Source: Leptolinea tardivitalis
GTDB lineage: Bacteria > Chloroflexota > Anaerolineae > Anaerolineales > Anaerolineaceae
Length of the DNA stretch: 58,948 bases
Assembly (NCBI RefSeq): GCF_001050275.1
Contig: NZ_BBYA01000004.1
Span: 1 to 58,948, forward strand
Direction: 5' to 3'
Shown here: piece by piece, positions 1 to 58,948 of the stretch
Layout of the letters: the number at the start of each line of letters is the position of its first letter
Numbering within the stretch: position 1 is the stretch's first letter
Notes under the pieces: generated by a model
Seen by the model: only the letters and a program-made list of their open reading frames with translations
The model's database searches: none
What the model was told of the DNA's origin: nothing
Position numbers and translations under genes: made by a program

Positions 1-79
1 CTTTTTCTGTTTTGTTCCCTTTTTGATAGCGGGGTCGGATGGTTTCTACTAATTCTCGCTTGCTTTGTTGACTCATCAT
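1..79 (-). CDS. IS transposase, N-terminal fragment (runs off left edge)
   Basis: Reading leftward from an ATG at 79-77 the frame is open to the window edge and begins MMSQQSKRELVETIRPRYQK. This resembles the start of integrase-type (DDE) transposases. A good ribosome binding site (GAGGGAG) lies just upstream, at about 84-90 on the plus strand. Only about 26 residues are inside the window, so the family cannot be fixed. An IS inverted repeat lies immediately upstream (113-170), and a matching transposase C-terminus appears at the right edge. The assignment therefore rests on the N-terminal sequence plus the repeat context. Confidence 0.7.
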   Translation of the reverse strand, partial: MMSQQSKRELVETIRPRYQKGNKTEK

Positions 80-170
80 AGCTCCCTCGGCAGCTCTCTA
101 TTCTCTGCCCAAGGTAACATCTATTGTGAGGCAACGTTTCTCCTAAAGTTACTTTTAATTTGAGGCAATG
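1..170 (-). mobile_element. Left-edge insertion sequence end
   Basis: This is the transposase-start end of an insertion sequence. Two related boxes, at 113-136 and 160-170, carry TGAGGCAA and reappear in inverted orientation at the right edge of the window (58778-58785 and 58811-58834). The 24-base box at 113-136 matches its partner at all but two positions. Spacing between the two TGAGGCAA boxes is nearly equal at both ends (26 and 27 bases). The exact outer tip and any target duplication cannot be set from this window. Confidence 0.7.
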
Positions 171-179
171 CGAGAATCA

Positions 180-212
180 ATAAACGGCTGCCAATGAATG
201 GCAGCCGTTTAT
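180..212 (-). terminator. Hairpin terminator downstream of the rhodanese gene
   Basis: A perfect 14-bp stem (180-193 with 199-212) encloses a 5-base loop. On the minus strand it ends in a short T-rich tract. It lies 25 bases past the rhodanese stop codon, between that gene and the insertion sequence, and is nearly symmetric, so it could work in both directions. Confidence 0.75.
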
Positions 213-236
213 GATTAACAGATTTTTCTCCGGGTT

Positions 237-689
237 TTATTTACCTGTTTCGATCGGGTATCCGCTGGCTTTCCATTCTGTCACACCACCGGCCATACTG
301 GTCACATTTTCAAATCCTGCATTCAGAAGAATATCCCTCCCCTGTGCACTTCGACGGCCTGTTCGGCAAACAACCACGACAGTTTTGTCTTTGGGTATTT
401 TTGTAAGTTCGTTTGGTAAAGTTCCCAAAGGTATCAATGTAGCACCTGGTATATGCAACTCATCCCATTCACTTTGCTCCCGCACATCAAGGATGAATGC
501 ACCCTGATCTCGTAATTTTGCCACTTCCGCAACGTTGATCTCAGCAGCCATTTTTCCTGTACCTTTTTGTGTTCCTGGAATCAGAAAAATGACAGCCAGA
601 ATTACAATAATTACACCTGCTGCAATCCATAACCAGATACGGTTCGTATTTTCTGCTTTTTTCTTTTTCCGGTTTTGTGAAGTCGTCAT
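237..689 (-). CDS. Membrane-anchored rhodanese-like domain protein
   Basis: A 150-residue protein with a basic cytoplasmic N-terminus, one membrane segment (about residues 17-38, IWLWIAAGVIIVILAVIFLI) and a single rhodanese domain. The catalytic loop CRTGRRSA fits the rhodanese CxxGxRS pattern, so the Cys nucleophile is present and sulfur-transfer or redox chemistry on the extracytoplasmic side is likely. The start at 689 is chosen because AGGAGA lies 5-6 bases upstream. A longer reading from 743 lacks a ribosome binding site and would add a His/Cys-rich stretch. The gene is divergent from the two-component system at 853. The sulfur substrate cannot be told from the sequence. Confidence 0.85.
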   Translation of the reverse strand: MTTSQNRKKKKAENTNRIWLWIAAGVIIVILAVIFLIPGTQKGTGKMAAEINVAEVAKLRDQGAFILDVREQSEWDELHIPGATLIPLGTLPNELTKIPKDKTVVVVCRTGRRSAQGRDILLNAGFENVTSMAGGVTEWKASGYPIETGK

Positions 690-852
690 TGTCTTCTCCT
701 GCTGGCAAAAATGTTCATGTATTTTAGATGGATTATTATGCAATACGTTTCATGGACTTCCGATGTAGATTTTATATCGAATCGAGAAAATATTAGATAA
801 TAGATTACATGATATTCACAATTTCTTCAAATTCCTTGATTATCCTATACCT

Positions 853-1557
853 ATGACTTCTGTGGATAAGAACATACTAATCGTGGATGATGAACCCCAG
901 ATTATCCGGGTTCTGAAAGGGTATCTCGAAAATGCCGGCTATCGGGTACTTTGTGCCGGGAACGGGAAAGATGCCCTTTCAATTACTATGGTAGAAAAAC
1001 CCGATTTTGTCATTCTCGACTTGAATCTTCCTGGGATGGACGGTCTGGAAGTCTGCAAAGCCATTCGCGAAAAATCAAATGTCCCCATACTAATGTTAAC
1101 AGCTCGTTCGGAAGAAGCAGATAAAATAATCGGCCTCGAACTGGGAGCGGATGATTATATAGTCAAACCATTCAGCCCTCGTGAGATTGTCACCCGTGTG
1201 CGGACAATATTTCGCCGCGTTTCCGGTGATGCCGCCAGACCAGAGACTATTCGCGTTGGAAATCTTTTTATTGATATCGACAAACATATTGTCCGACTGG
1301 CTGACCAGATTATCGACCTGACTCCAACCGAATTTGACCTGTTGGTTACCATGGCCAGACAGCCAAAGCGGGTATTCACTCGTGCGCAGTTGCTCGAGAG
1401 CGCTATTGGGGAATCATTTGAAGGATATGATCGGACCATTGATACTCATATAAAAAATTTGAGGAACAAGCTGGAACCCAATCCACGAAAACCACAATAT
1501 ATTCAAACAGTTTTCGGTATTGGGTACAAATTTGAAGTGAGCGAACATGCGTCATAG
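853..1557 (+). CDS. OmpR/PhoB-family response regulator
   Basis: A 234-residue DNA-binding response regulator. The receiver domain (about 6-120) has the acidic pair D12/D13, phospho-acceptor D56, switch T83 and K105. The C-terminal winged helix (about 130-228) contains the usual LTPTEFDLL and RTIDTHIKNLRNKLE segments. The stop overlaps the start of the histidine kinase by 11 bases, so the pair is translationally coupled. No strong ribosome binding site precedes the ATG. The target genes are unknown; the divergent rhodanese gene is one possible target. Confidence 0.95.
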   Translation: MTSVDKNILIVDDEPQIIRVLKGYLENAGYRVLCAGNGKDALSITMVEKPDFVILDLNLPGMDGLEVCKAIREKSNVPILMLTARSEEADKIIGLELGADDYIVKPFSPREIVTRVRTIFRRVSGDAARPETIRVGNLFIDIDKHIVRLADQIIDLTPTEFDLLVTMARQPKRVFTRAQLLESAIGESFEGYDRTIDTHIKNLRNKLEPNPRKPQYIQTVFGIGYKFEVSEHAS

Positions 1558-2992
1558 TCTAATTGTCAAATTGATGGGAGCTTTTTTTCTGCTGATCATA
1601 ATCTGCGCTCTGATTATCTTTACCGCAACTACAAAGGCTACCAAACAAGCGTTTGTTCGATATTCAGACAACAATCGTCAAACATGGACTCAACGATTGG
1701 CAGAGAACCTGGCAGATTATTACCAATCCAATGGCAGCTGGCAGGGAATTGATGAGGTTCTAACATCTGAATTCACCAGAGGAAACCATAATTCCGGCAT
1801 GATGATGGGAAAGGGAAAAAACGGAAGAACGGGTTTTCCAATCGTCATGGGCGGCATGATGGAATCTACCCAGCGATTGATCCTGTCAGATGCCAATTCA
1901 AATGTGTTGTTTGATTCAGCCGCTGAACTGACTGGGAAAAAATTACCCGATACAGAATTGCAATCCGGAACTCCCATTTCTCTGGAGAATCAACAGGTAG
2001 GGACGATCCTGGTTTCTTCAGAATCGATGAGAAGCGGAACACCGGCAGCCGAATTTATTAATTCGGTGAATCATTCCATTATTCTCTCCATTCTTGCCGG
2101 CGCCATTATTTCCATTATTCTTGGAGCTGTGCTTTTCAACCAGTTTACTTCTCCATTGCGTCAATTAAAAAAAGCTGCCGTGGAAGTGGGAAATGGCAAT
2201 TTCCACCAGAGAGTTACCATCAAATCACATGACGAATTTGCCGAAGTTGCGCATTCTTTCAATCAGATGACGGAAAGTCTTGAAAAAGCAGAAGAAAGTC
2301 GTCTTCATTATATGGCAGATATTGCCCATGAATTGCGTACTCCTCTTACAGCCATTCAGGGAACGATAGAAGCCATGCAAGATCGGATTCTTCCTCTGGA
2401 TGATGAACAACTTGAAATTCTCCATAATCAAACAACCATACTGAACCGTCTGGTGAACGACCTGCGCCTGCTTTCACTGGCAGAGACAGGTCATCTTAAA
2501 TTGGATAAGATCTCTCTCTCGCCTTCAGAGTTTATTCAGAAAACTGTGGACAGCCTAAAACCACTGGCAATTCCCAAGAACATCACTTTGAAAACGAATC
2601 TGCCAATCGGGCTTCCAGATTGGTCGCTGGATCCTGACCGTTTTACACAGATTCTCAACAACCTGCTGAGTAATGCGATTCGATATACACCGGAAAATGG
2701 AGAAATCATCGTTGATGCCGTCTATCATCCGACACATAATGAATTGGAGATCAGTGTAACAGACTCAGGGATTGGGATTTCTTCAGAAGATCTTCCTTAT
2801 ATTTTTGACCGTTTTTACCGGGTGGATAAATCACGAACACGGTTGAGTGGAGGAGCCGGCCTGGGATTGGCCATCGTGAAAAGGCTGGTTGAAGCCCACG
2901 GTGGGAAGATCACCGTTGAAAGTCCTGTTTTTCCCGGCATTAATAAACCAGATTATGGCTCACGATTTAAGATATTGCTTTCCAGTAAATGA
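1547..2992 (+). CDS. HAMP-domain sensor histidine kinase
   Basis: A 481-residue membrane sensor kinase partnered with the preceding regulator. It has a transmembrane helix at about 8-27, an extracytoplasmic region of about 145 residues, a second helix at about 177-200, a HAMP linker, then the kinase core. The H-box is DIAHELRTPL with phospho-acceptor H261. N (NLLSNAIRYTPEN), G1 (DSGIGIS), F (FDRFYRVD) and G2 (GAGLGLAIVKRL) boxes are all present, so it should be active. The sensor region carries a Met/Gly/His-rich patch at about 81-106 (HNSGMMMGKG and VMGGMM), unlike a typical folded sensor loop. The ligand is unknown. Confidence 0.95.
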   Translation: MRHSLIVKLMGAFFLLIIICALIIFTATTKATKQAFVRYSDNNRQTWTQRLAENLADYYQSNGSWQGIDEVLTSEFTRGNHNSGMMMGKGKNGRTGFPIVMGGMMESTQRLILSDANSNVLFDSAAELTGKKLPDTELQSGTPISLENQQVGTILVSSESMRSGTPAAEFINSVNHSIILSILAGAIISIILGAVLFNQFTSPLRQLKKAAVEVGNGNFHQRVTIKSHDEFAEVAHSFNQMTESLEKAEESRLHYMADIAHELRTPLTAIQGTIEAMQDRILPLDDEQLEILHNQTTILNRLVNDLRLLSLAETGHLKLDKISLSPSEFIQKTVDSLKPLAIPKNITLKTNLPIGLPDWSLDPDRFTQILNNLLSNAIRYTPENGEIIVDAVYHPTHNELEISVTDSGIGISSEDLPYIFDRFYRVDKSRTRLSGGAGLGLAIVKRLVEAHGGKITVESPVFPGINKPDYGSRFKILLSSK

Positions 2993-3046
2993 ATGTCATT
3001 AAATTGAAGAATAATCCCATCTGAGAAATCAATTTTTCGTTATTCC

Positions 3047-3074
3047 TTGACAAGGGCCATCGTTCCCTTATAAT
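3047..3074 (+). promoter_or_regulatory. Promoter of the histidine operon
   Basis: Perfect consensus hexamers: TTGACA at 3047-3052 and TATAAT at 3069-3074, separated by 16 bases. The predicted transcription start is about 3081-3084, which places it 0-5 bases from the ATG of the His-rich leader peptide. Confidence 0.85.
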
Positions 3075-3083
3075 TTCATTTAT

Positions 3084-3137
3084 ATGGAACAGATTTGTAT
3101 TGCCTTGCATCATCATCACAATTTCTCCCCCAATTGA
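3084..3137 (+). CDS. hisL: his operon leader peptide (four consecutive His codons)
   Basis: A 17-codon frame, MEQICIALHHHHNFSPN, whose codons 9-12 (3108-3119) are CAT CAT CAT CAC. It lies between a consensus promoter and a strong terminator just ahead of hisG, as expected for an attenuation leader peptide that senses charged tRNA-His. No ribosome binding site is possible upstream, because transcription should start at or within about five bases of the ATG, so translation is probably leaderless. The stop codon (3135-3137) falls inside the first base of a set of mutually exclusive stems, where classical attenuation needs it. The symbol is given by function and not by homology to enterobacterial HisL. 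Confidence 0.8.
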   Translation: MEQICIALHHHHNFSPN

Positions 3138-3205
3138 TCGGCGGAGCTGTTTTCGTTTACCATAAGGCAGAAACATCAACCCCCGGTCAACCGGGGGATT
3201 TTTTT
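3125..3205 (+). promoter_or_regulatory. his transcription attenuator with competing stems
   Basis: Four segments can pair in alternative ways. Segment 1 (3125-3131) pairs with segment 2 (3139-3146) in an early stem with one C-C mismatch. Segment 2 in its longer form (TTGATCGGCGG, 3134-3144) pairs with segment 3 (CCCCCGGTCAA, 3180-3190) over 10 of 11 positions, including one G-U, to make an antiterminator. Segment 3 pairs with segment 4 (CCGGGGG, 3191-3197) to make the terminator. A ribosome stalled on the His codons would mask segment 1 and free segment 2. A ribosome reaching the stop would cover 1 and 2 and allow termination. Pairings were worked out by eye. Confidence 0.8.
3180..3205 (+). 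terminator. Terminator arm of the his attenuator
   Basis: A 7-bp all-GC stem (3180-3186 with 3191-3197) with a TCAA tetraloop is followed by seven T residues (3199-3205). It lies only 19 bases before the hisG start codon, so it must be conditional for the operon to be expressed. It may also stop read-through from the upstream kinase gene. Confidence 0.85.
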
Positions 3206-3224
3206 ATCCAGAAGGGAATACATA

Positions 3225-4241
3225 ATGCTCAATCGCGAAACAACCGACCTTCGACTCTCACTTCCGTCCAAAGGCAGATTAGCAGAAGAAACATTGGATT
3301 TTATGTCTGATTGCGGTCTGACAGTCTACCGACCCAATCCCCGGCAATATGAAGCCGTTATCCCGGCACTCCCGTCTGTACGTGTCCTCTTCCAACGGCC
3401 GCCGGATATTGTGGTCAGTGTGCGTGAAGGGACAGTCGATTTCGGCATAACCGGTCTGGATGTGGTGGAAGAGCGCAAAGGTGACCAGAACGAAGTTCTC
3501 GTGATTCATGATGCACTCAATTTCGGTCAATGCCGTCTGAATCTGGCTGTTCCAGAAGCCTGGTCGGATGTTTCCACTGTAGATACTTTAGCCCAAAAAG
3601 TGAAAACTTTTAACCGAAAACTTCGGGTGGCTACAAAATACCCGGAGCTTACGGGAAAATTTCTACAATCAAAAAATATTGAACACATCTTGATCCCAGC
3701 AGAAGGCACCCTGGAAACTGCTCCATCCATCGGGTACGCCGACATGATCTGTGATATTGTCTCGTCAGGACAAACATTGCGAGACAATCGTCTGGTGGCT
3801 CTTCCCGATGGCTGCCTTCTGAATTCACAGGCAGTACTCATTGCAAACCGTGATTCTCTGGTCAACAGACCCGAAGCTCTACAGGCAGCTCGTTTTCTAC
3901 TGGAATTTTTTGAAGCCCACCTTCGAGCTAACGAGAACCTCTCCATTTTTGCCAATATACGCGGAGAATCACCGGAAGCAATCGCCGAATCGATTTTCAA
4001 ATCCTGTCATATCCCCGGTTTGCAGGGTCCTACAATTTCTAGAGTGATCGTGCGTGAGCCGGGTGAAAACTGGTATGCCGTTAATATCATTGTTCAACGG
4101 AGTAATCTGTTCCAGGCAATTACAGAGCTTCGCTCCATTGGCGGCAGCGGTGTGGTGGTAACACCTGTGAAATATATTTTTGATGAAGAACCTCCCAGGT
4201 ACACAGCTTTATTGAAAACATTGATGGAGTATCAATCATGA
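3225..4241 (+). CDS. hisG: ATP phosphoribosyltransferase, long form
   Basis: First enzyme of histidine biosynthesis, condensing ATP and PRPP. The 338-residue protein has the periplasmic-binding-like catalytic domain (LPSKGRLAEETLDF near the start, GTVDFGITGLDVVEE, and the segment SIGYADMICDIVSSGQTLRDN around 165-185). A C-terminal regulatory ACT-like domain follows (YAVNIIVQRSNLFQAITELRSIG, about 285-307). This makes it the long, self-regulated form that does not need HisZ. It is somewhat longer than the roughly 300 residues usual for that form. The start is supported by AGAAGGGA seven bases upstream. Expression is predicted to be controlled by the attenuator just before it. The stop overlaps hisC by four bases. 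Confidence 0.95.
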   Translation: MLNRETTDLRLSLPSKGRLAEETLDFMSDCGLTVYRPNPRQYEAVIPALPSVRVLFQRPPDIVVSVREGTVDFGITGLDVVEERKGDQNEVLVIHDALNFGQCRLNLAVPEAWSDVSTVDTLAQKVKTFNRKLRVATKYPELTGKFLQSKNIEHILIPAEGTLETAPSIGYADMICDIVSSGQTLRDNRLVALPDGCLLNSQAVLIANRDSLVNRPEALQAARFLLEFFEAHLRANENLSIFANIRGESPEAIAESIFKSCHIPGLQGPTISRVIVREPGENWYAVNIIVQRSNLFQAITELRSIGGSGVVVTPVKYIFDEEPPRYTALLKTLMEYQS

Positions 4242-5341
4242 CTGCCAGTATCGGAAAACGGATAGTAGAAATGCCGGCCTATATTCCTATCGAACCCATC
4301 GACGTATTGGCTGCCCGCCTGAACATCCCGGCAGAAAAGATTGTCAAGATGGATGCCAACGAGAATCCCTATGGGCCGTCACCTTTGGTGAAAGAGGCTC
4401 TCGCCCGGCTTGATCTGGTCAATATATACCCCGATCCGGAAAGCCGAAAACTGCGTGACGGTTTATCCAACTTTCATAAAGTCCCAATGGAAAATCTGCT
4501 GGCTGGTTCTGGAGCAGATGAATTGATTGATCTGTTGGTACGGGTCCTTTTGGAACCGGGTGATTGTGTAATTAATTGTGTTCCCACTTTCGGGATGTAC
4601 AGTTTTGACACTCTCTTGAACTATGGCACATGTATTAGCATCCAGAGAAATGCAGATTTTTCACTCGATCAGGAAGCAATCGAGGTAGCTGTCCGAAAGA
4701 ATAAACCGAAAATCATCTTTGCCTGTTCCCCAAACAATCCTGACGGACGATTGCTGACCGGCGAGGAAATTGACTTTTTGTTATCGCTTCATACATTGGT
4801 TGTAGTGGATGAAGCCTATATTGAATTTACCCAGCAAAACCTTGATTTAGGCCGCAGCCGATCCATCATTACACAGACACCCAAACGTGAAAATCTGGTG
4901 GTTCTGCGAACCTTTAGTAAATGGGCTGGATTGGCAGGTTTGCGTGTTGGATTTGGCGCCTTTCCATCCTGGCTGATGGATTCACTTTGGAAAGCCAAAC
5001 AGCCATACAATGTGAATATTGCCGCATCTGCCGCTGCTTTGGCTTCCCTGTCTGATGATGCATATCTTGCCGGTAATGTCGCCAGAATTCAACAGGAACG
5101 TGCCCGTCTATTTACCAAATTGCAGTCGCTACCCACACTTCAACCTTATCCATCACAATCGAATTTCATTTTATGCAAAACTAAAAATGTCTCCGCCATA
5201 GAGATAAAACGAAAACTGGCATCCAGAGGTGTTTTTATCAGGCATTATGATAATGCTCTTCTGAAAGATTGCATCCGCATCTCTGTAGGAAGACCAGAAG
5301 ATACAGATGAGTTAATTCATCAATTGGAGGGAATTTTATGA
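4238..5341 (+). CDS. hisC: Histidinol-phosphate aminotransferase
   Basis: A 367-residue fold-type I PLP aminotransferase that transfers an amino group to imidazole acetol phosphate. Family signs are MDANENPYGPSP near the N-terminus, the CSPNNPDG segment, VVDEAYIEF, and RTFSKWAGLAGLRVG carrying the PLP lysine K228. The C-terminal arginine region IRISVGRPEDTD is present. The start codon overlaps the hisG stop (ATGA), and the stop overlaps hisB in the same way. Length is normal. Confidence 0.95.
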   Translation: MTASIGKRIVEMPAYIPIEPIDVLAARLNIPAEKIVKMDANENPYGPSPLVKEALARLDLVNIYPDPESRKLRDGLSNFHKVPMENLLAGSGADELIDLLVRVLLEPGDCVINCVPTFGMYSFDTLLNYGTCISIQRNADFSLDQEAIEVAVRKNKPKIIFACSPNNPDGRLLTGEEIDFLLSLHTLVVVDEAYIEFTQQNLDLGRSRSIITQTPKRENLVVLRTFSKWAGLAGLRVGFGAFPSWLMDSLWKAKQPYNVNIAASAAALASLSDDAYLAGNVARIQQERARLFTKLQSLPTLQPYPSQSNFILCKTKNVSAIEIKRKLASRGVFIRHYDNALLKDCIRISVGRPEDTDELIHQLEGIL

Positions 5342-5970
5342 CTGTGGAAACAAAATCAGATATATCTCGTTCATCAACTGTAAAACGCAAAACATCAGAA
5401 ACCGATGTAAACATCCAGATCAATCTGGATGGAATCGGTCGAAGTGATATTAAAACAGGCATCGGATTCTTCGATCATATGTTAAATCAACTGGCCTGTC
5501 ACGGTCTGTTTGACCTTGACATCAAGGCTGCCGGTGATCTTAATGTGGATAACCATCACACCATCGAAGATGTGGGATTAACATTGGGAGAAGCGTTTTC
5601 ACGTGCACTCGGAACCCGAAAAGGCATCGTACGTATGGGGGAAGCCACTGTCCCTATGGATGAAAGCCTGGCCTTCACCTGTGTGGATTTTTCCGGTCGT
5701 CCATATTGTGTGATCAAATCAAAATGGCAGGGGGAATCGATCGCAGCCATTCCCACCAGTCTTCTGGAACATTTCTGGTCATCTTTTGCCATCACATCTG
5801 GCTGTAATATTCATATCCGGGTTCTTGAAGGTCAGGATAACCACCATATGGCTGAAGCCATTTTCAAGTCAGCGGCAAGAGCCATATTGACAGCCACCCG
5901 CATCGATCCGCGAAGAGCCGGTGTTGTTCCCTCAAGCAAAGGGACTATCGGTTTCTCAGGGACAGTCTGA
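5338..5970 (+). CDS. hisB: Imidazoleglycerol-phosphate dehydratase
   Basis: A 210-residue monofunctional dehydratase. The duplicated metal-binding motifs FFDHM, DNHHTIEDVG and EGQDNHHMAEA are intact. There is no N-terminal HAD phosphatase domain of the enterobacterial bifunctional type, so histidinol-phosphate phosphatase must come from another gene. It overlaps hisC by four bases and ends two bases before hisH. Confidence 0.95.
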   Translation: MTVETKSDISRSSTVKRKTSETDVNIQINLDGIGRSDIKTGIGFFDHMLNQLACHGLFDLDIKAAGDLNVDNHHTIEDVGLTLGEAFSRALGTRKGIVRMGEATVPMDESLAFTCVDFSGRPYCVIKSKWQGESIAAIPTSLLEHFWSSFAITSGCNIHIRVLEGQDNHHMAEAIFKSAARAILTATRIDPRRAGVVPSSKGTIGFSGTV

Positions 5971-5972
5971 CC

Positions 5973-6587
5973 ATGAGCACAACCGTACAGTTGATTGATG
6001 CAGGAACCGGGAACCTTCAATCTGTCCATAATGCTCTTACCAACCTGGGAGCGCAGATTGTGTTGGTTTCTCAAGCGGTTGAATTAAAAAAAGGATTACG
6101 CACAATTCTGCCAGGCGTGGGGGCATTTCGGCAATTTATGGAAGGCCTGCAAGGTCGTGGTTTTTCGGAGCCTGTACATCAAATTGCGCAATCTGGCGTA
6201 CCACTGTTAGGTATTTGTGTGGGAATGCAAGCCATGTTTGATACAGGAGAAGAATTGGGTGAATTTTCTGGTCTGGGGATTATTCATGGAAAAGTTACAC
6301 GTTTTCCAGATCAAACCTCTTTCAAAGTGCCACATACCGGATGGAACAATATAACAGCCGCCAAACCTTCCCCGTTGTTGACAGGCATTGAAGATGGGTC
6401 ATACTTTTATTTCAACCATTCCTATTATTGCCAGCCTCTGGATGATACCGATACTCTGACACTGACAGATTACATACAGCCATTTTCATCTGCCATATCC
6501 AGAGGATCTGTTTACGGAGTTCAATTCCACCCTGAAAAAAGCCAGAAAATGGGCCAGATATTGCTGAATAATTTTCTTAAACTATAA
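5973..6587 (+). CDS. hisH: Imidazole glycerol phosphate synthase, glutaminase subunit
   Basis: A 204-residue class I glutamine amidotransferase that supplies ammonia to HisF. The nucleophile elbow GICVGMQAMF gives C82, and QFHPEKS gives H186 and E188, completing the triad. The N-terminal DAGTGNLQSV segment is typical of HisH. It starts two bases after the hisB stop. Confidence 0.95.
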   Translation: MSTTVQLIDAGTGNLQSVHNALTNLGAQIVLVSQAVELKKGLRTILPGVGAFRQFMEGLQGRGFSEPVHQIAQSGVPLLGICVGMQAMFDTGEELGEFSGLGIIHGKVTRFPDQTSFKVPHTGWNNITAAKPSPLLTGIEDGSYFYFNHSYYCQPLDDTDTLTLTDYIQPFSSAISRGSVYGVQFHPEKSQKMGQILLNNFLKL

Positions 6588-6608
6588 AATACGTAACAGG
6601 AAAGACCA

Positions 6609-7346
6609 ATGACCGCTTTTACCATTTTCCCTGCTATTGACCTGCGCGCCGGGCAGGTAGTCCGTCTCAGTCAGGGTGATCCCGATAAACAAAAGGTTTA
6701 CAGTTCTGATCCTGAAATTGTGGCTCGATCAATGCTGGAACAGGGCGCCACATGGCTGCATGTTATCAACCTTGATGGTGCTTTCGGAGAATCATCCACA
6801 TCGAATTTATCTGCCCTTGCGAAAATTATTCAGACTGCCCGGGAATTCAAAGCCCATATCCAATTTGGAGGTGGATTACATACGCTGGATCAGGTTCGGG
6901 CGGTACTATCCAATGGTATCGACCGGGCTATCCTGGGAAGTATGGCTGTGAAAGAACCTGAAAATATCCGCACGCTTCTTTCGGAATTTAACACACAACA
7001 AATTGGCGTAAGTTTGGATGGCCGTAAGAACGAAATCATGGTTTCTGGATGGCAAAAGGCATCAGGGATCACTGTTTTTGATCTTGCAGATAACTTGAAG
7101 TCCATGGGGCTTGCGTGGATTGTTTACACAGATATTGACCGGGATGGAATGCAATCGGGCAGCAATTTTGAGACAACCATTTCCCTCGCCCGAAAGACAA
7201 AAATGAACATAATTGCCTCAGGCGGAGTCTCCACCATACAAGAGGTGAAAGCCCTGAAAACCGGCGGAGCAGCCGGTGCCATTATCGGGCGGGCCTTGTA
7301 TGAAGGAACGCTTGGATTACCAGAATTACTGGAATGTGCCAGGTAG
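6609..7346 (+). CDS. hisA: ProFAR isomerase (HisA)
   Basis: A 245-residue half-barrel-duplicated TIM barrel converting ProFAR to PRFAR. The N-terminal [14 protein letters not shown] carries the catalytic D11. The second half carries [13 protein letters not shown] with the second acidic residue. Phosphate loops FGGGLHT and IIASGGVST are present. The short gap after hisH contains CAGGAAAG as ribosome binding site. Confidence 0.95.
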
Positions 7347-7356
7347 GAGACCAATC

Positions 7357-8127
7357 ATGCTGACAAAAAGAATTATTCCCTGTCTGGACATTAAAGACGG
7401 CCGTGTTGTAAAAGGTGTGCAATTTGTAAATCTTCGAGATGCCGGTGATCCGGTGGAACAGGCAAAGATTTACGACCAATCCGGTGCGGACGAACTGGTA
7501 TTTTTAGATATTTCTGCCAGTGCAGCCGGTAAAGATACCTGTCTGGATGTAGTTCGCAAGGTAGCGCGAGCCGTATTCCTTCCATTTACTGTGGGTGGAG
7601 GTATCCGAACGGTTGAGGATATGCGCAATCTCCTTCTGGCTGGTGCCGATAAAATCAGTATCAATACCTCTGCCGTTCAGAATCCCGATTTGATCTCCGC
7701 CGGGGCAAAAGCCTTCGGAAGCCAGTGTATTGTCCTGGCTATTGATGCCCGGAAACAGACTGACCATAGTCGTTCAGGATATGGTGTGACGATTCACGGC
7801 GGACGTACCCCCGTAGATCTGGATGCAGTTGAATGGGCCCGACGTGGTGTTGAGTTGGGCGCCGGAGAAATCCTGTTGACCAGTATGGATCGTGATGGCT
7901 CATTGAATGGATACGATTTAGAACTGACTCGTTCTGTAGCAGAAGCGGTTGCCGTCCCGGTCATTGCATCTGGTGGTGCAGGTAAAGAGCAGGATTTCGC
8001 CGATGTTTTGACAATTGGCAAAGCCGAAGCTGCATTGGCCGCTTCCCTCTTTCATGATGGTATCTTGCCAATTCCTGCTCTTAAAAGTTTTCTCTTTGAA
8101 CGAAAAATCCCGATTCGCCGGGTATAA
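7357..8127 (+). CDS. hisF: Imidazole glycerol phosphate synthase, cyclase subunit
   Basis: A 256-residue TIM barrel that works with HisH to close the imidazole ring and release [25 protein letters not shown] carries catalytic D11, and D130 lies in IVLAIDA. The start at 7357 is preferred because the family begins exactly here and GGAGA lies upstream. A longer reading from 7276 would overlap hisA by 71 bases with non-family sequence. Confidence 0.95.
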
Positions 8128-8151
8128 ATATGAATAATCAGGAAAAATAAA

Positions 8152-8472
8152 ATGGATCAGATTAAAAACCTGAAATATGATTCCCATGGTTTGATTCCGG
8201 CTGTGGTTCAAGATGCTGAAACCAACATGGTTTTAATGGTTGCCTGGATGAATCAAGAAGCCTGCCAGTTAACAGTGAAAACAAGACAGGTGCATTTTTG
8301 GTCGCGTTCCCGTCAGGAGATATGGCGTAAAGGAGCCACTTCGGGAAATACGCTTGAACTCGTCTCTCTCTGGCTGGATTGTGATGCCGATACCCTTCTG
8401 GTTAAGGTGAAACCTGCCGGTCCGGCATGTCATACAGGTAATACATCATGCTTTTATCGTGAGTTAAAATAG
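8152..8472 (+). CDS. hisI: Phosphoribosyl-AMP cyclohydrolase
   Basis: A 106-residue zinc enzyme that opens the adenine ring of PR-AMP. The family segment VAWMNQEACQLT, the WSRSRQEIWRKGATSGN segment, DCDADTLLVKV and CHTGNTSCFY supply the expected Cys and metal ligands. It is monofunctional, with hisE as a separate gene 21 bases downstream. Confidence 0.95.
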   Translation: MDQIKNLKYDSHGLIPAVVQDAETNMVLMVAWMNQEACQLTVKTRQVHFWSRSRQEIWRKGATSGNTLELVSLWLDCDADTLLVKVKPAGPACHTGNTSCFYRELK

Positions 8473-8493
8473 TTATATTAGATCAAGGTGGAT

Positions 8494-8769
8494 ATGAATA
8501 TCAATGACCTATACGCAGTAATCTTGGATCGGAAAGAAAATCCCACAACATCATCCTATACAACCAGTTTGTTCAAAGCTGGTCAGGATGAAATCTGCAA
8601 GAAAGTTGGGGAAGAAGCGATTGAAGTTATAATAGCGGCAAAAGGCCAGGGGAAACAACGTCTGGTGGAAGAAGTATCAGACCTGACCTATCATGTTCTT
8701 GTTCTCATGGCACAAAATCAGGTCACACCGGATGATATTTTGGGAGAACTGGAAAAACGCCATAGATGA
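8494..8769 (+). CDS. hisE: Phosphoribosyl-ATP pyrophosphatase
   Basis: A 91-residue all-alpha pyrophosphohydrolase (MazG-like fold) acting on PR-ATP. The segments SYTTSLFKAGQDEICKKVGE and EEAIEVIIAAKG, plus the later EEVSDLTYHVLVL, carry the acidic Mg-binding residues. The start is ambiguous between ATG at 8494 and GTG at 8488, two codons earlier. The ATG is chosen because AAGGTGG precedes it closely. The stop overlaps the next gene (ATGA). Confidence 0.92.
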   Translation: MNINDLYAVILDRKENPTTSSYTTSLFKAGQDEICKKVGEEAIEVIIAAKGQGKQRLVEEVSDLTYHVLVLMAQNQVTPDDILGELEKRHR

Positions 8770-9944
8770 AAAAGACGATTTTTCTGTTTGATATGGATGG
8801 TGTTCTGGTTGAGCCCAGACGATACCGGGCTTCGCTTCAAAGCACCATTAATTATTTCGGCAGGATCATGGGGTGGAAGGAGCTCTATCCCGGAGAAGAA
8901 ACGATCGCCTGGTTTGAATCCAGGGGGATCATCAGTGAATGGGATATCGCCCCGATTTACATCGCCAGCGTTGTTGAGAGCGTTCTTGAACAGTATTCCA
9001 ATTGGCCTATACCACCGGATTTACTTTCTTTTTGTGAATATGTAAAAAAATCTGGGATACCTAAACCAGAATTTAATGTCAAGGAGATTGTGGGGCAGCT
9101 CCCAAGCCTGAAGAAATCCGGTTTCACTTATTGTGATCTGGTCCTGTATCTGATCGAAACCGGTCCTGCACGGCAGGCATTCGGCCGTCTTTCAGGCACC
9201 TCACTTCTTGACAGTATTCTGCAAAAATCACGAAATGTGCACCAGAATCTGATCACCCGGGTTTTTCAAGAAGTTTTCCTCGGGCAAAACGCCTTTGAGA
9301 ATACGTTTTACCTACCGGCAATCTGTTTTGACCGGGTTACCGAGCACATCATCGATCCTCAATTAATTACAGATGAATGGAATACCACCCTGAAAAAACG
9401 TTGGCAGGATGGACTTGTGGATCCAGCCATTATTACAGCCAGACCTTCTTATCATAATTATCCGGCTGGTGAGGGACGTATTGAATTTTCCCCAGAAGCC
9501 GATATTATTGTTGACCAGTTGGGCTGGAATCGTTTTCCAGTAATTGGTCAGGGGCAGCTTCAATATGCGGCTGACCAGTTGGGATGTGTCTCTGTCGACT
9601 TAATCAAACCCTCCCCGGTACATGCTCTGGGCGCCATCGGCATGGTGGTAACTAATAGTCTGCTGCCATCCATTCAAGCCGGTTGGGATCTATTAAATAA
9701 TGAAGAAACAAGTTTCTATAACGGCTTTCCGGAGTTGGATGTTCATATTTTTGAAGATTCGCCCGTAGGGATCAGGGGAACCATGCGGGCTGTCGATCTG
9801 CTTGAAATGCAGGGGGTCACTGTTCGGTTGACCAAATGGGGAATTTCTACAGATCCCAATAAGGTGAGCGAATTGCAGAAATTGGATGCGAATATTGTAC
9901 CGGATGTGAATGCCGCTCTCGAACAAATCGAGATTATCGAATAA
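8766..9944 (+). CDS. HAD-superfamily protein coupled to the his operon
   Basis: A 392-residue protein opening with FLFDMDGVLVEP, which is HAD motif I (D9 and D11). A later FEDSPVGIRGT near residues 323-335 fits HAD motif IV, and VVTNS could supply motif II. About 300 residues lie between, much more than in small phosphatases, so the cap region is large and unrecognised. Its start codon overlaps the hisE stop by four bases, so it is the last gene of the his operon. The operon lacks a histidinol-phosphate phosphatase, and HAD enzymes do fill that step in other bacteria (HisB-N), so this is a candidate. That is inference from context only. Confidence 0.7.
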   Translation: MKKTIFLFDMDGVLVEPRRYRASLQSTINYFGRIMGWKELYPGEETIAWFESRGIISEWDIAPIYIASVVESVLEQYSNWPIPPDLLSFCEYVKKSGIPKPEFNVKEIVGQLPSLKKSGFTYCDLVLYLIETGPARQAFGRLSGTSLLDSILQKSRNVHQNLITRVFQEVFLGQNAFENTFYLPAICFDRVTEHIIDPQLITDEWNTTLKKRWQDGLVDPAIITARPSYHNYPAGEGRIEFSPEADIIVDQLGWNRFPVIGQGQLQYAADQLGCVSVDLIKPSPVHALGAIGMVVTNSLLPSIQAGWDLLNNEETSFYNGFPELDVHIFEDSPVGIRGTMRAVDLLEMQGVTVRLTKWGISTDPNKVSELQKLDANIVPDVNAALEQIEIIE

Positions 9945-10031
9945 TCCTTGTTCAAAAAATCCAGGATTGTTGATTTTCAGTTCAGAATCCGATGGTAAAC
10001 TGATGTGAGAACAATCCCAGGATAACCATTT

Positions 10032-11009
10032 ATGACTGATCTAACTGCCACTGCCGTTTCACATCCCAATATTGCCTTTATTAAATACTGGGGGAACCTC
10101 AATTCTGACTTGCGCATACCGTTAAATGGATCCATCTCCATGAATCTGGCCGGTTTAGAGACCCGCACTCTTGTTAAATTCGATCCTGCATTATCCGCCG
10201 ACCAATTTGTTCTGAATGAAGCTCCAGCAGACAGTAATGCCACACAACGTGTTTCCACCTTCCTTGATTTAATTCGTTCTCTGGCGGATTTGACATTACA
10301 TGCCCGCGTCACAAGTACCAACAATTTCCCCACAGGCGCTGGAATTGCTTCATCGGCGGCAGCCTTCTCAGCACTGGCGTTGGCTGGCAGCAGGGCAGCC
10401 GGACTTTCTTTGGATGAAAAAGCTCTGTCTCGTCTTGCCCGTCGGGGTTCTGGTTCTGCCTGCCGTTCCATTCCAGATGGCTTTGTCGAATGGCTTCCAG
10501 GTACAACAGATGAAGATTCGTATGCAATGTCCATCGCTCCCGCCAATGCCTGGAATCTGGTCGATGTAATCGCCGTTGTAGCGGCAGGTGAAAAGAAAGT
10601 CGGTTCAAGTGAAGGCCATAATCTTGCAAATACCAGTCCATTTCAGAATGCTCGTGTTTCAGATGCTCCCCGCCGCATAGCATTATGCCGAGATGCAATC
10701 CTTCATCAAGATTTTTATTCTCTGGCCGCCGTAATGGAACTGGATAGCGATATGATGCACTCAGTTATGATGACTTCAAAACCTCCCCTGTTTTACTGGG
10801 AACCGGCATCGCTTCGCATCATTAAAGCAGTACCAGAATGGCGCAAAAATGGCCTACCCTGCGCATATACTCTGGATGCAGGTCCGAATGTCCACATTCT
10901 TTGCCCTGCCAGTATCGCCCCGGATGTAGAAAAAAGGCTAACAAAAATGGAAGGCATCACACAGATACTTACAGCTGGAGTCGGCGGCCCGACTCATCTG
11001 GTGGATTAA
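10032..11009 (+). CDS. mvaD: Diphosphomevalonate / phosphomevalonate decarboxylase family
   Basis: A 325-residue GHMP-fold decarboxylase of isoprenoid synthesis. It opens with SHPNIAFIKYWGN, has the GHMP ATP loop PTGAGIASSAAAFSA and the decarboxylase signature GSACRSIPDGFVEW. The family normally converts mevalonate diphosphate to isopentenyl diphosphate. In the Chloroflexota species Roseiflexus castenholzii a homologue was reported to act on mevalonate 5-phosphate instead, with isopentenyl phosphate kinase finishing the route. Sequence inspection alone does not decide between these here. No other mevalonate gene is in the window. Confidence 0.88.
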   Translation: MTDLTATAVSHPNIAFIKYWGNLNSDLRIPLNGSISMNLAGLETRTLVKFDPALSADQFVLNEAPADSNATQRVSTFLDLIRSLADLTLHARVTSTNNFPTGAGIASSAAAFSALALAGSRAAGLSLDEKALSRLARRGSGSACRSIPDGFVEWLPGTTDEDSYAMSIAPANAWNLVDVIAVVAAGEKKVGSSEGHNLANTSPFQNARVSDAPRRIALCRDAILHQDFYSLAAVMELDSDMMHSVMMTSKPPLFYWEPASLRIIKAVPEWRKNGLPCAYTLDAGPNVHILCPASIAPDVEKRLTKMEGITQILTAGVGGPTHLVD

Positions 11010-11029
11010 TTAAAAGTTTATAAGAACGA

Positions 11030-11057
11030 TTCAAATTACCGCTAAAATGGCTATAAT
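11030..11057 (+). promoter_or_regulatory. Putative rseP promoter
   Basis: TTCAAA at 11030-11035 and TATAAT at 11052-11057 are 16 bases apart. A CAGGTA-N5-TACCTG inverted repeat (11066-11082) begins at about the predicted transcription start. Confidence 0.55.
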
Positions 11058-11105
11058 ACAAAAAGCAGGTATTTATTACCTGATCCGTTTTTATCAGGAA
11101 TAGAA

Positions 11106-12194
11106 ATGAATTTAACTTTTTTAGCAACGATTTTCGAATTTATTATTGCCTTTGGGCTTTTACTTTTTCTGCATGAGTTTGGCCATTTCATTGCATCCAG
11201 ACTATTTGGAATTGAAGTAGAAGAATTCGGATTTGGATTTCCTCCCCGGTTGGTAAAATTGTTCACCTGGAAAGGAACCGAATTTACGCTAAATTGGATT
11301 CCCTTTGGCGCATTTGTCCGTCCGAAAGGTGAAAATGACCCGGAGGTACCGGGAGGTCTGGCTGCAGCCAACCCCTGGAAACGCCTGGTTGTACTGGTTG
11401 GTGGACCGTTTTTTAACATCCTGACCGGAATAATTATTTTTACCATCCTTTTCACCCGTACCGGAGCTCCGGATGTAAAAACTGTCCAGATTATGGAAGT
11501 CGCTAAAAATTCCCCCGCCGAGACTGCCGGGATTATGGCGAACGATATTATCTCCAGAGTCAATGGGGAAGAAATTACCAGTACTACACAGCTTTCCACA
11601 ATAGTAAAGGCGAATCTGGGAAAAGAGATTACCATGTCTCTTATTCGGCAGGACAAAATAATTAATGTAAAAGCAACCCCCAGATTAAATCCGCCACCCA
11701 ATCAGGGTTCGCTTGGGATTGTGATGGGCAATCCCATCAAACCAATCTCAGTATTCCAGGCAATTCCGTATTCACTCATCACCACAGGCGCCCAGGGTGC
11801 CGCCCTCATCACCATGCCCATTCAACTGATGCGCGGGCAGGTAGCCGCCGAAGATGCCCGTATGGTTGGCCCGGTAGGCATGTATGACATTTACTCACAG
11901 GTGAGATCCCGCGATATCACAGCCGAATCCAAACCCGCCAGTACAGCCGCAGATACCATGAATCGCTTTTGGCTGCTAGGGATCATTTCGGTTGCTCTTG
12001 GTTTCACCAATTTGCTCCCCATTCCTGCACTTGATGGCGGCCGTATCATTTTTGTGCTGGCCGAATTGATTTTCCGCAAACGTGTTCCCGCTCAATATGA
12101 AAACATGGTCCATCTGATTGGTTTTGCTGCGTTGATTGCTCTTATGGTGTACATTACCTCGCAGGATATTACCAACAGAATTATCCTTCCCTGA
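11106..12194 (+). CDS. rseP: RIP-type site-2 metalloprotease RseP
   Basis: A 362-residue intramembrane zinc protease. HEFGH (23-27) in the first membrane helix gives the zinc ligands, a PDZ domain (about 120-200, with SPAETAGIMANDIISRVNGEE) sits in the middle, and the third ligand lies in NLLPIPALDGGRIIF (about 303-317). Several hydrophobic helices are present at both ends. It probably releases anchored regulators or clears signal peptides. A family-typical single PDZ domain is seen, unlike the two of the E. coli enzyme. The next gene follows after 14 bases. Confidence 0.93.
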   Translation: MNLTFLATIFEFIIAFGLLLFLHEFGHFIASRLFGIEVEEFGFGFPPRLVKLFTWKGTEFTLNWIPFGAFVRPKGENDPEVPGGLAAANPWKRLVVLVGGPFFNILTGIIIFTILFTRTGAPDVKTVQIMEVAKNSPAETAGIMANDIISRVNGEEITSTTQLSTIVKANLGKEITMSLIRQDKIINVKATPRLNPPPNQGSLGIVMGNPIKPISVFQAIPYSLITTGAQGAALITMPIQLMRGQVAAEDARMVGPVGMYDIYSQVRSRDITAESKPASTAADTMNRFWLLGIISVALGFTNLLPIPALDGGRIIFVLAELIFRKRVPAQYENMVHLIGFAALIALMVYITSQDITNRIILP

Positions 12195-12208
12195 TAGGTT
12201 TTGCACGC

Positions 12209-13306
12209 ATGCCTCAAAACAGCAATTCCATCCCATTTCAATCTGTTCTCGATGCCCTGGTGGAAAATGGTAAGCCATTTCCCGCCAGCTACCTGACCCG
12301 ATTTTCTGATATCCAATCTTCCGATCTAGCATTATTAAAGAAGACCTGGGAAGATGTAAAACCAAAACGCCGCCTTAACCTGGTGGAAGACCTGATCAAA
12401 TTCAATGAGAAAACCACAATTGCCTGCTTTGATGACGTGGCGGTCTTCTTTCTAACAGACGATGATGCCCGCGTCCGAACTGCCGCCATTCGTTTGCTCC
12501 GGGAATCGGAAGATCCACGGATCGTGGAACGTCTGATTAAATTGCTTGAAAAAGACAAGCAGTTGATTGTTCGGGCTGCCGCTGCCGGTGGATTAGGACC
12601 TTTTGTATTGCTAGGTGAACTCGATAAAATATCAGCTGAAAAATTGGCCCATATAGAGCGAGTGTTGCTTTCCCGAATCACTGGCACTGATGACGACCTG
12701 GTGAGACGCAGTGCCTTGGAGGCCATGGGATATTCCAGCCGAAAAGAGATGGTGAACCTGATTTCCGAGGCTTTTGAAGAGAATGACCCCGATTGGGTTG
12801 CCAGTTCACTGGTTGCCATGGGCCGATCGGCTTCGGACGAATGGGAAATGCACATCCTGCGCAGTCTTTTTCACCCCGATCCCGTCGTCCGGATTGAAGC
12901 CATACGAGCTGCAGGCTCCTTGAACCTCACCCGAGCTGTGGAACCGCTGCTGGAGCTTCTTGATGCCGGTGAATCCAATAAAGAATTGCGATTTGCCGCT
13001 ATTTGGGCACTTTCTGAAATCGGTGGAGAAAAAGCCAATGCCGCTCTTGAATCACTTTTGGATAATGCTGCCACAGATGAAGAAGCAGATTTTATTGAAG
13101 ACGCCATAGACAACATCGGTTACGGTGACAGCTCGCTGGGACTTGATTTCCTTGATCTTGACGATCTGCGCCAGAATGCTTCTACATATCAGGATTCAGA
13201 TGATGAACTCTATGAAGAAGATGAATTGGATGAAGAAGGCTATGGCAATGATGATTATGATCAAGAGCCTCCTTCCGAACAATCAGCCCGATATGACTAT
13301 GATTGA
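12209..13306 (+). CDS. HEAT-repeat protein with acidic tail
   Basis: A 365-residue soluble protein built of HEAT/PBS-lyase-like helical repeats over about residues 60-300 (for example DDARVRTAAIRLLRESEDP and DPVVRIEAIRAAGSLN). It ends in a strongly acidic tail rich in Asp, Glu and Tyr, about 50 residues long. Such proteins are scaffolds; no catalytic motif is seen. It follows rseP by 14 bases and overlaps the acylphosphatase start, so the three are probably one operon. The partner is unknown. Confidence 0.85.
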   Translation: MPQNSNSIPFQSVLDALVENGKPFPASYLTRFSDIQSSDLALLKKTWEDVKPKRRLNLVEDLIKFNEKTTIACFDDVAVFFLTDDDARVRTAAIRLLRESEDPRIVERLIKLLEKDKQLIVRAAAAGGLGPFVLLGELDKISAEKLAHIERVLLSRITGTDDDLVRRSALEAMGYSSRKEMVNLISEAFEENDPDWVASSLVAMGRSASDEWEMHILRSLFHPDPVVRIEAIRAAGSLNLTRAVEPLLELLDAGESNKELRFAAIWALSEIGGEKANAALESLLDNAATDEEADFIEDAIDNIGYGDSSLGLDFLDLDDLRQNASTYQDSDDELYEEDELDEEGYGNDDYDQEPPSEQSARYDYD

Positions 13307-13604
13307 ACCGAAATCTTTTACCCATCCCGCCCGCCTGCATGCCCTGGTAGAAGGGCATGTTCAAGGTGTCGGTTTCCGTTATTTCGTCCTTAACCGCGCC
13401 CAGGAACTTAACCTTACCGGTTGGGTTCGCAATACCGCCGAAGGAGATGTGGAAGTGGTGGCCGAAGGTGAACGGGAGGTCTTGGATGTGCTTCTGGAAG
13501 CCCTCCATCAAGGACCACGATCATCATATGTCACCAGAGTGCGGGAAAACTGGGAACCACATCTCGGCGAATTTCGAATTTTCGACGTTCGATCATCCTT
13601 CTGA
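13293..13604 (+). CDS. acyP: Acylphosphatase
   Basis: A 103-residue protein with the acylphosphatase signature VEGHVQGVGFRYFV, which holds the phosphate loop and catalytic Arg. GWVRNTAEGDVEV supplies the catalytic Asn. Starts at 13293 and 13299 (two codons apart) are both possible; neither has a clear ribosome binding site, and both overlap the end of the HEAT gene, implying coupling. The stop codon abuts the uvrB stop with no base between them. Confidence 0.92.
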   Translation: MTMIEPKSFTHPARLHALVEGHVQGVGFRYFVLNRAQELNLTGWVRNTAEGDVEVVAEGEREVLDVLLEALHQGPRSSYVTRVRENWEPHLGEFRIFDVRSSF

Positions 13605-15647
13605 TCAGTCTTCACCGGTCAGTAGTCGAATTTTTTTCCATGGTGGCATCTCAGTAGCATCCGCCAGTTCATTACGTAATTCATAAATCTGATCGCGAAG
13701 GGCAGCCGCTTTTTCAAATTCCAGGTCTTTTGCTGCTTGTTTCATTTGTTTTTCCATTTCATGAATGACTCGCTGGATTTCTTTCACAGGCATAGCACCA
13801 TCACCCTGCCCGGCATGGTATTCTGCTTTCTTCTCAGCAATACTCGGTGACTGACTCAACCGTTCCGTCAGATCATGTACTGCTTTCATCACAGTTACCG
13901 GTTGTATATTGTTTTCTCGGTTATAAGCCGATTGTTTTTCGCGGCGTCGGTTGGTTTCTTCTATGGCAAACTTCATGGAATCCGTTATTTTATCGGCATA
14001 CATGATGACCGTACCGTTCACATTGCGGGCAGCACGCCCAATCGTTTGAATAAGGGCCGTCCCCGACCGCAGAAATCCTTCCTTGTCAGCATCCAGAATG
14101 CCAATAAGAGATACTTCCGGCAAATCCAGTCCTTCGCGCAAAAGGTTGATTCCCACCAATACATCATAGGTGCCCAACCGCAGATCGCGTAAAATGCTGA
14201 CGCGTTCCAGTGTATCCACCTCGGAATGAAGGTAATGTACCTTTATTCCAATTTCCTTCAGATAATCAGCCAGATCTTCAGACATGCGCTTAGTCAGCGT
14301 GGTGACCAACGTCCGTTCACCCTGGGCAATCCGCTTGTTAATCTCGGCGATCAGGTCATCCACCTGCCCTTTTGTTGGTCTGACCTCCACCTTCGGATCG
14401 ATCAATCCGGTAGGACGAATGATCTGCTCGGCAATCTGTTCCGCCCGTCCCAGTTCATACGGACCAGGGGTGGCGGATGTGTAAATGGTGTACCCCATGC
14501 GAGACTCAAATTCTTCAAACATTAACGGCCGGTTATCAAGACACGACGGCAGCCGGAATCCATATTCATGTAATACTTTCTTGCGGGATTGATCGCCGTT
14601 GAACATCCCCCGAACCTGCGGAATGGTCATGTGTGACTCATCTATGAACAACAGATATTCACTCGGCAGATAGTCCATCAAGGTCCATGGGGCTGACCCG
14701 GCAGGACGCTGGTCAAGATGACGTGAATAATTTTCGATACCGGCACAATACCCGACTTCTTTCAACATTTCGATGTCGTATCGGGTTCGCTGCTCAATGC
14801 GCTGCGCTTCAAGCAGTTTGCCGTTTGCCTTGAAATACGCCAATTGATTTTCCAATTCTTCTTCAATATCACTTATAGCCTTCTTCAATCGGTCTTCATT
14901 GGCAATATAGTGTTTGGCTGGATAAATATCAACGGACATTGGGTGATCATATACTTCCCCGGTTACCGGGTTCAGTGCAGTGATTTTCTCGATGTCATCG
15001 CCAAAGAATGTAACCCGGTAGATCTTTTTTTCCTCATAGGCTGGAAAAATTTCCAGGGTATCACCGCGTACTCTGAAAGTTCCTGGCCGAAGTTCCATAT
15101 CATTACGCTGATATTGACTCTCCACAAGCTGCCGCAGCAAAGCATTCCGCCGGAAGATGGTGCCAGTTTCTAGATGAACAACCACGCGGCCATAGTTAGC
15201 CGGATCACCCAGACCATAGATGCAAGAAACGGATGCCACTATTACAACATCTTTCCGTGACATCAATGCAGCAGTTGCTGCCAGCCGCAGACGGTCAATT
15301 TCTTCATTTATATCTGTCTCTTTTTCAATATAGAGGTCCCGTTGCGGTACATAGGCTTCCGGTTGATAATAATCGTAGTAAGAGATGAAATATTCGACAG
15401 CGTTTTCCGGAAAGAATTCCTTAAACTCGGCATAAAGCTGGGCAGCCAGGGTTTTGTTATGAGCCATTACCAGTGCCGGCATCTGAAGTTCCTGAATGAT
15501 ATTGGCCATTGTAAAAGTCTTACCAGTGGCCGTGGCACCCAGCAAGACCTGATGTTGCATACCCTTTTTTACCCCATCCACCAGTTGAGCGATAGCCGTC
15601 GGCTGGTCGCCAGTCGGAATATAAGGGGCGGTCAGTTTAAAATCCAT
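13605..15647 (-). CDS. uvrB: Excinuclease ABC subunit B
   Basis: A 680-residue DNA-damage helicase-like component of nucleotide excision repair. Walker A GATATGKT (37-44), the damage-probing beta-hairpin ([18 protein letters not shown]), the DESH-type Walker B ([10 protein letters not shown]), helicase motif VI (QTIGRAARN) and the C-terminal UVR domain ([21 protein letters not shown]) are present. Length is normal. Two direct AGCACAAA repeats lie just upstream of the gene (15680-15701). Confidence 0.97.
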
Positions 15648-15679
15648 AGTATTCCTCTAAATTCCAATCCACTCAATTC

Positions 15680-15701
15680 AGCACAAATATTCTAGCACAA
15701 A
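15680..15701 (-). promoter_or_regulatory. Direct repeat upstream of uvrB
   Basis: AGCACAAA occurs at 15680-15687 and again at 15694-15701. On the coding strand of uvrB this is TTTGTGCT repeated at 14-base spacing around a TAGAAT hexamer that could be a -10 box. It may be an operator; no match to a known SOS box is claimed. Confidence 0.4.
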
Positions 15702-15743
15702 CGGTCAAAGAATAAGCGTGAATTGTATGCAAATCTTGCGGAT

Positions 15744-16340
15744 TTATTGACTGGGGTCGGGAGGAAAGGTACCTTGTGGTGCATACCAGTCAGCCGGATC
15801 GATACCAGTAGTCAATTTCCCGGCTTCAACAGCCACATCAACCAGAGAATGATCCGTACATTCCACTGACATTCCACAGGTGACATATTTCGTGTACCCG
15901 CCAGCCATATTCATAGTTGTTCCAGATTCTGTAAGCTGGTATGCAATGACGTGATATGTTCCTGTGGGAATTCCATCCAAACCATACAGATTATTATCTG
16001 TCACTTCGGTGGCATAATATTCACCGGTTTTTATATTTATCGCCACAATTCTGAGTGGTGGGATTTGTTCTGATGGATAAGATAATGTGCCAGAAATATT
16101 CCCGGTCTCCGGCTTAACCATTGTGGGAAACGTAATCGGATCCGTCGGTTCAATTGTCGGTGTGATTGCCTGTTTTTCCAGTTTTGCCACCGTTAATTGC
16201 AGACTGGTTATGGTGGCGGATTTTTCGCCAGGAGAAACTTTCTGCGAATTGCCCATGGTAAAGATGGAACACATAATTGACGAACCAGCCAGTACTAGGC
16301 TGATGATAATCAGTGGCAAATGACGGTGATCTCGGGTCAT
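15744..16340 (-). CDS. Secreted or membrane-anchored protein with beta-sandwich domain
   Basis: A 198-residue protein of unknown function. A hydrophobic N-terminal segment (about residues 9-28) acts as a signal or anchor; the Cys at 24 lacks a good lipobox. A short helical and Thr/Pro-rich stretch (about 40-75) leads to a domain from about 80 (ISGTLSYPSEQIPPLRIVAI ...). This resembles carboxypeptidase-regulatory or Cna-B-like beta-sandwiches that fold around an N-x-YGLDGIPTGTYHVIAY segment. Two Cys near 155-161 could form a disulfide. It stands alone between uvrB and a divergent gene. Confidence 0.75.
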   Translation of the reverse strand: MTRDHRHLPLIIISLVLAGSSIMCSIFTMGNSQKVSPGEKSATITSLQLTVAKLEKQAITPTIEPTDPITFPTMVKPETGNISGTLSYPSEQIPPLRIVAINIKTGEYYATEVTDNNLYGLDGIPTGTYHVIAYQLTESGTTMNMAGGYTKYVTCGMSVECTDHSLVDVAVEAGKLTTGIDPADWYAPQGTFPPDPSQ

Positions 16341-16448
16341 GGCAGATGTCCTTTTCTTCGTGTTGATTGTAGCATATTCAGATTCACCGGTTGATTTGAC
16401 GGCATTTCGGATACAATCTAGCCGTTAGTCAGTTCACATTGAGGTTCC

Positions 16449-18491
16449 ATGAAAAATAAAATCACCTGGAAAACCCCCTGGTTATTCCCTATCATCCTCG
16501 TTTTCACCTATGCTGTGATTTATCTGCCGTATTTCTCCAGGCTGGGAATCTACTGGGATGACTGGCAGGTTGTTTTTCTAAACCTGATGCACAGGCCGGT
16601 TGACTACTGGAATTACTTTATGTTTGACCGTCCTTTTTCAATTTGGACGTATCTGCTGACTGTACCCATTCTTGGGGTTTCACCGCTGCCCTGGCAAGTT
16701 TTTACTCTCGCCGTACGGATTGTCGCCGCATGGTTTTTTGCTGCCGCTTTATCAATCATCTGGCCTGAACAAAAATGGGAATGCCGCTGGGCAGCTCTGC
16801 TCTTATTAGTTTTTCCCGGCTTTTCACAAACCACTATTTCAATTGCTTACAGTCAGCATTTCATCTCACAAGCCCTGTTTTTTGCCAGCCTGTGGCTCAT
16901 GCTTAAGGCATTTTCTGATGAAAAAAACCGGCTCTGGTTGGTCACGCTGGCCTGTCTTTTCTCATTGATCCAAATGTTGACGATGGAGTATTTTGCCGCT
17001 TCAGAGCTGATTCGCCCGGTATTGCTTTTCTTCGCCATCCAGAACAGGGAACATCTGCCATCAAAACCCTGTCTTCGCAAATCATTACGAACCTGGCTGC
17101 CGTATCTTCTCCCGTTAATCCTGTTTGGTGTCTGGCGGTTCGGGTATTATCCGCGTCTATCGGTGGAAAATTCCCCCACCCTCTTAAGTTCATTGATGTC
17201 CCATCCATTGGACACCATCAAGCAATTTGTCCAATTTGCCCTGCAGGATACCTTCTCCACCGCCTTCAGCGTCTGGGTGGATGCCTTCAAACCGTCTACA
17301 CTGGATTTCCGGACAATCTTTCAACTATTACTTGCCATTGCAGGAGCTTTTGTGGTTGCCCTATGGTTCTGGAAAACCTCTTCAGAATCAGACGATCAAC
17401 CCTCACTGCATAATAGGTTTATTCCCCAGGCCTTCATAACAGCCGTTCTTTTCCTGCTTCTGGGCGGACTTCCTGTCTGGAGCACCAACCGGCAGGCACT
17501 GGTCGGACTGTGGTCAGACCGGTTCACGCTGGCTCCAATGGCCGGATCGGCCTTACTCCTGATGGCTGCCGCCGCCTGGTTGACTCAAAACCGCACCCGC
17601 ACAACCGTTGTCCTCTCGGTGTTCGTCGCCATGGCAGCCTATGCGCAAATGTTGACCGCCGAAAAATACGCCGATAACTGGGAAATCCAACGCAGTTACT
17701 ACTGGCAGATGAAATGGCGTATTCCTGATCTGAAACCAAACACCGCCATCGTGGCCCCCAAACTGCCCACCAGCTTTATCTCTGATTACGCTGTCGGGTT
17801 TGCACTGAATGCTATGTATGCAAAAGAACCGGTCGGCAAGCAAGCCCAATACTGGTTCTTCATAGGTCCACGCGCCCAGGGAGATTATTTCAAAGAATAC
17901 CTTCCCGGCCTGCCGGTTGACTATTCCCTCCGGGATATCCATTTCAACGGGACGACTGACCAGACTCTTGGTGTGTCTTTTGCCGCCGGACGAGAATGCC
18001 TGCGGGTGCTTGATCCGTTCTACGCGTCAGCCCCTCCCCGTTTATCAGAAGACCTCGGCGGCATTGAAAAAGACATGCAGCCCATATCCAACATAGACCG
18101 TATTCTTCCGGAAAGCAATTCGCCGCTTCTGAGGAGTGATGTGTTCGGGGCCGAACCATCCCATGACTGGTGTTATTACTACCAGAAAGCCGACCTGGCA
18201 CGACAATTCCAGCAATGGACAGAAATCCCAAAACTCGCAAAAGAAGCCGCCGATAAGGGACTTCGCAGCAAGAATGGCATGGAATATCTACCCTTCATCG
18301 AAGGCTATGCGCAAACCGGCATGGCAGACAAGGCTCTCGAAACCAGCCTCACCGCCAACACCCTGACGTATGGAATGACACCCGTATTATGCAGCCTGTG
18401 GCAGCGTTATGAAAAAATGGATTCATCCACCGGCTTACCTGCCCAGGCAGCCGAATTCTTCAACCAGGTGGACTGCCCAAAAGTTCCGTGA
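16449..18491 (+). CDS. Polytopic membrane protein, possible GT-C-type glycosyltransferase
   Basis: A 680-residue protein with about ten membrane helices over residues 1-430 and a soluble C-terminal part. An early extracytoplasmic loop carries GIYWDDWQ (about 34-41). A paired acidic motif in the first loop is typical of GT-C glycosyltransferases that use lipid-linked sugars. The last 120 residues look like helical TPR-type repeats (AKEAADKGLRSKNG and AQTGMADKALETSL). No closer family is recognised, and the donor and acceptor are unknown. GAGG lies before the ATG. Confidence 0.75.
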   Translation: MKNKITWKTPWLFPIILVFTYAVIYLPYFSRLGIYWDDWQVVFLNLMHRPVDYWNYFMFDRPFSIWTYLLTVPILGVSPLPWQVFTLAVRIVAAWFFAAALSIIWPEQKWECRWAALLLLVFPGFSQTTISIAYSQHFISQALFFASLWLMLKAFSDEKNRLWLVTLACLFSLIQMLTMEYFAASELIRPVLLFFAIQNREHLPSKPCLRKSLRTWLPYLLPLILFGVWRFGYYPRLSVENSPTLLSSLMSHPLDTIKQFVQFALQDTFSTAFSVWVDAFKPSTLDFRTIFQLLLAIAGAFVVALWFWKTSSESDDQPSLHNRFIPQAFITAVLFLLLGGLPVWSTNRQALVGLWSDRFTLAPMAGSALLLMAAAAWLTQNRTRTTVVLSVFVAMAAYAQMLTAEKYADNWEIQRSYYWQMKWRIPDLKPNTAIVAPKLPTSFISDYAVGFALNAMYAKEPVGKQAQYWFFIGPRAQGDYFKEYLPGLPVDYSLRDIHFNGTTDQTLGVSFAAGRECLRVLDPFYASAPPRLSEDLGGIEKDMQPISNIDRILPESNSPLLRSDVFGAEPSHDWCYYYQKADLARQFQQWTEIPKLAKEAADKGLRSKNGMEYLPFIEGYAQTGMADKALETSLTANTLTYGMTPVLCSLWQRYEKMDSSTGLPAQAAEFFNQVDCPKVP

Positions 18492-18495
18492 CGGA

Positions 18496-19218
18496 TTATT
18501 CGTCCAGTTCAACGTATATGCGTTTGTTGATCTTGCCTTTTGATTTGTAATCAACAATCCGCATCCGTCCCACTTCACGGGTATTGGCTACATGCGTACC
18601 CCCATCCGCTTGAAGATCCAGTCCCACAATCTCAATGGTGCGTACTTCCGGGATGCCGGGCGGCAATAAATTGATCTTGGTACGGATCAGATCCGGGATC
18701 TGAAATGCCTCTTCACGCGGCAGTATCTTGACTCTGACATCCCGGGCAGCAGCCACTTCTTTGTTCACAGCCTCTTCGATCACACCTACCAGATCTTTTG
18801 ACAGGTTCTCAAATTCAAAATCCATCCGCCCTTTTAGCGGTTCCATATCGCCGCCGGTCACCTGAGCGCCATAATCGCGGAAAACCACACCACACAGAAT
18901 ATGCATGGCCGTGTGAGTGCGCATCATTTTATAGCGGCGTTCCCAATCAACTTCGCCATTGATGATTGTTCCCACAGCCGGCAGACCTGCTGCGGCATCA
19001 ATTTCGTGCAGAATACCCTCCGGTGATTTCTTGACTTTGATGACAGGATAAACCGTTCCGTCAGCCGTGATAGTACCGGTGTCGCATAATTGTCCACCAC
19101 CGCCCGGGTAAAACGCCGTTTTATCCAGGATGATGGCATGCAATTCTTCGTCAACAGCCGTGACGGTGGCTTTAAAGGTTTTCAGGTATGCATCGGTATG
19201 GCAGAGAAGTTCAGTCAT
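18496..19218 (-). CDS. Alanyl-tRNA editing protein AlaX
   Basis: A 240-residue stand-alone editing domain that hydrolyses mischarged Ser- or Gly-tRNA(Ala). FYPGGGGQLCDTG is the AlaRS-type editing N-terminal loop, and HTAMH gives the first two zinc ligands. In the second zinc motif the sequence reads DGGTH (about residues 209-213), where AlaRS and many AlaX have CGGTH, so one Cys ligand is replaced by Asp. Length fits the medium AlaX-M class. It is convergent with the membrane protein gene, separated by four bases. Confidence 0.9.
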   Translation of the reverse strand: MTELLCHTDAYLKTFKATVTAVDEELHAIILDKTAFYPGGGGQLCDTGTITADGTVYPVIKVKKSPEGILHEIDAAAGLPAVGTIINGEVDWERRYKMMRTHTAMHILCGVVFRDYGAQVTGGDMEPLKGRMDFEFENLSKDLVGVIEEAVNKEVAAARDVRVKILPREEAFQIPDLIRTKINLLPPGIPEVRTIEIVGLDLQADGGTHVANTREVGRMRIVDYKSKGKINKRIYVELDE

Positions 19219-19489
19219 GATTCATGCTCCAGGTAAGTGATGCCTATATTCTACAGCGATCCAGGTGGATATATTCCTTAACATTTTATTGGAGTGGATA
19301 TATTTTCCCTGGTTTAAAACCGTGTAATGGCAGGTTCATTCTCCCCTGTTTAAGAGGACGGAAAGCTCAAACCTGCGATCATACAGATGTCAACCGTGTG
19401 CCCTAACCGTTTGCCAGGCATGTTCATTGTAGATTGCTAATTCTGTGAACCAGGTTTTAGAATGTTTTCCGGCCGTTCATCATCCAACT

Positions 19490-20074
19490 CTATTCCACCA
19501 CAACATCTGTGCAGGCGGCTGTCTGGTCTTTCCCTGTAGCATCCTTCTGACAGAGTACTTTATCAGCCGATTTTATCTGGCTGGTGACTGTGCCGCTTTC
19601 GCTGATGATCTTTACGGAAAGAGTAACCGTAGTTCCCTGCTTAAAGGTATTCGTTTGTTCAAAGGGCAGAGAAAAAAGGTCTTTCTCGATATTGCCATCC
19701 CGGTTGGTGAAGGTGATTTCGACAACAGCCGCATCACCGGATACTGTATAACTAACCTGTTGGTCAATGATATTCGGATCGGGTGTACTCGTTGCTGTTG
19801 GTTTGGGGGTACTGGAAGGTAACGTGGCCACCATGAAATTCATCGGGGAGGGTAGCATATCGAATGTGGCCGTTGCCATCCGGGTAGGCGCGCCTACAGC
19901 GGGAGGTTCCAATGTGGGTAGATCCGGCAGAATGACGTCAGTTGGTTCCTGCGCGGCAATATCCGTCAACTGTCTTGACGCTTCTGTTTCTACCGCTCCA
20001 ATATCGGGGGTGGGCGCGGCCAGGCAGGCTATCGAGATAAGAAAAAAAGTAAAGCCAAGGAAAAGTTTTTTCAT
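19490..20074 (-). CDS. Lipoprotein with Thr/Pro-rich stalk
   Basis: A 194-residue predicted lipoprotein of unknown function. The signal peptide MKKLFLGFTFFLISIAC ends in a lipobox (SIAC). About 95 residues rich in Thr, Pro and Ala follow, as a stalk (LPSSTPKPTATSTPDP). A C-terminal beta-rich domain follows, with two Cys near the end. The start at 20074 is chosen for the signal peptide and an upstream AAGGG; a longer reading from 20137 would bury the signal sequence. It is probably displayed on the outside of the membrane. Confidence 0.8.
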   Translation of the reverse strand: MKKLFLGFTFFLISIACLAAPTPDIGAVETEASRQLTDIAAQEPTDVILPDLPTLEPPAVGAPTRMATATFDMLPSPMNFMVATLPSSTPKPTATSTPDPNIIDQQVSYTVSGDAAVVEITFTNRDGNIEKDLFSLPFEQTNTFKQGTTVTLSVKIISESGTVTSQIKSADKVLCQKDATGKDQTAACTDVVVE

Positions 20075-20441
20075 ACAATACTTTGCCCTTGAGTTAATCA
20101 TATCTACCTGTGTATACCAATATGATAAATTTCGCAAGTTAATGAATATAAATACCCTGGTATATTGCCTGAACCAGACAACAATCCGAATGAAGAAGTC
20201 CAGGAATATTTCCGCACATTAAAACTGCATGACCCTCGACTGAGGGGGGCAGCCGAGGGTCATGCAAAAAAGAGTATAGTACATTTTTGAAATTTATGCC
20301 AGCTGGTTAACCGGATTTTACGCAGATTTTACACAGCCTGATATATTACGAAAAATCGGAAATTTGAACGTAATAATTACCTTTTTTTCATATTAAGTTT
20401 TTTGCTTAATGAGAAGAATTAGCTTTCTTTTTTGCTGAGAT
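20075..20441. other. Intergenic region with a long inverted repeat
   Basis: No gene is seen. The main structure is a perfect 13-bp inverted repeat (20226-20238 with 20254-20266). Inside it a further 3-bp stem leaves a loop of AGGGGGG (20243-20249). On the minus strand it is followed by AGTTTT, so it could be a weak terminator for leftward transcription. The rest is AT-rich. Confidence 0.6.
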
Positions 20442-20472
20442 AAAAAAAGACCTTCGATTACTCAAAGGTCTT
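20442..20472 (-). terminator. Terminator of the tRNA-Pro gene
   Basis: An 8-bp stem (20447-20454 with 20465-20472) with a 10-base loop is followed on the minus strand by a run of seven T. It begins five bases past the CCA end of the tRNA. Confidence 0.85.
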
Positions 20473-20476
20473 CTTC

Positions 20477-20554
20477 TGGTCGGGGCGAGAGGATTTGAAC
20501 CTCCGATCTCACGGTCCCGAACCGTGTGCTCTAGCCGGACTGAGCCACACCCCG
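20477..20554 (-). tRNA. tRNA-Pro (anticodon CGG)
   Basis: A 78-nt cloverleaf with the CCA end encoded. The acceptor stem CGGGGTG pairs with CGCCCCG, the D stem is GCTC/GAGC, and the anticodon stem CACGG/CCGTG encloses loop TTCGGGA, giving anticodon CGG. The T arm is GGAGG-TTCAAAT-CCTCT. The discriminator is A. It stands alone, with its own promoter and terminator. Confidence 0.95.
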
Positions 20555-20564
20555 AACAGCCAAC

Positions 20565-20594
20565 ATTATAGTGTATCCGTCCTCCTTTTGGCAA
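20565..20594 (-). promoter_or_regulatory. tRNA-Pro promoter
   Basis: On the minus strand TTGCCA (20594-20589) and TATAAT (20570-20565) are 18 bases apart, ending 10 bases before the mature 5' end of the tRNA. Confidence 0.7.
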
Positions 20595-20657
20595 GGGATC
20601 GTTTATTTCCACCGATATAAGAAAGATTAGGAAATGATTAGAAACAGGTTGAAGTGA

Positions 20658-20687
20658 TTGACTTTCGGTATCTGAAAGATGTATAAA
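20658..20687 (+). promoter_or_regulatory. Promoter of the ABC operon
   Basis: TTGACT (20658-20663) and TATAAA (20682-20687) are 18 bases apart. They lie about 120 bases upstream of the ATPase gene. Confidence 0.6.
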
Positions 20688-20809
20688 ATATAGCGACTAT
20701 TGTGAAATTCTTTTCAGAGACTGCATTCTATATCACTTAAATTGATCCCAATTCAACCGGCAGCCTTTACGGCTGTTGTGTTTGTAAGACATGCTCCAAG
20801 GAGTAAAGG

Positions 20810-21760
20810 ATGATACGTGTCAAGAGTCTAAGCAAAGACTATGGTTCACGCCGGGCAGTGGATCAGATATCATTTAGTGCTGCCAAAGGCGAAATCCTGG
20901 GTTTTTTGGGTCCAAACGGCGCAGGGAAAACAACCACCATGCGCATGCTTACCGGTTATATGCCCCCCACAAGTGGTACCGCTGAAATTGGCGGGTTTGA
21001 TGTTGTCGAGAATTCTCTCGAAGTTCGCAAGCTGGTCGGTTACATGCCGGAATCTGTCCCCCTGTACAATGAGATGACCCTTATGGAATATCTCACCTAC
21101 ATGGGCGAGTTCCATAACATCCCCGACCTGGATGACCGCGTGGATGAAGTCCTCGAGAAAGTCCATCTCGATAATCGTGCCGGCGGGTATGTGGGCAATC
21201 TTTCCAAAGGTATGCGTCAACGCCTTGGTCTTGCCCAGGCCATCCTGCACCGCCCTGAAGTGCTCATTCTCGATGAGCCCACCATCGGACTGGATCCCGC
21301 TCAGATTATTGAAGTTCGCAACCTGATCCGAGAAATTGGTAAAGAGCACACAGTCATGCTCTCCACCCACATTCTCACCGAGGTTCAGCAGGTATGCAAC
21401 CGGGTGATCATCATCAACAAAGGCCATATCGTAGCCGAAGATACTCCCTCCGGCTTACAGGCCCGCCTGACCGGTGCTGACCGCGTGAACATCAAGATTA
21501 AGGGAGAAGCCAGCGAATTGCTGCCGCTCATCACCCCCCTGCCAGGCGTGATGAATGTCGAAGCAAAGAAGGAAAACGAACTCGAAGTCTCTATGTCAGC
21601 CGGGCAGGATATCAGGCCAGAAATCGCCCGGTTAATCGTGAAGAACGGCTTTGATTTACTGGAAATGCAGGCTGCCAGCCTGAGCCTCGAAGATATCTTT
21701 ATGCAATTAACCCAGGATGAACCCGCCCGTCCGTCGCTCGATGGCACGGTGGATGCCTGA
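20810..21760 (+). CDS. ABC transporter ATP-binding protein (GldA-like)
   Basis: A 316-residue ATPase. Walker A GPNGAGKTT (34-42), signature LSKGMRQRLGLAQ and Walker B VLILDEPTIGLDP are intact, followed by a roughly 80-residue C-terminal extension common to exporter ATPases of the GldA/NosF type. AAGGAG lies seven bases before the ATG. It leads a four-gene operon with a permease, a GldG-like protein and a DUF4340-like protein. Together these form an export-type complex of unknown substrate. Confidence 0.93.
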   Translation: MIRVKSLSKDYGSRRAVDQISFSAAKGEILGFLGPNGAGKTTTMRMLTGYMPPTSGTAEIGGFDVVENSLEVRKLVGYMPESVPLYNEMTLMEYLTYMGEFHNIPDLDDRVDEVLEKVHLDNRAGGYVGNLSKGMRQRLGLAQAILHRPEVLILDEPTIGLDPAQIIEVRNLIREIGKEHTVMLSTHILTEVQQVCNRVIIINKGHIVAEDTPSGLQARLTGADRVNIKIKGEASELLPLITPLPGVMNVEAKKENELEVSMSAGQDIRPEIARLIVKNGFDLLEMQAASLSLEDIFMQLTQDEPARPSLDGTVDA

Positions 21761-21780
21761 TACCTCTGGAGAATAATCGT

Positions 21781-22515
21781 ATGAGAAATATCTGGGTAAT
21801 AGCCAAACGGGAATTCAAACTGTACTTCATAAGTCCTATCGCTTATGCCGTCATGTTCTTGATCCTATTTGTTCTTGGTTTGATCTTTTATTCAAGTTTT
21901 TACTTTGCTGCTTCAACACAGCAGTATGTCCCCTCTATGAAAGAAATTCTTTCTCCCATGGTGACCATTTTCCTGTTCACTACTCCAGCCATTACCATGC
22001 GTCTGCTGGCAGATGAACAAAAGACCGGCACGCTGGAAGTGTTAATGACCAAACCCATTCGTGATTGGGAACTGGTTCTGGGTAAATGGCTGGGAGCCAT
22101 GCTTTTCTTCATAGTTATTCTGCTCCTCACCTGGATTTATCCTTTGATCCTCAATATCGTGGTGAAACCGGGAATCGAGATGGGCAGCGTAATCACAGGA
22201 TACCTTGGATTACTCCTTCTGATTGGTTCATTCATCGCCATCGGGGTTTTTGCTTCTTCTCTGTTTTCCAACCAGATCGCCGTATTCTTTACCACTCTGG
22301 GCATCCTGTTGATCTTCTGGTTAATTGACTATCCCGGGCAGGCTTTTGGCGGTGTTGCCGGCAGTGTCATGCAATACCTGGGGTTAACACAGCATTACTT
22401 CAACTCGTTTTATGCCGGTGTCATTGAAATTAAAGACCTGGTCTATTTTCTCAGTTTAATTACATTTGCTCTCTTCCTTGGGAGCGCATCTGTTGAATCG
22501 AGAAGGTGGCGGTAA
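21781..22515 (+). CDS. ABC transporter permease (GldF-like)
   Basis: A 244-residue ABC-2 type permease with six predicted membrane helices. RNIWVIAKREFKLYFISPIAYAV at the N-terminus and the amphipathic segment ADEQKTGTLEVLMTKPIRDWEL (about 79-100) are typical of the GldF/NosY group. It partners the preceding ATPase and overlaps the next gene by 10 bases. Confidence 0.92.
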   Translation: MRNIWVIAKREFKLYFISPIAYAVMFLILFVLGLIFYSSFYFAASTQQYVPSMKEILSPMVTIFLFTTPAITMRLLADEQKTGTLEVLMTKPIRDWELVLGKWLGAMLFFIVILLLTWIYPLILNIVVKPGIEMGSVITGYLGLLLLIGSFIAIGVFASSLFSNQIAVFFTTLGILLIFWLIDYPGQAFGGVAGSVMQYLGLTQHYFNSFYAGVIEIKDLVYFLSLITFALFLGSASVESRRWR

Positions 22516-24059
22516 TGAATAACTACAAAAAATTCGCCCCTTATGGGCTTTATCTATCGTTGCTTGCAGCGGCCGCATCGCTGGGGTTGTTCATTGTCCA
22601 ACGGAAGATGACTCTGCCTCTTCAAATATCTCTGGCTGTCATCGTGCTTGGTCTGGCGCTGGCCGTTTTTCTGGATCCCCAGAAAGCGAAAGAGACAATA
22701 ACAGGCCGTCAGGGAAAGAACACATCCAACGCTTTCCTGATGGTGGTCGCTGTGCTGGGCATCCTGGTTGTACTGAATTACCTCGGAAACACTTATTCCC
22801 GCCGCTGGGATCTGACGGAAGACAAGCAGAATTCACTGGCACAAGAATCCCTGCAAATTCTGGAAAAATTACCATCAAAAGTATCAGTGGTCGGTTATTT
22901 TTCTCCTCGCATGTCCAAAGAAGCGGCCACTCAATTGTTGGAGAATTACAAGTCTTCCTCCAATGGCAAGTTTGACTATAAATTTGTCGATCCAGATGCC
23001 GATCCCGTAGCAGCGAAAGCAGCGCAGATCACCCGCGATGGTACTCTGGTACTATCCATGGACGGACATTCAGAACAGATCACCTATCTGGATGAAAAAG
23101 AAATCTCCGGTGCATTGATTCGTCTATCCAACCCGGATAAACGCAATATTTACTTCCTCACCGGACATGGTGAATATGAGCTGGAAACAACCACCCAGGA
23201 AAATAAATACAGCCGGGTAAAAGCCGCCCTCGAAGCCAAGAATTACACAGTTAACTCACTGAATCTGCTGAAGACTCCCAGTATTCCGGATAACGCCCTG
23301 GCGATTGTCATAGCCGGTGGGAAAGTTGCCCTGAACGATAAAGAAGTTGATCTGCTTAAGGCCTTTCTTGAAAAAGGCAAGGCAGTCGTCTGGCTGGATA
23401 ATCCCTCTGCAGAAAGCGGCATTAAATCATCTGATGATCTATTTGCCGCCTACCTGAAGTCTGATTGGGGCATCACCGTTGACGATGATCTGGTGATCGA
23501 TACCAATGTCAATCCGCCAACAGTAATTGTGGCAGATAAATATGGCAATCACCCCATTACCAACAAACTTCAAAACCTGGTGACATTGTTCCCCGGCGCA
23601 CGGTCAGTGCAATATGATTCCAAGCATGAAAAAGTTGTCGGGTATCCGCTGGTTTCCTCATCGCAGGCTTCCTGGGGTGAAACAGACCAGGCTAGCATCG
23701 CCAGTCAGAAGGTTTCGCCCGATCAGAAAACTGACCGTATGGGGCCTCTGGATGTAGCGCTGGCAGCCAAGAACATCGATACCAACGGACGGTTAGTGAT
23801 TATTGGCGATGCCGAGTTCGCCAACGATAACAATTATCCCCAGTATGGGAATGGTATTCTGTTAATCAATTCCATCGACTGGGCTGCCGGGCAGGAAGAC
23901 CTCATCAACCTGACCCCGCGAGATAATACACAACGGGTTTTGGTTCCTCCAACCGTCTTTACAACTGGCTCTGTCATGCTTGTGACTGTATTCCTTATTC
24001 CAGGAGCTATTCTGGCTGCAGGCATTATCACCTGGATTCAAAGGAAAAAGAGAGGGTAA
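22506..24059 (+). CDS. GldG-like ABC auxiliary membrane protein
   Basis: A 517-residue protein with three N-terminal membrane helices (about 13-30, 36-53 and 73-93), an extracytoplasmic region of about 390 residues and a final helix near 487-509. RWDLTEDKQNSLAQESLQIL and FLTGHGEYELE are typical of the GldG / ABC-transporter auxiliary family, whose core resembles a ThuA/glutamine-amidotransferase-like fold. In Bacteroidetes this family is linked to gliding. Here it more likely supports an exporter. The overlap with the permease implies coupling. Confidence 0.88.
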   Translation: MAVMNNYKKFAPYGLYLSLLAAAASLGLFIVQRKMTLPLQISLAVIVLGLALAVFLDPQKAKETITGRQGKNTSNAFLMVVAVLGILVVLNYLGNTYSRRWDLTEDKQNSLAQESLQILEKLPSKVSVVGYFSPRMSKEAATQLLENYKSSSNGKFDYKFVDPDADPVAAKAAQITRDGTLVLSMDGHSEQITYLDEKEISGALIRLSNPDKRNIYFLTGHGEYELETTTQENKYSRVKAALEAKNYTVNSLNLLKTPSIPDNALAIVIAGGKVALNDKEVDLLKAFLEKGKAVVWLDNPSAESGIKSSDDLFAAYLKSDWGITVDDDLVIDTNVNPPTVIVADKYGNHPITNKLQNLVTLFPGARSVQYDSKHEKVVGYPLVSSSQASWGETDQASIASQKVSPDQKTDRMGPLDVALAAKNIDTNGRLVIIGDAEFANDNNYPQYGNGILLINSIDWAAGQEDLINLTPRDNTQRVLVPPTVFTTGSVMLVTVFLIPGAILAAGIITWIQRKKRG

Positions 24060-24062
24060 GCC

Positions 24063-24650
24063 ATGGTTAAGAAACCAACTCTGATATTATTGGGAATTCT
24101 CATAATTTTGGGAGCGGTTGCATGGTGGACTCAGAAAGCCCAGCCCGACTTTTTGAAGGCAGATATGACTGCCACACCCACAACAGTCCCCAGTCCATTC
24201 ACTGCCTGGAAATTTGAAAACACCCGCCTGATCAAGTATCAGAACCCTGATGGTTCACCACTCGATCTGCGCATGGGTAAGGATTTCAATTCCTGGAGTA
24301 TTGATCAGGATTCAGCCATACCTGTAAATTCCGGCAAGGTGATGCAATTAATTTCGGAGTTGCAATACATGAAACCTATTGCTAAACTTGAATCAGCCAC
24401 AGCAGATGACGCAATGGGACTGGATGCCGGGGCAAAGATCATCACCCTGGTGGATGATAAAGGTGCCACAATTGAAATGAAACTGGGTCAGCCTACTGCT
24501 ACAACCAGTGGAACATATGTAAAGGTTGCCGATAGTTATTACATAGTGAATACACCAGTAGTGGAAGAGATCACCAAGATTTTGACGGTTGAAGGTCTTG
24601 CCAAACCGACAGAAACACCCACTTTAGTTTCGGGTACCCCAACCCCGTAA
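24063..24650 (+). CDS. DUF4340-like membrane-anchored protein
   Basis: A 195-residue protein with one N-terminal membrane anchor (about 7-24) and an extracytoplasmic domain. It resembles the DUF4340 proteins found after GldG-like genes (WSIDQDSAIPVNSGKVMQLI, then a beta-rich region). The tail is Thr/Pro-rich. It starts three bases after the GldG-like stop. Function unknown; the operon context suggests an accessory part of the ABC complex. Confidence 0.8.
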   Translation: MVKKPTLILLGILIILGAVAWWTQKAQPDFLKADMTATPTTVPSPFTAWKFENTRLIKYQNPDGSPLDLRMGKDFNSWSIDQDSAIPVNSGKVMQLISELQYMKPIAKLESATADDAMGLDAGAKIITLVDDKGATIEMKLGQPTATTSGTYVKVADSYYIVNTPVVEEITKILTVEGLAKPTETPTLVSGTPTP

Positions 24651-24667
24651 TCCTGGGGTTTCAGGTA

Positions 24668-24702
24668 TTGAAAACCCGTCTGAAAAAGAGTATTCTGAAT
24701 AC
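24668..24702 (+). promoter_or_regulatory. Promoter of the primary sigma gene with overlapping palindrome
   Basis: TTGAAA (24668-24673) and TATTCT (24691-24696) are exactly 17 bases apart. The palindrome GTATTC-T-GAATAC (24690-24702) lies over the -10 box, which could allow a dimeric repressor to block it. Confidence 0.6.
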
Positions 24703-24763
24703 TGGTAATTTTGTGCCAGAATGGTTGATTGAACTCTCAAGAATGAGGTAATGACAAATTTCT

Positions 24764-25984
24764 ATGGATGATGCAATTTTGAATGTAGTTGATGAAGATG
24801 AAGAGTATTCAGCAATCGCAAGATTGATCGAACTTGGCCGCCAGAAATCTTTTGTCACTATAGATGATATTCTTCACTTCTTCCCTGAAGCTGAACAGGA
24901 TGTGGAACAGCTTGAAGAAGCGTTTGCTGCCTTGTTAAGTGCAGGGATCAATTACATTGAAGAACCTTCAGCAATTGAAGAACCAGCAGAAGATGAACTC
25001 ACTCTTGAAGAGGAAGAAGCTGCAGAAGAAGAGGAACAGGGACAGTCTGTTTTTCTGGATGACCTGGCGAACATTGATACCGATGATACCATTGGCCTGT
25101 ACCTCAAAGAGGTCAGTCGGGTTCCTCTGCTGACTGCCGAAGAAGAAGTGGAACTGGCTCAGCGCATAGAGCGCGGCCGCATGGCTCGTGAGGAATTGGC
25201 CCGGGGCAATGTAAACACCCACCGTCGTCTTGAACTTCGTCACCTCATTGAAGATGGATGGGCTGCCCGTGAGCACTTAATCACAGCCAATTCCCGCCTT
25301 GTCATTTCTGTAGCCAAAAAATACATGGGGCGCGGTGTTCCTTTTCTAGATTTGATCCAGGAAGGTAACATCGGTCTGATCCGTGCCACAAAGAAGTTTG
25401 ACTATCGCCGCGGACATAAATTCAGCACATATGCCACCTGGTGGATCCGTCAAGCGGTCACACGCGCCATTGCCGATCAAGGACGCACTATTCGCGTTCC
25501 AGTCCATATGGGCGATCAAATCAACAAATTGCTGCGCGTTCAACACCAGTTAACCCAACGGTTGGGTCGAGAACCGAGTGTAGACGAACTCGCCGATGCC
25601 CTGGAAGTGCCGCCCAAAAAAGTTGAGAACATGATCCAGGTTGCCCGCCGGCCGCTTTCGTTGGAAACACCTACAGATGATGAAGAAGATTCTGTCCTGG
25701 GCGATTTCATCGAAGATGATGAAGCTCCCCCGCCGGATGATACCGCTACATACAATCTGCTTAAAGAACATCTGGAAGATGTATTGAATTCCCTGCCGCC
25801 GCGCGAAGTGCGCATTCTACAGTTGCGGTATGGTTTGTTGGATGGACAGGCTTACACTCTGGAAGAAGTTGGTCGTAAGATGGGTGTTACCCGCGAGCGT
25901 GTCCGTCAAATCGAAGCCCAGGCGCTCAGCCGGCTGCGCCATCCCACCATCCGCCGTCGTTTGCGTGATTACCTGGGTGAATAA
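24764..25984 (+). CDS. rpoD: Primary RNA polymerase sigma factor (RpoD/SigA)
   Basis: A 406-residue sigma-70. A short acidic region 1.1 precedes region 1.2 ([20 protein letters not shown]). Region 2 includes [20 protein letters not shown] and the -10-melting [17 protein letters not shown]. Region 3 follows, and region 4 ends in the [20 protein letters not shown] helix-turn-helix. All core segments are intact, which fits the near-consensus promoters elsewhere in the window. A strong terminator follows. Confidence 0.95.
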
Positions 25985-26000
25985 CCGCAATTTCTCAACC

Positions 26001-26036
26001 AAAAGGAGCGCATTAACCTATGCGCTCCTTTTTTAT
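26001..26036 (+). terminator. Terminator after the sigma gene
   Basis: A 13-bp stem (26001-26013 with 26020-26032) with a 6-base loop runs into a T tract. Confidence 0.9.
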
Positions 26037-26046
26037 TAAATTTTTC

Positions 26047-26075
26047 TTGCATTAATCTTTCGTTTGGTGCATACT
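26047..26075 (+). promoter_or_regulatory. Putative promoter of the TPR protein gene
   Basis: TTGCAT (26047-26052) and CATACT (26070-26075) are 17 bases apart and lie just past the sigma-gene terminator. The match is moderate. Confidence 0.4.
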
Positions 26076-26099
26076 AGGCTATTGGGAGGAAATGTTTTT

Positions 26100-29000
26100 A
26101 TGAGAAAAATCCCATTAAGAGCCTACCACCTCGAAATTGAACAACTCATTGATAATGAACGCTCGCAGGAAGCTCTTGAGCATTGTCAACGCATTATTAG
26201 TATTTATCCGCGCTGTCTGGAAACTTTCAGGCTGATGGGAAAAGCCTACCTTGAGCTTCATCAATACGATAAAGCGGAAGATGCATTTAAAAAAGTGCTT
26301 TCATCAGTGCCCGATGATTTTATTGCCAATATCGGTATGAGCCTTTTGCGTGAGAAACAAACTAACCTGGAAGGCACCATCTGGCATATGGAACGCGCCA
26401 ATGAAGCCCAGCAATCCAATGCTGCTGTTCAAAGCGAACTTCGCAGATTATATCGCCAAAGAGATGGCAGAGATTCAACCCGCACCCTGCTAACCCGTGG
26501 GGCGCTTGTGCGCATGTACATTCGCGGTGATATGATCTCCAATGCATTGGCAGAAATCCAGGCCATTCTGGCAGAAGATCCATCCCGAATGGATATAAAA
26601 ATCCTTCATGCCGTTGCCTGTTTTAAAGCCGGTAAAACGGATGAAGCCATCCAGATCTGCCGTCAGATATTAAGCGAATATCCATATTGCTTTGAAGCTA
26701 ACCGGTTGCTATACGAAAACAGATCCCCATCCATTAAAATTGAAGAGATGCAGACCTTCCAGCAGCATCTTCGAGAACTTGACCCATATTATGAGTTCAC
26801 CAGTTCAAACCAACCGGATGCGGCAAAAGTGCCCGAAGAAAATGTGAAAATTGAGGTTCCTGATGATTTAGGCCCAAAAACTGCAACAGAGAACGAGACG
26901 CCAAAAGAAGTGTTTTCGCCATTTGGTTCTGTTGAAGCAACAAATGGTGCTTTTGGTAAACAACAAGCTCAATCTGAATCGGCCTTTAAAAGCGAAGAAA
27001 ACCTTCCTTCATGGATGGAAGAATGGCAGAAGCCCTCGTTTCAATCATTGAATGAAGGCATGGATACCGGTATAAAAGCTGGGCAAACACCAGCCACCCC
27101 AAATTTCGGAAACGGTTCTGGAAAACCTATGACAACTGAAGATACGTCCTCCAAATTCCCATCCCCGGATGAAAAACCCAATTCCCCCTTTCCGTTACCG
27201 GAAGATAAAGGTGGGAATCCTAATCCATTTATTCCCGTGCCCGGTCAATCCATTCCGGCCGCTGAACCCGGGGATATTCCTGAATGGTTAAAGGCACTCG
27301 CGTCTGAACCTCCGGCAGCATCTTCAGATGCGGTGACCGCACCATTACGCGTACCGGGGGAAACAGGGGTTCTGCAAACTGGAGAAGAAAACCTCGATTT
27401 TTTGAGGAATATTCCAGGTGAATCTCCAACTCCTAAACCACCTGAACCAAAATTCGAAACGCCTGTTCCCGGCCCGATCGAATCATTACCCGGCATCCTT
27501 CCTCCCAGCCCATTCCTATCATCGAGTGAATCCACCCAACCTGTACCGGTAGAAGGCAGCACATCAGAAGCTCCCAAACCCGTTGAGCGTGAGATGCCTG
27601 ATTGGCTGCGGTCGGCCGTGGAACCATCGGCAGAATCGGCATCTGTTTCTGATCTCCGCCAGGATTTCATACCGGAGAATCTGCCACCAATCGAACCTTC
27701 AAAGGTTTCCCCGTCGTTTGAAAGTCAATTTCAGATCCCGGAACCTGAAGATGGAATCACGGCACCTGTTCATGATGAAGAAGTACCAACCCCCGAAATT
27801 GAACAATACCTTGAACAATTGCGTAAAGATATCACCCCGAGTGACCAACCAGACTGGTTGAAAAGAGAAAATCTGGGAAGTGATCTTGAAGCTTTGTTTG
27901 AAGAGACCAGGAAACCAGCGACGCCAGAACCCAAACCTGAACCTGAATCGGAACAACCCGATTGGATGCTCAAATTAAAACAGGAAGAATCGGGTGATCT
28001 TTCAAAGTCTGCCGCACCCGAACCTTCACAACCTCTTCCCAGTAATGTTCCTGACTGGTTGTTTGCCTCAGAAGAAACCGATGGTGCCACCGCACCCATT
28101 CAATCTGAGACACCTATTACCCACCAACCACCTCCAGACTGGCTGGCGGCAGCCCGTCCGGATATTTTCTCGCGAGATTACATATTGGATTCCGATCAAG
28201 AATCAGAAACTGAGAAAGCCGCCCCAGCTGAATCCGAGACAACTTCGTCAGGGTTTGATTTTTCCAGTTTTCTCCAGGAGACTCCACCAGAGACTCCGGC
28301 GAAAGAAACACCCGCAGCTGAACCAGCAGCCCCTGACCTTAGCTTCCTTCAGTCTCAACCGGTAGATTTCATGAAAGCCGACCGGGAACCTTTGGAAGAT
28401 AATCTGGCAGCTTCGGAACAGGTTGAAACAGGCAGCGGACTTGATTTTACAAAAGCGGAGCCAGCAGAAAATTTACCGGCAGATCTGGCTGCCCTGCTAC
28501 GTGAAGAGGCTATGCAGGATATAACCACGTCACCGCTTGAAGGGGAACAAGTGGAAACATCTCCAGCCCCCGGACTCTCGTTCGATTTGAATATCCCGGA
28601 ATTATCGGAAGACAAATCAGCGGTAGAAACTGGTGTTGGTGAAACTGCCTTACCCGAAATGGAAGTACCGTCCAGTGTGACACCCATCGCAGCCGAACCT
28701 GCCATTGAAACCACTTCTGAAATTGCTGCACCAGAAGTCCCCACAACGATTGAACAAGAGAAGCCATTAGCAGAAGAACCTGTTGTACCCATCGAAAAAG
28801 CTCCCGCATCATTTGAAGTTCCGACGATTCCTGCACCATCCATCAATCTGAAGGCTGTTGAGGAAGCCCCTGTTCCTTTGATGGAAGAAACTTCGCCAAT
28901 TCAAGAAGAATCGGCACCTTCCATTGAAATCTTCCGTGATGAAGCTCAACCTTCACAACCAGAAGTGGCCCCTCAATTTGCCAATGGATTTGAGGCAGAA

Positions 29001-29693
29001 GATCAAACAAATGTCCTGGAAACCGAGCAAACGCCGGAAGAAATCACGCCTACCCATGAAATATTGGTTATGCCTGGCCACAAACTTGAGCCAGATATTC
29101 CATCACCTGTGAAAGAAGAAGAACCGGCTGTTGTCATTGAACCTGCCAAACCGATGGAAGAAAAACCGGCTCCAGCAGAATTCGTTAAACCTGTTGAAAT
29201 TTCGGCTCCTGTGGAAGTAGCTCCTCAAGCAGAGAAAACCATTCCTGTTGAACCCGAAATTCCAGCCTCACCTGAACCTGTTTATGAGACTGCCAAAGTA
29301 GTTCAAAAACCGGCAGAACCCAAACAGGTTGCTCCGAGAAAAGTAGTAAAACCACCTTCAACACCCCGGCCGGTTTATCGAGTTGAAAAAAAACCAGCAA
29401 CCCCCGTTTACACTACTCCCACCGCACCCAGAAAAGGCAGCGGAGCGGCTGATCTCACCCGAGCCCGTGAGGCCGTCACCCATGGTGATCTTGCCACAGC
29501 CTTGCGCCGGTACATTAAGTTGATCAATTCAAATAAGGCTCTGGATGCTGTATCGGCTGACTTGAAGGAAATAACCCGGAAAAATCCGAAGAACTTTCTT
29601 GCCTGGCAAACGTACGGTGATGCACGTCTGCGCTCAAACCGCATTCAGGAAGCATTGGATGCCTACGCGAAAGCTGCTGATCTGTTAAAATAA
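26100..29693 (+). CDS. Large TPR protein with disordered Pro/Glu-rich middle and PDWL motifs
   Basis: A 1197-residue protein of unknown function. Residues 1-225 are TPR-like helical repeats (EALEHCQRIISIYPRCLE and DKAEDAFKKVLSSVPDDF). Residues about 235-1110 are low-complexity, rich in Pro, Glu, Ala, Ser and Thr, and surely disordered. The last 80 residues form another TPR-like pair (TALRRYIKLINSN, RIQEALDAYAKAADLL). Within the disordered part a tryptophan motif of type P-[DES]-W-[LM] recurs seven times, at W305, W396, W502, W586, W622, W653 and W681. The start is placed at 26100 because GGGAGGA lies nine bases upstream. No signal peptide is seen, so it is cytoplasmic. It may be a scaffold. 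Confidence 0.85.
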   Translation: MRKIPLRAYHLEIEQLIDNERSQEALEHCQRIISIYPRCLETFRLMGKAYLELHQYDKAEDAFKKVLSSVPDDFIANIGMSLLREKQTNLEGTIWHMERANEAQQSNAAVQSELRRLYRQRDGRDSTRTLLTRGALVRMYIRGDMISNALAEIQAILAEDPSRMDIKILHAVACFKAGKTDEAIQICRQILSEYPYCFEANRLLYENRSPSIKIEEMQTFQQHLRELDPYYEFTSSNQPDAAKVPEENVKIEVPDDLGPKTATENETPKEVFSPFGSVEATNGAFGKQQAQSESAFKSEENLPSWMEEWQKPSFQSLNEGMDTGIKAGQTPATPNFGNGSGKPMTTEDTSSKFPSPDEKPNSPFPLPEDKGGNPNPFIPVPGQSIPAAEPGDIPEWLKALASEPPAASSDAVTAPLRVPGETGVLQTGEENLDFLRNIPGESPTPKPPEPKFETPVPGPIESLPGILPPSPFLSSSESTQPVPVEGSTSEAPKPVEREMPDWLRSAVEPSAESASVSDLRQDFIPENLPPIEPSKVSPSFESQFQIPEPEDGITAPVHDEEVPTPEIEQYLEQLRKDITPSDQPDWLKRENLGSDLEALFEETRKPATPEPKPEPESEQPDWMLKLKQEESGDLSKSAAPEPSQPLPSNVPDWLFASEETDGATAPIQSETPITHQPPPDWLAAARPDIFSRDYILDSDQESETEKAAPAESETTSSGFDFSSFLQETPPETPAKETPAAEPAAPDLSFLQSQPVDFMKADREPLEDNLAASEQVETGSGLDFTKAEPAENLPADLAALLREEAMQDITTSPLEGEQVETSPAPGLSFDLNIPELSEDKSAVETGVGETALPEMEVPSSVTPIAAEPAIETTSEIAAPEVPTTIEQEKPLAEEPVVPIEKAPASFEVPTIPAPSINLKAVEEAPVPLMEETSPIQEESAPSIEIFRDEAQPSQPEVAPQFANGFEAEDQTNVLETEQTPEEITPTHEILVMPGHKLEPDIPSPVKEEEPAVVIEPAKPMEEKPAPAEFVKPVEISAPVEVAPQAEKTIPVEPEIPASPEPVYETAKVVQKPAEPKQVAPRKVVKPPSTPRPVYRVEKKPATPVYTTPTAPRKGSGAADLTRAREAVTHGDLATALRRYIKLINSNKALDAVSADLKEITRKNPKNFLAWQTYGDARLRSNRIQEALDAYAKAADLLK

Positions 29694-29726
29694 TCCGGCT
29701 ATTAATCTACTACCTCTGGAGTTCTC

Positions 29727-30182
29727 ATGGAACGTACATTTGTGCTGGTAAAACCGGATGGTGTTCAACGCGGTTTGATTGGTGAGGTGATTGCCCGCCT
29801 CGAAAAACGCGGTTTGAAATTAACTGCTGCCAAATTCCTGGCAGTCTCCAACGATCTGGCCGAAAAACATTATGCGGTTCATAAAGGAAAAGATTTCTAT
29901 CCAGGTTTGATTCGCTATATCACCTCTGCACCTGTAATGGCAATGGTCTGGGAAGGCACCAATGCAGTGGCAGTGGTCCGTCAAACTATGGGCGCCACCC
30001 GTCCTTGGGAAGCGGCACCAGGCAGCATCCGTCATGATTTTGCATTGGAAGTTGGCCGAAATCTGACCCATGCTTCAGATTCGGTAGAAAACGCACAGGC
30101 AGAAATTGCCCTCTGGTTTTCCCCTACCGAGCTGGTTGAATGGCAGCGTTGTTCAGATGATTGGATTTTCGGAAAGAATTAA
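29727..30182 (+). CDS. ndk: Nucleoside diphosphate kinase
   Basis: A 151-residue enzyme that exchanges the gamma phosphate among nucleoside triphosphates. ERTFVLVKPDGVQRGLIGEV opens the protein, and NLTHASDS carries the phospho-histidine H115. The usual IRGDF segment reads IRHDF. Length is normal. CTCTGGAGTT supplies a ribosome binding site. Confidence 0.96.
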   Translation: MERTFVLVKPDGVQRGLIGEVIARLEKRGLKLTAAKFLAVSNDLAEKHYAVHKGKDFYPGLIRYITSAPVMAMVWEGTNAVAVVRQTMGATRPWEAAPGSIRHDFALEVGRNLTHASDSVENAQAEIALWFSPTELVEWQRCSDDWIFGKN

Positions 30183-30211
30183 TAATATTCATATACAAAT
30201 TGTTAGACAAT

Positions 30212-30254
30212 CAATCTCCATCCGCTATCATCCAGGGGTGGAGATTGGTATAAT
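30212..30254 (+). promoter_or_regulatory. Putative ftsH promoter region with inverted repeat
   Basis: A perfect 9-bp inverted repeat, CAATCTCCA (30212-30220) and TGGAGATTG (30239-30247), can be extended by three further pairs. It is followed at once by TATAAT (30249-30254). No good -35 is seen at the right distance, and the repeat occupies its place, which suggests an activator or repressor site. It could also be an ndk 3' hairpin, but no T run follows. Confidence 0.45.
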
Positions 30255-30294
30255 CCTCACTGGAAATTAGATTTTTCCAGCTTTGGAGGTGTAA

Positions 30295-32157
30295 GTGAAT
30301 TCTCGCAATCAATCGTATGTGGTTTATGTGTTGCTGTTCATCGCCATTATTGCCATGGTGATCTACAGTTTCAGCCAGAATGCCACAACTTCAGGGGTGC
30401 TTACTATTAATCAGCTAGCATCTGAAGTTCAAAATGGAAAAGTTGCCCGTATTGTGACCGATGAAAACAAGCTGACGGTTACTTACAAAGACGGGACTCA
30501 AAAATCTGCTACATCCACTAAAGAGACTGGAGCCACGCTTGTAGATCAACTGACAGCGCTGGGTGTTACCTCTGATAAACTGTCTCCGGATAACGTAGAG
30601 ATTGAGATTAAACCACCCAGTGCCTGGCTAGGTGTAGCCACTGCTCTGGGATATATCCTTCCGTTCCTGTTGCTGGCGGGAGCATTCTTCTTCATTTTCC
30701 GGCAGGCACAGGGCAGCAACAATGCTGCCATGTCATTTGGAAAGTCGCGTGCCCGCATGTTCACCGGTGATCAACCTACTGTTACTTTTGCCGACGTAGC
30801 CGGTGTGGATGAATCCAAAGAAGAATTACAGGAAGTGGTTGAATTTCTGCGCGAACCGCAAAAGTTCATCCAACTGGGAGCCCGTATTCCTAAGGGTGTT
30901 TTGCTTGTAGGTCCTCCGGGTACAGGTAAGACGTTACTGGCGAAAGCTGTTTCAGGAGAAGCCGGAGTGCCTTTCTTCTCCATTTCTGGTTCTGAATTTG
31001 TTGAAATGTTTGTCGGCGTAGGTGCCAGCCGTGTGCGCGACCTGTTTGACCAGGCTAAACGCCATTCTCCCTGTATCGTTTTTGTTGATGAAATCGATGC
31101 TGTTGGCCGACAGCGTGGTGCCGGTCTGGGTGGAAGCCATGACGAACGAGAACAAACCCTTAACCAGATGCTCGTTGAGATGGATGGGTTTGATACAGAC
31201 ACCAATATCATTATCATGGCCGCCACCAACCGCCCCGACATTCTCGATCCAGCTCTACTGCGCCCCGGCCGTTTTGACCGCCGTGTTGTTCTGGACCGTC
31301 CAGATGTTCGCGGACGTGAAGCCATATTGAAAGTCCACTCCAAAGGTAAGCCATTGGAACCAGTTGTTGATCTGGGCGTCATTGCCAAAGCCACACCTGG
31401 TTTTGTAGGTGCTGATCTGGAAAATCTCGTGAATGAATCTGCAATTCTGGCTGCCCGTCGAAACAAGACTACCATCGGACAATCGGAATTTGAAGAATCC
31501 ATTGAACGTGTCATTGCCGGGCCGGAACGCAAAAGCCGCCTCATCAGTGAAGAAGAAAAACGCATTGTGGCGTATCACGAAGCTGGTCACGCTGTGGTAA
31601 TGAACTCACTCCCTGAAGCTGACCCGGTTCAGAAAGTTTCCATCATCGCCCGCGGTATGGCGGCAGGTTACACTCTGGCTCTTCCTCTTGAAGACCGCAC
31701 GCTCACACCCAAAAAGAAACTTCAGGCTGAGATTATCGGCCTGCTTGGTGGACGTGCTGCAGAAGATATCGTATTTGATGATATTACATCCGGAGCTTCC
31801 AACGATATTGAACGCGTAACCCAGCTTGCCCGCTCCATGATCACCCGCCTGGGTATGAGCGAAAAACTCGGTCCCATGGTATACGGTCAAAAAGAAGAAT
31901 TGATCTTCCTCGGCCGTGAAATTTCTGAACAGCGTGACTATTCTGAACAGGTAGCCGAACAGATTGACGGTGAAGTCCGGAAACTGGTCAACGAGTCGTA
32001 TGCGAAAGCAAAAGATATCCTTAAAGAACATCGCGATAAGCTGGATGCCGTAGCCAATCGTCTGTTAGAAGTGGAAACGATCTCCAGGGAAGAATTTGAA
32101 AAGATTTTCCCACCTCCCACTCCAAAACGGAGCGGCACCCCAACATATGCTTCATAA
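30295..32157 (+). CDS. ftsH: ATP-dependent zinc metalloprotease FtsH
   Basis: A 620-residue membrane AAA+ protease. Two membrane helices (about 8-26 and 106-126) flank a small extracytoplasmic domain. Walker A GPPGTGK (206-212), Walker B IVFVDEID, the second region of homology ([19 protein letters not shown]) and the zinc site HEAGH (428-432) are intact. It degrades membrane and regulatory proteins. The start is GTG, with GGAGGT four bases upstream. A terminator follows. Confidence 0.97.
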
Positions 32158-32174
32158 TTCTTAAGAACAACAAC

Positions 32175-32210
32175 AAAAATGACCACTCGAACGGTGGTCA
32201 TTTTTGTTTT
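32175..32210 (+). terminator. Terminator after ftsH
   Basis: A stem of about 12 bp (32175-32186 with 32194-32205) with a 7-base loop continues into TTTTTGTTTTT. Being A-rich on the other side, it may serve the convergent miaA operon as well. Confidence 0.85.
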
Positions 32211-32259
32211 TCCGTATACAACATACAACCATCTGTGATTTGCCGTTTGGGCAAATCAG

Positions 32260-33204
32260 TCAGCTTGATGAAGCAGGTGATAAGTTCAGATTTGTCAAAA
32301 ATTGTTCCATGCGATCAGCCAAATCATCTCCTGCCGGAAACCAGGTGATGCGCGGATCGTCTTTCTTAAACCAGTTTGCCTGACGGCGTATATACTGCCG
32401 GGTGTTGCGTTTGATGAGCATCACAGCATCATCGAGACTATGTTTCCCGGTGAGGTATCCGGTGATCTCTCTGTACCCGATGGCGGATAAGGCAGGCGAT
32501 TCAGGGTCAATTCCTGAATTGATAAGACTGCGCACTTCTTCCACCAGACCAATATTCAGCATGGTTTCAATCCGTAGATCCACTCGCTGATACAAAGCCG
32601 GCCTGTCCCACTCAATTCCGAGTATGATGAAATCGAGATCTTCTGGTGGTTGTTTCATCCTTTGAGCAGAAAACCGTTGACCGCTGCTGAAGATAACCTC
32701 CAAAGCTCGGATACTCCTCCTGACATTTTCAATCTGGATAAATTTACCAGCTTCAGGATCCAAACGGGATACAACTTCATGTATTCCCTGCGGTCCCAGG
32801 TCTTCAGCCCATTTTTCCAGCGCAATTCGTAGATTCTGATCAACCGGTTCAGATGGAATGGTCCATCCTTCGATCATTCCCCAGATGTATTGTCCGGTAC
32901 CTCCAACAACAAAAGGAATTTTCTTGCGTGAGTGAATGTCTTCAATACACTCCATCGCAGCTTTTTTAAATCTGGCCAGTGACCAAATATCTTCTGGTTG
33001 AGCAACGTTAATTAAATGATGTGGAACCTGGGATAATTCGGAATTGGTAGGTTTAGCCGTTCCAATATCCATGCGTTCATAGAACTGACGTGAATCGGCA
33101 GAAATGATCTCACCATTAAACCGCTTCGCCAACTTGATGGACACTTCAGTCTTTCCACTGGCTGTAGGCCCAACAATGACTATAACCTGGCTATTTTTGT
33201 TCAT
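32260..33204 (-). CDS. miaA: tRNA dimethylallyltransferase
   Basis: A 314-residue enzyme that prenylates A37 of tRNAs reading UNN codons. It has the P-loop GPTASGKT (12-19), the following ISADSRQFYERMDIGTAKP segment, and the VGGTGQYIWGMIEG region, and ends with TRQYIRRQANWFKKD. It overlaps the YraN gene by four bases. Confidence 0.96.
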   Translation of the reverse strand: MNKNSQVIVIVGPTASGKTEVSIKLAKRFNGEIISADSRQFYERMDIGTAKPTNSELSQVPHHLINVAQPEDIWSLARFKKAAMECIEDIHSRKKIPFVVGGTGQYIWGMIEGWTIPSEPVDQNLRIALEKWAEDLGPQGIHEVVSRLDPEAGKFIQIENVRRSIRALEVIFSSGQRFSAQRMKQPPEDLDFIILGIEWDRPALYQRVDLRIETMLNIGLVEEVRSLINSGIDPESPALSAIGYREITGYLTGKHSLDDAVMLIKRNTRQYIRRQANWFKKDDPRITWFPAGDDLADRMEQFLTNLNLSPASSS

Positions 33205-33575
33205 ATACCGCTGACAGCATTCCTGTAATGTTTGAGTTGATACCGGTTATCTTTCAGCGATTCTACCAGAATGGCAATCACATCAACCTGCCAGGGTAAT
33301 TGAGAAAACTCAGTCGAACCATCCATGTATGTCTGACCGGCATTCATTAAATGCTCCTGTTTGACGGGTGTTACAGCTTCCTCTGGCCAGCCATAACGGG
33401 TGCCAATTCTGGTCTTTACCTCAACCATGGTAATTACGTTATCTCGGATGGCTATCAGGTCAATTTCGCCATATGGTGACTTCCAATTCCGCGCCAGAAT
33501 GGTATATCCACATCTTTGCAGGTATTGATCGGCAATTTCTTCGCCCCATTTTCCGATTTTCTGATTATGGTTCAT
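33201..33575 (-). CDS. YraN/UPF0102 family nuclease-fold protein
   Basis: A 124-residue protein with the PD-(D/E)XK core of the UPF0102 family: GEEIADQYLQRCGYTILARN, then YGEIDLIAIRD and TMVEVKTR, giving the E-D-ExK residues. The cellular role of the family is not settled. It is sandwiched with overlaps between the glycosyltransferase (11 bases) and miaA (4 bases). Confidence 0.9.
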   Translation of the reverse strand: MNHNQKIGKWGEEIADQYLQRCGYTILARNWKSPYGEIDLIAIRDNVITMVEVKTRIGTRYGWPEEAVTPVKQEHLMNAGQTYMDGSTEFSQLPWQVDVIAILVESLKDNRYQLKHYRNAVSGI

Positions 33576-34707
33576 AATCTTCTGGCATTCCCTTTAAAAA
33601 CCAATCTACTGCCAGCCTTGTTGCTGCCGGTTTGCCCAGGGCAAATGCTGACCGTGAAGCATCCTGATAAATATACGGGTATCGTACAGCATCGGTGAGA
33701 AAATCAAAAATCTCCTGTTCAGTTTCAATAAGGAAACCGCTGCGATGATTTAAGAGAACCTCACTATTGGCCGCCTCCTGACCGCTTCCACGGTTTACCA
33801 GAATGGCTGGTACACCAAGTGCCATCGCCTCTGCCAGAATCAATCCACCAGGTTTGGTAATGACAAAATCCATCCGACTTAACAAGGTCAGAAAATCTTT
33901 GACATAATCAAACATTGATATATCTTGCCGGTCCCTTATCGTTTCTTTCAGAATTTTGCTGAAAGTGGAAGGTCTTCCGCACACTACATTCCAGTGGACC
34001 AACTTCTCTTCCATGGAGATTGAGTCAACCAACAATGAAAGAGTTCTTGGCCAGGTTGCCACATACGGAGCCAGTCGTTTTCCACCAGCCAGAACAAGAA
34101 CCTGGAGTGGTAAAGCAGGTTCGTTTCCATCCAGGCGTTCCTTGCGTTGATGTGACAAAATTTCTGCCGCCGGGTCTACAGGAATCCCGAATAACTTTAT
34201 CTTGTTTTTCGGAGCGCCAAGCTCAATCAGCCGCTCATAAGCCTTTGTGGAACCTACTACATAACCATCAACTCCAGTCACCGGCCAATATGGATGAATC
34301 ATAAAGTCCGTTGATACTGCTGCTATCGGAGGAATTTCATCACGCTCATTTTTCAGGTTGACAAGAATGGAACAGGGCAGCGAATGAGTGCAAATCACCA
34401 AATCAGGCTTTCTGTTTTCGAGTAATTCCATCATCCGGTTTTTCAGCAACGGCATACTTTGTAGGAATTCATATCCCGGCATCATGGAACCAGATTGCCA
34501 GGCAGCATCATACAATCTTGGAGCAAAAACTGTTGACGATAGTGATAAAAATTCCGGAAGGACTGAATCACGTATGGCAGGTGTGAACAGGTCTTCACAA
34601 AAGACTTTATAATTGTCCCCCACAAGTCTAATGCCCGATTTTATGGCATTGGCTGCAGAGGAATGTCCGCTGCCTATGGATAAATAAACGACGAGAAATC
34701 GATTCAC
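33565..34707 (-). CDS. Diacylglycerol glycosyltransferase-like protein (MGDG synthase / UgtP type)
   Basis: A 380-residue GT-B glycosyltransferase of the GT28 group. The N-terminal half carries the MGDG-synthase-type segment LSIGSGHSSAANAIK. The C-terminal nucleotide-sugar domain has LLSRMDFVITKPGGLILAEAMALGVPAIL, the usual donor-binding E site. It probably makes glycolipid from diacylglycerol in the membrane. It heads the minus-strand trio with YraN and miaA and is divergent from the cinA-like gene. Confidence 0.87.
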   Translation of the reverse strand: MNRFLVVYLSIGSGHSSAANAIKSGIRLVGDNYKVFCEDLFTPAIRDSVLPEFLSLSSTVFAPRLYDAAWQSGSMMPGYEFLQSMPLLKNRMMELLENRKPDLVICTHSLPCSILVNLKNERDEIPPIAAVSTDFMIHPYWPVTGVDGYVVGSTKAYERLIELGAPKNKIKLFGIPVDPAAEILSHQRKERLDGNEPALPLQVLVLAGGKRLAPYVATWPRTLSLLVDSISMEEKLVHWNVVCGRPSTFSKILKETIRDRQDISMFDYVKDFLTLLSRMDFVITKPGGLILAEAMALGVPAILVNRGSGQEAANSEVLLNHRSGFLIETEQEIFDFLTDAVRYPYIYQDASRSAFALGKPAATRLAVDWFLKGMPEDYEP

Positions 34708-34731
34708 TGCATCCCCGGATTGAGTGTGATT

Positions 34732-34760
34732 TTGGAGTTTTATCCAAATCGTGCTACACT
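34732..34760 (+). promoter_or_regulatory. Promoter of the cinA-glycogen gene cluster
   Basis: TTGGAG (34732-34737) and TACACT (34755-34760) are 17 bases apart. They give a 5' leader of about 37 bases without a visible ribosome binding site. Confidence 0.6.
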
Positions 34761-34803
34761 AACTTTTTATTCTACCCTTAACCTGCTATATTCAAATATA
34801 AAA

Positions 34804-35961
34804 ATGCCTATTGCTGAAACTATTGCCATCGGAACAGAACTCCTTCTGGGAGAAATTCAAGACACAAATACACATTTTATTGCCCTACAACTTCGAAATG
34901 CGGGCATTGATTTTTACCGGGCAACAATGTTGGGAGACAATCCCGGCAGAATTGCCAAAGCGGTCAAAGAAGCTGCAACCCGTGCAGATATTGTGATCAC
35001 TTCGGGAGGGTTGGGTCCTACCGTGGATGATCCAACCCGCGAAGCTATAGCCCTGGCAGCCGGTGTGGAATTGGAATTTCATGAGGAATTATGGAATCAG
35101 GTTCAAGACCGCTTTCGTCGATATGGCAGAAAACCCACTGAAAACAACCGACGTCAGGCTTATATTCCGCGTGGAGCTACTGCCATAACAAACCCGGTCG
35201 GCACTGCCCCCGCTTTTTATATCGAAATTGACGGCTGTATCGTGGTCAGTCTTCCCGGTGTACCCCGTGAACTGGAAACCTTGTTGGTTGACACGGTCAT
35301 TCCGTTATTCCATGATCGTTTTCATTTGAAAGCAGTTCTCCGATCAGTCGTCATTCATGCAGCAACAGCCGGTGAATCTCAGATCGATGAATGGGTCGCT
35401 GACCTTGAAACTGGTGCCAATCCAACAGTTGGATTACTGGCCCATCCGGGAATAACAGATATCCGTATCACCGCCCGTGCTGATTCGGAAGAAGAAGCCA
35501 ATCACATGATTGCCGGATTACGTGAAGAAGTAATAAAGCGCATAGGCCAGTCTTACTTTGGCGATGACGAGACTACCCTTGAACAGGTCGTCAATCAGAT
35601 GCTGGCTGACAAAGATATGCGCGCATTTATCCTTCTAAATGGATTCGATAGAACTTTTGAAACCAGAATTGAAAAATTAGAACCCAGACAAATTTTTGTT
35701 TTTACATCTACTGAAGATAATCCATCTTCGCCGGAATTGGAAATTGCTCGAACATCAGGATATGAGATCATCATCCGGGCGGATCTCTTTAAAATGACAG
35801 ACCAAACAAATCTGGCGTTTACATTTATCACACCTGAGGAAGAAAAATCCATAACCAGATCCCATGGCGGCCACCCCGAATTGGCACAGACCTGGGCAGA
35901 AAACATGTTGCTGGATTTTATCCGGCGTTATCTATACAATAAAAACAATAGACAAGAATAG
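34804..35961 (+). CDS. CinA-like protein with divergent C-terminal domain
   Basis: A 385-residue protein. The N-terminal molybdopterin-binding-like (MoCF) domain is clear (AIGTELLLGEIQDTNTHFIA, VITSGGLGPTVDDPTRE), followed by the CinA middle region (GATAITNPVGTAPAFYIE, VVSLPGVPRELE). The last 130 residues replace the usual NMN-amidase (PncC) domain. The expected ESCTGG motif is absent, and the sequence ILLNGFDRTFETRIEKL is unlike it. The start at 34804 fits the family; an earlier reading from 34720 adds foreign sequence. It is 12 bases upstream of the deaminase fusion gene. Confidence 0.82.
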   Translation: MPIAETIAIGTELLLGEIQDTNTHFIALQLRNAGIDFYRATMLGDNPGRIAKAVKEAATRADIVITSGGLGPTVDDPTREAIALAAGVELEFHEELWNQVQDRFRRYGRKPTENNRRQAYIPRGATAITNPVGTAPAFYIEIDGCIVVSLPGVPRELETLLVDTVIPLFHDRFHLKAVLRSVVIHAATAGESQIDEWVADLETGANPTVGLLAHPGITDIRITARADSEEEANHMIAGLREEVIKRIGQSYFGDDETTLEQVVNQMLADKDMRAFILLNGFDRTFETRIEKLEPRQIFVFTSTEDNPSSPELEIARTSGYEIIIRADLFKMTDQTNLAFTFITPEEEKSITRSHGGHPELAQTWAENMLLDFIRRYLYNKNNRQE

Positions 35962-35973
35962 AGAAAGGGAAAA

Positions 35974-37953
35974 ATGAAAACTGTTGATCTTATCCTTACA
36001 AATGCGGTCGTTCTGACTATGGATGAAGAATTCCACACGTTTGAACCCGGAGCTGTTGCTGTCTCAGGGAATTCGATCGCGGCAGTAGGGATGGAAGCGG
36101 ATATCCTGAAAGATTATTCAGCTTCAAAGAAAATTGATTGCAACCATAAAGTCTTGATGCCCGGACTTGTGAATGCGCACACCCATGTGCCCATGACACT
36201 TCTGCGAGGACTGGCGGATGATCTCCGCCTGGACGTATGGTTGATGGGATATATGATGCCGGTGGAACGTGAATTTGTTTCACCGGATTTTGTCCAATTA
36301 GGGACAAAGCTGGCCTGTGCAGAAATGATCCGTTCGGGTGTTACAACTTTTGCGGATATGTATTATTTTGAAGATGATATTGCCCGGGCAACCCAATCGG
36401 CGGGAATGCGCGCCGTTTGTGGCCAGTCAGTGATGAAATTTCCCACACCAGATGCCAAGTCTTTCGAAGATTCACTGGCTCTGGCAAGAGACTTCATTAT
36501 CCGGTGGAAAGATAATGACCTCATTGTCCCCGCTGTGGCACCACATGCGCCTTACACCTGTACTCCTGAAATCTTAAATGCATCGGCCTCTCTGGCGGTA
36601 GAATTTGACGTTCCACTGCATACCCATCTGGCGGAGACCGCCGGTGAAGTCGAAAATATGCGCAATGAGCATGGAATTCCAGTAATTCCATACATGAAGA
36701 AACAAAACTTATTTGAAGCTAAAGTGATTGCCGCCCACTGTGTTCACATTGATGAAGGTGAAATGCGTACTCTCCTGCATACCAATGCAGGTGTAGCCCA
36801 CAATCCATCTTCAAATATGAAACTGGCATCGGGCATTGCACCTGTCAAGCGCCTTATTGAACTGGGCGTCAAAGTAGGTATTGGCACTGATGGTCCGGCG
36901 TCAAATAATGATCTGGATATGTTCGAAGAGATGCGGCTGGCTTCATTTCTTGCCAAAGTCAGTTCAGGGGACCCAACTGCCCTTCCGGCACGCACCACAT
37001 TATTGATGGCCACACGGTTGGGTGCTGAAGCCCTGCATATAGGCAATATTACCGGCTCATTGGAACCCGGAAAACGGGCAGATATGATTCTTGTAGATGT
37101 TTCTCCCACGCATAATTCACCCCGTTTTAAACGTGATCCACACAATGTCTATGCGCAAATTATTTACGCCGCTAAAGCCAATGATGTTACCGATGTCATC
37201 ATCAATGGTCAATGGGTAATGCAAAACAGAGTACTCACGACCCTCAACGAGGCTGATCTGCTGACTGCCGGTAACGAATACGCTCGAAAAATTGATTCCT
37301 TCCTGATCCAGCGCGAACAGTCAGTATTATCGAAACTAATCGCCATTGGCGGCGCCACCGAAGAAGAAAGTTTCGAAGTTCAGGCCAAGATTGCCATTCC
37401 TTCTGTAGATCCAATCTTAACCGCCATAAAGACCAATCCTGAGATCAAGGTTGTTCGTACACGCCATTATCATCAATTCGACACTTACATGAAATTTGAT
37501 GATCCATCCCAGGGTTATGTACGTTACCGCGAAGACCACTCGATTACAGATACGGGTGAAATTACAGGTGTCCGTAGTCGGCTGACTCTGGTCGGACAAA
37601 CTCGTGAACACCCCTTCCGGGAAGATGTTCTTCTTTCACGCAGCCGTTTCCTGGCGCCAGCCACCCAGAGTTTGAGGTTTTACAAAGAATACTTCAAACC
37701 ACAAAAGACCGTTGAAATAGAAAAGAATCGCATGCGCTATCTTGTGAATTTCAAAGATACCGAATTCTTTATCAATGTCGATAACTTTACAGAACCAAAC
37801 CTCGGATCATTCCTTGAAGTCAAAAGCCGCACCTGGAGCAAGCAGGACGCCGAGAAGAAAGCGCATCTAGCTGAAGACCTGATCAAAGCTCTGGGAGCCT
37901 CTCCAAGTGATGTAATCGCAAGCGATTATATTGAAATGGCCTCAAAATCTTGA
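35974..37953 (+). CDS. Amidohydrolase (MTA/SAH deaminase-like) fused to CYTH-like domain
   Basis: A 659-residue two-domain protein. Residues 1-445 are an ATZ/TRZ-type amidohydrolase close to 5-methylthioadenosine/S-adenosylhomocysteine deaminases. HTH (69-71), H216/H218 in HTHLAET, H255 in AAHCVH and D306 in GTDGPASNND supply the metal site. Residues about 466-655 resemble a CYTH domain (class IV adenylate cyclase / triphosphatase tunnel fold). The features are EVQAK (E468, Q470, K472, where the family has ExExK), HQFDTYMKF, YVRYRED, TVEIEKNRMRYLV and LGSFLEVKSRTW. The second Glu of ExExK is Gln, so catalysis may be altered. Both halves are in one uninterrupted frame. Confidence 0.8.
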   Translation: MKTVDLILTNAVVLTMDEEFHTFEPGAVAVSGNSIAAVGMEADILKDYSASKKIDCNHKVLMPGLVNAHTHVPMTLLRGLADDLRLDVWLMGYMMPVEREFVSPDFVQLGTKLACAEMIRSGVTTFADMYYFEDDIARATQSAGMRAVCGQSVMKFPTPDAKSFEDSLALARDFIIRWKDNDLIVPAVAPHAPYTCTPEILNASASLAVEFDVPLHTHLAETAGEVENMRNEHGIPVIPYMKKQNLFEAKVIAAHCVHIDEGEMRTLLHTNAGVAHNPSSNMKLASGIAPVKRLIELGVKVGIGTDGPASNNDLDMFEEMRLASFLAKVSSGDPTALPARTTLLMATRLGAEALHIGNITGSLEPGKRADMILVDVSPTHNSPRFKRDPHNVYAQIIYAAKANDVTDVIINGQWVMQNRVLTTLNEADLLTAGNEYARKIDSFLIQREQSVLSKLIAIGGATEEESFEVQAKIAIPSVDPILTAIKTNPEIKVVRTRHYHQFDTYMKFDDPSQGYVRYREDHSITDTGEITGVRSRLTLVGQTREHPFREDVLLSRSRFLAPATQSLRFYKEYFKPQKTVEIEKNRMRYLVNFKDTEFFINVDNFTEPNLGSFLEVKSRTWSKQDAEKKAHLAEDLIKALGASPSDVIASDYIEMASKS

Positions 37954-37981
37954 TCCGATTCGTGTGTTAGGAAAGATTTGA

Positions 37982-39457
37982 ATGAATGCCTCACCATCTG
38001 AAACCTTAAAAATTCTGTTTGCCGCATCAGAAGCAGAACCATTCATTAAAGTTGGTGGTCTTGGTGATGTAGCAGGTTCCCTGCCCGGTGCTCTGGTGGA
38101 TTATTTCAAAGGGACTCCAGACCTACCCACTCTGGATATCCGGCTTTTCATTCCTTTCCACAGTAAAATCCAATCCTCCCGCTTCCATCTGGAAAAGGTA
38201 GCCTCTTTTCCAATTCGGACAGCGAAATCCGAACTTTTATCCAGCGTGTATCTATGTACTGACCTGAAATTCCCGGCTTACTTAATTGCAGGAGAACCGC
38301 TTCCACCAGATGGCGCCGTATATGATCCCAATCCGGTTGTGGATGGAAAAAAGTTCACCTTCTTCACACTGTCTATCCTTGAATTCTGCCGGCTTCAAAA
38401 CTGGGTGCCTGATATAGTACATGCCAATGACTGGCATACGGCAATACTACCCTATCTGATTCGTACTCAAAAAGAATACAAAGAAATCTTCTCCCAAACT
38501 CGGACCATTCTAGGTGTTCACAACTTACCATTCATGGGGGGAGGAACGCAGGGAGGTTTGGTAGAATTGGGAATTTCTGCCAGTCAGAATTTTCGCCTTC
38601 CCAAATGGGCCCGTCATATGCCGCTCCCGATGGGACTGGCAGAATCAGACCGGATTCTGGCTGTATCACCTGGATATGCCAGGGAAATTCTCACACCAGA
38701 ATTCGGCTGCGGTCTGGATGGGTTCCTGTTTACCTGCAAGGAAAAGGTTGGCGGTATCCTGAATGGATTGGATACCAAAGTATGGAATCCATCGCATGAT
38801 CCGTACCTGGTTTCAACCTACTCTCGGCTGACGTTGAAGAATCGAATTAAAAATAAACAGGAAATGCTTTCCCGCCTTGGATTGGAATTTAATCCCCGTA
38901 CGCCCCTGATTATCATGATTTCCCGGATTGACCAGCAAAAAGGAATTGATATTGCCCTGTTTGCTCTGCAGAATATGATGGAACGGAAATTTCAGTTGAT
39001 TATTCTGGGAGTCGGCGACCCGGTGTTGGAAGATACCTGCAAAGCTCTTGAAGAGAATTACCCTGAAAGGGTCCGTTTCCTCCAGCGGTTTGACCAGGCG
39101 CTTTCACACCAACTTTACGGATCAGGAGATATGATCATCATCCCCTCCCGCTATGAACCCTGCGGCCTGACTCAAATGATCGCCATGCGGTACGGTTGTG
39201 TACCAGTAGCCCGTAATACGGGAGGATTGAGTGACACGATCATTGATCAACCACCAGAAGAAGGTCAAACGGGTTTTCTCTTTGAAAAAGCAGAAGAGGA
39301 GTCCTGCAAAGAAGCTGTAGAACGAGCCTTGAACGCATTTATTAATCAGGCAACATGGGAAAAAATCCAGAAGAATGGAATGAAGACAGACTTCTCCTGG
39401 AAAAATTCTGCTGCAAGGTATGCAAAAGAATATCTCGATCTCTGGAATAATCTATGA
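37982..39457 (+). CDS. glgA: Glycogen synthase
   Basis: A 491-residue GT5 glucosyltransferase that extends alpha-1,4-glucan from ADP-glucose. KVGGLGDVAGSLP (from K23) is the ADP-glucose signature, and the C-terminal half has PSRYEPCGLTQMIAMRYG with the retaining-transferase Glu. TTAGGAAAG precedes the start. It overlaps glgC by four bases, so synthesis of donor and polymer is coupled. Confidence 0.95.
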   Translation: MNASPSETLKILFAASEAEPFIKVGGLGDVAGSLPGALVDYFKGTPDLPTLDIRLFIPFHSKIQSSRFHLEKVASFPIRTAKSELLSSVYLCTDLKFPAYLIAGEPLPPDGAVYDPNPVVDGKKFTFFTLSILEFCRLQNWVPDIVHANDWHTAILPYLIRTQKEYKEIFSQTRTILGVHNLPFMGGGTQGGLVELGISASQNFRLPKWARHMPLPMGLAESDRILAVSPGYAREILTPEFGCGLDGFLFTCKEKVGGILNGLDTKVWNPSHDPYLVSTYSRLTLKNRIKNKQEMLSRLGLEFNPRTPLIIMISRIDQQKGIDIALFALQNMMERKFQLIILGVGDPVLEDTCKALEENYPERVRFLQRFDQALSHQLYGSGDMIIIPSRYEPCGLTQMIAMRYGCVPVARNTGGLSDTIIDQPPEEGQTGFLFEKAEEESCKEAVERALNAFINQATWEKIQKNGMKTDFSWKNSAARYAKEYLDLWNNL

Positions 39458-40704
39458 AAACACGCGCCGTCATTCTGGCCGGCGGTGAAGGAACTCGACT
39501 CGGAGTTCTGACCGCCAAACGAACCAAACCGGCAGTCCCCTATGCGGGTAAGTACCGGATTATTGATTTTCCTTTGTCTAACTGTGTAAATTCAAGGATT
39601 TTTGATGTTTTGATCATCGCCCAGTACAGGCCTCATTCTTTGATTGAACATATCGGTTCTGGAGGTCCCTGGGATTTGAACCGTGATTTTACCGGTGGCG
39701 TTCGTATCTATACTCCGTATAAAGCCCAACAATCCGGCTGGTTCACGGGAACAGCAGATGCCGTCCAGCAGAATTTTAGTTTTATCAAGCGCGGCGATCC
39801 CGATCTTCTCCTCATTCTCTCAGGTGACCATGTTTACAACATGGATTACGAACCCATGATCGAATACCACCTTTCACGTGGGGCAGACATGACCATGGGA
39901 ACCATACGTGTGCCAATGGATGAAGCCTCCCGTTTTGGTATTGTCACGGTGGATGATAATCAACGGGTTACAGGATTTGTAGAAAAACCCAAAGAACCAC
40001 CATCCAATCTGGCGAATATGGGTATTTATCTGTTCAAGCGCGAATTTTTAGATGCCGCTTTATGGGCGGATCATCAAAACGAACATTCGTCGCACGACTT
40101 CGGTAAAGATATCATCCCAACCCTGATTAATAAGGGAATGAGTATTTACGCGTATCCATATGACGGCTACTGGGTGGATGTAGGTACAGTAAAATCCTAC
40201 TGGCAGGCGCATATGGACCTGTTGAGCGAACCGCCTTCCCTCAACCTGAATGACCGGAACTGGGTCATTCATACCCGTACAGAAGAACGACCGCCAATGC
40301 GTATTTCTCGAAATGCTTTGATAGAAAACAGCATGGTGTCAGACGGATGTGAGATTTCCAGTGGAGCACGAATAATCCGCAGCATCCTGTCGCCGGGTGT
40401 AACAGTAGCCAGTGGTGTCACAATCGAAGACTCAATAATTCTCACAGATGCCTTTATAGGGCAAAATAGTCACATTAGCCGTACAATATTAGATAAAAGT
40501 GTGTATATTTGTGAGAATTGTAATCTGGGCGCAACCGATCAAATGAAAATCGCGATGGTGGGTAAGAACAGCATCGTTCCGGAAAAATCAGTCCTTCTTC
40601 CGGGTGCCATGATCGGCCCGGATGTGATAAAAAACGATTATTCAAGTAATATCGTTCTGGATAATCAAATTCTGCAAACTCGGAGATCACCCCATGAGTT
40701 ATGA
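39454..40704 (+). CDS. glgC: Glucose-1-phosphate adenylyltransferase
   Basis: A 416-residue ADP-glucose pyrophosphorylase. VILAGGEGTRLGVLTAKRTK is the nucleotidyl-transfer loop, YRIIDFPLSNCVNS and GDHVYNMDYEPM follow, and a left-handed beta-helix domain makes up the last 120 residues. It supplies donor to GlgA. It overlaps malQ by 11 bases. Confidence 0.96.
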   Translation: MKTRAVILAGGEGTRLGVLTAKRTKPAVPYAGKYRIIDFPLSNCVNSRIFDVLIIAQYRPHSLIEHIGSGGPWDLNRDFTGGVRIYTPYKAQQSGWFTGTADAVQQNFSFIKRGDPDLLLILSGDHVYNMDYEPMIEYHLSRGADMTMGTIRVPMDEASRFGIVTVDDNQRVTGFVEKPKEPPSNLANMGIYLFKREFLDAALWADHQNEHSSHDFGKDIIPTLINKGMSIYAYPYDGYWVDVGTVKSYWQAHMDLLSEPPSLNLNDRNWVIHTRTEERPPMRISRNALIENSMVSDGCEISSGARIIRSILSPGVTVASGVTIEDSIILTDAFIGQNSHISRTILDKSVYICENCNLGATDQMKIAMVGKNSIVPEKSVLLPGAMIGPDVIKNDYSSNIVLDNQILQTRRSPHEL

Positions 40705-42217
40705 TCGTCAGGCCGGTATTTTGCTTCATCCTACCAGTCTGCCCGGACCAGATGGAATAGGAGATTTGGGTCCGGCAGTATATCAGTGGGTCGATTCGAT
40801 CAAGAAAGCCGGATTTACCCTCTGGCAGGTACTACCACTTGGGCCCACTGGCTATGGCGACTCCCCATACCAGTGTTTTTCCGCTTTTGCGGGAAATCCA
40901 TACCTGGTTAGCCCGGCGTTATTATTGGATGAGGGTCTTCTTCACCGGGATGACCTTGCCGAACGCCCTTCCTTTCCAGTTGACCGGGTGGATTATGGTT
41001 CGGCGATTCAATGGAAAAACAAACTTCTTCACACAGCGTACAACCGGTTTTGCCGAATCCACCCCCCTCTTTTGACAGATGAATTCAATGAATTTCAAGT
41101 CAAAGAAAAAGAATGGCTGAACGATTTCAGTCTTTTTATGGCCATAAAGGAATCAATGGGTGGTAGATCCTGGAATGAATGGCCGAAAGGTCTTCGCAAG
41201 AGAAGACCAGATGATTTGGCAGCCTTCACCAATGAATTTTCGGATGAAATTCAATACCATCAATTCAGACAATTCCTGTTCTTCCGTCAATGGAATCAGG
41301 TTCACACCTATGTAAACGAGACCGGTATCAAGATCATCGGTGATATTCCATTATTTGTAGCCTATGATTCTGCGGATGTCTGGGCAAATCCAGACCTGTT
41401 CTTTCTCGATCCAGAAGGCAACCCGCAATTTGTTGCCGGAGTGCCCCCAGATTATTTCTCTGCCACCGGACAACTTTGGGGAAATCCACTCTACAAATGG
41501 AATTACCATCGTGAGACTGGATATGCCTGGTGGATTGCCCGGATTAAATCCACCCTGGCGATGTTTGACTTCATCAGGCTTGACCACTTCCGTGGTTTTG
41601 CCGGTTATTGGGAGATTCCTGCCGGTATGCCCACCGCAGAAAAAGGCCGGTGGGTAAATGGTCCGGGAGCTGATTTTCTATCCAGTGTTAACCGAGTGCT
41701 GGGAAGTCTTCCCATCATTGCAGAAGACCTCGGGGAAATCACACCTGATGTTGTAGAATTGCGTGACAAGTTCAATCTTCCAGGGATGAAAATCTTTCAA
41801 TTCTCATTTGCCACTGATCCAACCGATCCATTTCTACCTCATAATTACCCGGTAAACTGTGTGGCGTATACTGGCACACATGATAATGACACAACTATCG
41901 GATGGTATCAAACAGCCCCAGAAGTGGAACGTGATTTTTGTCGGCGATACCTGGCCTGTGATTCAAACGGCATACCCTGGGAGATGATTCGTGCCGTATG
42001 GCAATCGGTAGCTCGAATTGCCATTGCACCTCTGCAAGATTTTTTGAGCCTTGATACAAGTGCCCGCATGAACTATCCAGGACGCACGGGTGGCAATTGG
42101 AGCTGGCGAATGACTACCAATGGTCTTTCAGATGATCTGATCCGGCGAATCCATGAAATCAACTGGCTTTACAACCGTCTTCCAGAGTTGCAGGTAAAAA
42201 AGAAGAAGCCACGCTGA
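40694..42217 (+). CDS. malQ: 4-alpha-glucanotransferase
   Basis: A 507-residue GH77 enzyme that remodels alpha-1,4-glucans. Features are the N-terminal GILLHPTSLPGPDGIGDLG, the nucleophile region FDFIRLDHFRGFAGYWEIP, the IIAEDLGEITPDV acid/base segment and AYTGTHDNDT. All catalytic Asp and Glu residues are visible. It closes the glycogen cluster; no branching enzyme or phosphorylase gene is in the window. Confidence 0.96.
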   Translation: MSYDRQAGILLHPTSLPGPDGIGDLGPAVYQWVDSIKKAGFTLWQVLPLGPTGYGDSPYQCFSAFAGNPYLVSPALLLDEGLLHRDDLAERPSFPVDRVDYGSAIQWKNKLLHTAYNRFCRIHPPLLTDEFNEFQVKEKEWLNDFSLFMAIKESMGGRSWNEWPKGLRKRRPDDLAAFTNEFSDEIQYHQFRQFLFFRQWNQVHTYVNETGIKIIGDIPLFVAYDSADVWANPDLFFLDPEGNPQFVAGVPPDYFSATGQLWGNPLYKWNYHRETGYAWWIARIKSTLAMFDFIRLDHFRGFAGYWEIPAGMPTAEKGRWVNGPGADFLSSVNRVLGSLPIIAEDLGEITPDVVELRDKFNLPGMKIFQFSFATDPTDPFLPHNYPVNCVAYTGTHDNDTTIGWYQTAPEVERDFCRRYLACDSNGIPWEMIRAVWQSVARIAIAPLQDFLSLDTSARMNYPGRTGGNWSWRMTTNGLSDDLIRRIHEINWLYNRLPELQVKKKKPR

Positions 42218-42218
42218 T

Positions 42219-43169
42219 TTATTTCCGTGAAGCCAGAAAAATCCCGAACAAAATGATGATCCCACCGATCAATTCCCAGACGGTGGGAATTTCTTTTAGG
42301 AATATGGCGGCAAGAATGGTTGAACCTACCGGCTCACCCAGCAAAACAATGGCTACCAATCCAACCGGTAAATAGGCCAGAGCCCAATTTAAGCTTGTGT
42401 GACCGACAATTTGTGGAAATATCGCCAAGGCCAGGCAAAATAAATAGGCGGACACAGAATATGGGAAAAAACTATTTCCCGTAAGGAAAACAAACAATAC
42501 AAGAAACAGGGCAGCACAGGCAAAAATACAATAGACATAGACTGAAAGATCAATCGTCTTTCTCAATATTCTTCCGATGATTAGATAAAACCCGGCACAA
42601 ACAGCTCCCATCAGGGCTAAAAAATTCCCCCATAATGCATTGGGGTTGCCCGAAACATTTTGGATCGTGCATGAAAGACCACTGACAGTAACGCTGCATT
42701 CATTGGCCAGACTCACGATCAAGCCGCCGGCTATAGCAACAAATAACCCGATTACAGTCATCCGGCTTGATTTTTCCTTAAGGATAAACGGCGAGAAAAG
42801 TGCCACCCAGATTGGCGTTGTTGTCACCAGAACTACAGAACTTGAAACGCTGGTGTATTCCAGTGATGTAATCCATGATGAAAAATGGAGAGCCAGTAAG
42901 AAACCAGCCGCAAGAATTAGTCCCCATTCCTTCCTGCCAATTTTCCCAATTTCTTTCGCATGTTTTCGAACCACCCAGGGAGTCATCAACATGGAAGCCA
43001 GCCCCAGGCGCAGAGCAGCAATCACAAGAGAAGGCATCTCTTGTTGGGCATAGCGGATGAACAGGGAAGCCGAAGAAACTGCCAGAATGCCAATTGTCAG
43101 GATTAGGGCAGGTGATTTGTACCAGATTGAATCAGGTAGAGGTTTTTGTTGTATACCGTTGCTTGACAA
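42219..43169 (-). CDS. EamA/DMT-family transporter
   Basis: A 316-residue protein with ten predicted membrane helices in two EamA halves (about 17-160 and 180-314), of the drug/metabolite transporter type. The start is TTG, with AGGAA about seven bases upstream, because no ATG lies near. The start codon region overlaps the -35 box of the divergent sod promoter. The substrate is unknown. It is convergent with malQ. Confidence 0.85.
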   Translation of the reverse strand: MSSNGIQQKPLPDSIWYKSPALILTIGILAVSSASLFIRYAQQEMPSLVIAALRLGLASMLMTPWVVRKHAKEIGKIGRKEWGLILAAGFLLALHFSSWITSLEYTSVSSSVVLVTTTPIWVALFSPFILKEKSSRMTVIGLFVAIAGGLIVSLANECSVTVSGLSCTIQNVSGNPNALWGNFLALMGAVCAGFYLIIGRILRKTIDLSVYVYCIFACAALFLVLFVFLTGNSFFPYSVSAYLFCLALAIFPQIVGHTSLNWALAYLPVGLVAIVLLGEPVGSTILAAIFLKEIPTVWELIGGIIILFGIFLASRK

Positions 43170-43191
43170 AGAGATTCCTGCTGACTAGAAT
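43163..43191 (+). promoter_or_regulatory. sod promoter
   Basis: TTGACA (43163-43168) and TAGAAT (43186-43191) are 17 bases apart. Two TCTAATTA copies follow at 43192-43199 and 43212-43219, 20 bases apart, a possible operator pair near the transcription start. Confidence 0.75.
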
Positions 43192-43268
43192 TCTAATTAA
43201 GATTATTTTTCTCTAATTAGGAGAAGAAAAAAATTACATTATCGCGAGGCATCCTCAGGAGGATTATT

Positions 43269-43874
43269 ATGCCATTCGAACAGGTAAAGTTAACGTATGA
43301 ATTCAATGCTCTTGAACCTCATATTGACACGAAAACCATGGAAATCCATTATACCAAGCACCATGCCACCTACCTCAAAAATTTAAATTCGGCTGTCGAA
43401 AAACATCCAGAATTATTTGAGAAGAGCCTGGAATCCCTGCTCTCTGATCTTGAGAAAGTACCGGAAGATATCCGTCTGGCTATACGGAATAATGGCGGTG
43501 GAGTTTTCAATCATAATTTCTATTTTGAAGGGATGGGACCAAAAGGCGGAGCACCAAAAGGTAAACTGGCAGAAGCTATTAATAAATCGTTTGGAAGTTT
43601 CGATACCTTCAAACAGGAAATGGAAAAAGCCGGTCTGGCTCGATTTGGCAGTGGATTTGCCTGGTTGAGTGTTAAGAAGGATGGATCTTTAGTGATCACA
43701 TCTACCCCCAACCAGGATACACCTCTGGCTGAAGGTCTAAAACCTCTTTTCACAGTAGATGTCTGGGAGCATGCCTATTATCTGAACTACCAGAATCGCC
43801 GGGCTGATTATCTTTCTGCTTTTTGGAATGTGGTAGACTGGGATGTAGTAGAAAAACGGTATCTCAAATCCTGA
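43269..43874 (+). CDS. sod: Superoxide dismutase, Mn/Fe family
   Basis: A 201-residue dismutase with metal ligands H27, H82, D164 and H168 (in [12 protein letters not shown]). The NQDTPL segment with Q149, together with GGG in place of the Fe-type Gln in the NNGGGVFNH segment, matches manganese enzymes better than iron ones. A cambialistic enzyme is possible. No signal peptide, so cytoplasmic. AGGAGG precedes the start. Confidence 0.95.
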
Positions 43875-43895
43875 TTTTCAGATAATGGAGGATGC

Positions 43896-44306
43896 ATGCC
43901 ACACGTAATCACGAGTCTTTGTTTGCGCGATGGTGGATGTGCCACAGTCTGCCCGGTTGAATGCATAGTTCCCGGCAAGCCGACAGATAAATATCCCACC
44001 TTCTATATTGATCCGGAAACCTGTATTGATTGTGATGCCTGCGTGGCAGAATGCCCGTGGAATGCCATTTTCACAGAAGATGAAGTCCCATCAGCCTATA
44101 CGGCTAAGGGAGGTGAATATCTTTCCATGCCCAAAGGTACTCCGGGGTTTTCCGAAGTATTCAACGGAAAGAATCATGACGGTGATCCGGTTCACCTGGA
44201 GAGTACACGAAAACTGACGGCTGGCGAGGTGGTGGATTTGACTCCAGCAATTGAAGCCAATGCCAGTTTCTTTAAAGACGGACCAGGTTACAAAGCGGCA
44301 GGATAA
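43896..44306 (+). CDS. Ferredoxin-like 4Fe-4S protein
   Basis: A 136-residue protein with a two-cluster ferredoxin N-terminus. The second cluster motif CIDCDACVAECP is standard. The first (C9-x5-C15-x3-C19-P-x2-C23) lacks the CxxCxxC core, as in seven-iron or modified ferredoxins. A C-terminal tail of about 70 residues without Cys is unusual for a plain ferredoxin. It lies 21 bases after sod, and a terminator follows both. It is probably a small electron carrier. Confidence 0.87.
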   Translation: MPHVITSLCLRDGGCATVCPVECIVPGKPTDKYPTFYIDPETCIDCDACVAECPWNAIFTEDEVPSAYTAKGGEYLSMPKGTPGFSEVFNGKNHDGDPVHLESTRKLTAGEVVDLTPAIEANASFFKDGPGYKAAG

Positions 44307-44326
44307 GCGAATCAGTATTGATCAAC

Positions 44327-44363
44327 AAAGAGGCGAACTCAAAAAATGGGTTCGCCTCTTTTA
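44327..44363 (+). terminator. Terminator after sod-ferredoxin
   Basis: A 12-bp stem (44327-44338 with 44350-44361), extendable by two pairs, has an A-rich loop and ends in a T tract. Confidence 0.88.
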
Positions 44364-44424
44364 TTATTAACCGGATTGGTTCGGTGTAGAATGTAAACAA
44401 ATTCTCTTCTGGAAGGGATGGGTC

Positions 44425-45870
44425 ATGATGACGGAAGAAAAAAAATATCGAATCGAAAAAGATTCCCTCGGAGAGATTAATGTCCCGGCAGACATGCTCT
44501 ACGGAGCTCAAACTCAAAGGGCTGTAGAAAATTTTCCCATCAGCGGATATCTTCCTGACAGGGCATTCATCTGGTCCATAGCGGTGATCAAACTGGCAGC
44601 TGCCCGGGTAAACCTCTCTCTCGGATTGCTCCTTCCGCCTATTGCGGAAGCCATTCAAGATGCATCAAAAGAAATTATGGAAGGTAAATGGGATAAACAT
44701 TTTGTCGTTGATCCCTTCCAGGCTGGTGCTGGTACCAGCCATCATATGAATATTAACGAAGTGACGGCATCCCGCGCCAATCAGATTCTGGAGGAAAACC
44801 AGATACAGGGTAAAGTTCATCCGAATGACCATGTGAACATGGCTCAATCAACGAATGACGTTATCCCCACAGCCATCCGACTGGGCTGTCTATGGCGTTT
44901 AAATGACCTGGATGAGGCACTCCTTTCGGCTGCCAATGCCTTTACAAGAAAATCTGTCGAATTTGACAATGTGATTAAATCTGGGCGCACACACCTGCAA
45001 GATGCTGTGCCCGTCCGACTGGGACAGGAATTCAGTGCGTATGCCTCTGCCATACAACGTGATCGTAATCGAATATTGGAGGCATCTGAAGATCTCGGTC
45101 GCCTGGGTATAGGTGGAACAGCCGCTGGCACAGGTTTAAATGCCCACCCCGATTTCGCCTCCCGTATGGTTTCAGAGATGGCAAACATCACCGGATTTTC
45201 ATTGGAACTCTCCGAAAACCTGTTTGAATCCATGCAATCAATGGCAGATTTCACAGCTTTCAGCGGGGCTCTGCGCACCTGCGCTGTTACATTTACGAAA
45301 ATCGCCAATGACCTCCGCCTGCTTTCATCCGGCCCAGCGAGCGGCCTGGATGAAATCCACCTTCCGGCCGTCCAACCAGGTTCAAGCATCATGCCGGGAA
45401 AAGTCAACCCGGTGATGGCAGAAATGTTGAATATGGTCATGATTCAGGTTTGCGCTATGGATACAGCCGTTGCCCTGGCATCCGGAGCCGGTCAGCTTGA
45501 ATTAAATGTCATGATGCCTTCAATCGCCTACAACCTGTTTGAAATGATGAAGATCATGACATCCGGCATTAACGCCTTCACCAACCGTTGTGTTGATGGT
45601 ATATCAGCCAACCCGGAACGCTGCCGGTTCTGGTTGGAACGCAATACCATTCTTGTAACAGCGCTTAATCCCATTATTGGCTATCAGGCAGGTGCAAAAC
45701 TGGCCCAGGAAGCCCGCCGACAGGATGTATCCATTCTGGCAGTAGCTGAACAGCAAATCAAGAATGGGCAATTATCCCGCCTGGATGGAACTCCGGTTAC
45801 TCTGGAAGAAATAAAAACCGCCCTCCAGTCAGTTGATGCAATGACCAGGGGCGGTTTAATGGCGTCGTAA
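44425..45870 (+). CDS. Aspartate ammonia-lyase / class II fumarase family
   Basis: A 481-residue member of the aspartase-fumarase superfamily with the signature GSSIMPGKVNPVM and the segments SGRTHLQDAVPVRLGQEF, FQAGAGTSHHMNINEV and GTAAGTGLNAHPDF. AGTS and DAVP favour aspartase, while GRTHLQD and the N-x-HP-x-F segment look fumarase-like, so the substrate is uncertain. Aspartase (deaminating aspartate to fumarate) is slightly preferred. Two adjacent ATG codons are possible starts. It is convergent with ppgK. Confidence 0.85.
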   Translation: MMTEEKKYRIEKDSLGEINVPADMLYGAQTQRAVENFPISGYLPDRAFIWSIAVIKLAAARVNLSLGLLLPPIAEAIQDASKEIMEGKWDKHFVVDPFQAGAGTSHHMNINEVTASRANQILEENQIQGKVHPNDHVNMAQSTNDVIPTAIRLGCLWRLNDLDEALLSAANAFTRKSVEFDNVIKSGRTHLQDAVPVRLGQEFSAYASAIQRDRNRILEASEDLGRLGIGGTAAGTGLNAHPDFASRMVSEMANITGFSLELSENLFESMQSMADFTAFSGALRTCAVTFTKIANDLRLLSSGPASGLDEIHLPAVQPGSSIMPGKVNPVMAEMLNMVMIQVCAMDTAVALASGAGQLELNVMMPSIAYNLFEMMKIMTSGINAFTNRCVDGISANPERCRFWLERNTILVTALNPIIGYQAGAKLAQEARRQDVSILAVAEQQIKNGQLSRLDGTPVTLEEIKTALQSVDAMTRGGLMAS

Positions 45871-45877
45871 AATCAGT

Positions 45878-46657
45878 TTATTCCGGTTTCTTGGTTCCTC
45901 GGGCTGATTTCAGCAGGGAATTGCTCCTGTATGCATACACGGCTGCTCCTACCAGTCCCGCCTGGTTTAGCAACTTGGCTGGAATGATCTCGGCGCGGAT
46001 ACGCAAAAACCGTACATACTGGTCAAAACTCTTACTGGCTCCTCCGCCGATGATAAATACATCCGGCGAAAACAGCCTCTCGTACGTGCTGAGGACTTCC
46101 TGGAACCGCATGGCCCATTCTTCCCAGGTCCATTTCTTGCGTTCCCGGGTGGCATCAGATGCCCTGCGCTCTGCATCCTTCCCCCGAATTTCGATATGGC
46201 CAAATTCTGTATTGGGGAACAACTTTCCGTCTATAAATAGAGCTGATCCAATCCCCGTTCCTATGGTCAGCATGGCGACCACCCCTTTTTTATAGGCTTT
46301 TCCTGCCCCAAATTCCATCTCCGCCAGACCTGCTGCATCGGCATCATTTAAAACATACGATTTACATCCCGTTTCTCCGGTCAATAAAGCACTTACATCC
46401 GTACCTATCCAGCTTTTATCAATATTGGCGGCTGAATAGGCAACGCCATGATGAACCACTGCAGGGAATCCTGCGCCTAAAACTCCCTGGTATGAAAAAT
46501 GTTTGACTACCTGGTTGACCACGTTTGCTACATCTTTAGGTCTGGCTTCTTCCGGTGTAGGCAATCGAAACCTGTCAGCCGTGAGCAGACCGGTTGCCAC
46601 ATCAACCATTGCTCCCTTAATTCCAGAACCACCAATATCAAGTCCCAGTACTTCCAT
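45878..46657 (-). CDS. ppgK: Polyphosphate glucokinase
   Basis: A 259-residue ROK-fold kinase that phosphorylates glucose with polyphosphate or ATP. Phosphate loops DIGGSGIKGA (7-16) and LTIGTGIGSALF, and LNDADAAGLAEM with the catalytic Asp, match the PpgK group. It is the last gene of a five-gene minus-strand operon. With malQ and the glycogen genes nearby, it could return glucose released from glucan to glucose 6-phosphate. Confidence 0.9.
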   Translation of the reverse strand: MEVLGLDIGGSGIKGAMVDVATGLLTADRFRLPTPEEARPKDVANVVNQVVKHFSYQGVLGAGFPAVVHHGVAYSAANIDKSWIGTDVSALLTGETGCKSYVLNDADAAGLAEMEFGAGKAYKKGVVAMLTIGTGIGSALFIDGKLFPNTEFGHIEIRGKDAERRASDATRERKKWTWEEWAMRFQEVLSTYERLFSPDVFIIGGGASKSFDQYVRFLRIRAEIIPAKLLNQAGLVGAAVYAYRSNSLLKSARGTKKPE

Positions 46658-46673
46658 TTTGCCTCCAGAGAAT

Positions 46674-47822
46674 TTATGAACCAGATTTTGAGCATCCGTT
46701 CATAGTATGTTCTTCCATTGTTTCGGAAAATACATGCTTGCCAGAATTATCACATTCGGCGCGGAAATAAAGGTATGTAGAATCCTCCGGGAATGCCACT
46801 GCCTGCAATGACGAAGAATCCGGATTGGATATGGGTGCAGGTGGTAATCCATTAATCTTATATGTATTATAGGGCGAATCGATTTCCAGGTCTTGCAAAC
46901 TTAGAGGGCTTTTCCACCATCCCCACTCCGGTGAATACCCAAGAGAATATTGAACGGTGGGATCACTTTGGAGTGGCATACCGGTTTGCAGCCGGTTTAA
47001 AAAGACAGATGCTATCAGGGGTTTTTCCTCATCGATCATGGCTTCTCGCTGAATTATGGAAGCAAGAATGACCGCCTGGTAGATCGTCAATCCCCGGCTG
47101 GTGTATGCTTCCTGCATCTCTGCTGTAACCGTCTGTTTGAATCGATTGACAAAGGCAGCAATAAGGTCATCTATAGTCACATCACGCCGAAAGGAATAAT
47201 TTCCCGGCGTAAGAAATCCTTCCAGTGAAAGTGTTTCACTTCCAACCAGATCAGGATCATTTATTGGCTGGTTTACCTTTGCCAGAAATTCTTCTATCGA
47301 GATATTCAAACCTGATGTGGGTAAGGCTTCGGCAATTTCTTCTTTTCGCCATCCGGGTAATATCACAAAATCTACCAGACTGGAACTGGCATCTTGAAGG
47401 ATAAATAAGACCTCTCGCAGGCTGCTCCCGCCTGATATGAGGTATTTCCCTGGCAGAATACGCCTGTCTGCCCCTGTGTAGATCAACATACTTCGAAATA
47501 ACGCCCGATCAGTCACTAATCCCTGGCTTACCAGATCATTAATTACATCATCTAAAGGTTCGCCATCACTGATGATGAAATCTCGAGGTTGTCCGATGTC
47601 ACCTCTGTGGGAAATTTTTGATTGTTTTATAAAGAAGGTTGTTTCAAGGAAAACAAGTTGTGAAGATCGCAATCCAGGATCCGGGTTGCCAACCAGTTCA
47701 CGCACCTGCTGGCGGATTAACTGTCCACCAATAAATATCAAAGTGGCAATACAAATTAAAAAGAAAATCACGGTGATTCGTAAGACAGTATGTCGAGTAG
47801 GTTTTCCGGTCGGTTCAGTCAT
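46674..47822 (-). CDS. mltG: Endolytic murein transglycosylase MltG
   Basis: A 382-residue protein with one N-terminal membrane helix (about 13-33), a LysM-like region and the YceG catalytic domain. ASIIQREAMIDEEKPLIASV carries the catalytic Glu, and LQSDPTVQYSLGY follows. It cuts nascent glycan strands outside the membrane. Its start overlaps the ruvX end by eight bases. Presence of this gene implies a peptidoglycan-type wall. Confidence 0.94.
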   Translation of the reverse strand: MTEPTGKPTRHTVLRITVIFFLICIATLIFIGGQLIRQQVRELVGNPDPGLRSSQLVFLETTFFIKQSKISHRGDIGQPRDFIISDGEPLDDVINDLVSQGLVTDRALFRSMLIYTGADRRILPGKYLISGGSSLREVLFILQDASSSLVDFVILPGWRKEEIAEALPTSGLNISIEEFLAKVNQPINDPDLVGSETLSLEGFLTPGNYSFRRDVTIDDLIAAFVNRFKQTVTAEMQEAYTSRGLTIYQAVILASIIQREAMIDEEKPLIASVFLNRLQTGMPLQSDPTVQYSLGYSPEWGWWKSPLSLQDLEIDSPYNTYKINGLPPAPISNPDSSSLQAVAFPEDSTYLYFRAECDNSGKHVFSETMEEHTMNGCSKSGS

Positions 47823-48237
47823 GTATTGTCATGTTATCAAAAAAAGATTGAAGGATCACTGCAGCAGCGAGAGCATCTTGATGACCGCGCCGATCTTTCT
47901 TGGATTTTCGTGATTCAAGAGTTATCAACCTTGCATCTCTGGTCGAAAGTGCCTCATCACAGTATTCCACAGGCAGACCACATGCCTCCTGTAGGGCAGT
48001 GCCAAAACTCAGGGCATGTCTTCCCATCGAATTCGGTATGCCATCTTCCTGGTAACTAATACCAATGACTACATGGCTGGCCTGAATTCTATGTAAGGCT
48101 TTGAGAATTTTTTCAATATCCGCTTTTCTTGATGTGTGTTCAATGACTTCCAGTGGTTGTGCAAGACGAACTTCGGCAGAACCCGAAGCCAGTCCAATGT
48201 GTTTCTCACCCAGATCAAGGCACAGGTAGGTCTTCAT
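47815..48237 (-). CDS. ruvX: Holliday junction resolvase-like RuvX (YqgF)
   Basis: A 140-residue RNase H-fold protein. LCLDLGEKHIGLASGS carries the first acidic residue, VVIGISYQEDG the second, and YCDEALSTRDA with the later Asp the rest. The family has been linked to pre-16S rRNA processing as well as junction resolution. The ruvX-mltG order is common in bacteria. It overlaps the upstream gene by four bases. Confidence 0.92.
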   Translation of the reverse strand: MKTYLCLDLGEKHIGLASGSAEVRLAQPLEVIEHTSRKADIEKILKALHRIQASHVVIGISYQEDGIPNSMGRHALSFGTALQEACGLPVEYCDEALSTRDARLITLESRKSKKDRRGHQDALAAAVILQSFFDNMTIHD

Positions 48238-49742
48238 GGCACAACCACATTTATTCTGGTTTCAAGCCAGGGTAAGAGAGGCAGCCAGACTGGCCATGTC
48301 TCAATTTCTGGAGGCTGTTTTGAGAGCATTTGCAGAGAAATGGCAGATAATGCACTGCGCCGGCTCAATCCAACAATATTGTGGCGAATGGAATCTGTGT
48401 TCACTTTTGGGATCATCTGCCCTTTTATCTGTGTTCTCATTTTTACAGTGTTTGACACATGATCAAATGTCTGATCCACAATCTGCACTTCAACCATTTC
48501 ACGATTGGAAATCATCCACCCGGGGAGCAATCGGTTGGCAGCCAACAGCTCCTCTGCATGTGCTGTCAAGGAAGAATGATGGATAACCAGGGCAGAAAAT
48601 TCCACTTTCTGGCGCATTGTGGCTGTTGTTCCTGCCTGCCCGATGGTTGGAGTCATCTCTTCAGAAATCAATTCACCTGCTTTTATAGAAACCGGTAACA
48701 GGATCTCATCTGATTTCAACCCGGCGGATAGTTGTTTTTGAGCCTCAATTGCAAGTTTTTGCTGTAAATCAGCCCGCAAGGCAATGGCATCTTCATTTGA
48801 TGGCGCTGGAATGGTTTTATCTGTACCACCGGAAACCGGTTCTGGATTGGTCAGCTGTACCTGTAAGCCAACCTCACCATCAATCCGGGTAATCGCATTG
48901 GCCGGTGAGTTCCCAGATTCTCCGCCGTATACCGCTTCAATTTCGATTCCAGATACGGTTTCATCGGGAGGAATACGTATATCTTTCAATACATAGTAAC
49001 GCACTGGCGGATTGGTGTTATTGGTCACCAGAGTCCTGGCAGGAATGATCACTTCTTTATTGGTTTGATTGGTAAAGGAGACTGTTCCTTTTGCCTTTTT
49101 ATCCGGCACCGATGAGGTGCCTGTCACCGCCTTGCTGGCTTTGCCTTCAATAGTCACATTCACAACAGAACCATGAAGAATCCCGGGGTTTTCTGCCCCG
49201 CCTTCACGGCTGTCAACCTGGAATTCTACCGTCAATTCTTCATTCTGAGAAACAGGATAGAGACGCACGGTTGCTGAAGGCACCAGGTAAAGGATAAGTG
49301 CCAGGACGGCAATAATTCCAACTGTAAATAAAACCCGTCGCATCAACGCTGAAATAGGGTGGTCTTCTTTTTGCAGGACTGGATGAGTCCGCAATTCTTC
49401 AACCGTTGGCTTTTCAGACAGGTCTTCGTCTCGTAAAACAGGAATACGTCTATGCTTGCGTCTATCCCATCCTTTACGCATGGCACGGTTGACAGAATCA
49501 AACACGGGAATTTGTAGATCGTCGGCTTCGGCACATACCACAGGGTCATCACATACGATACCCAATCGTGATCCCTGAGATGAACATATCCGTTTGATTG
49601 TTACGAGATCCACCTTCCGATCAAATAATGAATAATTTACCGGCCAGACCAGAAGTACCCGGCTGGCTTTTCCCCAGGAGACTTTATCTCGAATGGAACC
49701 GGTATCTTCAGAGCTGTCAAGTTGAATGACCAGAGTTTTCAT
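48234..49742 (-). CDS. Baseplate-J-like membrane protein
   Basis: A 502-residue protein. Residues 1-135 are cytoplasmic (starting MKTLVIQLDSSEDTGSI). A single membrane helix follows at about 147-167, then a long beta-rich extracytoplasmic region with a segment resembling baseplate J/gp47-type proteins (GTVSFTNQTNKEVIIPARTL, IEAVYGGESGNSPANAITRI). It is not part of a phage cluster: its start overlaps the pseudouridine synthase stop, and its stop overlaps ruvX. The function is unknown; a cell-surface role is likely. The start at 49742 is chosen for the ATGA overlap. Confidence 0.8.
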   Translation of the reverse strand: MKTLVIQLDSSEDTGSIRDKVSWGKASRVLLVWPVNYSLFDRKVDLVTIKRICSSQGSRLGIVCDDPVVCAEADDLQIPVFDSVNRAMRKGWDRRKHRRIPVLRDEDLSEKPTVEELRTHPVLQKEDHPISALMRRVLFTVGIIAVLALILYLVPSATVRLYPVSQNEELTVEFQVDSREGGAENPGILHGSVVNVTIEGKASKAVTGTSSVPDKKAKGTVSFTNQTNKEVIIPARTLVTNNTNPPVRYYVLKDIRIPPDETVSGIEIEAVYGGESGNSPANAITRIDGEVGLQVQLTNPEPVSGGTDKTIPAPSNEDAIALRADLQQKLAIEAQKQLSAGLKSDEILLPVSIKAGELISEEMTPTIGQAGTTATMRQKVEFSALVIHHSSLTAHAEELLAANRLLPGWMISNREMVEVQIVDQTFDHVSNTVKMRTQIKGQMIPKVNTDSIRHNIVGLSRRSALSAISLQMLSKQPPEIETWPVWLPLLPWLETRINVVVP

Positions 49743-50329
49743 CGATGACGCCAGCTCCCCCGGCGCAAACTTTCTACTTCTTCCGCCGTAAGGTAACGCC
49801 ACTCTCCCGGATCAAGTCCTTCCACCGTCACATTCCCGATAGCAGCCCGAAATAACCGAAGAGTGGGTAATCCAACAGCCGCTGTCATCCGGCGGACCTG
49901 TCGTTTCCGGCCTTCTCGTAAGATAATCTGAAGCCAGCAGACAGCTCCCTTTCGAGTCCCCGCAATATCCCGTTCGACAAGGCCAGGATCCGGTATTTCC
50001 ATAACCGAACACCGCCTTGTTTTTACACCTTCAATAATAACGCCATTGCTTAAATCTACCAGTGCTTTATCAGTTATCTCTCCCAGAACCATTACCCAGT
50101 ACGTTTTTGGGATATGATGTACAGGCTGTGTAATCTTGCTAATCAAATCTCCATCATTTGTTAGAATAAGAGCACCTTCGCTGTCAAAATCCAAGCGTCC
50201 TGCGGCATATACTCCCGGAACAGGGACATAAGATTTCAACGTCGGGCGGCCATCAGAGTCAGTAAAATTGGATAATACTCCGTATGGCTTATTGAGAATA
50301 AGATAGAGATTTCTTTTTGATTTTTCCAA
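49739..50329 (-). CDS. rRNA pseudouridine synthase, RluE-like
   Basis: A 196-residue RsuA/RluE-group synthase without an S4 domain. LILNKPYGVLSNF opens it, GRLDFDSEGALILTNDG holds the catalytic D47, and EGRKRQVRRMTAAVGLPTLRLFR closes the core. The lack of S4 and the short length fit RluE (23S rRNA) better than RsuA. It leads the minus-strand operon towards ppgK. Confidence 0.9.
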   Translation of the reverse strand: MEKSKRNLYLILNKPYGVLSNFTDSDGRPTLKSYVPVPGVYAAGRLDFDSEGALILTNDGDLISKITQPVHHIPKTYWVMVLGEITDKALVDLSNGVIIEGVKTRRCSVMEIPDPGLVERDIAGTRKGAVCWLQIILREGRKRQVRRMTAAVGLPTLRLFRAAIGNVTVEGLDPGEWRYLTAEEVESLRRGSWRHR

Positions 50330-50378
50330 GGGTCACCAGTGACACTATAATTATAAAAACAAATAGGAAAATCCTCGA

Positions 50379-51194
50379 ATGAAAAAGACACTAATTCTGG
50401 CAGCCACTCTCTGCCTGCTAATAGCCTGTAATTTTATCGGAGCTATGAACCCTGAACACAAGCAAGCCATCTCAACTCAGGTAAGCGAACAATTGACTGC
50501 CTCACCCATCGTCCTGCCAACACAAACCATTGACCAGACAGCCCTGGCTGCCACGGAAATCATCACCCCCACTGAAACAGAAACGTTGGAACCAACCATC
50601 ACGTTGACGCCCACCCTCTCGCCGGATGACCCACGTACTCGTCTGGGTGAACCGACCTGGAAGGAAACGTTTGATAAACCCAATCAAAATTTCTACCAGT
50701 ACGAAGATGATCAAACCCGGTTCCTCTATGAAAATGGCGCTCTGTCTCTCACGGCTAAAAACGCCAACGGTTGGACAGGCTGGAGCATGTCTTATCCCAA
50801 ACCGCACAATTTCTATCTGGAAGCCACATTCAAAACGCAAACCTGTTCCGGTGCTGACCAGTACGGGCTGGTTTTCCGGTCACCCGATTATAAAGATGGT
50901 TATTTCCTTGGAATCACCTGCGATGGAAAATTCTCCCTGCGCATCTATTCACAAAAAGGATTCTTGATTTCACCAACAGGCAATCCGGCAATTAATTCAG
51001 GTCCCAATCAGGTAAATCGCATCGGTATTCTTGCCCAGAATGACCGCTTTGCCTTCTATGCCAATGGGAAGAAACTTCAGGAAACAAAAGATTCAACCTT
51101 CATGGATGCCGGACTGTTCGGTGCTTTCATCGTTTCAGTCAACACACCCAAATTCACGGTAAATATGGACGAAATTGCCTTCTGGAACCAGTAA
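50379..51194 (+). CDS. Lipoprotein with lectin-like domain
   Basis: A 271-residue predicted lipoprotein. The signal peptide MKKTLILAATLCLLIAC ends in a lipobox, then a Thr-rich stalk (about 30-88, TPTETETLEPTITLTPTLSP). A C-terminal concanavalin-A-like beta-sandwich follows (about 100-271; FYLEATFKTQ, YGLVFRSPDYKDGYFLGI, FAFYANGKKLQE), of the kind that binds carbohydrate. No catalytic residues are evident. It is displayed outside the membrane. It stands alone, divergent from the rluE-like gene. Confidence 0.83.
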   Translation: MKKTLILAATLCLLIACNFIGAMNPEHKQAISTQVSEQLTASPIVLPTQTIDQTALAATEIITPTETETLEPTITLTPTLSPDDPRTRLGEPTWKETFDKPNQNFYQYEDDQTRFLYENGALSLTAKNANGWTGWSMSYPKPHNFYLEATFKTQTCSGADQYGLVFRSPDYKDGYFLGITCDGKFSLRIYSQKGFLISPTGNPAINSGPNQVNRIGILAQNDRFAFYANGKKLQETKDSTFMDAGLFGAFIVSVNTPKFTVNMDEIAFWNQ

Positions 51195-51284
51195 ATCGTC
51201 GAGACAATCATATAGCTTCACGGTTTATTCACCGAAAGGCGGGATGTATTCAAATCTTAAGAAGCATGGAGCACCATTTAACGA

Positions 51285-53390
51285 ATGGAACTGACATCGC
51301 AGCAAATTCTGCTTAGAGACTTACCATTCGATAAGAAAATCTTCGTTCGGGGTGAGGCCGGTACCGGAAAATCCACAGCTGCCATTGCCCATCTCGAACA
51401 GATGATTTCAAAGGGTATTCCATCTGAATCGATTCTTGTGCTCGTTCCCCAGAGACCGCTTGCCCGTCCGTATATGCAGGCACTTTCCAATCCAAATCTC
51501 CCTGCGGGCACCCGTCCATCCATTCTGACAATTGGCGGTTTAGCCCGTCGTATGGACGAACTTTTCTGGCCTCTCTTGCGTGAAACTGCTGGGTTTAGAA
51601 ACCCGGAGATGGAACCGCAATTCCTCACCGTGGAATCAACCCAGTATTTCCTCAGCCTGATTGTAGATCCCTTGCGCGAAAAAGGCTACTTCGACGGGAT
51701 TTCGATTGAACCGCTGCGTTTATACAGTCAGATTCTGGATAACCTGAATAAAACAGCAGTAGTTGGCTTTCCAATAAATGAGATCGCCCCCCGGCTTCGC
51801 TCTGCATGGATTGGCAGTCAGGCGGATACCCGTTATTTTGATCAGGCACAGGAATGTGCTTACCTCTTTCGAGATTATTGTCTTGAACATTCTCTGTTGG
51901 ATTTTTCTCTTCAACTGGATGTGTTTTACCATCATCTCTGGCAAAATGATATTTTTCAAAAATATCTAAAGGAAAATTATCAGTATCTGATCTATGACAA
52001 TGTAGAAGAGGATTACCCCATCGCACATACCATAGTTCGCGAATGGATCCCCAGATTACGGGGAACTCTATTGATCCTTGACGAGAATGGGGGTTACCGG
52101 TCATTCCTGGGGGCAGATCCACTTTCAGCCGCTACACTCGCCGACATGACAGAAAAAACCATCCGATTGACTGAACCTATTAATGTGCCTCCTTCGTTGG
52201 TTGATTTTCGTCACCAATTGGCAGTGCATATTCGTATGGAACCTGTGCCGCCATCAGCGAAACCATTGCGGGTCGAGAATGTAAATTTACATTACTGCCG
52301 CTTTTTCCCCCAAATGCTGGATTCCGTAGTCAATTGCATCGAAAACCTGACCAGGGCTGGAACAAATCCGGGTGATATTGCCGTTCTCTCTCCCTTTGTT
52401 TCTGATTCTCTGCGTTTCTCTTTGCAGACCCGTTTGGAAGAGAAGAACATCAAGCTGACCACCCACCGCCCGGGGCGCGAATTGCGTAATGAACCGGCCG
52501 TGCGATGCCTGTTTGCTATGGCCAAATTAGCCCACCCGCAATGGAAGCTAAAAATCAAATCACTTGAATGGCGGAATGCATTGATGACGGCCATTGAAGG
52601 TCTTGATTTGATTCGTGCCGATTTTTTGGCAAATACATTACTCTCCCATAAAACCGAAGGTGATGTCCTTAATCCATTCTCTCAATTGAAACCTGAAATG
52701 GCTGAACGCATCACATACCAGGTTGGCGAAAAATATGAAATTATTCGGGCATGGTTGGCAGCATCACATGACAATACGATGCAGGATTTACCGGCTTTTT
52801 TTACCCGATGTTTTGGAGAATTGCTTTCGCAAAAGGGATTTGGATTTCACCAGTCGTATGATATGGCAGATGCAACCGAACGATTAATTCAATCTGCCAG
52901 AGAGTTCGATTCGGTTATCAGACCTGTTCTTCCGCAGGAAAATTCGGGGGCGGAATTCCTTCAATTGTTGGAGAATGGCATTACCGGGGCACAGTTTTTA
53001 CCATCCTGGTTAGACGAAAGGAAAGATGCTGTGTTGCTTTCTCCGGCATTTACTTTTCTCATGCGTAACCAACCTTGCCCCTATCAGATATGGCTTGACC
53101 CCGGCAACACCGGATGGTGGGAAAGATTAAATCAACCATTGACCCACCCTGTTGTACTTAGCCTGAATTGGCCGCCGGATGCCAGGTGGACTGATGCGGA
53201 GGAACTGAACCATAATCAGAATTCACTTGTCTCCCACACAGGCGGACTGCTAAACCGCTGTACAGACAGCCTGCACATCTTCCTGATCCAGGTGGATGAA
53301 CAGGGTAATGAACCTCGAGGACCACTCTTGCAGGCCATCAACCGTTTTCTCCGGTACAACCCGGGAGGTTTGACTCTCTATGATGCCTAA
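51285..53390 (+). CDS. AddB-like helicase-fold protein, nuclease domain absent
   Basis: A 701-residue SF1-type protein resembling the helicase part of AddB. Walker A GEAGTGKS (23-30) is intact, but the DExx-type motif II reads YDNVEED (D238 to D243), so ATPase activity is doubtful. Later segments (NPGDIAVLSPFVSDSLRFSL, TTHRPGRELRNEPAVRCLF) follow the UvrD/AddB 2A domain pattern. It ends near 700 residues with no PD-(D/E)XK nuclease or Cys cluster, while AddB usually continues for about 400 more. It overlaps the helicase gene downstream by 11 bases. Tentative role: scanning or structural subunit of an end-resection complex. Confidence 0.72.
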   Translation: MELTSQQILLRDLPFDKKIFVRGEAGTGKSTAAIAHLEQMISKGIPSESILVLVPQRPLARPYMQALSNPNLPAGTRPSILTIGGLARRMDELFWPLLRETAGFRNPEMEPQFLTVESTQYFLSLIVDPLREKGYFDGISIEPLRLYSQILDNLNKTAVVGFPINEIAPRLRSAWIGSQADTRYFDQAQECAYLFRDYCLEHSLLDFSLQLDVFYHHLWQNDIFQKYLKENYQYLIYDNVEEDYPIAHTIVREWIPRLRGTLLILDENGGYRSFLGADPLSAATLADMTEKTIRLTEPINVPPSLVDFRHQLAVHIRMEPVPPSAKPLRVENVNLHYCRFFPQMLDSVVNCIENLTRAGTNPGDIAVLSPFVSDSLRFSLQTRLEEKNIKLTTHRPGRELRNEPAVRCLFAMAKLAHPQWKLKIKSLEWRNALMTAIEGLDLIRADFLANTLLSHKTEGDVLNPFSQLKPEMAERITYQVGEKYEIIRAWLAASHDNTMQDLPAFFTRCFGELLSQKGFGFHQSYDMADATERLIQSAREFDSVIRPVLPQENSGAEFLQLLENGITGAQFLPSWLDERKDAVLLSPAFTFLMRNQPCPYQIWLDPGNTGWWERLNQPLTHPVVLSLNWPPDARWTDAEELNHNQNSLVSHTGGLLNRCTDSLHIFLIQVDEQGNEPRGPLLQAINRFLRYNPGGLTLYDA

Positions 53391-55599
53391 ACTACGACGC
53401 GCACAGGAAGAAGTGCTCACCTATTCCGGAGGGAAGATGGGTGTTTCCGCGGTTCCAGGAAGCGGAAAAACATTCACGCTATCGTATCTGGCCGCCAACC
53501 TGATCCAGAAAAACGTTCTTCAAGATAACCAGGAAATACTGATCGTCACCCTGGTCAATAGTGCTGTAGGCAATTTCTCCAAAGAAATCAGCAAATATAC
53601 GCAGGCTCTTGGTTTACCGCGAAATTTTGGTTACAGGGTAAGGACACTGCACGGACTTTCCAATGATATTGTCAGGGAACGACCAGAATTGGCCGGTTTG
53701 CCCGCAGATTTTCGGATTCTGGATGAAACGGAAGCCAACCACATCCTGTTGGACAAAATTGAGGCCTGGCGGCGTGGCCACAGTGATTTTGAACAACAAT
53801 GGATAATAGAAGGAGTCGATCCTTACAGGGTGTCAAAAGATTTGCCCTATCTGCTGGTTTCCATAGCCGGAAATTTCATCAGCCAGGCTAAAGACCTCGG
53901 ACTTACACCACAAACCATCAACGACCAGATGGAACGAAGTGATTCATTGTTGTTGAAGATGGCAGCCAGTATCTATTCAGACTACCAGCTTGCCTTGCAT
54001 ATGCGCGGCGCCGTTGATTTCGACGATCTGATCCGTCTTTCTTTGCGCTGTTTAGAAACTGATCCGGAATATCTGGCCCGGCTGCAATATCGTTGGCCGT
54101 ATATTCTGGAAGATGAAGCTCAGGATAGCAGCCGGTTGCAGGAAATGATTCTGCGACGTTTATCATCAAAGAGCGGCAACTGGGTTCGCGTGGGTGACCC
54201 AAACCAGGCAATTTATGAAACCTTCACGACGGCCGATCCAAAATTTCTCATTAACTTTTTAAATGAGCCGGATGTTATCTCAAAGGAGTTGCCAAATTCC
54301 GGCCGATCTGCACGACGGATCATTGCTCTGGCCAACCATCTCATCGAGTGGGTGCAAAAAGACCACCCGGCAGAAGAATTGCGCAATGCCCTGGTAAGGC
54401 CATTAATTCAGCCTACCGATCCCAATGACCCCAAACCCAATCCAGCTGACTCTCCCAATAATGTCGTCATCGATACCCGCAAAGCCGATTCAGAAGAGGA
54501 AATTAACCGGGTTTGCAATAACGTAAAGAACTGGCTGGCAGATCACAAGGATGAAACCGCCGCTATTCTGGTCACCAGCAATGAACGCGGCGGAACAGTG
54601 GCTGACAAACTTCGCACTATGGGCATCCAACCAGTGGAATTACTTCGGGTCAGCCGTTCAACGCGTAAAACCGCCGACTTCCTGTCAAAATGTTTAAAAT
54701 TTTTCTACAGACCAACCAATCGATTTCTGGCAGATGTGTTTAACCTGTATTACAGGTTTCAAATAAAAGAAGAAGAACTGGACGAAGCCCGTATGGCGAT
54801 GTTATCACAATTGATCCTGAGGTTGGACCCTCTGGAGATGTACCTTTCGCCTACTCCTGTACAAGATTGGCGCTCCCATATCCAGAAGACTGCCTCTTCA
54901 GATGAAATACTGGTGATACTGGCTCAGTTTCAAACACGGATGGAACGATGGATGCAGGCAACGCTCTTACCCATCGACCAGCTCATATTGACCATTTCAC
55001 AGGATGTTTTTACAGAACCGGCTGATCTGGCTCTGGCGCAAAAAGTGGCGGCTGTCCTTGAACGCGCCTCAAAGAACAATCCCAATTGGGGATTAAGTGA
55101 GTTTTCTGTTGAACTTGATAGTATTGCGAAAAATCAATCCAAGATATCTGGTTTCAGCGATGAAGACCTCGGATTTGATCCCGAAAAATATAAAGGCCGG
55201 GTGCTGGTAACCACCATTCACAAAGCCAAAGGGTTGGAATGGGATCGGGTATATCTTCTTTCAGCCAATAATTATGACTTTCCATCACTACAAAGTAATG
55301 ACCGGTACACATCCGAAAAATGGTATATCCGTGATCAAATCAATTTACCCGCAGAAGCGGTTGCGTTCCTGCAACGATTTGCAGATGGTGATCCCCTGGC
55401 TTTCTTTTCTCCGCCGGGCAGCGCCACTTTAGAAGCCCGCAGGAAATACTGTGCAGAACGCCTGCGGTTGTTATTTGTAGGTATTACCCGGGCAAAAAAA
55501 GAGCTGGCCATCACCTGGAATAATGGCCGGCAGGGTGATCAGATAATTGCTCTCCCGGTCGCTGAACTGGCGAATTTTGTGAATCGAGGTTTCAAATGA
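53380..55599 (+). CDS. UvrD/AddA-like ATP-dependent helicase
   Basis: A 739-residue SF1A helicase with all motifs: I AVPGSGKT (24-31), II EDEAQDSSRLQ, III VGDPNQAIYETF, IV region ISKELPNSGRSARRI, V VTTIHKAKGLEWDRVYL and VI LLFVGITRAKKELAITW. It is therefore an active 3'-5' translocase by family. No nuclease domain follows motif VI, where AddA and RecB have one. Two ATGs lie at the start; the first is used. It overlaps both neighbours (11 and 4 bases), fitting a fixed-ratio complex with the AddB-like and nuclease proteins. Confidence 0.88.
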   Translation: MMPKLRRAQEEVLTYSGGKMGVSAVPGSGKTFTLSYLAANLIQKNVLQDNQEILIVTLVNSAVGNFSKEISKYTQALGLPRNFGYRVRTLHGLSNDIVRERPELAGLPADFRILDETEANHILLDKIEAWRRGHSDFEQQWIIEGVDPYRVSKDLPYLLVSIAGNFISQAKDLGLTPQTINDQMERSDSLLLKMAASIYSDYQLALHMRGAVDFDDLIRLSLRCLETDPEYLARLQYRWPYILEDEAQDSSRLQEMILRRLSSKSGNWVRVGDPNQAIYETFTTADPKFLINFLNEPDVISKELPNSGRSARRIIALANHLIEWVQKDHPAEELRNALVRPLIQPTDPNDPKPNPADSPNNVVIDTRKADSEEEINRVCNNVKNWLADHKDETAAILVTSNERGGTVADKLRTMGIQPVELLRVSRSTRKTADFLSKCLKFFYRPTNRFLADVFNLYYRFQIKEEELDEARMAMLSQLILRLDPLEMYLSPTPVQDWRSHIQKTASSDEILVILAQFQTRMERWMQATLLPIDQLILTISQDVFTEPADLALAQKVAAVLERASKNNPNWGLSEFSVELDSIAKNQSKISGFSDEDLGFDPEKYKGRVLVTTIHKAKGLEWDRVYLLSANNYDFPSLQSNDRYTSEKWYIRDQINLPAEAVAFLQRFADGDPLAFFSPPGSATLEARRKYCAERLRLLFVGITRAKKELAITWNNGRQGDQIIALPVAELANFVNRGFK

Positions 55600-56420
55600 C
55601 TTTACCAGCCGACTTCATCTTTTCACAGAATAACCTTCAAGACTTTGTCGATTGTCCACGGCGGTTTCAATTGAAATATCTCGAAAAAACAGTCTGGCCG
55701 GCACCTGTCAGTGAACCAATCGAAGAAAACGACCGTCTTATCCGATTGGGATTGAAATTTCATCAAATGGTTCACCAGCATTATATTGGAATTTCAGATG
55801 AAGAGATTTCTCGCTTCCAGGGTGATGAAAACCTGAAAGCCTGGTGGAATGCATTTTTGCAGAATCCACCCAAAGACCTTCCAGAGACAACCCGGTCTGA
55901 AATGGATATTTCTATGCCGTTCGAAAATTATCGTCTGGCTGCAAAGATCGACCTGCTGGCAGTCGAACCGGGGAAACGGGCTGTGATCGTGGATTGGAAA
56001 ACCACCCAGAATCTGCCTAAACCGTCCTTTCTTATCAAACGAATTCAGTCTCAGGTGTATCCATTTCTGGTCATTTCAACCGGAACATCGTTAAATAACA
56101 ACCAGCCTTTTGATCCATCTCAAGTCACAATGATCTACTGGTATCCGGTGTACCCCGATACCCCTGTGCTTCTTACATTTGATCAAAACTGGCTTAAAGA
56201 AACCCGGCAGACATTATCCCGATTGGTTCACGAAATTTCAACAATGGATCGCGAAATATACCCGTTAACAATCGATCCACGCAAATGCCAGTTCTGCCGG
56301 TATCGTTCTTTGTGTGAACGGGGAATCAAAGCAGGAAATTTGGGAGATGAGGATAACGAAGCCGAAGAAGAGGCATCCCCCGAAATAAACTTCGATGATA
56401 TTCAGGAGATTCCTTTTTAA
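55596..56420 (+). CDS. Stand-alone Fe-S PD-(D/E)XK nuclease (AddB C-terminal / Cas4-like)
   Basis: A 274-residue RecB-family nuclease. D119 (AAKIDLLAVE), D133 and K135 (VDWKTTQ) make the active site. A His motif (GLKFHQMVHQH) and QSQVYPFLVI follow the family pattern. C20 (FVDCPRRFQ) and C231, C234 and C240 (CQFCRYRSLC) form the one-plus-three Cys set that binds a 4Fe-4S cluster in AddB and Cas4. No CRISPR genes are near, so an AddB-derived role is likelier than Cas4. It overlaps the helicase by four bases and is five bases before recJ. The tail is acidic. Confidence 0.87.
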   Translation: MTLPADFIFSQNNLQDFVDCPRRFQLKYLEKTVWPAPVSEPIEENDRLIRLGLKFHQMVHQHYIGISDEEISRFQGDENLKAWWNAFLQNPPKDLPETTRSEMDISMPFENYRLAAKIDLLAVEPGKRAVIVDWKTTQNLPKPSFLIKRIQSQVYPFLVISTGTSLNNNQPFDPSQVTMIYWYPVYPDTPVLLTFDQNWLKETRQTLSRLVHEISTMDREIYPLTIDPRKCQFCRYRSLCERGIKAGNLGDEDNEAEEEASPEINFDDIQEIPF

Positions 56421-56425
56421 CCCAT

Positions 56426-58798
56426 ATGGAAAGCATCTGGAAGATTCGTCCGTCAATCGTTCCACCGGCAGAACTGTTGGAGTATGTCGGGCAGAATACG
56501 GCTATTGCCTGTTATTTAATGCAGCGAGGAATAACCTCACCTGAACAGGCAGCCCGCTATCTGAAACCAGATCGCAATAATCTTACAGATCCTCTACTAC
56601 TGACAGATATGTCAACGGCTGTCGACCGTGTTAGTTATGCCCTTAATAAACATGAAAAAATCGGCATCTGGGGTGATTTCGATGTTGACGGGCAGACGGC
56701 CACAGCAGTTCTGGTTGAGAGCCTGCAAAAGCTCGGGGCCGATGTGGTTTTTTACCTCCCCATCCGGGGGAAAGAATCTCACGGTATCAATGTTTCTTCT
56801 CTGCAAAACTTTCTGAAGCAGGGAATCCGATTGCTGATAACCTGTGATACGGGTATCTCTGAGGCCGAAGCCGTACAGTATGCTGCAGATAATGGGGTAG
56901 ACGTAATTATCACCGACCATCATACCCTGCCAGATGTACTGCCGCCAGCACTGGCCTGTGTCAACCCGCGCCGTATGCCTGAAGATCATCCACTGAGCTC
57001 ATTATCCGGCAGCGGAGTGGCCTTTGAATTAATGCTGGCCATTTGCCGAGGCTCAGGAAAAGAAGAGATTGCCTTTGAGAGTATCGATCTGGCCGCTATT
57101 GGATTAATCGCTGACCTGGCTCCTTTAAAACAGGATTCTCGTTTGATTGCCCAACTCGGGTTGAAAAGGCTTGGCGAAAATCCTCGTCAGTGTATACGCG
57201 CATTGATCGAAACGGCCAAACTGAAGAACCCGACGATGGATGAACAGTTAATTGGTTATTTCCTGGCACCACGATTGAATGCTGCCGGCCGGCTGGAAGA
57301 TGCCAACCCATTGGTGCCTTTTTTAATGGATCAGGGATCATCGGATGAACGAAAAGCATTGGCTGACCGGCTTGAAGGTATGAACGCCAACCGGAAGTGG
57401 TTGTGCGACCAGGTATTTCATGCCGCAGTTGAACAACTTGATAGGCAAAAAGAATTGTCGGATGCACCCGTGATCATACTTTCCCATTCTTCCTGGCCAG
57501 GGGGTGTCCTCGGGTTGGCAGCCGGGCAAATTTCCGGGAAATTTAACAGACCTGCAATTCTTTTAAATGAATCAACAGATGGCCTTATGCGTGGATCAGC
57601 CCGTTCAATAGAAGGGATCAACATAACAGAAGCAATAGCTTCTGCCGGTGATCTCCTTGCCGGATTTGGTGGTCACCCAATGGCAGCCGGCCTATCATTA
57701 AAAAAAGAAAACCTGTCTGAATTTAAACATCGCCTGTACCAATCGGTCCTGTTACAAGGGTTTGATGTATCAGTTCGACCTGTGTTAGAGATTGATGCCG
57801 AATTATCTTTATGCCAAATCACCCATGAGTTTTATTCTACGGTAAAACAACTCGCACCTTTCGGTAAAGAAAATCCACCTCTGGCTTTTTGTTCGCACCG
57901 GGTGCATATTGTCTCATCGAAACCTCTTGGGGTAAACCGTGAGCATTTCAAACTCATAATCGAAGATGAAACCGGTCAAACCATTCCGGTTGTCTGGTGG
58001 AATGCAGATGAAGATGAAATACCTGAGGGTTGGTTTGATTTTGCCTACTCTTTAAATGAAAATATTTATAAAGGGGAAGTAACTCTTCAGGCCGTCTGGC
58101 TGGAGTCACATGAATTAGAAGAATCACCGCTGGTGGACGTTTCGGGAAAGAATATCACAGTCTTTGACTTTCGGTCATCTCCCAATCCCCTGGAAGCCGC
58201 TCTTCAAACCTGTGGTTCTTCTGAGTATGTGATTTTTTATGAGCCTCGTATACCTGATCGCGAAGAAACTGTCGGTCGGTACCATCTTCATCCAGTAGAT
58301 ACTCTTATTCTGGCGTCTCTTCCCACCAGCCAAAAAGATATTGAAGACATAATTCAGAAAAGTCAGCCTCGTAAGGTGATGCTGGCCATGGAGAAACCAG
58401 GTAATAAAACCAACTCGTCTTATCTTCAGACAATAGCTGGCTTGATTCGATATGCTGTATCAGCTCGAAATGGTCTGGCTAATTTAAAAGAATTGGCAGA
58501 AGCCTCCAACAGTCGTGAGGAAAGCGTTATGACCGCACTCACCCGTTGGGAAGCATCGGGGAATATCCAGATACAATCTTTTGAAAATGATCTGCTTCAA
58601 TTCACCCGTGAAAATCGTGCGGAAGATACTGTCAAAAAAAGAGAAGCAGAACTACGTCTTGAATATGAATTACGTGAAATAACATCCTTTCAGAAACATA
58701 TATATGCTCTTTCAAAAGATGAATTCACTGAATTGTTACAATCCTTGCATGGCAAGCCAACCCGCAGACAGATCGTAATGCCTCACGGGAAAATGTAA
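56426..58798 (+). CDS. recJ: Single-stranded-DNA-specific exonuclease RecJ
   Basis: A 790-residue DHH-family 5'-3' exonuclease. GDFDVDGQTATAVL, CDTGIS, IITDHHTLPDV, RLNAAGRLEDANP and GFGGHPMAAGLSL are the DHH and DHHA1 motifs. An OB-type region follows, then a C-terminal extension of about 220 residues (from about 570). It is fifth-base spaced after the nuclease gene, so it is in the same operon. The last codons (from about 58776) lie within the right-edge insertion-sequence end, so the native C-terminus may have been replaced. Confidence 0.93.
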   Translation: MESIWKIRPSIVPPAELLEYVGQNTAIACYLMQRGITSPEQAARYLKPDRNNLTDPLLLTDMSTAVDRVSYALNKHEKIGIWGDFDVDGQTATAVLVESLQKLGADVVFYLPIRGKESHGINVSSLQNFLKQGIRLLITCDTGISEAEAVQYAADNGVDVIITDHHTLPDVLPPALACVNPRRMPEDHPLSSLSGSGVAFELMLAICRGSGKEEIAFESIDLAAIGLIADLAPLKQDSRLIAQLGLKRLGENPRQCIRALIETAKLKNPTMDEQLIGYFLAPRLNAAGRLEDANPLVPFLMDQGSSDERKALADRLEGMNANRKWLCDQVFHAAVEQLDRQKELSDAPVIILSHSSWPGGVLGLAAGQISGKFNRPAILLNESTDGLMRGSARSIEGINITEAIASAGDLLAGFGGHPMAAGLSLKKENLSEFKHRLYQSVLLQGFDVSVRPVLEIDAELSLCQITHEFYSTVKQLAPFGKENPPLAFCSHRVHIVSSKPLGVNREHFKLIIEDETGQTIPVVWWNADEDEIPEGWFDFAYSLNENIYKGEVTLQAVWLESHELEESPLVDVSGKNITVFDFRSSPNPLEAALQTCGSSEYVIFYEPRIPDREETVGRYHLHPVDTLILASLPTSQKDIEDIIQKSQPRKVMLAMEKPGNKTNSSYLQTIAGLIRYAVSARNGLANLKELAEASNSREESVMTALTRWEASGNIQIQSFENDLLQFTRENRAEDTVKKREAELRLEYELREITSFQKHIYALSKDEFTELLQSLHGKPTRRQIVMPHGKM

Positions 58799-58948
58799 CC
58801 AAAGGGTAATCGTTGCCTCATAATTGATGTTACCGAGATAAAGTACATAATTGGTGAACCTTCTGATCTATGGACTTACGAAGAGTAACTGGATTTAGCT
58901 GAACATACAAATTGGTGAGGTTGGCTTTGATCTGGAAGGGGATCAGAT
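58778..58948 (-). mobile_element. Right-edge insertion sequence end
   Basis: The transposase-stop end of an insertion sequence. Boxes at 58778-58785 and 58811-58834 are inverted copies of those at 160-170 and 113-136 on the left edge. The transposase stop codon lies inside the inner box. Its tip overlaps the 3' end of recJ. Confidence 0.7.
58830..58948 (-). CDS. IS transposase, C-terminal fragment (enters from right edge)
   Basis: An open frame of 38 residues plus stop, reading leftward from the window edge. It includes KANLTNLYVQLNPVTLRK and ends SIDQKVHQLCTLSR. This is the kind of C-terminus seen in integrase-type transposases after the catalytic core. It has the same orientation as the N-terminal fragment at 1-79, so the two edges hold opposite ends of the same or a sister element. 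The family is not certain. Confidence 0.65.
   Translation of the reverse strand, partial: LIPFQIKANLTNLYVQLNPVTLRKSIDQKVHQLCTLSR

Follow-up and report, generated by a model that had tools for sequence, protein, structure and literature searches.

The leader of hisG in Leptolinea tardivitalis (Chloroflexota, Anaerolineae, Anaerolineaceae) is very likely a ribosome-mediated, histidine-sensing transcription attenuator, the leader peptide of which would be translated from a leaderless start (5′ UTR of 0-5 nt). It lies in a stretch of 58,948 nt (hereafter the window; the leader elements and the his operon are on the forward strand). The parts of the attenuator, their conservation, the co-variation between segments 2 and 3 and the missing Shine-Dalgarno-like site can be read from the sequences of the window and its relatives.

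Organization of the hisG Leader

The promoter consists of a −35 hexamer TTGACA (3047-3052), which keeps its position with respect to the leader in relatives, and a −10 hexamer TATAAT (3069-3074), separated by a 16-nt spacer. As originally predicted, it is a full consensus promoter (12/12 match), and it is the only such match among the 21 promoter-like sites of window positions 1-12000, a number at the chance level (21.5 in shuffles). The leader ORF, MEQICIALHHHHNFSPN including the stop, comprises 17 codons (3084-3137) with its ATG at 3084, 9 nt past the −10 hexamer and without a Shine-Dalgarno-like site, and its TGA at 3135-3137. The four consecutive histidine codons that had been noted in it, CAT CAT CAT CAC (3108-3119), are the putative regulatory codons.

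The GC-rich hairpin followed by seven T was likewise found as described: the intrinsic terminator hairpin CCCCCGGTCAACCGGGGG at 3180-3197 contains seven G-C pairs and is built from segment 3 (3180-3190), which supplies the 5′ arm and loop, and segment 4 (3191-3205), which supplies the 3′ arm followed by A and seven T (3199-3205), with a gap of 19 nt to the hisG ATG (3225). Segment 2 (3134-3146), which overlaps the stop codon, has two alternative partners. Its pairing with segment 3 gives the antiterminator, in which 10 of the 11 positions of 3134-3144 pair with 3180-3190, exactly as had been proposed, one of the pairs being G-U. Segment 2 can also pair, through 3140-3146, with segment 1 (CTCCCCC, 3125-3131); the resulting 1:2 stem, which joins 3125-3130 to 3140-3146, is a weak one in the window. 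A further element, at 3147-3154, is a possible partner of the start-codon region (3087-3092) that is weak in the window and co-varies in other genera.

The leader region 3081-3205 folds better than its dinucleotide shuffles (z −2.65; 5/200 shuffles equally good), but its minimum-energy form is an extended antiterminator, in which the Ser-Pro codons pair with the 3′ arm, and not the terminator.

The leader is followed by the long form of hisG (3225-4241; TIGR00070 and HisG_C-term) and by hisC, hisB, hisH, hisA, hisF, hisI and hisE (4238-8769), giving the order hisG-C-B-H-A-F-I-E. According to the NCBIfam assignment of the operon genes, hisI is the phosphoribosyl-AMP cyclohydrolase gene, hisE is the phosphoribosyl-ATP diphosphatase gene, and hisD is absent from the operon. 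Genes for a response regulator and a sensor kinase lie directly upstream of the operon (853-2992), and their best NCBIfam matches, BaeR and BaeS, are below the cut-off.

Distribution of Histidine Leaders

Leaders were sought as ORFs with at least three consecutive His codons, in frame with a start codon, at most 420 nt before hisG; the rule sets no promoter threshold, and the best promoter near the start was then reported. All four genomes of the genus have hisG, and all four have the leader. In the family, hisG was found in 39 of 101 genomes, as 37 long-form and two short-form loci (L005, L006), and a His-run leader precedes 35 of the 37 long-form genes. The two misses (L007, L012) belong to one genus and come from genomes in which hisD precedes hisG; in both, a leaderless His leader is found before hisD instead (L312 in the genome of L007 and L201 in that of L012). 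Elsewhere in the order, where eight genomes have hisG (two of them not fetched), the leader is present in five of the six fetched loci, L106 being the exception.

At greater distances the leader becomes sparse. In other families of the class, it precedes hisG in 5 of the 24 fetched long-form loci (L108, L119, L120, L121, L125), and in the other 19 no His-run ORF was found before hisG (L129 had no upstream sequence). None of the 30 loci fetched from other classes of the phylum has a His-run ORF before hisG; among these, L150 and L155-L157 are anchored near an edge without usable upstream sequence, and L143, L146 and L155-L157 best matched the short-form query. A pattern scan of the phylum matched 12 of 201 genomes. 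Nine of these lie outside the class, and in them a leader rule yields only one doubtful ORF with a TTG start (L323). Short-form hisG genes were set aside as carriers of the leader, since the 62 such loci fetched (L005, L006, L041-L100) contain a single His-run ORF (L096), which is without a near-consensus promoter.

In total, 45 leader-bearing hisG loci from 27 genera were obtained, with runs of three to five His codons and, in 43 of them, a terminator found by rule (L119 and L120 are without one). An alignment of 21 leaders shows little conservation beyond three features: the His run, the terminator and a motif at the stop codon, with the consensus CTGACCGGAGG. The original prediction named a lack of the His run or stems in relatives as one of three outcomes that would refute it; both prove conserved, the His run in these loci and the stems in the swap tests described below. 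The His runs of the 45 leaders contain 144 CAT and 16 CAC codons; the hisG frames of these loci, to the extent that they were fetched, contain 83 and 102, respectively (Fisher p 7e-20, with codons treated as independent).

Histidine leaders are also found before other genes. The hisD gene of the window's genome (L165/L197, contig C5, 20350-21881; TIGR00069, 502.6 bits) stands alone behind a leader, MKPVLFAHLHHHRLFTLDTFRRAH, that is of the leaderless His type by its spacing (10 nt after TATCAT) and has a terminator. A leaderless His leader also precedes hisD in two of three relatives of the same genus (L203 and L313, the latter a hisD fragment at a contig end). Overall, leaderless His-rich leaders precede hisD in 7 of 30 loci (L187, L188, L197, L201, L203, L205, L212; the doubtful L207 is left out of this count, and L187, L188 and L205 have His-rich stretches and not HHH) and in two of five further hisD stretches (L312, L313). 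By coordinates, hisD closely follows hisG in 18 of the 30 hisD loci.

A scan of the class for TTGACA, TANNNT and, 20-50 nt later, CATCATCAT gave 34 matches in 30 of 298 genomes, as compared with one for the reversed control. Among the 30 loci fetched, leaderless His leaders with an ATG start were found before hisG (L290-L292, L292 being the window), before a hisH-like gene (L287) and before hisZ-like genes in two short-form genomes (L310, L311); the hisH-like and hisZ-like names are readings of N-termini with no family search behind them. Nine loci were left unparsed (L283-L286, L298, L300, L301, L306, L307). Of these, L283-L285 represent the His leader of one genus, and two of the three adjoin hisG by coordinates; the others have no in-frame start, a distant start or an unrelated ORF.

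Inferred Leaderless Initiation

Distances between the start codon and the −10 hexamer are biased in the rule-based survey, because the search for the start was limited to 4-12 nt from the hexamer. An unbiased anchor was therefore taken, namely the best promoter (spacer of 16-18 nt) within 150 nt upstream of the His run, with start codons ignored. With this anchor, the first in-frame ATG or GTG lies 6-11 nt past the −10 hexamer in 40 of the 45 loci, and the best promoter scores at least 10/12 in 38 of 45, as compared with 38 of 900 shuffles. When the promoter reported by the His-run rule is taken, 40 of 45 loci reach this score, the five below 10 being L028, L103, L108, L120 and L125. By usual promoter spacing, a distance of 6-11 nt corresponds to a 5′ UTR of 0-5 nt, and transcription in the window is predicted to start 2-3 nt before the leader ATG.

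The original prediction held that no ribosome binding site can exist. Shine-Dalgarno-like pairing to an anti-Shine-Dalgarno stretch (cut-off ≤ −6 kcal/mol) occurs at none of the 45 leader starts, as compared with 16% of random stretches and with 36 of 44 hisG starts when a single start is taken per locus, or 38 of 45 if each locus may use the best of its possible starts. This absence is partly forced, because the A+T-rich −10 box occupies the stretch in question.

The pattern TTGACA-N15-18-TANNNT-N6-10-ATG occurs 22 times in the window's genome and four times when reversed as a control; six of the 22 sites open frames of 126-296 codons, and the others open short ORFs, some of them without evident meaning. 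The excess rests on the exact TTGACA, because TTGAC followed by another base shows none; a weaker promoter class was accordingly rejected, since the relaxation to TTGAC gives 51 matches as compared with 43 for the reversed control. In a published analysis, leaderless genes are predicted in 4 of 12 Chloroflexi genomes, averaging 4.7% of genes (PMC3160421).

An alternative is that the leader is a his attenuator whose transcript starts further upstream, so that it is not leaderless. Four of the 45 loci, in which the first in-frame start lies 25-61 nt from the chosen −10 box, and one in which it lies at 3 nt, agree with such a start. However, the prevailing 6-11-nt distance, the lack of Shine-Dalgarno-like sites at leader starts as opposed to hisG starts and the genomic excess of TTGACA promoters with an ATG 6-10 nt past their end make this reading unlikely. 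We infer that initiation at the hisG leader is leaderless.

Alternative Pairings and Their Co-variation

Pairing between segments was assessed by a partner-swap test, in which the pairing of each leader with its own partner is compared with its pairing with the partner of another species (10000 permutations). Among the 43 leaders with a terminator, both the 3:4 pairing (z −17.2) and the 2:3 pairing (z −7.2) exceed every permutation (0/10000 as good), as compared with z −2.3 (110/10000, not quite null) and −0.7 (2337/10000) for control pairings. Kinship was handled solely by taking one locus per genus; with these 25 loci, 3:4 (z −10.7) and 2:3 (z −5.9) again give 0/10000, and the controls give z −1.5 (679/10000) and 0.0 (4899/10000).

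In the alignment of 21 of the 43 leaders, segments 2 and 3 are paired in 89% of cells, and their covariation score of 0.180 is reached by none of 500 shuffles; double changes are found in four of the ten pairs, a count that 50 of the 500 shuffles reach. The terminator is paired in 94.6% of cells of the same 21 rows and shows no double changes there. The predicted antiterminator is mutually exclusive with the terminator and co-varying between genera. Of the three mutually exclusive stems claimed originally, two (2:3 and 3:4) are upheld by the swap tests, 2:3 also by the covariation score of the alignment, and the third (1:2) is weak in the window.

The same test detects a stem between the start-codon region and the stretch behind the His run, for which no permutation is as good (0/10000) either in all 43 loci or with one locus per genus (25 loci; z −7.8). 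In 21 of the 43 loci, including L002, the own partner is in the best tenth of partners. This is not the case for the window, L003 and L004, and the stem was rejected for the window itself, because 55% of the swapped partners pair as well as its own.

These results also bear on the possibility that the elements before hisG are an ordinary terminator and a short ORF placed there by chance, termination being constitutive or making a small RNA. Terminator-like sites are indeed no more common in window positions 1-12000 than in shuffles (13 as compared with 12.5). The recurrence before hisG, in 27 genera, of in-frame His runs, a promoter and (in 43 of 45 loci) a terminator, the presence of His leaders before hisD, hisH-like and hisZ-like genes and the co-variation of 2:3 nevertheless make such a coincidence very unlikely. 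Control by another sensor, such as a T-box, a riboswitch or a leader-binding protein, is least probable of all: T-boxes and the HisR repressor do control his genes in Gram-positive bacteria (PMC9413887), but an Rfam search of window positions 2900-3400 gave no match above the cut-off of any family, and the conserved part of the leader peptide is the His run. The best sub-threshold matches there are anti-hemB (18.4 bits; 49.5 needed) and others including Phe_leader (17.1; 55 needed), and His_leader is not among the 14 families listed at E ≤ 10. In 20 related loci (14 hisG leaders, two hisD, two lysW and two without a His run), the Rfam search found only a tRNA, so that T-boxes, riboswitches and known leader families were rejected for the window and these loci alike.

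Proposed Mechanism

In the attenuator that we propose for hisG, ribosome stalling and the direction of control are inferred. When charged tRNA-His is plentiful, the ribosome would reach the UGA stop codon and cover segment 2, and the 3:4 terminator would form. When charged tRNA-His is short, the ribosome would stall on the His codons and segment 2 would stay free; it would then pair with segment 3, holding the 5′ arm of the terminator, and the polymerase would continue into hisG.

This scheme was examined with a static model in which the ribosome masks 30 nt and the output is the probability that the 5′ arm of the terminator is held by upstream sequence. For the window, the predicted values are 0.86 without translation, 0.86 with the ribosome stalled on the His codons and 0.13 with the ribosome at the stop codon; the corresponding means of 43 loci are 0.49, 0.72 and 0.37. 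In this static model, 31 of the 43 loci have a stalled value more than 0.1 above that at the stop, and 28 have one more than 0.1 above that without translation. In the remaining 12 loci, a ribosome at the stop lowers the value by no more than 0.1; in 10 of them the stop codon is 51-66 nt away from the beginning of the run, so that the decision there may rest on the speed or release of the ribosome.

Because the untranslated leader of the window is predicted to hold the antiterminator, termination in the window would require translation as far as the stop codon. In other genera, the start-region stem would tie the start codon to the stretch behind segment 2, and through it transcription of an untranslated leader probably terminates by default; in the window this stem is weak.

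Putative Leaderless Leaders upstream of lysW and Other Genes

The lysW gene of the window's genome (TIGR01206; L178/L231, contig C12, 182389-182781) is preceded by a leaderless ORF, MFTKSFVFTPLKKRSSKINPSGERSF, and by a terminator. By rule, a leaderless leader precedes lysW in 13 of 30 family loci, and three more (L221, L228, L236) were added by eye. In these 16 leaders, three of which are counted in part, CGA makes up 29 of 45 Arg codons, as compared with 74 of 887 in the hisG frames. Lys codons, 29 in all, occur in 14 of the 16 leaders, which counts against a purely arginine reading. Arginine is preferred as the sensed amino acid, because an argH-like gene seems, by eye, to precede several other lysW genes, and the lysW leader is probably an arginine attenuator.

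A tryptophan counterpart was sought and rejected, since none of 11 trpE-type loci of the family has a leaderless leader by rule. PF04715 (anthranilate synthase N-terminal) has no match in the window's genome, which therefore perhaps lacks trpE.

Two other sites of this genome stand out. At L171 (contig C9, 405249), a dihydroorotase-like gene lies behind a consensus promoter that has an ATG near its −10 box; a terminator-like hairpin is also present, and the short ORF runs through it without an obvious codon run. At L177 (contig C12, 172328), the short ORF, likewise leaderless, contains a hairpin and precedes a gene that by eye is cold-shock-protein-like.

On the whole, it seems fairly likely that Anaerolineae use attenuation through leaderless leaders lineage-wide, with His leaders before hisG, hisD, hisH-like and hisZ-like genes, Arg (CGA) leaders before lysW and a co-varying start-codon stem through which transcription terminates by default unless the 5′ AUG is engaged. 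If so, this habit would represent another origin of leaderless attenuation, perhaps a separate one, and would include an arginine-sensing leader for the LysW-type arginine pathway.

Comparison with Known Attenuators

The E. coli his leader carries seven consecutive His codons and a ribosome binding site of its own. The published passages drawn on here describe the his operon attenuator of E. coli and Gammaproteobacteria as tandem His codons, alternative hairpins and a terminator (PMC9413887), and the window resembles it in having a His-codon leader, alternative hairpins and a terminator before a his operon; it differs in that the Rfam leader families give no match in the window or the related loci. 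In Firmicutes, three to five consecutive His codons are found before his operons (PMC9413887), and in bacilli a His leader precedes hisS* and hisZ (PMC2965389). These leaders share the His runs and are likened here by description alone; the passages concerned do not mention leaderless starts.

The original prediction regarded a leaderless version as unusual, which is too strong, because leaderless leader peptides have been published for Actinobacteria and Sinorhizobium, and in this family they are the rule. In Streptomyces lividans, LeuL, TrpL, IlvL, MetL and ThrL, which precede amino acid genes, are leaderless by RNA-seq mapping of transcription starts (PMC8079986); this is another phylum, no histidine leader is among the eight listed in the passages available, and several of those leaders are without a clear intrinsic terminator. 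The ilvB attenuator of Corynebacterium glutamicum has a leaderless leader, and its 5′ hairpin, described as an anti-antiterminator, also shields the start codon (PMC11857589, in part). That hairpin resembles the co-varying start-region stem of the window's relatives, whereas the C. glutamicum system concerns branched-chain amino acids in Actinobacteria and the window has only a weak shielding stem. In Sinorhizobium meliloti, the trpL attenuator RNA has the ATG of its leader ORF at the very 5′ end (PMC7298713, in part); this system differs in concerning tryptophan, in belonging to Alphaproteobacteria and in that its RNA and peptide also act in trans.

Attenuation across bacteria was reportedly surveyed by Lopatovskaya and colleagues in 2010. 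As far as the passages available go, leader-peptide attenuation is placed in Proteobacteria, Actinobacteria and Firmicutes (PMC9413887, PMC2965389). Among the matches listed in searches of the mostly open-access literature on attenuation in Chloroflexi or Anaerolineae, leaderless leaders and arginine leaders, as far as their text was available, neither a leaderless His leader nor an amino-acid attenuator of Chloroflexi was found. As far as that literature reaches, the leaderless His specificity, the phylum and the sister leader, probably for arginine, before lysW are therefore new. If the hisG leader acts as proposed, the range of leader-peptide attenuation includes Chloroflexota, where leaderless initiation would be adequate for a regulatory decision that needs tight coupling of ribosome and polymerase; the homologous leaders of 27 genera would then form a natural series for studying the loading of ribosomes on a 5′-terminal AUG before a downstream stem closes.
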